Part shown: positions 1 through 38,373 of the stretch, one piece after another
How the letters are laid out: each line of letters starts with the position of its first letter
Position numbering within the stretch: the first letter of the stretch is position 1
Assembly: GCA_902802355.1 (NCBI GenBank)
Contig: CADCLU010000009.1
Location: 1 to 38,373 of the forward strand
Source of the DNA: an uncultured Erysipelotrichaceae bacterium
GTDB taxonomy: Bacteria > Bacillota_I > Bacilli_A > RFN20 > CAG-826
Direction: 5' to 3'
DNA: 38,373 bases
Position numbers and translations under genes: made by a program
Notes under the pieces: generated by a model
What the model saw: only the letters and a program-made list of their open reading frames with translations
Told to the model about the DNA's origin: nothing
Databases searched by the model: none

Positions 1-2857
1 CGCGGCCAGTGTAGTCTTTCGAATAGTATTTATCAGGAAGGTTTAATTCTGCTTCGCCGAAAGACGGCTCAATCTTGTCGACCCCACCAAAGAAAGAGGC
101 GAATTCGCTGTCAACAATATCGGTTCCATAAACTGATTTGAAGAGGTTTTTGCTGAAAGTTTTAACCAATTCAATGCTCTCTGGCGAATAGTTGCTGGCC
201 TGAAGATATTCGGAGAACGACCACCAGCTTGAATATCCAGTTCCTTCAAAAGCAGCTCTGACCTTCTCCGAGTTCGTGTAATTGTTTGAAATGGAATAGA
301 GGGAGCTTGCGAAGGCGACGGTAGGAACATAGCTCATCCCCGAATCATTGGAAATGACTCTTTGAAGATAAGTCTTTAATGAGGTCAGCTCGAGTCCTTG
401 GAGTTCCGTGTTTTCAAGCTCTTGGCGGGCTTTGTTTGTGTCGCCACTGACATACCAATCATCCGGAGCGGTTCCTCCCCTACTGATATAACCTTCAATA
501 AGGCCTATGACATTGGATAAGTAATAGAGCGAATAGCCTCTTTTAGCGAATTTTTTAAGGACAGGGATAACCAAGTCTTTATCGTCTTCTGGATTAAACC
601 CGTCTGGGTATTCGGCGCCTTGAGAAGCATTGCGGAGCCTGGAATAAGCAGCCGCGACCTCCTTGTGTTGGTATTCTTCAGACGGCGCATCTGCCTGTTG
701 GAAAAACGCTGATAAATCAGGGTCGAAACTAGCGTAGGAGTTGGCGTCTCTAGCCAGCATATTCACTTCGTAGAAGTATTCCGAACGGAAATATTCAGCA
801 AAGTAGTCTTGGTATGAAAGAAGGACTTCGTCATCCGCTAATTGAGGGGCATCAATACTATTGAAGCTCGCGTCGTAAAACTCGCACTTATCCTTCTCTA
901 GATCTTCAAAAATCGCTGTTACATCGTAACTATATTCCTGTTCGATCCTAGAATAGTTGTTAGATATTTCATCTTCGGTGCCAAACACGATTCCGTGCGG
1001 ACAGACTGTACGGATGTAATAGCTGTCATCGGATGTGTATTCGCCATACTTATCTATAAAAGATGGAGAAACGAAGCAAGTCGTATACAGGGAGTTTTCT
1101 AAGAAAGCGCCGAAAGCAGAGACCTCGTTGCTTCTTTCTTCTGTGCTTTGAATCGCCGGTCTTTCGGTCTTCAAAGAATCGTATTTGCTTGGGATAGGAC
1201 CAAAATCGTAGACGCCCGTAATATTGTAGTAGTTCCTCCCGTACTTGCCGTTCATGGAAATCTCAAGTTGTTTTCCAATGATGTCGTTATAGGAGCTAAC
1301 GGTTCCAAAAGAGCCGCTGTTTTTGAAATAGTCAAAAGCGTAATTGGAGATGGCAATTTGATTCTCATTAACTGGCTGTTGTCCATAGACAGAGAATCCT
1401 TTGCTTTGGATCCACGAGGCGCTTGCGTCGCTAAAACCGCAGAAAGCTCTAAATGGAGAGTAATAGTCCCTCGCCTCACCCGACGGAGAACCAACGTAAA
1501 AAGCGGCGTAGTTGCCACCATACGGCTCACCCGAGGCACCAGAATAAACTCCTATGAACTTATCGCCGTTATTCTTGTTCAAATCATCTAATTCGGCTTT
1601 TCCAAAATAATCGTTGCCAAAGCTTTCCCAACTATCTGATACGCGCATGGTCTCACCCGTAGCGTCGTCGATGGTTTCCTGGGCTCTTGTGAAGCGGTAA
1701 TTCTTGACGATGGCTTCGCTTGTTCTGTCGAGGTTTTCCATTCCAACAGCAAGGGAATAGCTAGGGTTGTATAACATCAAAGTGGAGGCCACTCCGAAGA
1801 GAGTCATGGAAACAACGGAAAGGAAGATGGTAAAGACAAGCCTTACTGGCTTGGTTTTAAGACCGCTCGCGCCCATTTTGAAAGCGCGGGAAAAAGGCAT
1901 GCGGGAGCGGATGAACTTTGTCTCCTCGCCGTTATACTCCTTCATGTCGACGTTGGTCGTTTCGTTGAAGACCTTGTTGTGATTATCCTCGTTGATTCTT
2001 ACGGCTTTCTTGGCGGCTTCAACGTTCGCTTCTCCAGCGGAAATAAGGACTTCGCCTTTCTGCTTCTTGATGAGCTTATAAATCTCTTTGAAGTCGGCTT
2101 CGGAAAGTTCGGCTGAGTCTTTGATATCAATGATGTTGCCGTTAACAACAGAAACGTTTTTGTTTAAGGTTTCAGGGGCGACATATTGTTTAGTTTTGTC
2201 GCTGATGATCTTTCCGTCCTTAAGCTCGATGATGCGATCGCCGTATTCCTCAGCGAAATCCTGGTCATGAGAGACGATGATGACGAGTTTCTTCTCACTA
2301 AGCTTTTTGAGAATCTCAAGAACCTGTTTGCCAGTGACGGAGTCGAGTGCGCCGGTTGGTTCGTCTGCCATTATGATCTCAGGGTCTTTGATAAGGGCTC
2401 TAGCGATGGCGATTCTTTGTTTCTGGCCGCCCGATAGAGTGTTTGGTTTTCTCTTGTTGAAGCCTTCTAAGCCAACTTCTTTCAAAAGGGCGTCGACTGC
2501 AGCCTTGTCGTTCTTCTTTCCTTGAAGCTGGAGAGCTAAGGCGATGTTTTGCTCGATGTTGAATTCATTGAGGATGTTGTATTCCTGGAAGATGAATCCG
2601 ATATAGGTGTTACGGTAACTGTCGAAGTCACTCTGAGTGAAATCCTTGGAACTTCTTCCTTTGACGATGACCTCGCCCGAATCTGGACGGTCAAGACCAC
2701 CAATCATATTAAGCAAAGTGGATTTGCCTGAACCAGACTTTCCTAAAAGGAAAACAAGGCCTTTCTCGGGAAAATCGACATTTAACCCATCAAGGGCTTT
2801 GGTAATGACGCCGCCCTTGGTTTTATAGGTTTTATACAGATTTCTAATTTCTAACAT
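1..2857 (-). CDS. MacB/FtsX-type ABC transporter, ATPase-permease fusion (3' end outside window)
   Basis: Reads leftward from an ATG at 2857 and stays open to base 1, so at least 952 residues are present and the C-terminus is cut off by the window edge. Residues 1-220 form a complete ABC ATPase of the MacB/LolD class: Walker A GKSGSGKST (39-47), signature LSGGQ (141-145), Walker B with catalytic glutamate IMMADE (161-166), H-loop His197. A linker leads to one membrane segment (about 340-362). About 590 residues rich in Tyr, Ser, Asp and Asn follow without an obvious further membrane span, implying a large domain outside the membrane. MacB-type pumps have the order ATPase, TM1, exposed domain, three TMs, but total about 650 residues, so this exposed domain is unusually large. 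The missing TMs should lie beyond base 1. The start is supported by AAGAGGTG seven bases upstream. The substrate is unknown; peptide, lipoprotein or drug export are possible. Confidence 0.85.
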   Translation of the reverse strand, partial: MLEIRNLYKTYKTKGGVITKALDGLNVDFPEKGLVFLLGKSGSGKSTLLNMIGGLDRPDSGEVIVKGRSSKDFTQSDFDSYRNTYIGFIFQEYNILNEFNIEQNIALALQLQGKKNDKAAVDALLKEVGLEGFNKRKPNTLSGGQKQRIAIARALIKDPEIIMADEPTGALDSVTGKQVLEILKKLSEKKLVIIVSHDQDFAEEYGDRIIELKDGKIISDKTKQYVAPETLNKNVSVVNGNIIDIKDSAELSEADFKEIYKLIKKQKGEVLISAGEANVEAAKKAVRINEDNHNKVFNETTNVDMKEYNGEETKFIRSRMPFSRAFKMGASGLKTKPVRLVFTIFLSVVSMTLFGVASTLMLYNPSYSLAVGMENLDRTSEAIVKNYRFTRAQETIDDATGETMRVSDSWESFGNDYFGKAELDDLNKNNGDKFIGVYSGASGEPYGGNYAAFYVGSPSGEARDYYSPFRAFCGFSDASASWIQSKGFSVYGQQPVNENQIAISNYAFDYFKNSGSFGTVSSYNDIIGKQLEISMNGKYGRNYYNITGVYDFGPIPSKYDSLKTERPAIQSTEERSNEVSAFGAFLENSLYTTCFVSPSFIDKYGEYTSDDSYYIRTVCPHGIVFGTEDEISNNYSRIEQEYSYDVTAIFEDLEKDKCEFYDASFNSIDAPQLADDEVLLSYQDYFAEYFRSEYFYEVNMLARDANSYASFDPDLSAFFQQADAPSEEYQHKEVAAAYSRLRNASQGAEYPDGFNPEDDKDLVIPVLKKFAKRGYSLYYLSNVIGLIEGYISRGGTAPDDWYVSGDTNKARQELENTELQGLELTSLKTYLQRVISNDSGMSYVPTVAFASSLYSISNNYTNSEKVRAAFEGTGYSSWWSFSEYLQASNYSPESIELVKTFSKNLFKSVYGTDIVDSEFASFFGGVDKIEPSFGEAELNLPDKYYSKDYTGR

Positions 2858-2888
2858 TCTTTTGCACCTCTTGAATGCGCGATCCTTT

Positions 2889-2925
2889 GGTATGGTATCA
2901 CTTTCCGTACGAAAAAAACCATACC
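2889..2925. promoter_or_regulatory. Inverted repeat upstream of the MacB-like transporter gene
   Basis: GGTATGGT (2889-2896) is repeated inverted as ACCATACC (2918-2925), 21 bases apart, within the 90-base gap between the AlkD-like gene and the ABC transporter start. It could be an operator for the transporter gene. On the minus strand the right copy reads TATGGT, which also resembles a -10 element. I see no convincing -35 and no terminator for the upstream gene here. Confidence 0.35.
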
Positions 2926-2947
2926 GCTAGGTATGCCTGCCTTTCTA

Positions 2948-3613
2948 TTAGCCCCTCAAGGCTTTGAATCTTTCTTTGTCTTCTTTCGAGATTCTAAACG
3001 ACTCATTCATCTTCGAAATCGTCTTTTTCTTGAGAGCCTCATCGTTCATGTTCTTAAGGAGGTCGTAAACGAAATCGCTATGCTTGATGGCAACGGTAGC
3101 GAGAAGCCAGGCTTCCGCCATCATGATCATGTATTCCTCGTTATAGCGAAGGAGAGGAGCGATTTTCTTTATGTCAGGGCTCTCGTAGTGTTTTAACATT
3201 CCGACATAAGCAAACCTGACTTCGTATGTGTTTTTGCACTTCGCAAAGTGTTCAAAATATGGAAAATACTCTGCAAAAGTGGACTTTTTTAGGTATTGGT
3301 TCAAAACATCAGTGACCGCCCAACCCTTAACGAAATAGAGGTTCTTCTTGAGGAACTCCATCTGCTCTTTGTAGGTTTTCGCTCTTTTTAAAGCGGTGGC
3401 CAAATAGACGATATCTATCTCTTGGTACTCCCCTAACTCAAAATCAAAAAGCTTGAGGTCTTCATCTTTGTAATGGTCCTGGATGATTCTCTTTAAGGTC
3501 GGAGTCATCAAGCCGATGATCTTGTAGGAGGTGTTGAAAACCTTTTTAGCGAACTCCATGTTCTTGTTGTCCGCGCTTTCAAAGAGGAGTTTCTTCAACG
3601 ATGAATAGTCCAT
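2948..3613 (-). CDS. AlkD-like DNA alkylation repair enzyme
   Basis: A 221-residue, all-helical protein of the DNA alkylation repair family (AlkC/AlkD, HEAT-like repeats). Known members excise positively charged alkylated bases such as N3- and N7-alkylpurines. The family signature is visible near W98-x-x-x-D102 (GWAVTDVLNQ), where AlkD places its catalytic aspartate. The C-terminal block MMAEAWLLATVAIKH, followed by a Lys-rich SFRISKEDKERFKAL stretch, is also typical. Length fits AlkD (about 230). I chose the ATG at 3613. The frame is open further upstream, but that extension overlaps the next gene and matches nothing in the family. There is no Shine-Dalgarno; instead TATAGT sits exactly six bases before the ATG, which suggests its own leaderless transcript. 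The upstream gene ends 28 bases away. Confidence 0.8.
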   Translation of the reverse strand: MDYSSLKKLLFESADNKNMEFAKKVFNTSYKIIGLMTPTLKRIIQDHYKDEDLKLFDFELGEYQEIDIVYLATALKRAKTYKEQMEFLKKNLYFVKGWAVTDVLNQYLKKSTFAEYFPYFEHFAKCKNTYEVRFAYVGMLKHYESPDIKKIAPLLRYNEEYMIMMAEAWLLATVAIKHSDFVYDLLKNMNDEALKKKTISKMNESFRISKEDKERFKALRG

Positions 3614-3641
3614 GTAGAAACTATAATGTTTTTGACTTAGA

Positions 3642-4142
3642 TCAGATGGTTTGTTCTTCTCTAAGCGCTTTGTTTTCTCTGTAGTGCATGATTGACGAGA
3701 CACAGAAGGCAAGAACAGCAAGGAAGCCGATAATCGTGAGCACAACGGTTAAGATCTCGCTTTCTTTGTTAAGGTTCGTGAAATCAAAGCTTTTAAAAAG
3801 CACGCGGATGATGCCCACGATGATGCAGAACATTCCCCATTTTCCTTTGTGGGAGAAAAGAAATCCGCCGAGAGATACCAGACACTCAATGGCAGACGCA
3901 AAAATGAGCCCAACGATTAAGAGGCCTTCCGATGCTCGAACCGTCATGTCGACGTCTTCTTCTGTGTATGGATAGCTTGCTGAAGCAAACATTTCTTCCG
4001 CAATGCTCCTGCTTTGTTCCGTAAATATAGGCATGACAACGATGGTTCTAACGATGTTGATTATGGTCAAGACTATGAACAAGGCAGACGCAACCAATAG
4101 CATGGTTGACCAAACAGATTTTTTGTTGACTATGTTTTCCAT
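3642..4142 (-). CDS. Small membrane protein of unknown function
   Basis: A 166-residue protein with four hydrophobic segments, at roughly residues 12-36, 71-93, 99-118 and 130-152, so an integral membrane protein. Residues 40-68 form an acidic, polar loop between TM1 and TM2. I recognise no family motif. The start at 4142 is the only plausible ATG and has no Shine-Dalgarno. GATAAA lies at -12 to -7 relative to the ATG, the position seen for several other genes here whose transcripts may be leaderless. It sits between a C39-like peptidase gene and an AlkD gene, all on the same strand with short gaps. The context does not reveal its role. Confidence 0.6.
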   Translation of the reverse strand: MENIVNKKSVWSTMLLVASALFIVLTIINIVRTIVVMPIFTEQSRSIAEEMFASASYPYTEEDVDMTVRASEGLLIVGLIFASAIECLVSLGGFLFSHKGKWGMFCIIVGIIRVLFKSFDFTNLNKESEILTVVLTIIGFLAVLAFCVSSIMHYRENKALREEQTI

Positions 4143-4191
4143 GATAGTTTTATCTTAATAAAAGCGATTCGTTTTTCCAATGCACAGGGCG

Positions 4192-4860
4192 TTATTTTGC
4201 GTAGAAAATCGCATTCTTGTGGAATGCGCCGTATGCGAATCCAAAATTCAAGAATAACGGCAGGTTCTCGTAGGCATCGAACGTGGTTCTGCTGAGGAAT
4301 TCTTCGGTTCCGATGTTCTCAATATAACCATAAGGATTATAAACGGTGACCTTATTCTGGGAGAGATCAAGACCACTTACAACAGAGAAATGAAGAGTCC
4401 ATTCATTTTCGTATTTAGCCGCCCATTCAATAGCGACAGGATTGTTGTTCTTCAAAGAGTCATAGATGCTCTTTAAAAGCTCGTCGTTCTTAAGATACGT
4501 ATGTTCTTCAAACATCTTTGAAGGGATGCATTTGTTGATTTCCTCAAGGAATCCACCGGTTGAAGAGGTTGATACAGCGCCGTTCCTGACATCAAGTTCA
4601 TCCTCTGTGACGCGTTTTCCATAGAAAGATGAAATCATTTCAATGGACGCGTACCCGCACGACACGTGTTGCGTAACGAGCTCGAGACCTTCCACTTCCG
4701 CTTTAGTGGAATAGTTTGTGTCGTTTTTCAAATATGCGTGATCCGTTTTTAATCCTGAGGACTTAACGCCAAGGATTGTGAACGGGATGGCGACAGCAAG
4801 CGCCAAAGCAGCCACAAACGCGGAAACGGCAATGGTTATTATTTTGGTTTTCTTTTTCAT
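4192..4860 (-). CDS. Membrane-anchored C39-like cysteine peptidase-fold protein
   Basis: A 222-residue protein beginning with a Lys-rich N-terminus and a hydrophobic segment (about 7-32), then an extracytoplasmic domain. The papain-like C39/BtrH fold is suggested by three spaced motifs: Cys68 in QHVSCGYASIEMISSFYG, His157 in WTLHFSVVSGLD, and Asn175 in VYNPYGYIE. Cys, His and Asn/Asp in this order are the C39 catalytic residues. Known C39 domains either cleave double-glycine leader peptides in ABC exporters or occur free with unknown substrates. No bacteriocin precursor or dedicated exporter is adjacent. The lipoprotein gene upstream ends only 18 bases away, so the two may be co-transcribed. 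No Shine-Dalgarno is visible before the ATG at 4860. Confidence 0.6.
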   Translation of the reverse strand: MKKKTKIITIAVSAFVAALALAVAIPFTILGVKSSGLKTDHAYLKNDTNYSTKAEVEGLELVTQHVSCGYASIEMISSFYGKRVTEDELDVRNGAVSTSSTGGFLEEINKCIPSKMFEEHTYLKNDELLKSIYDSLKNNNPVAIEWAAKYENEWTLHFSVVSGLDLSQNKVTVYNPYGYIENIGTEEFLSRTTFDAYENLPLFLNFGFAYGAFHKNAIFYAK

Positions 4861-4878
4861 AGAATAAGTTTTTCGTTT

Positions 4879-5670
4879 TTAGAAAATATTAAAAGCTTCA
4901 GCAGAATTAACTAGTTTTTCGCCAGCATAAGCTACCTCGCCGCTGGTTTTATTGATTGTGTAAGTAACCAGCCAGAGGTCAACCCTGTCCTTAACGCCAT
5001 AATCGCCACCACAGCCATCAAAGCAATAGTTGTGGTACGAATATTCATTATCTTTCTCTTCCAGGTTTGAAATGACCAGCTTATAAGAGGCCATTTTTGC
5101 GTTTTTAGCATATAGGAGGAGATCAATTATTTCTTGAGCCTTGGAAATGTCTTTTATGGTCATAGAAAACTCTCTTACTTGGTAAACGGGCGATACATAG
5201 TCAACGTATTGAGATTTAAAACACACCATATCTGTGGAATAAGAAAAGGTGTTTTCCGATGTGATGTGATCCCAAGCAACGTGGGTAATGTAATAGGTGT
5301 CACCTTCGTAAACAACTTCGGAAGAAGTAGGAATGTTCTTCGAATAAGAGCTCCTCTCGTCGTGCACCTCTTCTCTGGAGATGCTGCTCGCCTCTTCAAT
5401 TGAGGCCACGGAGTCTACAGAGCGATCGATATCATAATTTTCGTGCAAAAACAAATATTGCTCTGGCACTTTTTTGGCTGTGTTATACATAGCGACCAAT
5501 TCATCGTTAGAAAGATTGGCCATCGAGGATGAGTCTTTAATAATCTCGTCGTAATTGCTTAAAGTGGATTTTTCGCTGTGACGATAGATAATACAGCTTG
5601 TCATCAAAACAGATAGGAACAGTCCGGTTATAACCGCAGCGAAACGTTTATGGGATTTGAAATTTTTCAT
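4879..5670 (-). CDS. Predicted lipoprotein of unknown function
   Basis: The N-terminus has a basic stretch, a hydrophobic core and a lipobox ending in LMTSC (Cys26), so the mature protein is probably lipid-anchored on the outer face of the membrane. The rest (about 237 residues) is polar and rich in Ser, Tyr and acidic residues. It contains a short Cys-rich patch, CFDGCGG, near residue 220. No enzymatic motif is recognised. I chose the ATG at 5670 rather than an in-frame TTG at 5694, because the signal peptide then starts correctly and GATAAT sits at -12 to -7 with TTGCAT 17 bases further upstream, fitting a leaderless promoter. The rpsR terminator lies just upstream, separating this gene from the ribosomal operon. 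Confidence 0.65.
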   Translation of the reverse strand: MKNFKSHKRFAAVITGLFLSVLMTSCIIYRHSEKSTLSNYDEIIKDSSSMANLSNDELVAMYNTAKKVPEQYLFLHENYDIDRSVDSVASIEEASSISREEVHDERSSYSKNIPTSSEVVYEGDTYYITHVAWDHITSENTFSYSTDMVCFKSQYVDYVSPVYQVREFSMTIKDISKAQEIIDLLLYAKNAKMASYKLVISNLEEKDNEYSYHNYCFDGCGGDYGVKDRVDLWLVTYTINKTSGEVAYAGEKLVNSAEAFNIF

Positions 5671-5703
5671 GACACCATTATCGTGCAATGCCAAAAATAA
5701 TGC

Positions 5704-5729
5704 AAAAAGCCGTCCAATTTGGACGGCTT
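5704..5729 (-). terminator. Rho-independent terminator of the rpsF-ssb-rpsR operon
   Basis: GCCGTCC and GGACGGC (5709-5715 and 5721-5727) form a stem with a five-base loop. In the minus-strand direction the stem is followed by TTTTT. It lies 17 bases after the rpsR stop. Confidence 0.9.
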
Positions 5730-5746
5730 GATTTGTTTGTTAGAGA

Positions 5747-5977
5747 TTATCTCTGGCCAACTTCAGGAAGCAAACCCATGAAACGGGCGTTCTTGATAGC
5801 TTTGGCGAGTTCACGCTGATACTTGGCGCTGGTTCCGGTTGAGCTACGGGCAAGGATCTTTCCATCAGGAGCAATGAATCTGCTGAGGAGCTCGGTGTCC
5901 TTATAGTCGATGAACTTAACGTGGTTCTTGGTGAAGTAGCAGACCTTTCTCTTAGGTCTCATTTTCTTGAAAGCCAT
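5747..5977 (-). CDS. rpsR: 30S ribosomal protein S18
   Basis: A 76-residue basic protein with the S18 core: RPKRKVCYF near the N-terminus, the DYKD segment, then RIRT-like sequence (here [23 protein letters not shown]) and a short C-terminal tail. S18 binds 16S rRNA together with S6 in the platform of the small subunit. It is the last gene of rpsF-ssb-rpsR, 27 bases after ssb and followed directly by a strong terminator. The Shine-Dalgarno AAAGGA lies ten bases before the ATG at 5977. Confidence 0.97.
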
Positions 5978-6004
5978 GTGTAATTTATCCTTTCTGTTTA
6001 AGTC

Positions 6005-6451
6005 TTAGAATGGAAGGTCGTCGCTGACGACATCAATTCCATCTAAGTTGCCGCTGTCGGCGGCTTCGTCTGAATAATCCTGCGCAGGGGCCTGCTGACG
6101 GATGCTTGCATCCGGAGTGGCACCGTTAGCGGATTTTGGTTCTAAGAAGTCAACGTTGTCCGCGATGGTTTCGATAACAGTAACCTGTTGGTTATCTCTA
6201 TTGGTGTATTTGCGTTGATTGAGTCTGCCAGAGACAGCCACTAAAGAGCCTTTTCTAACAAACTTGGCGACATTTTCGGCCTTGGTTCCGAAGATCGAGC
6301 AGTTCATGAACAAAGTGTTCTTCTCTCCGTTAGGGCCTTTGAACGTATCATCAACCGCGACAGTGAAGGAAACGACTGTGAGTCCTGTGTTGGTTTTACG
6401 TGATTCTGGGTCACGGGTCAAACGACCAATAAGAACGACATGATTAAGCAT
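6005..6451 (-). CDS. ssb: Single-stranded DNA-binding protein
   Basis: A 148-residue SSB. Residues 1-105 are the OB-fold (MLNHVVLIGRLTRDPESRKTN start, SRLNQRKYTN-type strand in the middle). A Gln/Ala/Asp-rich linker follows. The acidic tail ends in DDLPF, which is the conserved docking peptide for RecG, RecQ, PriA and other partners. It coats ssDNA during replication and repair as a tetramer. Its position between rpsF and rpsR is the standard Bacillota arrangement. Shine-Dalgarno GGAGG lies ten bases before the ATG. Confidence 0.97.
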   Translation of the reverse strand: MLNHVVLIGRLTRDPESRKTNTGLTVVSFTVAVDDTFKGPNGEKNTLFMNCSIFGTKAENVAKFVRKGSLVAVSGRLNQRKYTNRDNQQVTVIETIADNVDFLEPKSANGATPDASIRQQAPAQDYSDEAADSGNLDGIDVVSDDLPF

Positions 6452-6481
6452 TGTTTACCATCCTCCAATTAATGTTGCCGA

Positions 6482-6769
6482 TTAGTCTTGCGCAACAGTG
6501 ATCAAGTGGCGGAGTACGTTTTGGTTGAGCTTGGCCAAACGATCGAACTCATCAAGAGCTGGCTTTTCAGCGTTGACCTTGAGGATGACATAGTATCCCT
6601 TGGTCTGCTTTTTGATGATGCTGGCGAAGTCTTTGATGCCCCACTCCTTGGTGTCGAGAACCTTGGCTTTGTTGTCTTCAAGGATCTTCTGGAGTTTGGC
6701 GATCTCACCCTTAGCAGCGGCCTCATCGAGAGTGGCGTTAAGGATGTACATGATTTCGTACTTTTTCAT
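6482..6769 (-). CDS. rpsF: 30S ribosomal protein S6
   Basis: A 95-residue protein with the S6 ferredoxin-like pattern: KKYEIMYIL first strand, WGIKDFASIIKKQTKGYYVILKV middle strands, and LNQNVLRHLITV near the end. It partners S18 on 16S rRNA. The ATG at 6769 is preceded by AGGAGGTG at six bases. An in-frame ATG at 6778 would overlap that site and is rejected. First gene of the rpsF-ssb-rpsR operon, with its own promoter and a structured leader upstream. Confidence 0.95.
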   Translation of the reverse strand: MKKYEIMYILNATLDEAAAKGEIAKLQKILEDNKAKVLDTKEWGIKDFASIIKKQTKGYYVILKVNAEKPALDEFDRLAKLNQNVLRHLITVAQD

Positions 6770-6785
6770 GATTAGCACCTCCTAG

Positions 6786-6858
6786 TTTTGGTCTAAGGAC
6801 CGCCTCAATTAATTGGACGGCCATAGAAGAATGTCGCTTTAGTTCCTTCGCTAAAGCC
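6786..6858 (-). promoter_or_regulatory. Structured 5' leader of rpsF, possible S6:S18 autoregulatory element
   Basis: In the transcript, two stems can form between the promoter and the Shine-Dalgarno. One is GCTTTAG/CTAAAGC (6836-6857) with loop CGAAGGAA. The other is a longer stem (6797-6822) around CAATTAATTG with GC-rich flanks. Known S6:S18 complexes repress their own operon through a leader hairpin in several bacteria, so a regulatory role is plausible. I could not confirm the diagnostic CCG-bulge arrangement by eye. Confidence 0.4.
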
Positions 6859-6863
6859 CAACA

Positions 6864-6899
6864 ATGATACTATAGTCGCCCCTCTTAATCAATTAAGAG
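6864..6899 (-). promoter_or_regulatory. rpsF promoter with overlapping palindrome
   Basis: The minus strand carries TTGATT (6892-6887), a 17-base spacer and TATCAT (6869-6864), a good sigma-A promoter. The -35 lies in the middle of a perfect 8-base inverted repeat, CTCTTAAT/ATTAAGAG (6882-6899), so a repressor bound there would block RNA polymerase. Confidence 0.65.
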
Positions 6900-7020
6900 T
6901 TCCTTGAAATTTCTCATCTCCATCGGCGAAAGAGGAGAAATGCAAAAATATGGCCTCACTAATATATAGTGACTTTTCTTACATTTTTCCGAAAATTTTC
7001 CGAGTGTAAAAATCCCGGCA
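6900..7020. other. Non-coding stretch between lysS terminator and rpsF promoter
   Basis: About 120 bases without a gene. It holds a small AT-rich inverted repeat (CACTA/TAGTG, 6957-6971). It also holds TTACA/TGTAA (6979-7009) flanking two copies of TTTTCCGA. No reading frame, tRNA or known riboswitch motif is recognised. Confidence 0.4.
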
Positions 7021-7056
7021 AAAATAAAAAACACGCGGGTTTTGCCACGTGTTTTT
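7021..7056 (-). terminator. Rho-independent terminator of lysS
   Basis: In transcript sense, CACGTGG pairs with CCGCGTG around a CAAAAC loop. The stem is flanked by an A-run before and TTTTTTATTTTT after it. It starts about ten bases past the lysS stop. Confidence 0.88.
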
Positions 7057-7065
7057 GGATTTTTG

Positions 7066-8583
7066 TTACTTCTTTTCTGGGTCTTTCTTGGTGACCGCGA
7101 CTTCGTCTTTCATCGTTGGGAAGATGAGGACTTCGCGGATTGTCGATTGCTCAGCGAATAACATGCAAAGACGATCGACACCGACGCCAATACCACCAGC
7201 TGGCGGCATGCCGTAGATGAGAGCATCAAGGAAACTGAAGTCAATATCAGCGGCCTCGTCGTCGCCTCTTTCGCGGGCGGCTAACTGAGCCTTGAAACGT
7301 TCTTCCTGATCGAATGGGTTGTTGAGTTCGCTGTAAGCGTTGCCGAACTCGGTTCCACCGATGAAGAGCTCGAAACGATCAACGAAGCGTGGATCAGCGG
7401 TCTTCTTGGTAAGAGGTGAAACCTCGATTGGGTATGTGTGAATGAAGGTTGGCTGGATAAGGGTTGGCTCGACGAACTCATCGAAGAAGGCCTGCATGAT
7501 GTAGCCGGTGCTGTTCCAGGACTTCTCAAGCTGGACGCCGTGCTTCTTGGCAAGGGCCACTGCTTCTTCAAATGGAATCTGCTCATTGAAGTCGATACCG
7601 GTCTTCTCTTTGATGGCATCGGCCATGGAGATCCAAGCGAATGGCTTAGAGATGTCGATGGTGTTTCCGTTCCACTCATAGGTGTCTTTGCCTATGACTT
7701 TCTCGCCGATGTAATGGAAGAGGCCTTCGGCCCACTTTCTCATATCGCTGAGGTCGCCATAAGCCTGATAGAGCTCGATGGTGGTGAATTCTGGGTTATG
7801 TCTGTTATCTATACCTTCGTTACGGAAGATACGTCCGATTTCGTAAACGCGGTCGATGCCGCCAACCATACACTTCTTGAGGTTGAGCTCAGTAGCGATG
7901 CGAAGGAAGAAATCCTTATCGAGAGCGTTGTGATGGGTGATGAATGGACGGGCAGATGCGCCACCGGCGATTGGGGAAAGGACAGGAGTCTCGACTTCAA
8001 CGAAGCCAAGGGAGTCGCTGTAGTTTCTGATGCCTTTGACGATAGCGGATCTGGTTAAGGCGTTCTTACGGGATTCATCATTAATGATGAGGTCAACGTA
8101 GCGGCGACGGCATCTTTCTTCGATGTCGGTTAAGCCGTGGAACTTCTCTGGAAGAGGTTTGAGACACTTGGTGATGTGAGTGTACTTGGTGGTGCGGATA
8201 GTAAGTTCGCCGGTTCTTGTGAGCATTAAGGTTCCTTCTAAACCAACGATGTCACCGATGTCAGCGAGTTTGAAAACTTCGTAGTCATGTTCGCCGACGA
8301 CATCGCGTCCAAGCCAAGCCTGCATGTTGCCATATTCGTCTTTGATATTGACGAAGCTGGCTTTGCCCATACGTCTGATGGACATAAGACGGCCAGCGAC
8401 ATTGACTGGAATCTGTTTCTCAGCAAGTTCTTCTTCGGTTAAAGAGCCGTACTTGGCACGGAGATCTTTAATCGAATCTTTCCATTCATAACGGCTTCCA
8501 AATGCATCGACACCAAGCTCTTCATAACGTGGTAATTTGGCACGTCTAGCAAGTTCTTGGTCGTTAAGTTTCTCTTCTTCCAT
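7066..8583 (-). CDS. lysS: Lysyl-tRNA synthetase, class II
   Basis: A 505-residue cytosolic enzyme that charges tRNA-Lys. The anticodon-binding OB-fold spans about residues 60-135 (NVAGRLMSIRRMGKASFVNI). The class II catalytic core follows: motif 1 region at IEERCRRRYVDLI (about 154), motif 2 at GRIFRNEGIDNRHNPEFT (about 250-267), and motif 3 at GGIGVGVDRLCMLF near the C-terminus. Length matches bacterial LysS. Start ATG 8583 has GGAGG eight bases upstream. In Bacilli, lysS commonly follows dus in this chromosomal block; here the two ABC exporter genes lie between dus and lysS. A terminator follows the stop. Confidence 0.97.
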   Translation of the reverse strand: MEEEKLNDQELARRAKLPRYEELGVDAFGSRYEWKDSIKDLRAKYGSLTEEELAEKQIPVNVAGRLMSIRRMGKASFVNIKDEYGNMQAWLGRDVVGEHDYEVFKLADIGDIVGLEGTLMLTRTGELTIRTTKYTHITKCLKPLPEKFHGLTDIEERCRRRYVDLIINDESRKNALTRSAIVKGIRNYSDSLGFVEVETPVLSPIAGGASARPFITHHNALDKDFFLRIATELNLKKCMVGGIDRVYEIGRIFRNEGIDNRHNPEFTTIELYQAYGDLSDMRKWAEGLFHYIGEKVIGKDTYEWNGNTIDISKPFAWISMADAIKEKTGIDFNEQIPFEEAVALAKKHGVQLEKSWNSTGYIMQAFFDEFVEPTLIQPTFIHTYPIEVSPLTKKTADPRFVDRFELFIGGTEFGNAYSELNNPFDQEERFKAQLAARERGDDEAADIDFSFLDALIYGMPPAGGIGVGVDRLCMLFAEQSTIREVLIFPTMKDEVAVTKKDPEKK

Positions 8584-8613
8584 GGGTATTCCTCCACAAA
8601 CAAGCGCACGGAT

Positions 8614-8642
8614 AGTTTACATTCAAACAAGAGCGCTCACAA
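8614..8642 (-). promoter_or_regulatory. Candidate lysS promoter
   Basis: On the minus strand, TTGTGA (8642-8637), a 17-base spacer and TAAACT (8619-8614) lie about 30 bases before the lysS start. The match to consensus is moderate. Confidence 0.4.
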
Positions 8643-8659
8643 AGCCTTTCTTTAGGCTT
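8642..8659 (-). terminator. Weak terminator-like hairpin after the ABC exporter operon
   Basis: AAGCCT and AGGCTT form a 6-base stem with a 6-base loop directly after the stop of the second exporter gene. The U-tract is only three bases, so readthrough into lysS is likely. Confidence 0.45.
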
Positions 8660-10647
8660 TACTTATTAGCAATTTCGTTTCCAGTGTAAAGCTGGTAGTA
8701 CTTGCCCTTCTCAGCGAGAAGCTGATCGTGGCTGCCTCTCTCGATGATTCTACCATCCTGGAGAACCATGATGACGTCGCTGTTCTTAATCGTTGAGAGA
8801 CGGTGGGCAATGACGAAGACGGTACGTCCTTTCATGATGGCGTCCATGCCTTCCTGAACAAGGCTTTCGGTACGGCTATCGATGGACGAGGTCGCCTCAT
8901 CGAGAATCATGACAGGCGGGTTGGCGACGGCCGCTCTAGCGATGGCGATGAGCTGTCTTTGTCCTTGTGAGAGTGAAGATCCACCGCTATGGAGTAAGGT
9001 GTTATAGCCATCTGGCAAATGGGTGATGAAGTTATGGGCGTTGGCAAGTTTAGCCGCTGCGATGACTTCCTCATCCGTGGCTTCAAGGTTTCCAAAGCGG
9101 ATGTTCTCCATGACGGTTCCCGTGAAGAGCTTTGTCTCTTGGAGAACGACGCCAAGTGAACGACGCAAATCCTTCTTCTTGATCTTGTTGATGTTGATGT
9201 CGTCATATCTCACTTTGCCATCCTCAATATCGTAGAAACGATTGATGAGGTTGGTGATGGTTGTCTTGCCACTTCCAGTAGGTCCGACGAAGGCAATTTT
9301 CTGACCCTCTTCAGCGTACATGGAGATATTATGCAAGACGGTTTTGCCGGGGATATATGCAAAATCAACGTCATTGAAGGTGATCTTTCCTCTTAGCCAA
9401 GTGTAGGTGGTTGGAGAGCCGTCGGTGTGAGGGTGCTTCCATGCCCACTTACCAGTTCTCTCAACACATTCGACTGGGTTGCCGTTCTCGTCTTCTTTGG
9501 CATTCACGAGCTCAACATATCCGTCATCGGTTTCCGCTGGAGCATCGATGATTTCGAAGATACGGGTTGCGCCCGCTAAAGCGAGAGCGATGATGTTAAG
9601 CTGCTGGGAGACGTTTCCGATTGGCTGAACGAAGGCTTTCGAATACATGAGGAAGCTGACGATCGTGCCAACCGTGGCGATGCCATATGTGAATGTTCCC
9701 ATAAGGGAAACACCATCAAGATGATTGAAGACAGCAAGGGAACCAACAAGAGCGATCAAGACATACTGTATGTTGCCGACCTGATTGACGGTAGGCATAA
9801 GCAAGTTAGCGAATCTGTTGGCTTTAACGGAGTAGTTGAAGAACTGCTCGTTGTGTTTCTTGAAACCCTCAATGTTCCTCTTCTCGTAGTTGAAGACTTT
9901 GACGACCCTCTGGCCATTGACCATCTCTTCGATATAGCCGTTCATCTTGCCAAGCTCAATCTGCTGGGCAATGAAGAAGCGGGAGGCCATCTTGGTGAAG
10001 TAAATGATGATGAAGAAGATGAGGAGCGAGACACCGAGGACGACGCCTGTGAGCATCAAATCGGTGAGAAGCATCATGACGAAGCAGGCGACCATCGTGA
10101 CGATGGAATTGGCCACCATTGGAAGAGCGCGTGAAAGCATTTCACGTAGTGCGTCAACGTCATTCGTGTAGACTGACATGATGTCTCCGCGTCCTCTTCT
10201 GTCAAAGTAGGAGATCGGAAGGTCCTGCATGTGGTCATAGAGCTCGTCACGGATTCGTCTCTGAACGCCCTGTCCGATGATGGACATCAGGATGTTGTAG
10301 ACATAGAGGGCAATGGTTCCGACAGCAAGGATCGAAGCCATGATGGCGATCGCTCCGCCGAAAGGAATTCCAGCGAAAGTACCGCTTGTTGGAGTCCTAA
10401 TCTCAAGCGATCCGGAATCAAGGGACGGCATGATGTACTCGTTGACGACGACGGTACCAGTGAAGAAGCCGCCAGCGACGTTTGTGAAGCTCGAAAGAAG
10501 GACACAAACCAAAACGACGATGAACTGGACTGGGTAATACTTGAAGACGTAGGAAAGGAGTCTTCGAATGGCGGCGTTTCTCGCTTTGCCAGAGACCATG
10601 TTCATGTTGCGGGCACCTTTGGTGGCACGTGGATTAACTCGCGGCAT
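8659..10647 (-). CDS. Heterodimeric ABC exporter subunit with intact Walker B and H-loop
   Basis: A 662-residue half-transporter: an N-terminal six-helix exporter domain (about residues 40-350), then an ATPase. The ATPase shows GPTGSGKTT (Walker A), signature LSQGQ, Walker B ILDEATSSID with catalytic Glu, and H-loop IAHRLST. LSQGQ instead of LSGGQ is typical of the consensus-side partner in BmrCD/LmrCD/TM287-288-type heterodimers. An insertion of about 30 residues before the ATPase (the ENGNPVECVERTGKW region) is less common. I chose ATG 10647 because AGGAGGT lies seven bases upstream, inside the 3' end of the preceding gene. The two genes overlap by 14 bases, so they are translationally linked. 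Likely exports drugs, lipids or peptides. Confidence 0.9.
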   Translation of the reverse strand: MPRVNPRATKGARNMNMVSGKARNAAIRRLLSYVFKYYPVQFIVVLVCVLLSSFTNVAGGFFTGTVVVNEYIMPSLDSGSLEIRTPTSGTFAGIPFGGAIAIMASILAVGTIALYVYNILMSIIGQGVQRRIRDELYDHMQDLPISYFDRRGRGDIMSVYTNDVDALREMLSRALPMVANSIVTMVACFVMMLLTDLMLTGVVLGVSLLIFFIIIYFTKMASRFFIAQQIELGKMNGYIEEMVNGQRVVKVFNYEKRNIEGFKKHNEQFFNYSVKANRFANLLMPTVNQVGNIQYVLIALVGSLAVFNHLDGVSLMGTFTYGIATVGTIVSFLMYSKAFVQPIGNVSQQLNIIALALAGATRIFEIIDAPAETDDGYVELVNAKEDENGNPVECVERTGKWAWKHPHTDGSPTTYTWLRGKITFNDVDFAYIPGKTVLHNISMYAEEGQKIAFVGPTGSGKTTITNLINRFYDIEDGKVRYDDININKIKKKDLRRSLGVVLQETKLFTGTVMENIRFGNLEATDEEVIAAAKLANAHNFITHLPDGYNTLLHSGGSSLSQGQRQLIAIARAAVANPPVMILDEATSSIDSRTESLVQEGMDAIMKGRTVFVIAHRLSTIKNSDVIMVLQDGRIIERGSHDQLLAEKGKYYQLYTGNEIANK

Positions 10648-12394
10648 CGAAATCACCTCCTCCGTTCTGAGACTCAAAGAGGTCTTTGTAGACCGCGCTC
10701 GTCTTCATAAGCTCATCGTTGGTTCCAGTCTCAAGGACTTGGCCTTCATTCATGACCCAGATTTCGTTGCAATCCTTAACGGAAAGAACGCGCTGAGCGA
10801 TGATGAACTTCGTGATGTCTGGATGGTATTTCTCAAGACCTTCACGGATGAGCTTGTCGGTATGGGTATCACAGGCGCTTGTGGAATCGTCGAGGATGAG
10901 AATCTTCGGATTCTTAAGAAGCGCTCTTGCTATGCAAAGTCTTTGTTTTTGACCGCCGGAGACGTTGGTGCCTCCCTGTTCGATCATGGTATCTAAACCT
11001 TGTGGCATATCTTTGAGGAACGGGGTGACCTGAGCGATGTCGCAGGCTGCCATGATTTCCTCATCGGTGGCGTTTTCGTTGCCCCATTTGAGGTTGTCTC
11101 TGATGGTTCCGGTGAAGAGGGTGTTCTTTTGAAGAACGACGGCAACGGAATCACGTAATGATTCGAGTTTGTATTCTTTGACGTTGTGACCACCGACAAG
11201 AACCTCGCCTTTCTGAACATCAAACAATCTGGCGATTAAAGAGATGAGGGTGGTTTTGCTTGAGCCGGTAGGGCCAAGGATGCCGATGGTGCTTCCGGAT
11301 TTGACTTTCCTATTAACGTCGAGAAGGACGTCTTTTCCTTCGGAATAGGCGAAGCTGACATGTCTGAATTCAACCTCTCCATTAGGAACGGTTTCGATTG
11401 GATTCTCAGGATCGGCGATGTCTGGAACCTCCTCGATAGCCTCAAGGATACGTTCGGTGCTGTTGCGACCGATGATGATCATGACATAGACCATTGAGAC
11501 CATCATGAGGGACATGAGGATCATCATGGAATAGGTAAGCATGGTGCTCAAAGCACCAATGCCGATTGCGGTCTCATGAGTGGACACAATCGCATTAGAG
11601 ACGATGATGCTGATGATGATTGTCGTCGTGTATGTGGCGATGTTCATGAACGGGCCGTTGAGGGCGATTCTCTTCTCGGCTTTCTTGAAGTTGCTGAAGA
11701 TCCAGTAGGAGACCTTTCCGAATTTCTCTTTCATGTAGTCTTCGCGGTTGAAGGATTTGACGACGCGGATGCCGTCGACGTCCTCATCAACTGCCTGGTT
11801 CAAATCGTCATAGGCATTGAAGACTTTGACGAAAATCGGGTGGGTTTTGTTGGCGATAAATATCAAAACGAAGCCTGCGACAGGAATGAAGACAAGGAAA
11901 ACGAGGGCGGCTTGCCAATATGTGACGAAGCACATGATAAGGGCGAAGATCATCAAGAACGGAGCACGGACGACCGCTCTACAGATCATTTGGAAAGCGC
12001 CTTGAACGTTTGTAATGTCGGTTGTGGTTCTGGTGACAAGGGAGCTCGTCGAGAATTTGTCGATGTTCTTGAAAGAGTAATCTTGAACGTGGACGAATAA
12101 GGCTTCACGGAGGTTCTTTCCAAAGCCAGCTGCCGCACTAGCAGCAAAGACGCCAGCGATAATGCCGGTTGCCGCTGCAAGGAGAGCCATGCCAGCGATA
12201 ATGCCGGAATACATGAATATGGCGTCAAGGTTCTCTGGATTGACGGAAAGGTCTTTAACCTCGTCGATGAAGAACTGCATGAAATAAGCAACAAGACCTT
12301 CGGCAACGCACTCAAAAAGAACACAGACCCAAGTAAGGATCGTGTCTTTCCAATAGCCTTTGATGTAGCGAAGTAACTTGATGATCTCTTTCAT
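10634..12394 (-). CDS. Heterodimeric ABC exporter subunit with degenerate ATP site
   Basis: A 586-residue half-transporter with six N-terminal helices (about 15-330) and a C-terminal ATPase. Three key positions are altered: Walker A reads GPTGSSKTT (third glycine replaced by Ser), Walker B reads ILILDDSTSACD (catalytic Glu replaced by Asp), and the H-loop reads IIAQR (His replaced by Gln). The signature VSGGQ is intact. Asp for Glu and Gln for His are known in the non-hydrolysing site of asymmetric exporters such as TM287/288 and BmrCD, so this is the expected partner of the next gene, not a broken gene. Start ATG 12394 lacks a Shine-Dalgarno. Inverted copies of GTCTAT lie immediately upstream. 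Confidence 0.9.
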   Translation of the reverse strand: MKEIIKLLRYIKGYWKDTILTWVCVLFECVAEGLVAYFMQFFIDEVKDLSVNPENLDAIFMYSGIIAGMALLAAATGIIAGVFAASAAAGFGKNLREALFVHVQDYSFKNIDKFSTSSLVTRTTTDITNVQGAFQMICRAVVRAPFLMIFALIMCFVTYWQAALVFLVFIPVAGFVLIFIANKTHPIFVKVFNAYDDLNQAVDEDVDGIRVVKSFNREDYMKEKFGKVSYWIFSNFKKAEKRIALNGPFMNIATYTTTIIISIIVSNAIVSTHETAIGIGALSTMLTYSMMILMSLMMVSMVYVMIIIGRNSTERILEAIEEVPDIADPENPIETVPNGEVEFRHVSFAYSEGKDVLLDVNRKVKSGSTIGILGPTGSSKTTLISLIARLFDVQKGEVLVGGHNVKEYKLESLRDSVAVVLQKNTLFTGTIRDNLKWGNENATDEEIMAACDIAQVTPFLKDMPQGLDTMIEQGGTNVSGGQKQRLCIARALLKNPKILILDDSTSACDTHTDKLIREGLEKYHPDITKFIIAQRVLSVKDCNEIWVMNEGQVLETGTNDELMKTSAVYKDLFESQNGGGDFDAAS

Positions 12395-12401
12395 AATCGG
12401 T

Positions 12402-12438
12402 GTCTATGAAAATAGACAATGCACATTTATAGTCTATT
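12402..12438. repeat. GTCTAT repeats upstream of the ABC exporter operon
   Basis: GTCTAT (12402-12407), ATAGAC (12412-12417) and GTCTAT (12432-12437) form a tight inverted repeat plus a third half-site. Minus-strand TATAAA (12430-12425), a possible -10, lies between them, and the dus stop codon falls inside. This could be an operator for the exporter genes. Part of it is coding sequence, so chance is possible. Confidence 0.35.
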
Positions 12439-13404
12439 TCGATTCAGAATTCCATTAAGAATTCTAAATAGGTCCTCTTTTGTCTTGATGTTGACCGATA
12501 TCTCGGCGCGGATTTTCTTGTAGCCCGGGAAGCCGTTGAAGAAGTGAGGGATGAGCCCACGGAGTTCCATTATGGCTACCCTTTCTCCTTTCTCGGCAAT
12601 AAGTGCCTCCGAGAATTTGAGCGCCCATTCGGTTTGCTCCGCAATCGTTGGGGCAGGAAGTTCTTCTTTGCCTTCAAGACGGTTGTTGATGTTGGTGATG
12701 AGGGTTGGGTTTCCGAGTCCTCCCCTAGCGACCATGACGAGTTCGGCTCCAGTGATCTCCATCGCTTTGATAGCAGTGTCAGCACTGAATATGTCTCCAG
12801 AGATGCAAAGAGGGATGCTTAGGCTCTTGCCTAAATCTCTAATTGCCTCGAAGTCTGGAGTGCCACTATAGCCTTGAGCAGCGGTTCTAGCGTGAACCGT
12901 AAGCATTTTGATTCCGCACTTCTCAAGCATCTTGGCGACTTCCCAAACATTCACAGAGGAAGCGTCTTTGCCTAGACGGATTTTTGCCGTAACTGGTTTA
13001 TGAGAGGCGGCAACCACCGCTTTCATATAATCCTCAAGCTCAGCAGGTCTAGATAACCAGGAAGACCCTGCTCCAGTTTTGACGACTTTAAAGACAGGGC
13101 AACCAAGGTTGATGTCGAGGATGTCGTAGTCTGCTTTCTCCTCGATGATCTTGATGGCTTTAACGGTCTTCTCTTTGTCGAAGCCAAAGAGCTGCAACCC
13201 TACAGGCCTATCAACCTTCGAGGTTGCGAGGTAGGAATAGGTCTTTCTGTTTTTGTAATCGATGCCGCAATCGGAGATCATCTCGCTATAGGAAAGGGCA
13301 ACCCCAAAGGGTTTCATGAAGTCGCGATAGGCAAGCGTGGTTACTCCTGCCATCGGACCCAAAACAACTCTTCCTTTTAGTTCGATGTCACCAATTTTGA
13401 TCAT
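12427..13404 (-). CDS. dusB: tRNA-dihydrouridine synthase, DusB type
   Basis: A 325-residue FMN- and NADPH-dependent enzyme that reduces uridine to dihydrouridine in tRNA D-loops. The N-terminal TIM barrel carries the FMN motif GPMAGVTTLAYRDF (16-29). The catalytic cysteine is Cys102 in NLGCPVFKVVKTGAGSSWL. KIRLG and the HARTA motif follow, and a helical C-terminal tRNA-binding domain ends the protein. Length and order match DusB. The ATG at 13404 is forced, because the next Met lies inside the FMN motif. It begins only seven bases after the terminator-like hairpin behind ftsH, leaving no Shine-Dalgarno, which is odd. Confidence 0.93.
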   Translation of the reverse strand: MIKIGDIELKGRVVLGPMAGVTTLAYRDFMKPFGVALSYSEMISDCGIDYKNRKTYSYLATSKVDRPVGLQLFGFDKEKTVKAIKIIEEKADYDILDINLGCPVFKVVKTGAGSSWLSRPAELEDYMKAVVAASHKPVTAKIRLGKDASSVNVWEVAKMLEKCGIKMLTVHARTAAQGYSGTPDFEAIRDLGKSLSIPLCISGDIFSADTAIKAMEITGAELVMVARGGLGNPTLITNINNRLEGKEELPAPTIAEQTEWALKFSEALIAEKGERVAIMELRGLIPHFFNGFPGYKKIRAEISVNIKTKEDLFRILNGILNRNRL

Positions 13405-13433
13405 AGATAAAAGAAGGCCCCGAAAGGCCTTCT
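13405..13433 (-). terminator. Terminator-like hairpin between ftsH and dusB
   Basis: In transcript sense, AGAAGGCC and GGCCTTCT (13433-13412) form an 8-base stem with a TTTCGG loop, then TTTATCT. It begins four bases after the ftsH stop, and the dusB ATG follows directly. It may end most ftsH transcripts or act as an attenuator for dusB. Confidence 0.75.
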
Positions 13434-13437
13434 GTTT

Positions 13438-15678
13438 TTATTCGTCTTTTTTAGCTTTCGGAGAAGCTTTCTTTTTGGCCGTTGGTTTTGGTTTCACCTC
13501 AGTTTTGTCAGGGATTTCTGATTTTTCTGCAGGCTTTTCCTCTTTAACCTCAGGTTTTTCTTCGGTTTCTTTCTTAGCCTTGACGACAGGCTTTTCGATA
13601 ACCGCTTTCTCCTCTTCGGAGAGGCTCTCGGAAGCGCCGACTTCGGCCTTCACCTTGGCTGGGAGTTTGCCAGTCTTGATAAGGGAGTCGATCTCCTCGG
13701 CGGTGATGGTCTCCTTCTCAAGAAGGGTCTCAGCGACAAGAATGACTTCAGCTTTGTGCTCGGTGAGGATCTTGGTGGCTTCATCGTGAGCTTTGTCGAC
13801 GATGTCGCGAACGGCTTTATCGATCTCATGAGCGACTTCAGCGGAGAAGTTCTTGGTGGTGTCGGTGTAGTCTCTTCCAAGGAAGACGGAGGAGTTATTT
13901 CTCTCGTACTGGATTGGACCAAGCTCGGACATACCGTACATGGTAACCATGGCACGAGCTATTCTCGTGGCTTCCTGGATATCGTTGGATGCGCCGGTGG
14001 AAACGTCGTCGAAGAAGATTTCTTCGGAGGTACGTCCTCCAAGGAGGCCGGTGATCTCGGCGATGAGTTCTTTCTTGGTTAACAAGAAGCGGTCGGTTTC
14101 TGGGGTCATCAAGACGTGACCACCAGTGTTTCCGCGTGGGATGATGGTGATCTTCTGGACCTTCTGAGCGTGAGGCAAAACCATGCCGATGATGGCGTGG
14201 CCAGCTTCGTGGAAAGCAACCTGTTTGCGCTCTTTCTCGTTGAGTCCTTTGGAGCTCTTAGCTGGGCCAGCGATACGACGATCAATGGCTTCGTCGATTT
14301 CTTCCATGGTGATGCAATCTTTGCCAAAACGAACGGCTAAAATGGCGGCCTCATTGAGAATATTCTCAATATCGGCACCGGAGAAGCCAACGGTTCTCTG
14401 CGAAAGGGCGGCGAAATTGACATCGTCTCCGATCTTCTTGTTTCTGGCATGGACCTTGAAGATGGCTTCACGGCCTTCTTTGTCAGGAAGTGAAACAGTG
14501 AGGATGCGGTCAAAACGACCTGGACGGAGAAGGGCTGGATCGAGAACGTCGTCTCTGTTTGTGGCGGCCATAACGAGGATGCCGGAGTTGTACTCGAAAC
14601 CGTCCATCTCGACAAGGAGCTGGTTGAGGGTTTGCTCACGTTCATCGTTGCCTCCGCCTAAGCCAGCGCCACGCTGACGGCCGACAGCATCGATTTCATC
14701 GATGAAGACGATACATGGAGCGGTCTGTTTGGCCTTTTTGAAGAGGTCACGGACACGGCCTGCGCCAACGCCGACGAACATTTCGACAAAGTCGGAACCG
14801 GAGATGCTGTAGAACGGAACGCCCGCTTCACCAGCAACGGCTTTGGCTAAAAGGGTCTTGCCGGTACCAGGAGATCCGATGAGCAAAACGCCTTTCGGAA
14901 GCTTGGCACCGTATTTGGAATATTTCTTTGGGTCTTTGAGATAGTCGACCATCTCAACCATTTCAGCCTTTTCTTCATCGCAGCCTGCGACATCGGCGAA
15001 ACGGGTCTTGGAATGGTTCTCACGACGGGCTGGGGATTTGTTGAAATCCATGGCCTGACGATTGGCTCCGCTGACGGAGCTGCTAAGACGAACGAAGAGG
15101 AAGATGGCAAGGATGATGGTTCCGCCGAAGATGAGGATGGTTGGTCCCCAAGCCTCCCAGAAGCTAACCTGGTAGGCGTCTCCTTCGGAGAATGATCCTT
15201 TTCCGTATTTCTCGACGAGCTCTTCAATCTGATTCCACTCAGCTTCGACTTTGTAGTTGAAAATCTGGGCGTAGGACCAGTGCTTCACGATTTTGCCGTT
15301 TTCAGGGTTGGCGACGTCGAAAGCGTTGTTCCACTGCTCGCTGCTGATCGTGACAGTGAATTCGAAGTTGTTGCCTGGGGTGCCTTTTTCAAAGGCGCGA
15401 CCAGTGATGTAGACAACGCTGGCGTAACGGTTTTTGGCGGTATAGGACGCAACATAATACTGTTTTTCTTTGGTGTCGATCTGGCTCTCTTGAGTGTCGT
15501 CGACAGGAAGAACGTAACCGAGATTGTCATCGAGTTCGCTGACTTTCCACTCGTGTTTATTAGCACCTAAGTTCGGAAGAACGAAGGTTAGGATCAAGAC
15601 AACAATGGCGGCAATGAACAGATATGGGGCAGCATATCCCCAGAAACTACGTTGATGGTTCTGGTTTTCTTCTTTCAT
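13438..15678 (-). CDS. ftsH: ATP-dependent zinc metalloprotease FtsH
   Basis: A 746-residue membrane-bound AAA+ protease that degrades unassembled membrane proteins and some soluble regulators. TM1 lies at about 14-34, an extracytoplasmic domain at 35-175, and TM2 at about 178-197. The AAA module has Walker A GSPGTGKT (268-275), Walker [10 protein letters not shown] and the SRH region. The zinc site is HEAGH (490-494), with a GGRTSEEI region further on. The usual PP of Walker A (GPPGTGKT) is SP here. The C-terminal 70 residues are a Lys/Glu/Pro-rich tail, longer than in most FtsH proteins (about 640 residues). Shine-Dalgarno AAAGGAG sits five bases before ATG 15678. It follows tilS, as in Bacillus (tilS-hpt-ftsH), but without hpt. 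Confidence 0.97.
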
Positions 15679-15708
15679 AATGTCTCCTTTCTTGGTGAGT
15701 CAAGTTGC

Positions 15709-15737
15709 AAGATACACCCTAAGGGTGTTCTTATCAA
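15709..15737 (-). promoter_or_regulatory. ftsH promoter with palindrome in the spacer
   Basis: On the minus strand, TTGATA (15737-15732) and TATCTT (15714-15709) are 17 bases apart, 30 bases before the ftsH start. The spacer holds a perfect inverted repeat, ACACCC-TAA-GGGTGT (15714-15728 on the plus strand), which overlaps the first base of the -10. This is a typical position for a repressor operator. It does not match the CIRCE or CtsR sites I know. Confidence 0.6.
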
Positions 15738-15748
15738 TACAATTGCTT

Positions 15749-17002
15749 TTATTTTTCTTCCTCGGTGACATGGACGATCATCGAGCTCTTGTGGTACTCG
15801 CTGAAGCCCTTCTTGTAACGAGGGATATAGACGATTCTGCCTTCTTTGTTGAGGAAGACTGGCCAGATATGGAGAAGTCTTTCTGAGATGCCGGCAGCAA
15901 TGAGCATCTGCTTTGCGTTAACGGTGTATCCGTTGAATGAGAAGACGTCCTGAGGGAGAACGCTTCTGATGGTAAGAGGGTAATCATCAATGTGGATGTT
16001 TCTGTCTTCTGCGCCCTGGGTGAAATCAAGATCGAAAGCCTCGCAGGAGAACTTGCATGGTTCCTTGAGGGTGTAGTGGTATGGGAGATCAAGACCGTCG
16101 TTGTCGATGGAGATCTCGTCATATTCCTTGACAAGGAAGGTGTTGTTACCAATTCTCATACACATATTTGGCTGAGGATTGAGGCACATCGCTCTAAATT
16201 CAGCAAGGATTTGCGGGGTAATTTTGACTCTTATCTTCGCTTTTGCTTTGACGAAGCGGATGATCGTTTCGGCAAATTCGCCTTCGCTTAAGGCGATAAT
16301 CTCGCGAATGTTAAGGGTGTCGACTTTATCTACCGACTGCTTGATATTCGCGCTGAAGGAAATCGATTCGGCGTTGGCCTTTTTGATCTCAGTGATGTAC
16401 TGGTCACGTTCAGCCTCATTAAGCTTATCGACAACTTCAAATCTCAAAACGCTCATGGATGGATCGTGAGCGTAGTTACCAAAGTCTTTGTTGTATGGGA
16501 TGTTGTTGGTGTCGCAGTACTGTTTAAGGTCTTCGTCAGAGTATGGGACCAAAGGTCTTCTGACCATCATGCCTCTTGTCGTTGCAACGGTATTAAGACC
16601 GAATTTTGATGAGCGGACACCGGTCTGCTTCGAAAGCAAATAGCCTTCGATGACATCGTCTTCTGTATGAGCAAGGAAGAGGGCGGAAGCATCGTATTTC
16701 TTATAAACTTCCGCAAAGAAGTCGTAGCGGATTTTACGAGCCCACTTCTCAAAATCTTTATCTCTACCAGTCTGGTCAGCTTTGTCGGCATCACAAACCT
16801 CGTAATCAATGCCTTTCGAAGCACAATAATCACGAAGGGTTTGTTCAGTCTCTTCCCAAATCGGTCCGATGTGGTAGTTAACGAAACACATGACAAACTT
16901 CGCTTCTTGCTCTAAGAGCATGTGGGAAAGGGCCATGGCGTCAGCGCCTGTGTTGCCAGCTAGGATGTAAATCGCATTCTTATCGATATCAAGGTTGACC
17001 AT
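15749..17002 (-). CDS. tilS: Divergent tRNA(Ile)-lysidine synthase
   Basis: A 417-residue protein in the place and length range of TilS, which turns C34 of the AUA-reading tRNA-Ile into lysidine. The N-terminal half shows the TilS order of motifs, and residues 330-417 resemble the C-terminal TilS domain. Key residues have drifted. The PP-loop SGGxDS reads NTGADA (17-22). The HxxDDxxET motif reads HTEDDVIEG (112-120). The DSTN...RNRxR block reads DFGN...MSVLR (173-187). AUA codons are used in this window, so the activity should be needed somewhere. The gene overlaps rqcP by 14 bases, with GGAGGAG placed inside that gene. Either a functional but unusual TilS or a homologue losing its catalytic role. 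Confidence 0.75.
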   Translation of the reverse strand: MVNLDIDKNAIYILAGNTGADAMALSHMLLEQEAKFVMCFVNYHIGPIWEETEQTLRDYCASKGIDYEVCDADKADQTGRDKDFEKWARKIRYDFFAEVYKKYDASALFLAHTEDDVIEGYLLSKQTGVRSSKFGLNTVATTRGMMVRRPLVPYSDEDLKQYCDTNNIPYNKDFGNYAHDPSMSVLRFEVVDKLNEAERDQYITEIKKANAESISFSANIKQSVDKVDTLNIREIIALSEGEFAETIIRFVKAKAKIRVKITPQILAEFRAMCLNPQPNMCMRIGNNTFLVKEYDEISIDNDGLDLPYHYTLKEPCKFSCEAFDLDFTQGAEDRNIHIDDYPLTIRSVLPQDVFSFNGYTVNAKQMLIAAGISERLLHIWPVFLNKEGRIVYIPRYKKGFSEYHKSSMIVHVTEEEK

Positions 17003-17273
17003 TGTCTTCTCCTCCTCGGTTGATTATCTCGTCTTTTAGGATCTCGTACATTTCTTTGGCTTCGTCTTTTCGGGCGAATTCTCTGACGACCAGGATTTTC
17101 GCGGTTACCTTATGCTTTCCAAGCAAGAGGACCAACTCGTCTCCGACCGAGACTTCGCTCATCGGCTTTGCCGTTTTGCCGTTGATGAAGACGTCCCCAT
17201 CATCGCACAACTCCTTAGCCGTCTCACGTCTTTTTGTTAATCGGGTTACTTTTAAGTACTTGTCGATTCTCAT
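16989..17273 (-). CDS. rqcP: S4-domain RNA-binding protein RqcP (YabO/Hsp15 family)
   Basis: A 94-residue protein with an S4 fold: MRIDKYLKVTRLTKRRETAKELCDDG at the start, then VFINGKTAKPMSEVSVGDELVL, closely matching Bacillus YabO. RqcP binds the 50S subunit and works with RqcH in adding alanine tails to stalled nascent chains. Its place between mfd and tilS is the Bacillus arrangement, though divIC is missing. I chose ATG 17273 because it aligns with the family start (MRLDK). An in-frame ATG at 17282 is only four bases past the mfd stop and would add MSV. Confidence 0.88.
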   Translation of the reverse strand: MRIDKYLKVTRLTKRRETAKELCDDGDVFINGKTAKPMSEVSVGDELVLLLGKHKVTAKILVVREFARKDEAKEMYEILKDEIINRGGEDNGQP

Positions 17274-17286
17274 AACACTCATTGTA

Positions 17287-20200
17287 TCACTTATAGTCTG
17301 CCTTACGGCGGCTATAAAGTTGATCGACGACATCTAACAGACGATAAACGTCGTGAATCCAGTCTCTTCTCTTGGTCATTCGGATATGAACTTTTTTATC
17401 AACAAAGTTCACTTTCATGAAGGCGAGATAAGGGGCTAAAAGGTTGAAGAGGTCGACTCCGATGCCATTGATGTGGGAGAAGGCTTCGGACATGTAGATG
17501 TCTATGTAGCCCTCACCTTCATCTACTCGGGAATACTCTTCTTTTTCGCTTAAAAGATCGATTTTCTTTTTGAGGACGAGCAAACTCACCTGATCAGGAA
17601 GCTTGCCATAGATGTCCCTCATGTGTTTGGCGATGGTATCAAGCTCGTCTTCGGTCTTGGCGTTTTCGAGTTCTTGATAGAGGGCTATCTTGTCGCTGTT
17701 GATCGCATAGTCCTTCGGAATATAAGCGTCTATCTTGAACACATTCTTGGCTTTCGGGGTTGGTTTGGTGATTCCGGTCTTCTTCTCCTCGATGGTTTCG
17801 CTGAGCATTTTGAGATAGAGATCCAAACCGATTGTGTCGATGAATCCCGCTTGTTCAGGGCCAAGGATGTCTCCAGCGCCTCTGATCATAAGATCGCGCT
17901 GGGCGATTTTATATCCGCTTCCGAGTTCGGTGAACTCCTGGATGGCTTTGAGTCTCTTGACCGCGTCTTCCCTCATGCTCTTGTGAGGCTTGTAGGTGAG
18001 GTAGGCATAGGCGATTCTGTCTCCCCTGCCAACGCGTCCCTTGATTTGGTAGAGCTGAGAAAGGCCAAAGTGGTCTGCTTCCTCAACGATGATCATGTTG
18101 GCGTTAGGGACATCGATTCCGTTTTCGACGATCGAGGTGCAAACAAGGATGTCGAGCTCGCCGTCATAGTACTTCTGCATAACGTCTTCGACTTCTTCCT
18201 TTTCCATCTTTCCGTGGATAACACCGATCCTGGCAGAAGGGAGAGAACGAGAAATCTCGTTCGCCTTGGCGTAGATGAACGAGACTTTGTTGTAGACATA
18301 GAAAACCTGGCCGTGTCTTCCAAGCTCTCTCTGGATAAGTTCGATGATGACCTCTTCCTTGTATGGGGTGACATATGTCTGAATCGGCATGCGGTTCATT
18401 GGAGGCGTGTTGATTTGCGAAAGAGGGCGAAGTCCTGTGAGCGACATCTGCAAAGTACGTGGAATTGGTGTAGCCGACAAGGAAAGGACATCGACCGTGT
18501 CTTTGAGCTCCTTGATCTTCTCTTTTTGCTCAACGCCGAAACGTTGTTCCTCGTCGACAATCAAAAGGCCAAGGTCCTTGAAAACAATCTCTTTCGAAAG
18601 GAGTCTATGGGTGCCGATAACGAAGTCAATTTTTCCATTTTCCAGGGCAGAAATGACTTCTTTTTGGGTTGCAGCAGGCACCAAACGAGACAAAACAGCG
18701 ATTCTGATTCCGTATCTCGCAAACCTCTGAAGAGCGACTTCATAGTGCTGTCTTGCAAGAAGCGTGGTTGGGCAAAGGAGAGCAACTTGCTTATGGGCGG
18801 ATATGGCTTTGAAGGCTGCTCGGAAGGCAATCTCTGTTTTGCCAAAACCAACATCTCCGCAAAGAAGGCGATCCATGATTTCTGGCTTCTCCATGTCGGA
18901 TTTGATTTCATCAACAGATCTCTGTTGGTCTGGAGTCAAAGCATATGGGAACTCCATTTCGAAGCTCTTTTGGAGCTCTTCGTCTTTAGGGAAGGCAAAG
19001 CCTTCTTTCTTGGCTCTTGAGCCATATAAAGCAAGGAGTCTGTCGGCCAAATCGTTGACCCTTTCCTTGATGTGGGCTTTCTTCTTTTCCCAGTCTCCGC
19101 TGAAAAGATGAGAAAGACGAGGAGCGGCGCCTTCTCGTGCTGAATACTTTCTGACTAAACGGAATTGTTCCAAAGGAACATAAAGGGTCTCATTGTTTGC
19201 GTAAGCGATCTTCAAATAATCTCTGTGGGCGCCTTCTTGTTCCATCGTTGTAACTTCGAGGAACTGACCGATGCCGTTATATTCGTGAACGACATAGTCA
19301 CCTGGACGCAAGTCGTCATAGCTCTTAAGAATCGTCGCGTCGATGAACCTTGAGGTGAAACGAGTGGTCGCTGTTTTCTTGCCATAGAGTTCTGCCGAAG
19401 AAATAACCGCGACACCGATTGCAGGAATCTCAAAACCTTCATTTAGTGACGCTTTGCTGATTCCTAATCTGCCTTTAGGCAACTCAAAGCCTTTTGTATC
19501 TTCGTATTCGACTTTTTCATCATCCAAGAACGACTTTAATGTCTCGATTTGCTGAGGCTGATCGAGAGCAATAATCACCTTCTCATTGGTATTCACGTAG
19601 GACTGTATCGTCGAAACCATTGAAGCGATACCGGTTCCAGCGGAAACGATGTGTCTGACCAAGAAATTGAAGTCGTCTGGGTCCATCGCGAACTTGCTTC
19701 CGTACTTAACGCCTTTGGTTGGAAGAACGTTGTCGAGCGGGATGTATTCTTCAAGGTGGGTTGGGATTCTTAAACTGTCATGAAGTTCGGAGTAGTAGCT
19801 ATGAGCTTCGCTTGCCAAAGACTCACAAGAATCTTCGAAAGCGTCCTTGTCCGCAACATAGGTAAGAGCGGGTTTGAAATAAGAGAAGATGTTCGAATTC
19901 TCGTTGAGAGCGAAGCCGAAGTATTTGTAGAGCTGAGGGCTATAAACTCTATCCACGATGTTGTCGATGTCTCTTGAAACGTTACTCTCCAAAGACTCGA
20001 AAGCGGACGCGGAAAGATGCTTGCTGTCGCTAGACAAAACAGCTGCGATTCTTTCCTTGAATGACTCTATCTGAGCATCGGACAAAAACACGTCAGTTGC
20101 AGGTAAAATAACCGCGTTTTGCAGGGGATTTGTCGATAATTGCGTGGAAATTGAGAAGCTTTTTATCGATTCGATCTCATCGTCAAAAAATTCGATTCTG

Positions 20201-20721
20201 ATCGGATTCGGATAGTTGACGGAGAAGATATCAAGTATGTCGCCACGTGAAGCGAACTGAAGGGTTTGGTCTATTTTGTTGACTCTGTGGTAACCCATCT
20301 CGGTCAACGTCTTTCTAAGGTCGTCGAGGTTATATCTCTCCCCTACCTTGAAATGGAAAACGCGTTTGCCGAATTCTTCGGCGTTTGGAAGGAACCTCAT
20401 TGCTGAGGACGGGTGAACGATGAGGATTGAATCTTTGGCTTCAAGGCATTGCTCCATCGCATAAAGCCTCTGAGCCATAAGTTCTTTGGAAGAGGAAAGG
20501 GCTTCAGCCCTTAAAAGCTCATCTGCTGGGAAGAAAATCAATTTCTCCTCAGGGAAGAAGTTAAGTAAGAATTCGTAGATCTTTTGAGCGCTGTATAAGT
20601 TCTTGGCAACGATTGAATAATTGCCCTTTTTCTCCTTGTAGAAGGAGGCGATAAGAAGGGCCGCACCTATGGTGTCGTCCACGACAAAACGACCCCTTCG
20701 GCTCGAGAGGGGGGCGGTCAA
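17287..20721 (-). CDS. mfd: Transcription-repair coupling factor Mfd
   Basis: A translocase of about 1144-1155 residues that removes stalled RNA polymerase and recruits UvrA. The N-terminal third is the UvrB-like region. The RNA polymerase-interaction domain carries DYVVHEYNGIGQFL (about 480). The RecG-like motor shows LCGDVGFGKTEIAFRA (Walker A), DEEQRFGV, SLSATPIPRTL and GRVGRGDRIAYAYL, and the TRCF domain ends the protein. The coordinates given run to the first canonical in-frame start, a TTG at 20721, but this has no ribosome site. The real start is probably further out: a strong GGAGGT at 20763-20758 is followed four bases later by ACG at 20754, and the residues read from there resemble Mfd N-termini. 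The gene lies directly after pth, as in Bacillus. Confidence 0.95.
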   Translation of the reverse strand: MTAPLSSRRGRFVVDDTIGAALLIASFYKEKKGNYSIVAKNLYSAQKIYEFLLNFFPEEKLIFFPADELLRAEALSSSKELMAQRLYAMEQCLEAKDSILIVHPSSAMRFLPNAEEFGKRVFHFKVGERYNLDDLRKTLTEMGYHRVNKIDQTLQFASRGDILDIFSVNYPNPIRIEFFDDEIESIKSFSISTQLSTNPLQNAVILPATDVFLSDAQIESFKERIAAVLSSDSKHLSASAFESLESNVSRDIDNIVDRVYSPQLYKYFGFALNENSNIFSYFKPALTYVADKDAFEDSCESLASEAHSYYSELHDSLRIPTHLEEYIPLDNVLPTKGVKYGSKFAMDPDDFNFLVRHIVSAGTGIASMVSTIQSYVNTNEKVIIALDQPQQIETLKSFLDDEKVEYEDTKGFELPKGRLGISKASLNEGFEIPAIGVAVISSAELYGKKTATTRFTSRFIDATILKSYDDLRPGDYVVHEYNGIGQFLEVTTMEQEGAHRDYLKIAYANNETLYVPLEQFRLVRKYSAREGAAPRLSHLFSGDWEKKKAHIKERVNDLADRLLALYGSRAKKEGFAFPKDEELQKSFEMEFPYALTPDQQRSVDEIKSDMEKPEIMDRLLCGDVGFGKTEIAFRAAFKAISAHKQVALLCPTTLLARQHYEVALQRFARYGIRIAVLSRLVPAATQKEVISALENGKIDFVIGTHRLLSKEIVFKDLGLLIVDEEQRFGVEQKEKIKELKDTVDVLSLSATPIPRTLQMSLTGLRPLSQINTPPMNRMPIQTYVTPYKEEVIIELIQRELGRHGQVFYVYNKVSFIYAKANEISRSLPSARIGVIHGKMEKEEVEDVMQKYYDGELDILVCTSIVENGIDVPNANMIIVEEADHFGLSQLYQIKGRVGRGDRIAYAYLTYKPHKSMREDAVKRLKAIQEFTELGSGYKIAQRDLMIRGAGDILGPEQAGFIDTIGLDLYLKMLSETIEEKKTGITKPTPKAKNVFKIDAYIPKDYAINSDKIALYQELENAKTEDELDTIAKHMRDIYGKLPDQVSLLVLKKKIDLLSEKEEYSRVDEGEGYIDIYMSEAFSHINGIGVDLFNLLAPYLAFMKVNFVDKKVHIRMTKRRDWIHDVYRLLDVVDQLYSRRKADYK

Positions 20722-20763
20722 ATCGAGTGCCTTTAGGCGTTCAAATAAATCCGTAAGTACCTC

Positions 20764-21345
20764 CTACTTTTCCTCTTTCTTCTTAATCGAGTTATATCTC
20801 GTCATGGCGAATTGGAAGCCACGACGCTCGATATCAAGCAAAGCTTTGGCAGCGTTATCGGTCGCTTCCTCAATAAGAGGCATGCTTTCAGCGCTTGGTT
20901 TTCCAAGGACGAAATCAATGGAGTCGAATTGAGGTTCTCCGATGCCGATTCTGATTCTCTTGATCTTCTCGGTTCCGAGCTTGTCGATGATGTTCTGGAT
21001 GCCTTTGTGTCCACCGCTAGAACCATCAAGACGAAGTCTGATCTGTCCTTCGGCAATGGCCATGTCGTCATAAACGACAACAATGTCTTCGACATCAATT
21101 TTGTAGAAGGAAGCGCATTCGACGACGCTCTCGCCAGAAAGGTTCATAAAAGTTTCTGGTTTGAGAACGATGATTGGTTCAGCTAAGGCTGGATTCTTGA
21201 CGATTCCATAAACACCTTTGAATCCGGAGCGATCGAAATCAGCATGGACAAGTTCCATGAACTTATCGACGGCCATATAACCCATGTTGTGACGGGTGCC
21301 TTCGTATTGTCTGCCTGGGTTTCCTAATCCAACGAATAGTCTCAT
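20764..21345 (-). CDS. pth: Peptidyl-tRNA hydrolase
   Basis: A 193-residue enzyme that cleaves peptidyl-tRNA released from stalled ribosomes. The catalytic residues are in place: Asn9 in GLGNPG, His19 in TRHNMGY, and Asp93 in VVYDDMAI. The helical lid contains GGHKGIQNII. The length is standard. The start ATG at 21345 overlaps the stop of the flavodoxin gene as ATGA, so translation is probably coupled. The stop TAG is itself part of the TAGGAGGT ribosome site of mfd. pth-mfd is a conserved pair in Bacilli. Confidence 0.97.
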   Translation of the reverse strand: MRLFVGLGNPGRQYEGTRHNMGYMAVDKFMELVHADFDRSGFKGVYGIVKNPALAEPIIVLKPETFMNLSGESVVECASFYKIDVEDIVVVYDDMAIAEGQIRLRLDGSSGGHKGIQNIIDKLGTEKIKRIRIGIGEPQFDSIDFVLGKPSAESMPLIEEATDNAAKALLDIERRGFQFAMTRYNSIKKKEEK

Positions 21346-21878
21346 GACTTCTTCTCCAAGGCTAAGGTTTCGATAACGGAAACAACGCGGTCGACTTTCT
21401 CCTGATCGTAGAATTCGATTGGGGTGTCGATGATGGTCGCTAAAACGGCTTGGTCGGCATTCATTTCTGGGTTCTTGGCAATCGTGTCGACAGCCTTCTT
21501 CATCATGAATTTCTCAATTGGGCCGAGTTTGTTGAAATCGAATGAGCCTCTGAATTGATAGTAACGCATATGGTAGTCGTAGAGAACGTTGGTCTCAATC
21601 ATATTGGCTCTGGTCTCTTTGGTGGCCATGCTCATACCGACGCTGAAAATAATGACGTCTTTGTCTTTCATGAGATCCCAGTTGGAAAGGAAATCGTCGA
21701 TTCCTTGGATCTTTCCAGCTTTGACCCAACCGCCGAAAACGATGGTGTCATAATCGGCTAATTTCTTCGCCTTAAAGCGTTTGAGAGGGAAGATATCGGC
21801 ACCCACTCTCTTGGCGATGTCGTTGGCATACTTCTCGGTGTTGCCAGTTTTGCTTTGATAAAGTACAAGGGTTTTCAT
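21342..21878 (-). CDS. Flavodoxin-domain protein
   Basis: A 178-residue protein with a flavodoxin-like FMN site: YQSKTGNTEKYAND (7-20) for phosphate binding, and FGGWVKAGKI near 48-57 where isoalloxazine contacts are expected. The overall pattern, including the MRYYQFRGSFDFNKL stretch and an Ala/Lys-rich end, resembles the flavodoxin-domain/HemG-like group of small oxidoreductases. The electron partner is unknown. It is the first gene of a likely flavodoxin-pth-mfd-rqcP-tilS transcription unit and overlaps pth by four bases. No Shine-Dalgarno. TGATAAACT lies just upstream, so its leader would be only a few bases long. Confidence 0.8.
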   Translation of the reverse strand: MKTLVLYQSKTGNTEKYANDIAKRVGADIFPLKRFKAKKLADYDTIVFGGWVKAGKIQGIDDFLSNWDLMKDKDVIIFSVGMSMATKETRANMIETNVLYDYHMRYYQFRGSFDFNKLGPIEKFMMKKAVDTIAKNPEMNADQAVLATIIDTPIEFYDQEKVDRVVSVIETLALEKKS

Positions 21879-21903
21879 AACTATGAAAGTTTATCACGGT
21901 TTG

Positions 21904-21933
21904 TTGGATAAAAGGAAACGAAGAAGCTATTAT
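21904..21933 (+). promoter_or_regulatory. Promoter of the popT-like gene, predicted leaderless
   Basis: TTGGAT (21904-21909), an 18-base spacer and TATTAT (21928-21933). The -10 ends six bases before the ATG at 21940, so transcription would start on or beside the A of the start codon. No Shine-Dalgarno is present. Confidence 0.55.
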
Positions 21934-21939
21934 TGAAGA

Positions 21940-22899
21940 ATGAAAATTAAGAACTGGTTTTTAGATGTGCTTAAGGGTGGCTCCCTTGGACTAGGCATGA
22001 TTCCTGGCGTCAGCGCGGGAACCATGGCTTTGATTGTTGGTATTTATGATCGCCTTATCGGCGGAATCGCAAACCTCAGAAAAGAATTCAAAAAGAGTTT
22101 GATCTCTCTTATTCCGATCGGCATCGGCGCCGTCATGTCCGCCATCATCTGCATGCTTGGCGTTAACTACGGATTGGACTATGCCCCGTTTGCGATCATC
22201 TCTCTTTTCGCAGGCTTAATCATTGGCTCTTTGCCAGTCATCACTAAAGAAATCAAAGGTGTCAAAATCACCTTCAAACCCATCCTCATTGTTGCAATCG
22301 GTGCGGTTTTTGCTGCAGGTATTGGAATTTTGAGCGCAGTTGCTAAGCTCAATAGCTGGGGCAATTTCGAAGCCGCTTTCGCTGCCGGAGAATGGTGGGT
22401 CTACATCGGTGTCTTCGTTGCCGGATTCATCGCTGCCATGGCTTGCATCATCCCAGGCATCAGCGGCGCCATGCTTCTCTTCGTTGCCGGTTTATATGAC
22501 CCATGCGTCCACATCTATGTCGGAGCCAACTCGATCTTCCACAACTCCGACAGACTCGTCAGCGGAATCTTCCTCACCTTATCTCTCTTCCTCGGCATCC
22601 TTGCCGGTTTCATCCTCACAAGCAAACTCATGAAGAACCTTCTTGCGAAGCACCATGATGCGACCTATCTCGCCGTCTTTGGTTTCATCCTTGGTTCGCT
22701 TGTCTCGATGTATGTCAACCAGAGCATGATCAACGACGAACTCGTTTGGAAATACACCCTCGTCCAACCATGGGAATGGGTGCTTGGCGGCGTCCTCTTA
22801 ATCGGTTTCGCCGTCTTATTCTTCTTCCTTTCTAAAGTGGCTCTCAAGAAGCAATCCGAGGCGCCTCAAAAGGAAGAGAGCGAGCCAATTAGCAAATAA
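21940..22899 (+). CDS. popT: DUF368 family undecaprenyl-phosphate transporter (PopT-like)
   Basis: A 319-residue polytopic membrane protein with eight or more hydrophobic segments. Two halves each carry the DUF368 signature: GMIPGVSAGTMALIVGIYDRL (about residues 19-39) and CIIPGISGAMLLFVAGLYDP (about 169-188). Proteins of this family (PopT) have been shown to return undecaprenyl phosphate to the inner leaflet, recycling the lipid carrier for wall and glycan synthesis. The C-terminal tail is Lys/Glu-rich. The gene reads away from the flavodoxin operon across a 61-base gap and has no Shine-Dalgarno. A lipid carrier transporter fits an envelope-glycan context with the nearby heptose genes, but that link is inferred. 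Confidence 0.88.
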   Translation: MKIKNWFLDVLKGGSLGLGMIPGVSAGTMALIVGIYDRLIGGIANLRKEFKKSLISLIPIGIGAVMSAIICMLGVNYGLDYAPFAIISLFAGLIIGSLPVITKEIKGVKITFKPILIVAIGAVFAAGIGILSAVAKLNSWGNFEAAFAAGEWWVYIGVFVAGFIAAMACIIPGISGAMLLFVAGLYDPCVHIYVGANSIFHNSDRLVSGIFLTLSLFLGILAGFILTSKLMKNLLAKHHDATYLAVFGFILGSLVSMYVNQSMINDELVWKYTLVQPWEWVLGGVLLIGFAVLFFFLSKVALKKQSEAPQKEESEPISK

Positions 22900-22915
22900 T
22901 TTGTAATATTTTTCA

Positions 22916-22963
22916 TTGACAGTGTTCCAGATTGAAATATCATAGAATTCCATCAACTGGAGA
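22916..22963 (+). promoter_or_regulatory. tetR promoter with possible autoregulatory operator
   Basis: Perfect -35 TTGACA (22916-22921), a 16-base spacer, and TATCAT (22938-22943). The near-inverted arms TCCAG-ATTG (from 22926) and CAACTGGA (to about 22962) flank the -10. That would suit binding of the TetR-type product to its own promoter. Confidence 0.55.
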
Positions 22964-22968
22964 TTTTT

Positions 22969-23559
22969 ATGCCAAGGACACCTCAGCAAAATGCAATTAT
23001 CAGAGATAAGAGAAGGACAAAAATCTTACTCAAGACTCTAAAGCTTTTCGCAACCAAGGGCTTTGACGAAGTTACAATTGACGCAATTTCGATCGAAAGC
23101 GCGTGTTCCCATGGTTTGGTGTACCACTACTTCGAGAAGAAAGAAGACATCTTCAACGGTCTTTTCGAACTTCAGAGAGAAGACTATAACGAAACCATTT
23201 TCCCAAGGAACGCCGCTCTTGAAGCTGGTGGCTTGGGTGGCCTTAAACTCATCTGCGATCATTATGAGAAGTTCTACGGAGCAGATAAGATTCGCCTTTA
23301 TTTCCTTAAAACGAACGCATCACGCGACTATATGACATACACCTCCGTTAAGACCCTTAACGGCGAAAGCCCATTCAAGACCCTTGTCACCTTGCTTAAG
23401 CAAGCTATCGAAGCAGGCGAAATCCTTGAATGCGATGTCGAGGCCAAAGCTCGCCTCTTCTTAGACCTCGTAACGGGCACCCTAACAAGACTCATCTCCG
23501 CCAAAGAAAAAGAGCGCGAGATCAAGTCGGGCGCTCTCTACGAATTCATTCGTAAGTAA
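22969..23559 (+). CDS. TetR/AcrR family transcriptional regulator
   Basis: A 196-residue regulator. Residues 12-60 form the TetR helix-turn-helix: KILLKTLKLFATKGFDEVTIDAI, then ACSHGLVYHYFEKKEDIFNGLF. The C-terminal ligand domain is helical, variable and of unknown specificity. The start ATG 22969 has GGAG at six bases. It has its own strong promoter and lies between popT and the convergent sugar kinase gene, ending only one base before that gene's stop. Candidate targets are its own gene, popT or the nearby heptose divergon; the sequence does not decide. Confidence 0.93.
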   Translation: MPRTPQQNAIIRDKRRTKILLKTLKLFATKGFDEVTIDAISIESACSHGLVYHYFEKKEDIFNGLFELQREDYNETIFPRNAALEAGGLGGLKLICDHYEKFYGADKIRLYFLKTNASRDYMTYTSVKTLNGESPFKTLVTLLKQAIEAGEILECDVEAKARLFLDLVTGTLTRLISAKEKEREIKSGALYEFIRK

Positions 23560-23560
23560 T

Positions 23561-25114
23561 TTATTTCTTTATCTCACCGTTGTTGAAACGCTTAATCTTG
23601 GCGTAGGTTTTCGCTAAGCCAGGATACATTTTCAAGTAGGCTTCTTTATAAAGGTAATCGTAGACCTTGGCGTTTTCCTTATTCGGATAGAAAGTGTCTC
23701 TGACACGAACCATCTCTTTGACCGCTTCGGCAACAGAATGGTATTGACCAATCGCACAGAAGCCAGCAATAGCGGCACCAAGAGAGGAACTCTCTTTGGT
23801 CTGAACTCTGCTGACAGGTTTGCCAAATACGTCAGCGGTGATTTGGCAGATCTCGTCACTCACAGAACCACCACCAGAAACCCTTAACTCAGGGATCTTG
23901 TGTTTGAGCACTTTTTCAAAGTGTTCAATACCTTCACGCAAAGCATAGGCGATGCCTTCGATGATGGAACGATAGATGTGCTCGGTCGTGGTTGAATCGC
24001 TGAAGCCGACAATCGCACCTTTAGCTAATGGACGGGAAAGGCCTGGGCCCCAATATGGCTGAAGGACAAGGCCATCACATCCAGCAGGCACATCTTTAAG
24101 ATGTTCGTTGAAATAAGTGATGCTCTTTGGGTCTTCTTTACCTTTTCTACCGGCAATCTCTTTCATGAACCATTCGATCATCCAATATCCGCGATAGACC
24201 TGAATGTCCATGTTGTAGAAACCTTTCGCAGCGGATGGGTAGCCTGGAAGGAATGGCTCTGATTCGTGATATTTCGCGGTGGTCGTTTCGATTGAGGAGG
24301 CCGTACCATAGCTAAGCGCGCCAAGGGTCTCATCGATAACGCCCATGCCAAGGGTTTCGCAGGATTTGTCTGAGCCGGCAGCATAAACAATCGTCGCTTC
24401 TGGGATTCCAGTATCCTCTGCGGCCTTCTTGTTGATTCTTCCGATGATCTCGCCTTCGCCGACGAGTTCAGGAAGGAGGTCTCTTGTTAAGCCAAAGATC
24501 TGTCCGGTGAGATGTTTCTCAGGCTTCTTGTACCACTGCTTCTTTTTGAAATCGATTGGGTAGTGCCCCGCACAGTTTGAAGCGCAGTCTTTGAGTTCCC
24601 CTGTGAGAAGGAAATGCATGTAGGAGGAAACAGGAACGTACTTAACGACTTTGGACCAATTCTCTGGTTCGTTTTCTTGGATCCAGTTTGCCACGCATCT
24701 GCGTCTGTTGAAGTTGATCGTATCCGTCTTTCCGACGAGCTTAAAAAGAAATTGAGCCAGTTTTGGCAGGGGTTTTTCACATTTTGCGTTCCTCTGATCA
24801 AGCCAAAGAACGCTTGGTCTTATGACCTTCATGTGCTGATCAAGGAGGACGGCTGTATCACGGAAGCAGGTAAGCGTAATGCCCTTGATGTTCTTCATCG
24901 AGGATGGGTTTTCTCTAGCGAGTTCTTTGGTGCAAAGGCAAAGATCCTGGTAGTACTCATAAGGCTCTTTCTCAGCCCAGTTTGGTTGAAGGGAAAAGTA
25001 TGGTTGGTCGTAATCCTTTTTCTTCATGGCTACCATGTAACCGCGTTTGTCGAAAAGGGCGACACGGACACTTTGTGTCCCAAAGTCCATCGTCAAAATC
25101 AGGGGTTCGTTCAT
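23561..25114 (-). CDS. FGGY family carbohydrate kinase
   Basis: A 517-residue sugar kinase of the xylulokinase/glycerol kinase fold. Domain I begins with the phosphate-binding loop LTMDFGTQSVRVALFDKRG (about 6-24). WLDQRN near residue 120 is the substrate-loop signature. The second ATPase half shows AAGSDKSCETLG and the C-terminal adenosine site RVSGGGSVSDEICQITADVFG. The substrate cannot be read from sequence. Because the gene is divergent from a heptose operon and shares its regulatory gap, a ketoheptose such as sedoheptulose is a reasonable guess; FGGY sedoheptulokinases are known. ATG 25114 has GGAG at seven bases. The frame extends ten codons further upstream, but without a start site that fits. 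Confidence 0.88.
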   Translation of the reverse strand: MNEPLILTMDFGTQSVRVALFDKRGYMVAMKKKDYDQPYFSLQPNWAEKEPYEYYQDLCLCTKELARENPSSMKNIKGITLTCFRDTAVLLDQHMKVIRPSVLWLDQRNAKCEKPLPKLAQFLFKLVGKTDTINFNRRRCVANWIQENEPENWSKVVKYVPVSSYMHFLLTGELKDCASNCAGHYPIDFKKKQWYKKPEKHLTGQIFGLTRDLLPELVGEGEIIGRINKKAAEDTGIPEATIVYAAGSDKSCETLGMGVIDETLGALSYGTASSIETTTAKYHESEPFLPGYPSAAKGFYNMDIQVYRGYWMIEWFMKEIAGRKGKEDPKSITYFNEHLKDVPAGCDGLVLQPYWGPGLSRPLAKGAIVGFSDSTTTEHIYRSIIEGIAYALREGIEHFEKVLKHKIPELRVSGGGSVSDEICQITADVFGKPVSRVQTKESSSLGAAIAGFCAIGQYHSVAEAVKEMVRVRDTFYPNKENAKVYDYLYKEAYLKMYPGLAKTYAKIKRFNNGEIKK

Positions 25115-25134
25115 ATTAATTCTCCGTCTCGAAG

Positions 25135-25170
25135 ATTTTAGCACGAAAGACCACTTTTAAGTGGTAAAAT
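25135..25170. promoter_or_regulatory. Divergent promoters sharing one palindromic operator
   Basis: Two extended -10 elements face away from each other: TGCTAAAAT on the minus strand (25143-25135, toward the FGGY kinase) and TGGTAAAAT on the plus strand (25162-25170, toward the heptose operon). Between them, and touching the plus one, is a perfect inverted repeat ACCACTT-TT-AAGTGGT (25150-25165). One regulator bound here would control both directions. Neither promoter has a clear -35. Confidence 0.6.
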
Positions 25171-25200
25171 GTTTAGGCTTTCAGAAAGGATCAACGAATC

Positions 25201-26181
25201 ATGATCATCTCACGCGCCCCTTTCAGGGTTAGCTTCTGCGGAGGCGGAAGCGACATTCCTTCTTTCTACGAGAAATACGGCGGCTGCGTTATTTCCACCA
25301 CCATCAGGAAATACTGCTACCTCGCCATCAACCCTGCGTTCAACAAAGAATCAATAACTCTCAAATATTCGAAAACCGAGATAGTCGACGATGTCGAGAA
25401 AATCGACCATCGCATTTTCAAACAGGTTCTCAAAGACTTCGGTAACAAAGGTATCGAGATTACTTCAATGGCCGACATCCCTTCGGGAACCGGTCTTGGG
25501 TCATCTTCCTCTTTCACCGTCGCCCTTCTGAAACTCATGTACACCTGGAACGAAGAAGCCGTTTCAACCTACAAGGTTGCCAAGAGAGCTTGCGAGATTG
25601 AAATCAACGAGCTCGGAAACCCAATCGGAAAACAGGATCAGTTCGCTGCCGCTTTCGGCGGTCTTCGTTATTACGAATTCTGCCCAGACGGATTCGTCAA
25701 AGTCGAACCAATCATCATGAAGAGGGAATCTTTCGAGAAACTCGAAAAGAACCTCATGATGTTCTATACCGGAGAAGTCCGCGACGCGAACAACATCCTT
25801 GCCAAAGAAACCAAGAATCTTGCGACCGACGAAGACAAGATCAACGCCACCAAGAAGCTTTGCGAAATGACAAAGCGCCTTAAGGCGGAGTTCGAAAACA
25901 ATAACGTCGACGCCCTTGGCCCAATCCTCAAAGAAGGCTGGGAGCTCAAGAAGTCTTTGGCTAACGGAATCACCAACCCTCTCATCGATGAAGCGTATGA
26001 AAAGGCCATGAAAGCCGGTGCAAGCGGAGGCAAGCTCCTCGGCGCTGGCGGAGGCGGATTCCTCCTCTTCTACGTCAATTCCGACGAAAAGAAAGATGCC
26101 GTCAGAAAAGCTTTGTCGAACCTCAAGGAAATGCCTTTCGAGCTTGATCAGGCCGGATGCTCGATCATCTTCATGGAGTAA
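25201..26181 (+). CDS. hddA: GHMP kinase, D-glycero-D-manno-heptose 7-phosphate kinase type (HddA-like)
   Basis: A 326-residue GHMP kinase. Motif 1 is the start RAPFRVSFCGGGSDIPSF (5-22). Motif 2 is IPSGTGLGSSSSFTVALL (93-110). Motif 3 is ASGGKLLGAGGGGFLLF near 277-293. The GGGSD start and overall length match HddA, which phosphorylates heptose 7-phosphate at C1 to the 1,7-bisphosphate, not mevalonate or galactose kinases. First gene of a three-gene operon with the nucleotidyltransferase-phosphatase fusion (two bases on) and a phosphoheptose isomerase. AAAGGA precedes ATG 25201 by ten bases. Fucose kinase-like activity is the main alternative. Confidence 0.82.
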   Translation: MIISRAPFRVSFCGGGSDIPSFYEKYGGCVISTTIRKYCYLAINPAFNKESITLKYSKTEIVDDVEKIDHRIFKQVLKDFGNKGIEITSMADIPSGTGLGSSSSFTVALLKLMYTWNEEAVSTYKVAKRACEIEINELGNPIGKQDQFAAAFGGLRYYEFCPDGFVKVEPIIMKRESFEKLEKNLMMFYTGEVRDANNILAKETKNLATDEDKINATKKLCEMTKRLKAEFENNNVDALGPILKEGWELKKSLANGITNPLIDEAYEKAMKAGASGGKLLGAGGGGFLLFYVNSDEKKDAVRKALSNLKEMPFELDQAGCSIIFME

Positions 26182-26183
26182 CG

Positions 26184-27494
26184 ATGTACGCAGTAATCCA
26201 AGCAGGCGGAGCAGGCACTAGACTTAAAACCATTACTGGCGATTTACCAAAGGTAATGGTCGAGATATGCGGTAAACCGATTCTTGAATGGCAGCTTGAA
26301 AGTCTCAAGAAAAGCGGCATCCACGATTTTCTTGTGATCATTTCGAAAAACGGAAAAGCGATTTCCGATTATTTTGGTGATGGAAAGAAGTTTGGTGTCA
26401 GCATCTCTTACATCAAAGAAGAGTCGCCTTTGGGAACTGCTGGAGGCTTATATTTCGCAAGAGACATCATCAAAGATGATTTCATTCTTTGCTTCGGAGA
26501 TTTGATGCTCGATGTCGATTGGATGAGATTCCACCGTTTCCACAAGGAAAAGGGTTCTGCTTTAACCGCTTTCGCACATCCAAATTCACACCCATTTGAC
26601 AGTGACCTTCTTGTCTCCGATGAGGACGAGAAAATCATCAAGATCGATAGCAAGAACAACGTCCGTGATTACTACTATGAGAACCTTACGAACGCTGGAC
26701 TTTATGTCTGCTCGAAAGAAGTCCTGGATTATGTTGCTGAACCGACCAAAATCGACTTTGAGAAAGTCGTCTTAAAACACTTCGTCGAAGATGGTAAAGC
26801 GTACGCCTATAGATCTAGCGAATATGTCAAAGACTGTGGCACACCAGATAGATTCTATTCAGTCGAAAACGACCTCAAAAACGGCATTATCCATGGCAAA
26901 TCCCTTGCAAATCCGCAAAAATGCATCTTTTTGGACAGGGACGGAACCATTAACAAATACAATGGTTTGGTCACCAAAACGGATGAATTAAAGCTCGAAG
27001 AAGATGCTGCCTCAGCAATCCAAAAAATCAACTCTTCCAAATACCTTGCGATCTGTGTCACCAACCAGCCCGTTATCGCTCGCGGCGACACGACGCTTGA
27101 AGAGCTCAAAAACATTCACAACAAGATGGAAACCCTCCTCGGAAAAGGCGGAGCCTATCTTGATGCCCTCTACTTCTGCCCTCATCATCCAGACAAAGGT
27201 TTTGAAGGCGAGGTTCCTGAATTCAAAATCGACTGCGATTGTCGAAAACCAAAAATTGGCCTTCTTAAGAAAGCCGAAGCAAGGTTCAACATCGACCTCA
27301 AAAAGAGTTGGTTAATCGGAGATACGGATAGAGACATCCAAACCGGAATCAACGGCGGTTGCAGAACGATCTTCTTGGATACAACTCCAAATCCTCCAAT
27401 ACGCTTCAAAGATGCAAAGCCTGATTTTGTGTGCCATTCTTTAACCGAAGCGGTTAATCTTATATTGACCTTAGAAAGGGACGACCATGATTGA
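26184..27494 (+). CDS. Fused heptose-1-phosphate nucleotidyltransferase and GmhB-type phosphatase
   Basis: A 436-residue two-domain enzyme. Residues 1-235 are a nucleotidyltransferase (HddC/RmlA-like): QAGGAGTRLKTITGDLPKVM (6-25) binds the NTP, and CFGDLMLDVDW (103-113) is the metal site. Residues 246-402 are a HAD phosphatase of the GmhB type: DRDGT (251-255) with the nucleophile, zinc ligands Cys332, His334, Cys351 and Cys353, and GDTDRD (379-384). The fusion would remove the C7 phosphate from heptose 1,7-bisphosphate and activate the 1-phosphate. The HddA neighbour points to the alpha anomer and GDP, but nucleotide choice is not proven. I start at ATG 26184 (GGAG five bases before), two bases after hddA. 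It overlaps the next gene by eight bases. Confidence 0.83.
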   Translation: MYAVIQAGGAGTRLKTITGDLPKVMVEICGKPILEWQLESLKKSGIHDFLVIISKNGKAISDYFGDGKKFGVSISYIKEESPLGTAGGLYFARDIIKDDFILCFGDLMLDVDWMRFHRFHKEKGSALTAFAHPNSHPFDSDLLVSDEDEKIIKIDSKNNVRDYYYENLTNAGLYVCSKEVLDYVAEPTKIDFEKVVLKHFVEDGKAYAYRSSEYVKDCGTPDRFYSVENDLKNGIIHGKSLANPQKCIFLDRDGTINKYNGLVTKTDELKLEEDAASAIQKINSSKYLAICVTNQPVIARGDTTLEELKNIHNKMETLLGKGGAYLDALYFCPHHPDKGFEGEVPEFKIDCDCRKPKIGLLKKAEARFNIDLKKSWLIGDTDRDIQTGINGGCRTIFLDTTPNPPIRFKDAKPDFVCHSLTEAVNLILTLERDDHD

Positions 27495-28095
27495 TTTCAA
27501 AAACGACATCGAGAAATACTACGAGCTCGAAATCGAGACCATTAAGAAGTTAGACAAAGACGAGATGAACAAAGCGATGAACGCTCTCGTCAAACATTAC
27601 GACGACCAGTCGACCATCTACGTTTTCGGAAACGGAGGCAGCGCCGCCACCGCTTCACATATGGTTTGCGATTTCAACAAAGGCATCTGCTCCAAGCTAG
27701 AGAAGAGATTTAAGTTTGTTTGTCTCAATGACAACGTTCCGATAATGACAGCTATCGCTAATGACACCACGTTCGACGATCTCTTCTACTATCAGCTTGA
27801 GAACAGGCTCAAGAAAGAAGACTTGGTCTTGGCCATCTCAGGAAGTGGCAACTCCAAGAACATCATGAAGGCTGCCGAATATGCCAAAAAGGTTGGCGCA
27901 GAGATCCTTTCCGTCACTGGTTATGACGGAGGCAAGTTAGCCAAGATCGCCGATTATCATTTGCACGCCCCTGTGAACGATATCCAGGTTGCCGAAGACC
28001 TTCATATGACTTTCGACCACGTCATCATGCAGATCCTCTGGCGCTATCTCAGCAAGAGAGAAGGCATTGAAGCGACCTACACTCCAAACAAGTAA
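27487..28095 (+). CDS. gmhA: SIS-domain phosphoheptose isomerase (GmhA-like)
   Basis: A 202-residue SIS protein. FGNGGSAATASHM (47-59) and AISGSGNSKNIMKAA (116-130) are the sugar-phosphate loops, and His173 sits in AEDLHMTFDHVIM where GmhA has its catalytic histidine. GmhA makes D-glycero-D-manno-heptose 7-phosphate from sedoheptulose 7-phosphate, the entry step of the pathway formed with the two upstream genes. One change stands out: the catalytic glutamate of E. coli GmhA (Glu65, in HFAEEL) aligns with Asp62 in HMVCDF. It may still work, or the substrate may differ. The ATG overlaps the end of the upstream fusion gene by eight bases, and a terminator follows. Confidence 0.82.
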   Translation: MIDFKNDIEKYYELEIETIKKLDKDEMNKAMNALVKHYDDQSTIYVFGNGGSAATASHMVCDFNKGICSKLEKRFKFVCLNDNVPIMTAIANDTTFDDLFYYQLENRLKKEDLVLAISGSGNSKNIMKAAEYAKKVGAEILSVTGYDGGKLAKIADYHLHAPVNDIQVAEDLHMTFDHVIMQILWRYLSKREGIEATYTPNK

Positions 28096-28114
28096 AAACC
28101 AAAAAATCCTTAAC

Positions 28115-28147
28115 AAAAACGCGCTGGTTTTGTTCCAACGCGTTTTA
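28115..28147. terminator. Bidirectional terminator between the heptose operon and the phosphodiesterase gene
   Basis: AAAACGCG (28116-28123) and CGCGTTTT (28139-28146) form a stem, with TGG/CCA able to extend it inside. A-run before and T-run after serve both convergent transcription units. It overlaps the stop codon of the minus-strand gene. Confidence 0.8.
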
Positions 28148-28867
28148 TTTTGACATTATTTCTTTAACGAGCTCCGGCTCTATCAGCTGGAATGTTTGGG
28201 CGTCCGCTAATGCTTTGTTTTCCTTCATGTGCTCAGGATCTTCAACGGTCCAGGTGTTGAGGATATGCTTCTTGTGATATTTCCTAACCTCAGGTTTCGT
28301 GAGGAGGCATTCCTCAATATCAACGGAGTCGAAAAGCCACTTCCACTTCCACACCCAGTAATACTCCTTGCAGATAAGAAGGCCGGTTGGGAAGCCGCTG
28401 CTCTTCATCATGAACAAAGCTCTTGGGTCAAAAGAGATAACAACGATCTTGTTTCTGTCTTTGATTTGCTTGAGGGCTTTCTTAGCGGCTTTGGCTAAAG
28501 GCTTGTAGTTGTTCTGATGAACCTTTAGCTCAACGACGATCAGTTTTTGTTCTTTGTTGAGGTCGAGAACCTCTTGGAAGGTTGGAACTTCCTCTCCATC
28601 TAAGAGGCGGTAGCCCTCTTTGATCTCCGCAAGAGTTAGTTCTTCGATGATGCCCTCTTTGCCTGTTGTGCGTTTAAGGTCGTCGTCATGGCAAACGATA
28701 AGTTGGTTGTCTTTGGTAACGTGAATATCTAGTTCAAAAGGGAGGTCGTTTTTGATCGCGTTCTCAAAAGCTTTGAGACCGTTTTCCGTGAGGCTCGCGT
28801 TATGTAGTCCGCGGTGCGCGATAGGTCCAAAATACTCAGAGCCGAACTTTCTCTCTTTACGTTTCAT
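28145..28867 (-). CDS. Glycerophosphodiester phosphodiesterase
   Basis: A 240-residue cytosolic GDPD-fold enzyme (no signal peptide) that splits glycerophosphodiesters into glycerol 3-phosphate and an alcohol. The family motifs are visible: AHRG (17-20) with a TEN (27-29) that aligns with the usual PEN, FELDIHVTKD (44-53) with metal-binding Glu45 and Asp47, and CHDDDLKRTTG (59-69) with the second catalytic His60. VELKVH near 120 is the next metal strand. I use ATG 28867; a GTG two codons upstream is possible. No Shine-Dalgarno. A perfect TATAAT lies eight bases before the ATG, so the transcript is leaderless or nearly so. Likely roles are lipid turnover or processing of polyglycerophosphate. 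Confidence 0.88.
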   Translation of the reverse strand: MKRKERKFGSEYFGPIAHRGLHNASLTENGLKAFENAIKNDLPFELDIHVTKDNQLIVCHDDDLKRTTGKEGIIEELTLAEIKEGYRLLDGEEVPTFQEVLDLNKEQKLIVVELKVHQNNYKPLAKAAKKALKQIKDRNKIVVISFDPRALFMMKSSGFPTGLLICKEYYWVWKWKWLFDSVDIEECLLTKPEVRKYHKKHILNTWTVEDPEHMKENKALADAQTFQLIEPELVKEIMSK

Positions 28868-28875
28868 ACGCACAA

Positions 28876-28881
28876 ATTATA
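28876..28881 (-). promoter_or_regulatory. -10 element of the phosphodiesterase gene
   Basis: Perfect TATAAT on the minus strand, eight bases before the ATG. No clear -35 is found 16-18 bases upstream. Confidence 0.5.
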
Positions 28882-28917
28882 CGCGCTTCTGTGTCGATGA
28901 ACCCTTGCCTTTTTGTG

Positions 28918-28952
28918 TTCTTCTTTAAAGAAGAATGTCGTGGTGGTATGAT
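28918..28952 (+). promoter_or_regulatory. ppdK promoter with an 18-base perfect palindrome
   Basis: The extended -10 TGGTATGAT (28944-28952) precedes ppdK. The -35 position (TTTAAA, 28924-28929) lies in the centre of a perfect palindrome, TTCTTCTTTAAAGAAGAA (28918-28935), a likely operator for a dimeric regulator. Confidence 0.6.
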
Positions 28953-28960
28953 ATTTCGCG

Positions 28961-28983
28961 TTAGGGCGCTTTAATCACCCTAA
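28961..28983 (+). promoter_or_regulatory. Hairpin in the ppdK leader
   Basis: TTAGGG (28961-28966) pairs with CCCTAA (28978-28983). CTTTA inside the loop can instead pair with TAAAG just after it, so two exclusive folds exist. Both lie upstream of the AGGAGG site and do not cover it. Confidence 0.35.
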
Positions 28984-29005
28984 AGATTGTCAATAGGAGG
29001 ACAAT

Positions 29006-31651
29006 ATGGCAGACAAAAAATATGTATTCTCCTTCAAGGAAGCCCACGAGCAGAAGCTCGGCAAGGAAATCCTTGGCGGAAAAGGCTTTGGTCTTGCCGA
29101 GATGACAGCCGCTGGCGTCAACATCCCAGCCGGTTTCACAATCTCGACCGAAGCTTGCAACCTCTACTACAAATCCGGAAAACAGATTCCTGATTACGTG
29201 TGGAATGACGTCGTGGCCCATCTCCACGAAGTTGAAAAACTTACCGGAAAAGAGTTCGGCGGCAAAGGAATGCCGTTACTCGTTTCTGTCCGTTCTGGCG
29301 CTCGTACCTCGATGCCAGGCATGATGGACACCATTCTTAACTTGGGTTTAAACGATGACACCGTTGAAGCCATGGTCAAAGCTACCGGCAATGAGCGTTT
29401 CGCTTACGATAGCTACCGCCGCTTCATTTTGATGTTCACCAACATCGCCAAAGGCCACCCAAGGACTGAAATGGACAAGATGCTCGACAAGCTTAAAGAG
29501 GACAACGGTTACAAACTTGATACCGAAGTCACCTCCGAGCAGCTCAAAGGCTTAGTTGCCAAGTACAAAGAGTACTACAAATCCGTCTTCGGTGAAGAAT
29601 TCCCAACCGATCCATATGTTCAGCTCAAAGAGGCAGTCGCTGCCGTCTTCCGTAGCTGGGACAACCCACGTGCTAACGTTTACCGTCAGATGAACGGCAT
29701 CCCATATGAATGGGGCACCGCCGTCAACGTTCAGAGCATGGTCTTCGGTAACATGGGCGAAGACAGCGGCACTGGTGTCGCTTTCTCCCGTTCCCCATCC
29801 ACCGGTGAAAAGAAAATCTACGCTGAATTCTTACCAAACGCCCAGGGCGAAGACGTCGTCGCTGGTGTTCGCACCCCTCTTCACATCGACGAGCTCGAGA
29901 AGAGAATGCCAGAAGTCTACAAAGAATTCATGGCCACCATCACCCGCATGGAAAACTACTTCCACGATATGCAGGATATGGAATACACCATCGAGAAAGG
30001 CAAGCTCTTCTTCCTCCAGGCCCGTAACGGCAAGAGAACTGCTAGAGCCGCTCTCAAAATCGCTTGCGATTTAGTTGATGAAGGTCTCATCGACGAGAAA
30101 GAAGCCGTTCTCCGCGTCGAGCCAAAACAGCTCAATGACTTACTCCACCCAACCTTCGACGAAGCTGACCTCAAGAAGCATGACGCCGTTATCCATGGTC
30201 TTCCAGCTTCCCCAGGCGCTGGCACTGGTGCCATCGTCTTCAGCGCTGAAGAATGCAAAGCCCAGCACGATGCTGGCAAGAAGGTTGTCCTTGTCCGTGC
30301 CGAGACTTCCCCAGAAGACATCATCGGTATGGTCAACTCCGAAGCTATCCTTACCGCCCGTGGAGGCATGACCTCCCACGCCGCAGTCGTCGCCCGTTCC
30401 ATGGGTAAGTGCTGCGTCGCCGGCGCTACCGAAATCATCGTTGATGAAGAAGCCAAGATCGTCAAAGTTGGCGACCGTGTCTTCCACGAAGGCGATATCC
30501 TTTCCGTCAACGGTTCCACCGGTCTCGTCTACGAAGGCGAAATCAAGATGGTTCCAGCCAACCTCGGTGGCGACTTCGGTCGCTTAATGGCTTGGGCCGA
30601 CAAATATCGTCGCTTAAAGGTCCGTGCCAACTGCAACACCCCAGAAGATGCCCACAACGCCCGTAGATTCGGTGCCGAAGGCATTGGTCTTTGCAGAACC
30701 GAACGTATGTTCTTCGCTCCAGACAGAATCCTCAACATGAGATCCATGATTCTTTCTGACACCACCGAACAGCGCGAAGCCGCTCTCGAGAGAATCCGTC
30801 CATTCATCGCTGACGACTTCTACCAGATGTATCTTGCTAACCCAGATACCAACGTTAACATCCGTTTACTTGACCCGCCTCTCCACGAGTTCTTACCAGA
30901 AGCCAACGACGAAGCCAACATCAAAGACATCGCCGAAAAGCTCGGTGTCACCGAGAAGAAGGTCAAGGAGAGAATCGAACAGCTCCACCAGGCCAACCCA
31001 ATGATGGGCTTCCGTGGTGTCCGTCTCTGCGTTGCTTACCCAGAGATCTACGCCATGCTCGCCCGCGCCATCGTCCAGGCTGCCATCAAGGCCAGCAAGG
31101 AACTTGGCCACGAAGTTGAGCCAGAAATCATGATCCCTCTCGCTGGCGAACTCAAAGAATACGAGTGGGCCAAGAGCGTTGTTGTCGAAGCCGTCGAAGC
31201 TGAGATGGCTAAAGCCAACACCAAACTTGTCTACCACGTTGGTACCATGATCGAAATCCCAAGGGGCGCCCTCCGCGCCGGGGACCTTGCCAAAGAGGCA
31301 GAGTTCTTCTCCTTCGGAACCAACGACTTAACCCAGCTCACCATGGGCTTCTCCCGTGATGATGCCGGTCAGTTCTTGCCATACTACTACAACCGCAAAA
31401 TCTACGAATTCGACCCATTCCAGACCATCGATGTCAACGGTGTCGGCGAACTCGTTAAGATTGCTGTTGAACGTGGCCGTGCTACCCGCCCAGACCTCTT
31501 GCTCGGTGTCTGCGGTGAAACCGGTGGCGATCCAGCTTCCATCATGTTCTATGATGAAGTCGGTCTCGACTATGTCAGCTGCTCACCATTCCGTGTCCCA
31601 CTTGCTAGACTCGCTGCTGCTCAGGCCAGCATCACCCACAGCAAGAAATAA
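29006..31651 (+). CDS. ppdK: Pyruvate, phosphate dikinase
   Basis: An 881-residue cytosolic enzyme interconverting pyruvate + ATP + Pi and phosphoenolpyruvate + AMP + PPi; length is standard (about 875). The N-terminal ATP-grasp domain starts at GKEILGGKGFGLAEM. The swivelling phosphohistidine domain has GGMTSHAAVVAR, with His458 as phosphoacceptor and Thr456 as the usual regulatory site. The C-terminal TIM barrel has the PEP site GLCRTERMF, FGTNDLTQ and Cys836 in GVCGETGGD. AGGAGG lies five to six bases before the ATG. Codons are strongly biased to C-ending forms (GCC, GTC, ATC) more than in neighbours, which suggests very high expression. Probably glycolytic PPi-saving use, as in many anaerobic Bacillota. 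It has its own promoter and terminator. Confidence 0.98.
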   Translation: MADKKYVFSFKEAHEQKLGKEILGGKGFGLAEMTAAGVNIPAGFTISTEACNLYYKSGKQIPDYVWNDVVAHLHEVEKLTGKEFGGKGMPLLVSVRSGARTSMPGMMDTILNLGLNDDTVEAMVKATGNERFAYDSYRRFILMFTNIAKGHPRTEMDKMLDKLKEDNGYKLDTEVTSEQLKGLVAKYKEYYKSVFGEEFPTDPYVQLKEAVAAVFRSWDNPRANVYRQMNGIPYEWGTAVNVQSMVFGNMGEDSGTGVAFSRSPSTGEKKIYAEFLPNAQGEDVVAGVRTPLHIDELEKRMPEVYKEFMATITRMENYFHDMQDMEYTIEKGKLFFLQARNGKRTARAALKIACDLVDEGLIDEKEAVLRVEPKQLNDLLHPTFDEADLKKHDAVIHGLPASPGAGTGAIVFSAEECKAQHDAGKKVVLVRAETSPEDIIGMVNSEAILTARGGMTSHAAVVARSMGKCCVAGATEIIVDEEAKIVKVGDRVFHEGDILSVNGSTGLVYEGEIKMVPANLGGDFGRLMAWADKYRRLKVRANCNTPEDAHNARRFGAEGIGLCRTERMFFAPDRILNMRSMILSDTTEQREAALERIRPFIADDFYQMYLANPDTNVNIRLLDPPLHEFLPEANDEANIKDIAEKLGVTEKKVKERIEQLHQANPMMGFRGVRLCVAYPEIYAMLARAIVQAAIKASKELGHEVEPEIMIPLAGELKEYEWAKSVVVEAVEAEMAKANTKLVYHVGTMIEIPRGALRAGDLAKEAEFFSFGTNDLTQLTMGFSRDDAGQFLPYYYNRKIYEFDPFQTIDVNGVGELVKIAVERGRATRPDLLLGVCGETGGDPASIMFYDEVGLDYVSCSPFRVPLARLAAAQASITHSKK

Positions 31652-31673
31652 TCGCTGTTAAAACGATAAAATC

Positions 31674-31701
31674 GCAGGCGTGGAATACCGCCTGCTTTTT
31701 T
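31674..31701 (+). terminator. Rho-independent terminator of ppdK
   Basis: GCAGGCG (31674-31680) and CGCCTGC (31689-31695) form the stem, followed by TTTTTT. It lies 22 bases past the ppdK stop. Confidence 0.9.
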
Positions 31702-31734
31702 ATTGCGTTTTTTGGCCCTATACGCGCGTAAAAG

Positions 31735-31764
31735 GAAAAGGCCTCGAATAATTTGCGGGGCCTT
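31735..31764 (-). terminator. Terminator of the antitoxin-like gene
   Basis: On the minus strand, AAGGCC and GGCCTT (31764-31759 and 31743-31738) pair and are followed by TTCCTTTT. It lies about 50 bases past the stop of the minus-strand gene. The bases between this and the ppdK terminator hold no gene. Confidence 0.7.
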
Positions 31765-31814
31765 AATCAAATCGTTGAATTTGGGGTGTTTCTAGGGGCG
31801 CTTTTCTAGAGGAA

Positions 31815-32096
31815 TCAGAGTTTATCAATGGCTGCGCGGATGGAATCGCTGCCTGGAAGCTCAAACTCATCATCATCAAAATCGTTCTTTGGTTTCTTCT
31901 TGGCTTTTGGTTTTGGCGCTTCCACTGGTTCTAGCTTCTTAACCCTCATATCGAAAGGAATGCCGTTTTCACGGACGATCGCCTTGAGATAAAGGATGAT
32001 GGCAGCAGACATCGAAATGCCAAGTTCATCAACAACCTTTTCAGCTTGTTTTTTGATATTGCTATCTATTCTTAAATTCAGAGTTGTCTTCGGCAT
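31815..32096 (-). CDS. RelB/DinJ-type antitoxin, without adjacent toxin
   Basis: A 93-residue protein. Residues 1-50 match the RelB/DinJ ribbon-helix-helix family: TTLNLRIDSNIKKQAEKVVDELGISMS, then AIILYLKAIVRENGIPFDM, where GIPF is a hallmark. RelB-type proteins bind operator DNA as dimers and neutralise a RelE/YafQ RNase through the C-terminal part. Here the C-terminal 43 residues are unusual: a Pro/Lys-rich run, an acidic patch and SIRAAIDKL. No toxin gene follows, since ppdK ends on the other strand after terminators, and none precedes. It may be an orphan antitoxin, a stand-alone regulator, or act on a distant toxin. Direct repeats upstream look like its operator. No Shine-Dalgarno. Confidence 0.78.
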   Translation of the reverse strand: MPKTTLNLRIDSNIKKQAEKVVDELGISMSAAIILYLKAIVRENGIPFDMRVKKLEPVEAPKPKAKKKPKNDFDDDEFELPGSDSIRAAIDKL

Positions 32097-32111
32097 TTTC
32101 GTTAAAATTCG

Positions 32112-32143
32112 TTGTAACGCTTTTGTATATACATTGTAACGCT
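32112..32143. repeat. Operator-like direct repeats before the antitoxin gene
   Basis: TTGTAACGCT occurs at 32112-32121 and again at 32134-32143, 22 bases apart (about two helical turns). The perfect palindrome TGTATATACA (32124-32133) lies between them. Ribbon-helix-helix antitoxins bind such tandem sites at their own promoter. Confidence 0.6.
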
Positions 32144-32155
32144 ATAGAAAGATAA

Positions 32156-32179
32156 AGAAAAGCCTCCGTTTTCGGAGGC
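32156..32179 (-). terminator. Rho-independent terminator of glmU
   Basis: GCCTCCG-TTTT-CGGAGGC (32162-32179) is a perfect 7-base stem, followed on the minus strand by TTTTCTTT. It lies 19 bases after the stop, which shows that the short glmU gene really ends here. Confidence 0.92.
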
Positions 32180-32198
32180 AAAATTCGTTGTTTTGGGA

Positions 32199-33203
32199 TT
32201 ACTTAACGTTGACGAACGGGCCAATTTCCTCGCCGTCTTTGATCTCGGCATTGGAAACGCTGCTCATAACGACCTTAGCATGGTTGCCAACTTTTGCATC
32301 TTTGAGGGTGGTGTTTGGGCCAATCAAGGACTCTTCGCCAATCACGGTGTTGCCCATGATGTAGCTTCCTGGAGCAATCGTGGTGTCCTGGCCGATTTTA
32401 ACGGTTGGGGCAATATAAGTGTTGTCTGGGTCCTCAATTGAGACGCCAGCGACCATGTGGGCCTTGTTAATGCGCTTCTGGATGATCTTCGCGGCGATAG
32501 AAAGCTGGTTGCGATCGTTAACGCCAAGGGTTTCATCTGGGTCTTTAACTGGGTAGGAGCCAACTTTAAAGCCATTGTTAACGAAGATTCCGAGGACATC
32601 GGTCAAATAATATTCGCCGGCGGCATTTTTCGTTGTAAGGTGGCCTAATGCCTCGAATAACTTGGCGTTGTCAAATACATAGACGCCAGCGTTAACCTCT
32701 TTGATGGCTCTTTCCTCTTCGGTAGCATCTTTCTGCTCAACGATTTTGGTAACGTTTCCGTTAACTTTGACGATTCTTCCGTATCCGAATGGGTCATCGA
32801 GGATGGAAGTCATAACGGTCATGGCGTTGCCGTTCTCTTCGTGGGCTTTGAATAAAGCCTGGAAGGTTTCAGTGGTGAGAAGAGGGGTGTCGCCGCAGCA
32901 AACGATGGTCTCGCCTTCGAGTTTTTCGAGGACTGGACCCGCCATCATAACGGCGTGACCGGTTCCTTTTTGCTCTAACTGCCAGACAACATCGCATTCG
33001 TCTTTGACGATCTTCTCGCTGGTTTTGCCACCAAAGCCAACAACGGCGACGAGTTTCTTGAATCCAAGAGGCTTCAAAGCGTCGATGACGTATTTAACGA
33101 GAGGCTGGCCAAGGATTGGGAAAGAGACCTTAGAGATATCGTCTCTCTTGCTCTTCATTCTGGTGCCTTTTCCCGCGGCTAAAATAATTGCGTACTTTTC
33201 CAT
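32199..33203 (-). CDS. glmU: GlmU uridyltransferase lacking the acetyltransferase half
   Basis: A 334-residue protein. Residues 1-230 are the GlmU pyrophosphorylase that makes UDP-GlcNAc from GlcNAc-1-phosphate and UTP: LAAGKGTRMKS (8-18), QKGTGHAVMMA, CGDTPLL and EVNAGVYVFD are all present. The linker and about four left-handed beta-helix turns follow, and the protein stops at EIGPFVNVK. Full GlmU has about 456 residues. The lost part holds the acetyl-CoA site and catalytic histidine (His363 in E. coli), so glucosamine-1-phosphate acetylation should be absent. A clean terminator follows, so this is not a window artefact. AAGGAG lies eight bases before ATG 33203. It follows ispE, as in Bacillus (without purR and spoVG between). 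Confidence 0.9.
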   Translation of the reverse strand: MEKYAIILAAGKGTRMKSKRDDISKVSFPILGQPLVKYVIDALKPLGFKKLVAVVGFGGKTSEKIVKDECDVVWQLEQKGTGHAVMMAGPVLEKLEGETIVCCGDTPLLTTETFQALFKAHEENGNAMTVMTSILDDPFGYGRIVKVNGNVTKIVEQKDATEEERAIKEVNAGVYVFDNAKLFEALGHLTTKNAAGEYYLTDVLGIFVNNGFKVGSYPVKDPDETLGVNDRNQLSIAAKIIQKRINKAHMVAGVSIEDPDNTYIAPTVKIGQDTTIAPGSYIMGNTVIGEESLIGPNTTLKDAKVGNHAKVVMSSVSNAEIKDGEEIGPFVNVK

Positions 33204-33215
33204 AATGGAAACTCC

Positions 33216-34085
33216 TTATTTCATGGTTTTGGTCACTCTAACGATGTAACCAAGGTTCTTATAGATCTTCGCTTGTTCTTTAACGAACTTTGCGTCTTTA
33301 GACAAGGCAAAGCAGGCGGATCCGCTTCCAGTCATAGCGGCAACTGGGAATCCGGCCTTCTTTAAAGAGTCTACGATTTTCTTTACTTCAGGCAAACAAG
33401 AGACTGCTGGTTGGTAGAGGTCGTTGCCTGTCGCCTTTCCAATTAACTCAAGGTCGTCGTTGGCAAGGCCTTCGAGAACCTTATCGGTGTCGATATTCTC
33501 TTTTTCGAACTTATCGCACACCTCGAAGATCGCGCCTGTGCTAAGGCCCTCTTTAGGTTTGACAATTAAGCAGTGATATTGTGATTTAACAGGGATTTGC
33601 TGAAGATTTTCGCCTAAAGATGTGGCAATTGCAGGTTTTGTGTTGAGGAAGAAAGGAACATCAGCACCAAGGCTTAAAGCGATACGGTTGATGACCTTTG
33701 GGTCGGCTTTGAGTTTAAGAAGGCTGATTAAGCTTTCGATAACGGCTGCGGCGTTTGAAGAGCCTCCTCCCATGCCTGCGGCAAAAGGAATCTCCTTGTG
33801 GATGTTTATGTTGAAGTTGTCTTTGAAGCCGAACTCTTTTCTCATAGCCTCAACCGCTTTGGTGCAAAGGTTGTGGCGGAGATTGGCTAAGCCGATGTCA
33901 TCACAAGTGATGAATGTATCAAAAGCGCCTGGACGCTTCTCAATTTCGATAACGTCATGAAGCTCAACAGGAATCATGACGGTTTCAAGGTTGTGGTAGC
34001 CGTCTTCCCTTTTGTTGAGAACCTTTAGCGAGAGGTTGATCTTCGCGTAGGATTTGACTATTTGGTGTGATTTTTCAAATAACAT
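33216..34085 (-). CDS. ispE: 4-diphosphocytidyl-2-C-methyl-D-erythritol kinase
   Basis: A 289-residue GHMP kinase of the MEP isoprenoid pathway. Signatures: KSYAKINLSLKVLNKREDGYHNLETVM at the start, IPFAAGMGGGSSNAAAVI as the ATP loop, and MTGSGSACFAL near the C-terminus. It supplies IPP for undecaprenyl phosphate and quinones, so this organism uses the MEP route. Length is standard. It follows rsmA after 39 bases and precedes glmU by 12 bases. No clear Shine-Dalgarno precedes ATG 34085. TGTTAT at -13 to -8 could be a weak -10. Confidence 0.97.
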   Translation of the reverse strand: MLFEKSHQIVKSYAKINLSLKVLNKREDGYHNLETVMIPVELHDVIEIEKRPGAFDTFITCDDIGLANLRHNLCTKAVEAMRKEFGFKDNFNINIHKEIPFAAGMGGGSSNAAAVIESLISLLKLKADPKVINRIALSLGADVPFFLNTKPAIATSLGENLQQIPVKSQYHCLIVKPKEGLSTGAIFEVCDKFEKENIDTDKVLEGLANDDLELIGKATGNDLYQPAVSCLPEVKKIVDSLKKAGFPVAAMTGSGSACFALSKDAKFVKEQAKIYKNLGYIVRVTKTMK

Positions 34086-34124
34086 ATTTTGGATAACACG
34101 ATTTTACTAGTTTGATTTTTTAAA

Positions 34125-34925
34125 TCAATATAGAGTCCTAAGCAGCTTTAAATATCCATCCAAAGAGATGTCCTGAGGCCTTAAATTTGCCTTTATCTGC
34201 GCATTTTCTAACGTCTCTTTGGCTTTGGCTGGATCTTTTAGATACTGGGAGAGGTTGTTATAGATGGTTTTCCTCTTATGGAGGAAGAGGCCAGAAACCA
34301 TTTGATAAAGCTTGCCGGCTTCCTCTAAGTCGTCGTTTTTGATCTTCAGCACAAACACGCTTGAGTCAACGTGTGGCGCAGGCGCGAACGAAGTTCTCGG
34401 AACATTAAATCCTTTAACGAAGTCGGCGCGATACTGGATTAAGAGTCCAAGAGGGCCGTAGTCTTCGCTTCCTAAAGGAGCTTTTAGTCTAGAAACAACT
34501 TCTTTCTGAACCATGAAGACACCTATTTTTAGGTTTTTTGCATTAAGCAAAACTCTCTCAAGAATTGCGCTGGTGATGTAGTAAGGAAGGTTGCTGATGA
34601 TTTTGGTGTATTTCGCATAGTCCCATTTCATCGCGTTCCCAACCATCGGATTCACGGTTTTAGAGTCCTTGTAATCTTCGATTAATTTCTGAATCAGCCC
34701 TTCATCGATATCAATCAAATCTGCTTTCGAAGCCTTTTGTTCAATGAAGAAAGATAGGGAGCCCGCTCCAGAACCGATTTCTAAAACGCTATCGGTTTCG
34801 TCAATCGCCGCCAAATCTATGATTCTTTCTGCGGCGTCGGCATCAATAAGGAAGTTTTGGCCAACTTCGTGCTTGGCTAAGAGTTTGTACTCAGCGATTT
34901 TCTCAAAATACTGTTCTTTATTCAC
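34125..34925 (-). CDS. rsmA: 16S rRNA dimethyladenosine transferase
   Basis: A 266-residue SAM-dependent enzyme (KsgA) that dimethylates A1518 and A1519 of 16S rRNA late in 30S assembly. Motifs: KHEVGQNFLID near the start, LEIGSGAGSLSFFI for SAM, and the catalytic NLPYYITSAIL. The C-terminal helical domain (HKRKTIYNNL) binds rRNA. I choose GTG 34925, with GAGGAGG nine bases upstream inside rnmV, over a TTG at 34931 that would sit too close to that site. The gene overlaps rnmV by eight bases. tatD-rnmV-rsmA-ispE is the Bacilli order. Confidence 0.96.
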   Translation of the reverse strand: MNKEQYFEKIAEYKLLAKHEVGQNFLIDADAAERIIDLAAIDETDSVLEIGSGAGSLSFFIEQKASKADLIDIDEGLIQKLIEDYKDSKTVNPMVGNAMKWDYAKYTKIISNLPYYITSAILERVLLNAKNLKIGVFMVQKEVVSRLKAPLGSEDYGPLGLLIQYRADFVKGFNVPRTSFAPAPHVDSSVFVLKIKNDDLEEAGKLYQMVSGLFLHKRKTIYNNLSQYLKDPAKAKETLENAQIKANLRPQDISLDGYLKLLRTLY

Positions 34926-35460
34926 GACCAAGAGCCTCCTCTAAATCTTTTCTATCTAAACCTAACGCTTTAAGCCTTTTCAAAAGGGTCTTACCATTAA
35001 CCTGATCTACATGAAGGCGGTTCTCAAGGACCTTTCTTTTCGAAGCAGAATCCTCTCCGCCCATAAGACCAAGCTCAAACAAATCGTTCATAGTCAAATT
35101 TGAAGATTTAGAGTCTGTTTCTGGAAGCATTAAATGGTTCAATGCATCCATGATCGTGGCCTTATCAGACTCAGCAACACCCACTTTATGCTTTTTGATA
35201 GCTTTTTCCTTTGGGATGAATGCGTTGAAGAGGCCCGTAACTTCGCTGTTTAAAATGTCTCTAATCCTCTTTCCAGGAGCATCAGGGTCAGTTAAAACAA
35301 CAATCGTCCTTGTCATAGACAAGGCTCTAACATACTCGATAGTTTCACGTGAAACCTCGGAACCGTTTGTAGTAATTATGTCGGCGTCTAAAAAAGATTC
35401 GAGCAAATCCTTATCCATTTTGCCCTCGACGACTATGACATGTGGGTATTTTACTTTCAT
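34918..35460 (-). CDS. rnmV: Ribonuclease M5
   Basis: A 180-residue TOPRIM nuclease that matures 5S rRNA by cutting both strands of the precursor stem. The TOPRIM glutamate lies in VIVVEGKMDKDLL (8-20) and the DxD pair in VVLTDPDAPGKRIRDIL. The C-terminal half, with ESDKATIMDAL and NLTMNDLFELGLMGGEDSASKR, binds the ribosomal protein-rRNA substrate. The start ATG overlaps the tatD stop as ATGA, and the end overlaps rsmA, so the three genes are translated as a coupled set. Confidence 0.96.
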   Translation of the reverse strand: MKVKYPHVIVVEGKMDKDLLESFLDADIITTNGSEVSRETIEYVRALSMTRTIVVLTDPDAPGKRIRDILNSEVTGLFNAFIPKEKAIKKHKVGVAESDKATIMDALNHLMLPETDSKSSNLTMNDLFELGLMGGEDSASKRKVLENRLHVDQVNGKTLLKRLKALGLDRKDLEEALGRE

Positions 35461-36224
35461 TTGCGGTGAAATAATGATTTAAAGTTGTTTTCTACGGCAA
35501 TTTCCATTTCTTTTTCCGAAATTCCGCGCAAATCGGCCATATTTTGAAGTATTTCTTTAATATGGGCTGGTTCGTTTTGCTTGCCGCGGTACGGAACCGG
35601 TGAAAGGTATGGCGCATCGGTTTCGGTGAGGATTCTATCAATTGGACACTTTTTAACATTTTCTTTTGGTTCAATTGCGTTCTTATAAGTGATTGGTCCA
35701 TCGAAACCAAAGTAACAACCAAGCTTCGCGAAGCGTTCTAACATCTCTGGCGAACCGCTATAGCAATGCAATACGCAACCGGCATTAGCTGGATGCTCTT
35801 TGAGAATCTCATAAGTGTCCTCGCTGGCATCTCTTGCGTGTATTGAAAGAGGCAAATTCAGTTCGTTCGCCAACTCTATTTGTTTGATAAACCAAACCTT
35901 CTGGTTGTCGTGCTCTTTTTTCTCTTTGAACCAATGGTAATCGAGGCCAATTTCGCCTATAGCGATAACCTTTTCATCTTTAGCAAGGTTCTTAATCTCT
36001 TCTAAAGCTTCGTCGCTTATTCCTTCTAGGTTTTCTGGATGAAAACCGACGGCAGCATAAACACAGTCAAACTCATGGGCGATCTGAATCGCTTTCTTTG
36101 AGCTTTCTAAGTCCCAGCCGATGCAAACCATTAAAGAAACGCCCGCTTCTTTGGCGTTTTTTATCACTTCAGCCCTCTTATCAAAGAGGCCGTCATCATT
36201 TAAATGGCAATGTGAATCGAGCAT
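35457..36224 (-). CDS. tatD: TatD family deoxyribonuclease
   Basis: A 255-residue metal-dependent hydrolase with a TIM barrel. Metal ligands are visible: DSHCHLND (3-10), GEIGLDYHW near 90, SIHARDASEDT, LHCYSGS, and TETDAPYLSP near the end. Members show 3'-5' exonuclease activity on DNA and act in repair. The start lies one base after the mnmE stop and the end overlaps rnmV by four bases. The position between mnmE and rnmV links the two halves of the origin-proximal cluster; in Bacillus other genes lie between. Confidence 0.95.
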   Translation of the reverse strand: MLDSHCHLNDDGLFDKRAEVIKNAKEAGVSLMVCIGWDLESSKKAIQIAHEFDCVYAAVGFHPENLEGISDEALEEIKNLAKDEKVIAIGEIGLDYHWFKEKKEHDNQKVWFIKQIELANELNLPLSIHARDASEDTYEILKEHPANAGCVLHCYSGSPEMLERFAKLGCYFGFDGPITYKNAIEPKENVKKCPIDRILTETDAPYLSPVPYRGKQNEPAHIKEILQNMADLRGISEKEMEIAVENNFKSLFHRK

Positions 36225-36225
36225 T

Positions 36226-37554
36226 CTATTTACCTACGCAGAACCTAGAGAAGATCTCGTCTGTTAAATCAAGCGTAGCGCCTTCTCCAAGAAGCTCTCT
36301 TGCGCCGTTATAAGCAGCAAGCAAATTGACGGAAACGAGATCCATAGGAACCTTATTCATGGCATCTTCTTTGGCTTTAGCCAAATGTTGGTCAATTTCC
36401 ATTAATAAACCAAGCTGTCTGGCACTAGAAAGGGAAGGAGAAGTGAAGGCTTGATCAGAGAGACCAAGTTCTTCATAAATCTTCTCGAGAAGAGGCTTTA
36501 TGTCTTTGTTTATGGCGCTGATATAGAGCTTATCTTTTTCCGTGTTCTTGATAAGGTCGCTCTTGTTGTAGACTGTGATAAGAATCTTATCTTTGGCGAG
36601 CTCTTTGATTCTTAGATCCTCTTGAGATTCGCCTTTCTCTGCATCAATAACATGGATAACGAGGTCGGCTTTGGCGATTGATTCTTCGCTCTTGGCTATG
36701 CCAAGGGCTTCAATCTTATCAGCGTTGTCTCTAATTCCGGCGGTATCCAATAAATGGAGCTGGATGCCTTTAACGGAGACATCTCCTTCAACAATATCTC
36801 TAGTTGTTCCTGGGATATCAGAAACGATGGCTTTTTCTTCGTTCATTAAGGCGTTCAACAATGACGATTTGCCAACGTTTGGTTCGCCAACAATGGCAAC
36901 TTTTAAACCTTCTTTGACGATCTTTCCTTCTTTTCCGCCTTTGATGAGGTTCGCGATTGTTTTTCTGATGCTGTCGACTTTATTAACAACGGCGTCTGCA
37001 TTCAATTGTTCGATGTCTTCGTACTCAGGGAAGTCGATATTGACCTCTAAACTGGCTAAAAGGGAGGCGATCTCTTCTTTAAGAGGCTCGACTAGCTTGC
37101 TGGTTTGGCCGCTCAAAGACATTAAGTTGAGGTTTTTGGCCTCAGCGGTTGTCGCGTTGATTAAGTCATTAACAGACTCCGCCTCGATAAGGTCCATTTT
37201 GCCGTTATAGAAGGCTCTAGAGGAGAATTCTCCGCGTGTTGCATAAACAGCGCCCCTCTTGATGTAGGCTTCAATAATCTGGTTAGCAATCAACATCGAT
37301 CCGTGGCAGGAAATCTCGACGACGTCTTCGCCGGTGAAGGTGTTTGGGCCTTTGAAGGCCATAACCAAAACCAAGTCTATAGGCTGACCATTGTCGCTCA
37401 TGGTGCCGTAATAGATTTCTCTCTTTTCGGTGCCGCTGACTCGCTTGCTGAAAATCTGATCCGTAACCTCAAAAGCCCCGTCTCCGGAAACCCTGATGAG
37501 GGCAAGCGCTCCTTTGAGCGGCGGTGTGGCTAAGGCAATAATTACGTTGTTCAT
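36226..37554 (-). CDS. mnmE: tRNA uridine-5-carboxymethylaminomethyl modification GTPase MnmE
   Basis: A 442-residue GTPase that with MnmG modifies the wobble uridine in tRNAs. The N-terminal domain (MNNVIIALATPPLKGALALIRVSG to about 118) binds formyl-tetrahydrofolate. The inserted G domain has GEPNVGKSSLLNAL, DIPGTTRDIV, DTAG and NKSD. The C-terminus ends in FCVGK, the catalytic CxGK motif. Length is typical. The partner mnmG is not in the window. No Shine-Dalgarno precedes ATG 37554. A perfect TATAAT lies six bases before it, so the mRNA should start at the A of the ATG. Confidence 0.97.
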   Translation of the reverse strand: MNNVIIALATPPLKGALALIRVSGDGAFEVTDQIFSKRVSGTEKREIYYGTMSDNGQPIDLVLVMAFKGPNTFTGEDVVEISCHGSMLIANQIIEAYIKRGAVYATRGEFSSRAFYNGKMDLIEAESVNDLINATTAEAKNLNLMSLSGQTSKLVEPLKEEIASLLASLEVNIDFPEYEDIEQLNADAVVNKVDSIRKTIANLIKGGKEGKIVKEGLKVAIVGEPNVGKSSLLNALMNEEKAIVSDIPGTTRDIVEGDVSVKGIQLHLLDTAGIRDNADKIEALGIAKSEESIAKADLVIHVIDAEKGESQEDLRIKELAKDKILITVYNKSDLIKNTEKDKLYISAINKDIKPLLEKIYEELGLSDQAFTSPSLSSARQLGLLMEIDQHLAKAKEDAMNKVPMDLVSVNLLAAYNGARELLGEGATLDLTDEIFSRFCVGK

Positions 37555-37560
37555 AATGAG

Positions 37561-37566
37561 ATTATA
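37561..37566 (-). promoter_or_regulatory. -10 element of mnmE giving a predicted leaderless mRNA
   Basis: TATAAT on the minus strand, with CTCATT between it and the ATG. Directly upstream is CCTTT-GTTA-AAAGG (37567-37580), a small inverted repeat. No good -35 is visible. Confidence 0.6.
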
Positions 37567-37651
37567 CCTTTGTTAAAAGGTAAATGGTGTTTTCCTTCTA
37601 AAATCAAAAATCGAGAGTTAAAAATATGTAGGTTTTGCTGAAGATTTTACG

Positions 37652-37678
37652 AAAAAAGCAGGCTTTTTAAACCTGCTT
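37652..37678 (-). terminator. Rho-independent terminator of jag
   Basis: AAGCAGG (minus strand, 37678-37672) pairs with CCTGCTT (37662-37656), followed by a T-run. It begins six bases after the stop of the second jag frame. Confidence 0.88.
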
Positions 37679-37683
37679 GTTAA

Positions 37684-38177
37684 TTAGTCGACGTATTTGA
37701 TTGTGACGGCTCTGTCATGGCCTTCGCCACTGGACTCGGTCTTGATGTGGCTCATGCCGTTGAGAGTGTTGTGGATGATTCTTCTCTCATCAGCGGTCAT
37801 TGGGTCAAGCTTGACGTCAACGTGAGTCTTGACGACTTCACGAGCGGTCTTCTTGGCAACCCACTGGAGACGATCGTATTTGTCTTCTTTGTATCCGCCG
37901 ACATCAAGGAGAATCCTGTATCTGTGACGGAACTTGTTGCTAACAGCAAGTCTTGCGAGCTCATTGAGAGCCCGCCAAGAGCGGTTTTGAGGTATTCCTC
38001 AGCGAAGGCAGCAGCATCATCGATATCATAGATTTCGATGGTGGCTTCTTTTCCGATTCCGAATAAGCCTTTCTTTTCTTCGATGACTTTGTAGATCAAT
38101 TGCTCGGCTGGGATGCCAACGGCTTTGCTGGCAGCCTGGACGGCGTCTTCAACAGTTTTACTGGTGAAATGTTTCAT
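37684..38177 (-). pseudogene. jag: jag/khpB disrupted in the KH domain
   Basis: KhpB/Jag is an RNA-binding partner of the YidC-linked division and translation machinery, about 200-210 residues. Here the Jag-N domain reads normally from ATG 38177 (KTVEDAVQAASKAVGIPAEQLIYKVI, then KKGLFGIGKEATIEIYD) up to AEEYLKTAL. Near 37970-37982 the frame changes. In the original frame the sequence becomes unrelated and stops at 37797. In the next frame it continues as ALNELARLAVSNKFRHRYRILLDVGGY, the R3H domain (DPMTADERRIIHNTL) and a stop at 37686. Roughly 40 residues, the first half of the KH domain with its GxxG loop, are missing. Either a real deletion with frameshift or an assembly fault. AGGAGG precedes the ATG, overlapping the yidC stop. 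Confidence 0.85.
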
Positions 38178-38190
38178 TTATGTGGTCCTC

Positions 38191-38373
38191 CTAACGATCT
38201 TTTTTGCGGTGCATGATGAGCTGCATAATGAGGGTTTGGAGCATGCTCACAAGACCACCAATGGCCCAGTAGACGCCCATGGCGGCTGGAAGACTGAAAC
38301 CAAGGATGATGGTGAATATTAACATGAACCAAGAAACCATCTTCTGGGTTCTTGCGTTCTTATCGGCAGCAGG
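38191..38373 (-). CDS. yidC: Membrane protein insertase YidC (C-terminal part only)
   Basis: Only the last 60 residues are present; the 5' end is beyond the window. The sequence shows two hydrophobic segments (MVSWFMLIFTIILGFSLPAAMGVYW, then AIGGLVSMLQTLIMQ) and a basic tail HRKKDR. The pattern P-AAMGVYWAIG-x-Q matches the last helices of YidC/Oxa1/SpoIIIJ. YidC inserts membrane proteins with or without SecYEG. The neighbour jag directly downstream confirms it, since spoIIIJ-jag is a fixed pair in Bacillota. The TAG stop at 38193 is part of the TAGGAGG site of jag. Confidence 0.92.
   Translation of the reverse strand, partial: PAADKNARTQKMVSWFMLIFTIILGFSLPAAMGVYWAIGGLVSMLQTLIMQLIMHRKKDR

Follow-up and report, generated by a model that had tools for sequence, protein, structure and literature searches.

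A nucleotide-sugar operon of probable heptose type and variant isomerase site beside an FGGY-family kinase in an uncultured Erysipelotrichaceae bacterium

Gene content of the locus

The window analysed here, a 38,373-nucleotide stretch of DNA from an uncultured Erysipelotrichaceae bacterium, contains a plus-strand operon of three genes and, divergent from it, a minus-strand kinase gene. The first operon gene (25201-26181) encodes an HddA-like GHMP sugar-1-kinase, with an NCBIfam HddA match below the cut-off and with 3k85 as its best PDB match. The second (26184-27494) encodes a sugar-1-phosphate nucleotidyltransferase fused to a GmhB-like HAD phosphatase, as recognised by the Pfam NTP_transferase and HAD families and by NCBIfam. 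The third (27487-28095) encodes a SIS protein that is GmhA-like but falls in its own clade; its metal site comprises H58, D62, E170 and H178, together with T55. Spacing within the operon is tight, with a 2-bp gap between kinase and fusion genes and an 8-bp overlap between the fusion and SIS genes.

The divergent gene (23561..25111, minus strand) encodes a carbohydrate kinase of the FGGY family, carrying the Pfam FGGY_N and FGGY_C domains. Its stop lies at 23561 and its likely start is the ATG at 25111 (MNEPLILTMDFGTQ); the listed GTG start at 25144 lies upstream, inside the intergenic gap. A TetR-family regulator (22969..23559, plus strand) is convergent with this kinase and is also found beside it in operon-less genomes. 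On the far side of the operon lie a glycerophosphodiester phosphodiesterase (GDPD)-family gene (28145..28873, minus strand) and a plus-strand gene (29006..31651) that we read, by eye, as encoding a putative pyruvate phosphate dikinase (PPDK).

Promoter elements and inverted repeat in the divergent gap

The FGGY kinase and the operon are separated by 89 bp (25112..25200). The first-pass annotation had described two outward extended -10 elements in this gap, and both are visible by eye: TGCTAAAAT on the minus strand at 25143-25135 and TGGTAAAAT on the plus strand at 25162-25170. Outward extended -10 elements recur in the gaps of several relatives, with similar ones in 6 of the 10 more distant gaps scanned. 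A consensus scan of the 89-bp gap returned no sigma-70 promoter with two hexamers.

Between the two elements, and sharing its last four bases with the plus-strand one, lies an inverted repeat with 7-bp arms (ACCACTT-TT-AAGTGGT, 25150..25165). It had been called a perfect palindrome; the repeat is indeed present, but its TT centre is not self-complementary, so that it is imperfect. Shuffled versions of the 89-bp gap contained arms of at least 7 bp at a frequency of 3-6%, which varied with the permitted loop. The genome itself holds five sites with at most two mismatches, compared with three for a reversed control pattern, and on this basis the repeat was rejected as the operator of a regulon. 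The best of the other sites (one mismatch) lies upstream of a gene that we read as a putative gatC and downstream of a putative rpiB. Of 21 divergent gaps, eight contain the repeat, every one from nearly identical strains, and beyond these nearest strains the gaps were found to share no inverted repeat.

Distribution and synteny of the kinase and the operon

Comparisons covered 23 near loci (L101-L123), 57 distant loci and 146 genomes of the family. The divergent order of kinase and operon recurs in 20 of the 23 near loci; the full order kinase-operon-PPDK was read directly in 18, is cut short by the end of the contig or stretch in four, and lacks the kinase in one (L116). As an arrangement, the divergent pair proposed in the first-pass annotation is therefore recurrent, although the palindrome attached to it is confined to near-identical strains.

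Beyond these loci the two parts occur separately. None of the 57 distant operon loci has an FGGY kinase within the examined stretch, and there the operon module lies in Firmicutes surface-glycan loci (kinase in 0/57). Five genomes of the same family carry the operon on a different contig from the kinase. Relatives thus keep the operon with neither kinase nor palindrome beside it, the outcome that the first-pass annotation had itself named as refuting its reading. Conversely, a strong HddA relative occurs in 11 of the 146 family genomes and the FGGY kinase in 125, with no association between them (Fisher p = 1.0); 115 of the 135 genomes lacking a strong HddA retain the kinase. Twenty kinase loci lacking the operon at that site were inspected, and PPDK was the divergent neighbour in 14, lay within 3.4 kb in five more and was unseen in one. 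Where the operon is missing, the gene divergent from the kinase is usually PPDK, and the operon thus occupies the spacer between kinase and PPDK. A genome of the same genus (G068) displays the order kinase-GDPD-PPDK without the operon, with its GDPD-family gene at the same spot as in the window.

The earlier claim that kinase and operon form one co-controlled functional unit is not supported by these distributions, and a link beyond position was not confirmed. The divergent order in 20 of 23 near loci could nonetheless reflect real coupling. Another reading, which we consider rather unlikely, is that operon and kinase perform unrelated chemistry under shared transcriptional control, exerted through overlapping back-to-back promoters in a gap of ~80-200 bp. 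The overlapping outward -10 elements of the window and of the 6 distant gaps agree with it, whereas the lack of a conserved operator, seen in that gaps beyond the nearest strains share no inverted repeat, and the equally divergent placement of the kinase to PPDK elsewhere argue against it. The locus also illustrates a general caution about synteny, as apparent co-regulation with a divergent gene may mean no more than that a household gene borders the site by chance.

The reading that we prefer, with a probability of about 0.7, is that the three genes form a nucleotide-sugar operon, with a heptose as the most likely sugar, situated in the spacer between two household genes, those of the FGGY kinase and PPDK. 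On this reading the kinase is a neighbour with a separate function and is not a feeder of the pathway.

The operon as a candidate heptose-nucleotide pathway

All three operon genes are related to the heptose-nucleotide pathway, as the first-pass annotation had recognised, and together they probably direct the synthesis of a seven-carbon sugar in activated form, destined for the cell surface. From gene families, residues, clades, synteny and distribution, which are read from sequence, we infer each reaction with its substrate, the nucleotide used, the acceptor and the lack of a metabolic link to the FGGY kinase. In this scheme, isomerisation of a ketose phosphate by the SIS protein, with sedoheptulose 7-phosphate from transketolase as the most likely substrate, would be followed by 1-phosphorylation by the GHMP kinase. 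Of the two halves of the fusion, the HAD phosphatase would remove the far phosphate and the nucleotidyltransferase would form an NDP-heptose for a surface glycan. Transketolase is the usual source of sedoheptulose 7-phosphate, and it was present in 26 of 26 genomes tested. In its favour, 33 of the 57 distant loci carry genes that we named by eye as GT2-like, and 16 of the 57 carry genes named in the same way as ABC-2-like exporters. Against it, no GT9 heptosyltransferase was found in the 17 genomes searched (17/17 negative).

No operon protein attains an NCBIfam heptose equivalog cut-off; the GHMP kinase scores 185 bits against the HddA model, where membership requires 600. Residues equivalent to R13, D22, Q162 and D163 of WcbL are nevertheless kept in 80/80 loci, as is serine at the S119 and S120 positions, and the S118 position is serine in 76/80. 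WcbL mutants at R13, D22, Q162, D163 and S118-S120 are described as losing activity. The kinase falls in a clade apart from the solved HddAs, on a long branch with 100/100 support. In three genomes (G114, G145 and G067), a kinase of the window's wider clade stands with a GmhA of canonical type (D, H, E, Q, H), a pairing that speaks for a heptose substrate. The kinase adjoining a variant isomerase in G238 (L181) forms a long branch of its own, and because of these four genomes we rejected the idea that kinase type and isomerase type always go together.

The nucleotidyltransferase half of the fusion resembles HddC, MurU and GDP-mannose pyrophosphorylases. Its GxGTR motif, together with the DxDG and Zn-type CPH...CxC motifs, is present in all 72 covered loci (74 aligned), so that the HAD half carries both the DxDG and the C-x-H...C-x-C features looked for in GmhB (72/72 covered). 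A separate locus, L082, might have been the operon with half of it lost, but at only 36% identity to the fusion of the window this was not shown.

By family, the operon shares with the Campylobacter jejuni system (PMC10680097) a SIS isomerase, a GHMP 1-kinase, a HAD phosphatase and a nucleotidyltransferase. It differs from that system in the nucleotidyltransferase-phosphatase fusion, in the distant clade of its kinase and in the D61T, E68D and Q175E equivalents of its isomerase. Overall it is similar to the GDP-heptose route, but with an isomerase from a separate clade.

A variant metal site in the isomerase

The isomerase, the first enzyme of the proposed pathway, has by its sequence an unusual metal-binding site, to which an adjacent subunit contributes one ligand. 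The same kind of SIS protein is encoded in Anaerovibrio lipolyticus (L129), Paenibacillus paeoniae (L173) and Butyrivibrio (L141 and L158). Its clade is separate, with support of 100/99, and in 72/72 members the residues D61, E68 and Q175 of GmhA are replaced by T, D and E. In two studies on GmhA of B. pseudomallei and N. gonorrhoeae (PMC5705639, PMC5387315), the metal ligands H64, E68, Q175 and H183 (B. pseudomallei numbers) are called completely conserved, and Q175E alone is reported to inactivate the B. pseudomallei enzyme. Our alignment contains the canonical H, E, Q, H in 6/6 type A rows and in 4/5 PDB rows, the exception being 5by2, with Q at E68. The window protein and its clade share with these GmhAs the fold (Z 26.0 to 2x3y and 26.2 to 5i01) and the placement of the four candidate metal ligands, but read H-D-E-H instead of H-E-Q-H (72/72) and carry T at the inter-site channel position D61 (72/72).

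The fold itself is that of the GmhA class. A SIS_2 domain is present, and the structural model (pLDDT 95.0) matches 1tk9 with Z 27.0 and an rmsd of 1.7 over 186 aligned residues. DiaA ties with GmhA (Z 26.7 vs 27.0), whereas the arabinose-5-phosphate isomerase 2xhz is far (Z 18.6). As DiaA is not known to be an isomerase, fold alone does not settle identity. The GmhA-like call of the first-pass annotation agrees with the fold, but is weakened by the change of metal-site residues that are reported as fully conserved in GmhA. TIGR00441 has a single match in the genome of the window, and NCBIfam cut-offs were uninformative for splitting the two isomerase types, neither of which passes.

With three GmhA residues changed and Q175E reported inactive, sedoheptulose 7-phosphate may not be the substrate. 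The site appears to be either re-tuned or turned to the making of another sugar phosphate. As a tentative proposal that we hold at low confidence, this clade might be a new sugar-phosphate isomerase in which two metal ligands of GmhA have been exchanged in nature (Glu for Asp and Gln for Glu). It would convert sedoheptulose 7-phosphate or another heptulose phosphate to an aldoheptose phosphate other than that of GmhA, such as the D-glycero-D-gluco form, its C2 epimer. If so, the widespread Firmicutes module would make an undescribed NDP-heptose that is annotated as the GDP-manno-heptose pathway. Annotation pipelines give heptose names to such genes. Should the altered metal site lead to another product, surface-glycan predictions would be wrong for numerous Firmicutes of gut and rumen. 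If the protein is only a compensated GmhA, ligands described as fully conserved are not so, which bears on GmhA inhibitor design. Among the open PMC papers that our searches listed, we noticed none that deals with this clade of isomerases, or with a bacterial kinase that acts on a ketoheptose and so supplies the pathway. The 2018 work on septacidin and hygromycin reportedly concerns heptoses.

It is unlikely that the operon activates a non-heptose sugar, such as a pentose or hexose derivative, under heptose names transferred by annotation. The changes at T55, D62 and E170, the distance of the kinase clade from solved HddAs and the scores below every heptose cut-off would agree with such a product. 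On the other hand, the SIS model lies closest to GmhA and DiaA and far from 2xhz, the sugar-binding residues of the heptokinase WcbL are kept, and sister kinases are paired with canonical GmhA.

The FGGY kinase as a neighbour

The FGGY kinase shares both FGGY domains with xylulokinase, gluconate kinase, glycerol kinase and the AI-2 kinase LsrK, and its whole-length fold is alike (Z 33-39 over the 50 matches shown). It differs from them in scoring below all NCBIfam equivalog cut-offs and in carrying FRDT at the substrate-side motif. The best score is to XylB (TIGR01312), at 245.8 bits against 380.25, and the score to GlpK (TIGR01311) is 144.2 against 590, with TCFRDT replacing the NQRETT motif. 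In the alignment, FRDT is more like glycerol kinase, which has RET, than like E. coli xylulokinase, which has MHG; MHG is presumably also carried by human sedoheptulokinase. The best structural match is 3gbt (Z 38.9), tied with the xylulokinases 3ll3, 5vm1 and 3ifr. Because gluconate, xylulose, glycerol and AI-2 kinases all fall within ~2 Z units at the top, the substrate does not follow from the fold.

That this kinase phosphorylates an imported ketoheptose to the 7-phosphate and so feeds the operon, with one regulator acting at the palindrome, is very improbable: the adjacency in 20/23 near loci, the outward -10 elements of several gaps and the failure to qualify as a standard XylB or GlpK would suit it, but the kinase persists in 115/135 genomes without a strong HddA, the operon has no kinase in its stretch at 57/57 distant loci, the palindrome is limited to 8/21 gaps of nearly identical strains, transketolase is present in 26/26 genomes, and FRDT is nearer RET than MHG. 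Distribution speaks against a sedoheptulokinase role in the operon, and together with synteny it led us to reject the feeding role once proposed; sugar scavenging by kinase and operon is unlikely. Judged from its sequence and occurrence, the kinase looks like a family-core, household gene, apparently without relation to the operon. It is the third FGGY kinase among three FGGY_N matches in its genome, which has separate XylB-like and GlpK-like genes; one FGGY gene (L001) directly follows what we read as a putative xylose isomerase gene, and a separate FGGY kinase (L002) carries the NQRETT motif.

Gene organization of the kinase and operon region

The FGGY kinase gene (positions 25111 to 23561, minus strand; Pfam FGGY_N/FGGY_C) faces away from a three-gene operon (25201 to 28095, plus strand; Pfam GHMP kinase N and C, NTP_transferase plus HAD, and SIS_2) across an 89-bp gap. 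These annotated parts are real. Operon spacing is tight, with the first two genes 2 bp apart and the last two overlapping by 8 bp. The best NCBIfam names were XylB for the kinase and HddA, GmhB/HddC-like, and GmhA for the operon proteins, and none of the proteins reached a curated heptose equivalog cut-off. A heptose-type route is probable for the operon. The source genome (1.09 Mb, 30 contigs, 96.6% complete, with the window as contig 9) has near relatives titled uncultured Bacilli, Bacillales, or Erysipelotrichaceae, several from ruminant guts. Between the ends of the SIS gene and the glycerophosphodiester phosphodiesterase-family (GDPD) gene, an inverted repeat centred on CGCG and flanked by AT (28110-28150) was noted by eye, absent from the scan listing; it looks like a two-way terminator serving both genes.

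Distribution and synteny

The first-pass annotation read kinase and operon as one divergently controlled unit, a claim that distribution and synteny leave unsupported. Among 146 family genomes, the kinase (E <= 1e-60) was present in 125 and a strong HddA relative (E <= 5.3e-61) in 11; the remaining HddA-query matches, at most 37.3 bits, look like other GHMP kinases. The kinase occurred in 10 of the 11 genomes with strong HddA versus 115 of the 135 others (Fisher p = 1.0). The survey found the two genes face to face in four of the 11 (G000, which is the window's own genome, G129, G044, and G024), about 5 kb apart on one contig in G102, and on separate contigs in G115, G037, G138, G114, and G067. 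In G102 (L037) the operon contains a glycosyltransferase-like frame, and the kinase and HddA genes are separated by a reading frame of 1664 residues (L037:10805-15799), an early segment of which is lipoprotein-like.

The kinase's usual neighbor is instead pyruvate phosphate dikinase (PPDK, named by eye from sequence). In 20 kinase loci sampled where the genome or contig lacks the operon at that spot, PPDK was the divergent neighbor in 14 (gap <= 321 bp), stood at most 3.4 kb away behind another gene in five, and was not seen in one (L089). G068, of the same genus as the window, carries kinase-GDPD-PPDK, which is the window arrangement minus the operon. The analysis retained 80 of the 144 relatives that eight HddA-like queries returned from the genome_contigs collection. 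Among the 23 near loci (L101-L123), the order kinase-operon-PPDK was directly readable in 18, the contig or stretch stopped before the full order in four, and no upstream kinase was seen in L116. The simplest account is that the operon either entered a pre-existing spacer or disappeared from it. The kept kinase/operon position in 20 of the 23 near loci would then reflect shared descent. Coupling of kinase and operon could possibly maintain the same position. An FGGY gene was absent within the examined stretch in all 57 distant operon loci (L124-L180). In G094, a lone nucleotidyltransferase-GmhB-like gene (L082:8561-9709, minus strand; 36% identity to the window fusion) lies between kinase and PPDK; neither an HddA nor a GmhA relative accompanies it.

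The divergent gap

Two outward extended -10 elements were seen by eye in the gap, as previously described: TGCTAAAAT at 25143-25135 (minus strand) and TGGTAAAAT at 25162-25170 (plus strand). Elements of this kind on both sides recur in six of 10 more distant gaps scanned (L108, L109, L113, L115, L119, and L122). The supposedly perfect palindrome at 25150-25165 has 7-bp arms around a TT centre and is therefore imperfect; arms this long arise in 3-6% of shuffled gaps. The repeat is identical in the seven nearest relatives (L101-L107), but so is the surrounding stretch of ~45 bp, and its conservation there is thus hardly informative. It was absent from all 13 of the other loci with kinase and HddA genes face to face.

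The only other site in the window's genome within one mismatch of the repeat (L098:1501-1516, or G000:C1:139591-139606) lies between genes reading as rpiB and gatC. Kinase/PPDK gaps of six further loci (L075, L079, L083, L087, L092, and L093) hold inverted repeats with 8-10 bp arms, their sequence varying by genome.

Role of the FGGY kinase

The proposal that the kinase feeds a scavenging pathway is not supported by the distribution of the kinase, present in most genomes lacking strong HddA, or of transketolase. Transketolase was found in 26/26 genomes tested (11 with strong HddA, 15 without), so sedoheptulose 7-phosphate supply should exist in them. The window's genome encodes two further FGGY kinases, one directly after a gene read as xylose isomerase and the other carrying the glycerol kinase motif NQRETT, at whose aligned position the window kinase has TCFRDT. 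The window kinase model (pLDDT 85.7) best matched gluconate kinase 3gbt (Z 38.9), with several xylulokinases within 1 Z unit and LsrK and glycerol kinases next, within about 2 Z units.

Distant operons and the GHMP kinase

The distant loci belong mostly to Lachnospiraceae and other Firmicutes, including Alicyclobacillus and Paenibacillus, with a few from other phyla by title. SDR genes of the GDP_Man_Dehyd/Epimerase kind (assigned by testing a piece of one) occur in 44 of 57 distant loci versus 0 of 23 near ones, and their products may modify the NDP-sugar. Distant loci also hold genes named by eye as family-2-like glycosyltransferases (33/57) and ABC-2 type exporters (16/57). This gene content suggests that the product is destined for a surface glycan. 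GT9 heptosyltransferase was not found in the 17 genomes of the window's family searched.

According to excerpts of PMC4691232, mutation of R13, D22, Q162, or D163 abolishes WcbL activity; equivalents of all four are kept in 80/80 GHMP kinase loci. A 100/100 branch separates the window-type kinase from the solved HddAs 3k85, 4usm, and 4n3o, with ~2.9 changes per column in total. Kinases of its wider clade in G114, G145, and G067 adjoin canonical GmhA, and this adjacency gives the strongest indirect hint of a heptose 7-phosphate substrate.

A variant isomerase

In excerpts of PMC5705639, the zinc ligands H64, E68, Q175, and H183 of Burkholderia pseudomallei GmhA are termed completely conserved, Q175E is termed inactive, and D61A retains 6% activity; an excerpt of PMC5387315 gives Neisseria gonorrhoeae GmhA the same metal site. 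By contrast, the positions aligned to D61, H64, E68, Q175, and H183 read T, H, D, E, H in all 72 window-type SIS proteins, which thus keep both histidines and replace D61, E68, and Q175. Canonical letters occupy these positions in 6/6 proteins of the other isomerase type (type A) from related genomes and in four of five PDB rows. The fifth, 5by2 (Colwellia; titled sedoheptulose 7-phosphate isomerase), has H at D61 and Q at E68 and, on these residues, may not be an active GmhA.

In a tree computed without the changed columns, the window-type isomerases form a single clade with 100/99 support, its stem 1.39 changes per column long. G238 encodes a T, H, D, E, H variant (L181) as well as a canonical GmhA (L188), on different contigs, which speaks against simple replacement. 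In the predicted model (pLDDT 95.0; best match 1tk9, Z 27.0, then DiaA, 26.7), the GmhA-class fold is unchanged. Because all four ligand positions remain metal-capable, we infer that a re-tuned metal site is likelier than loss of function.
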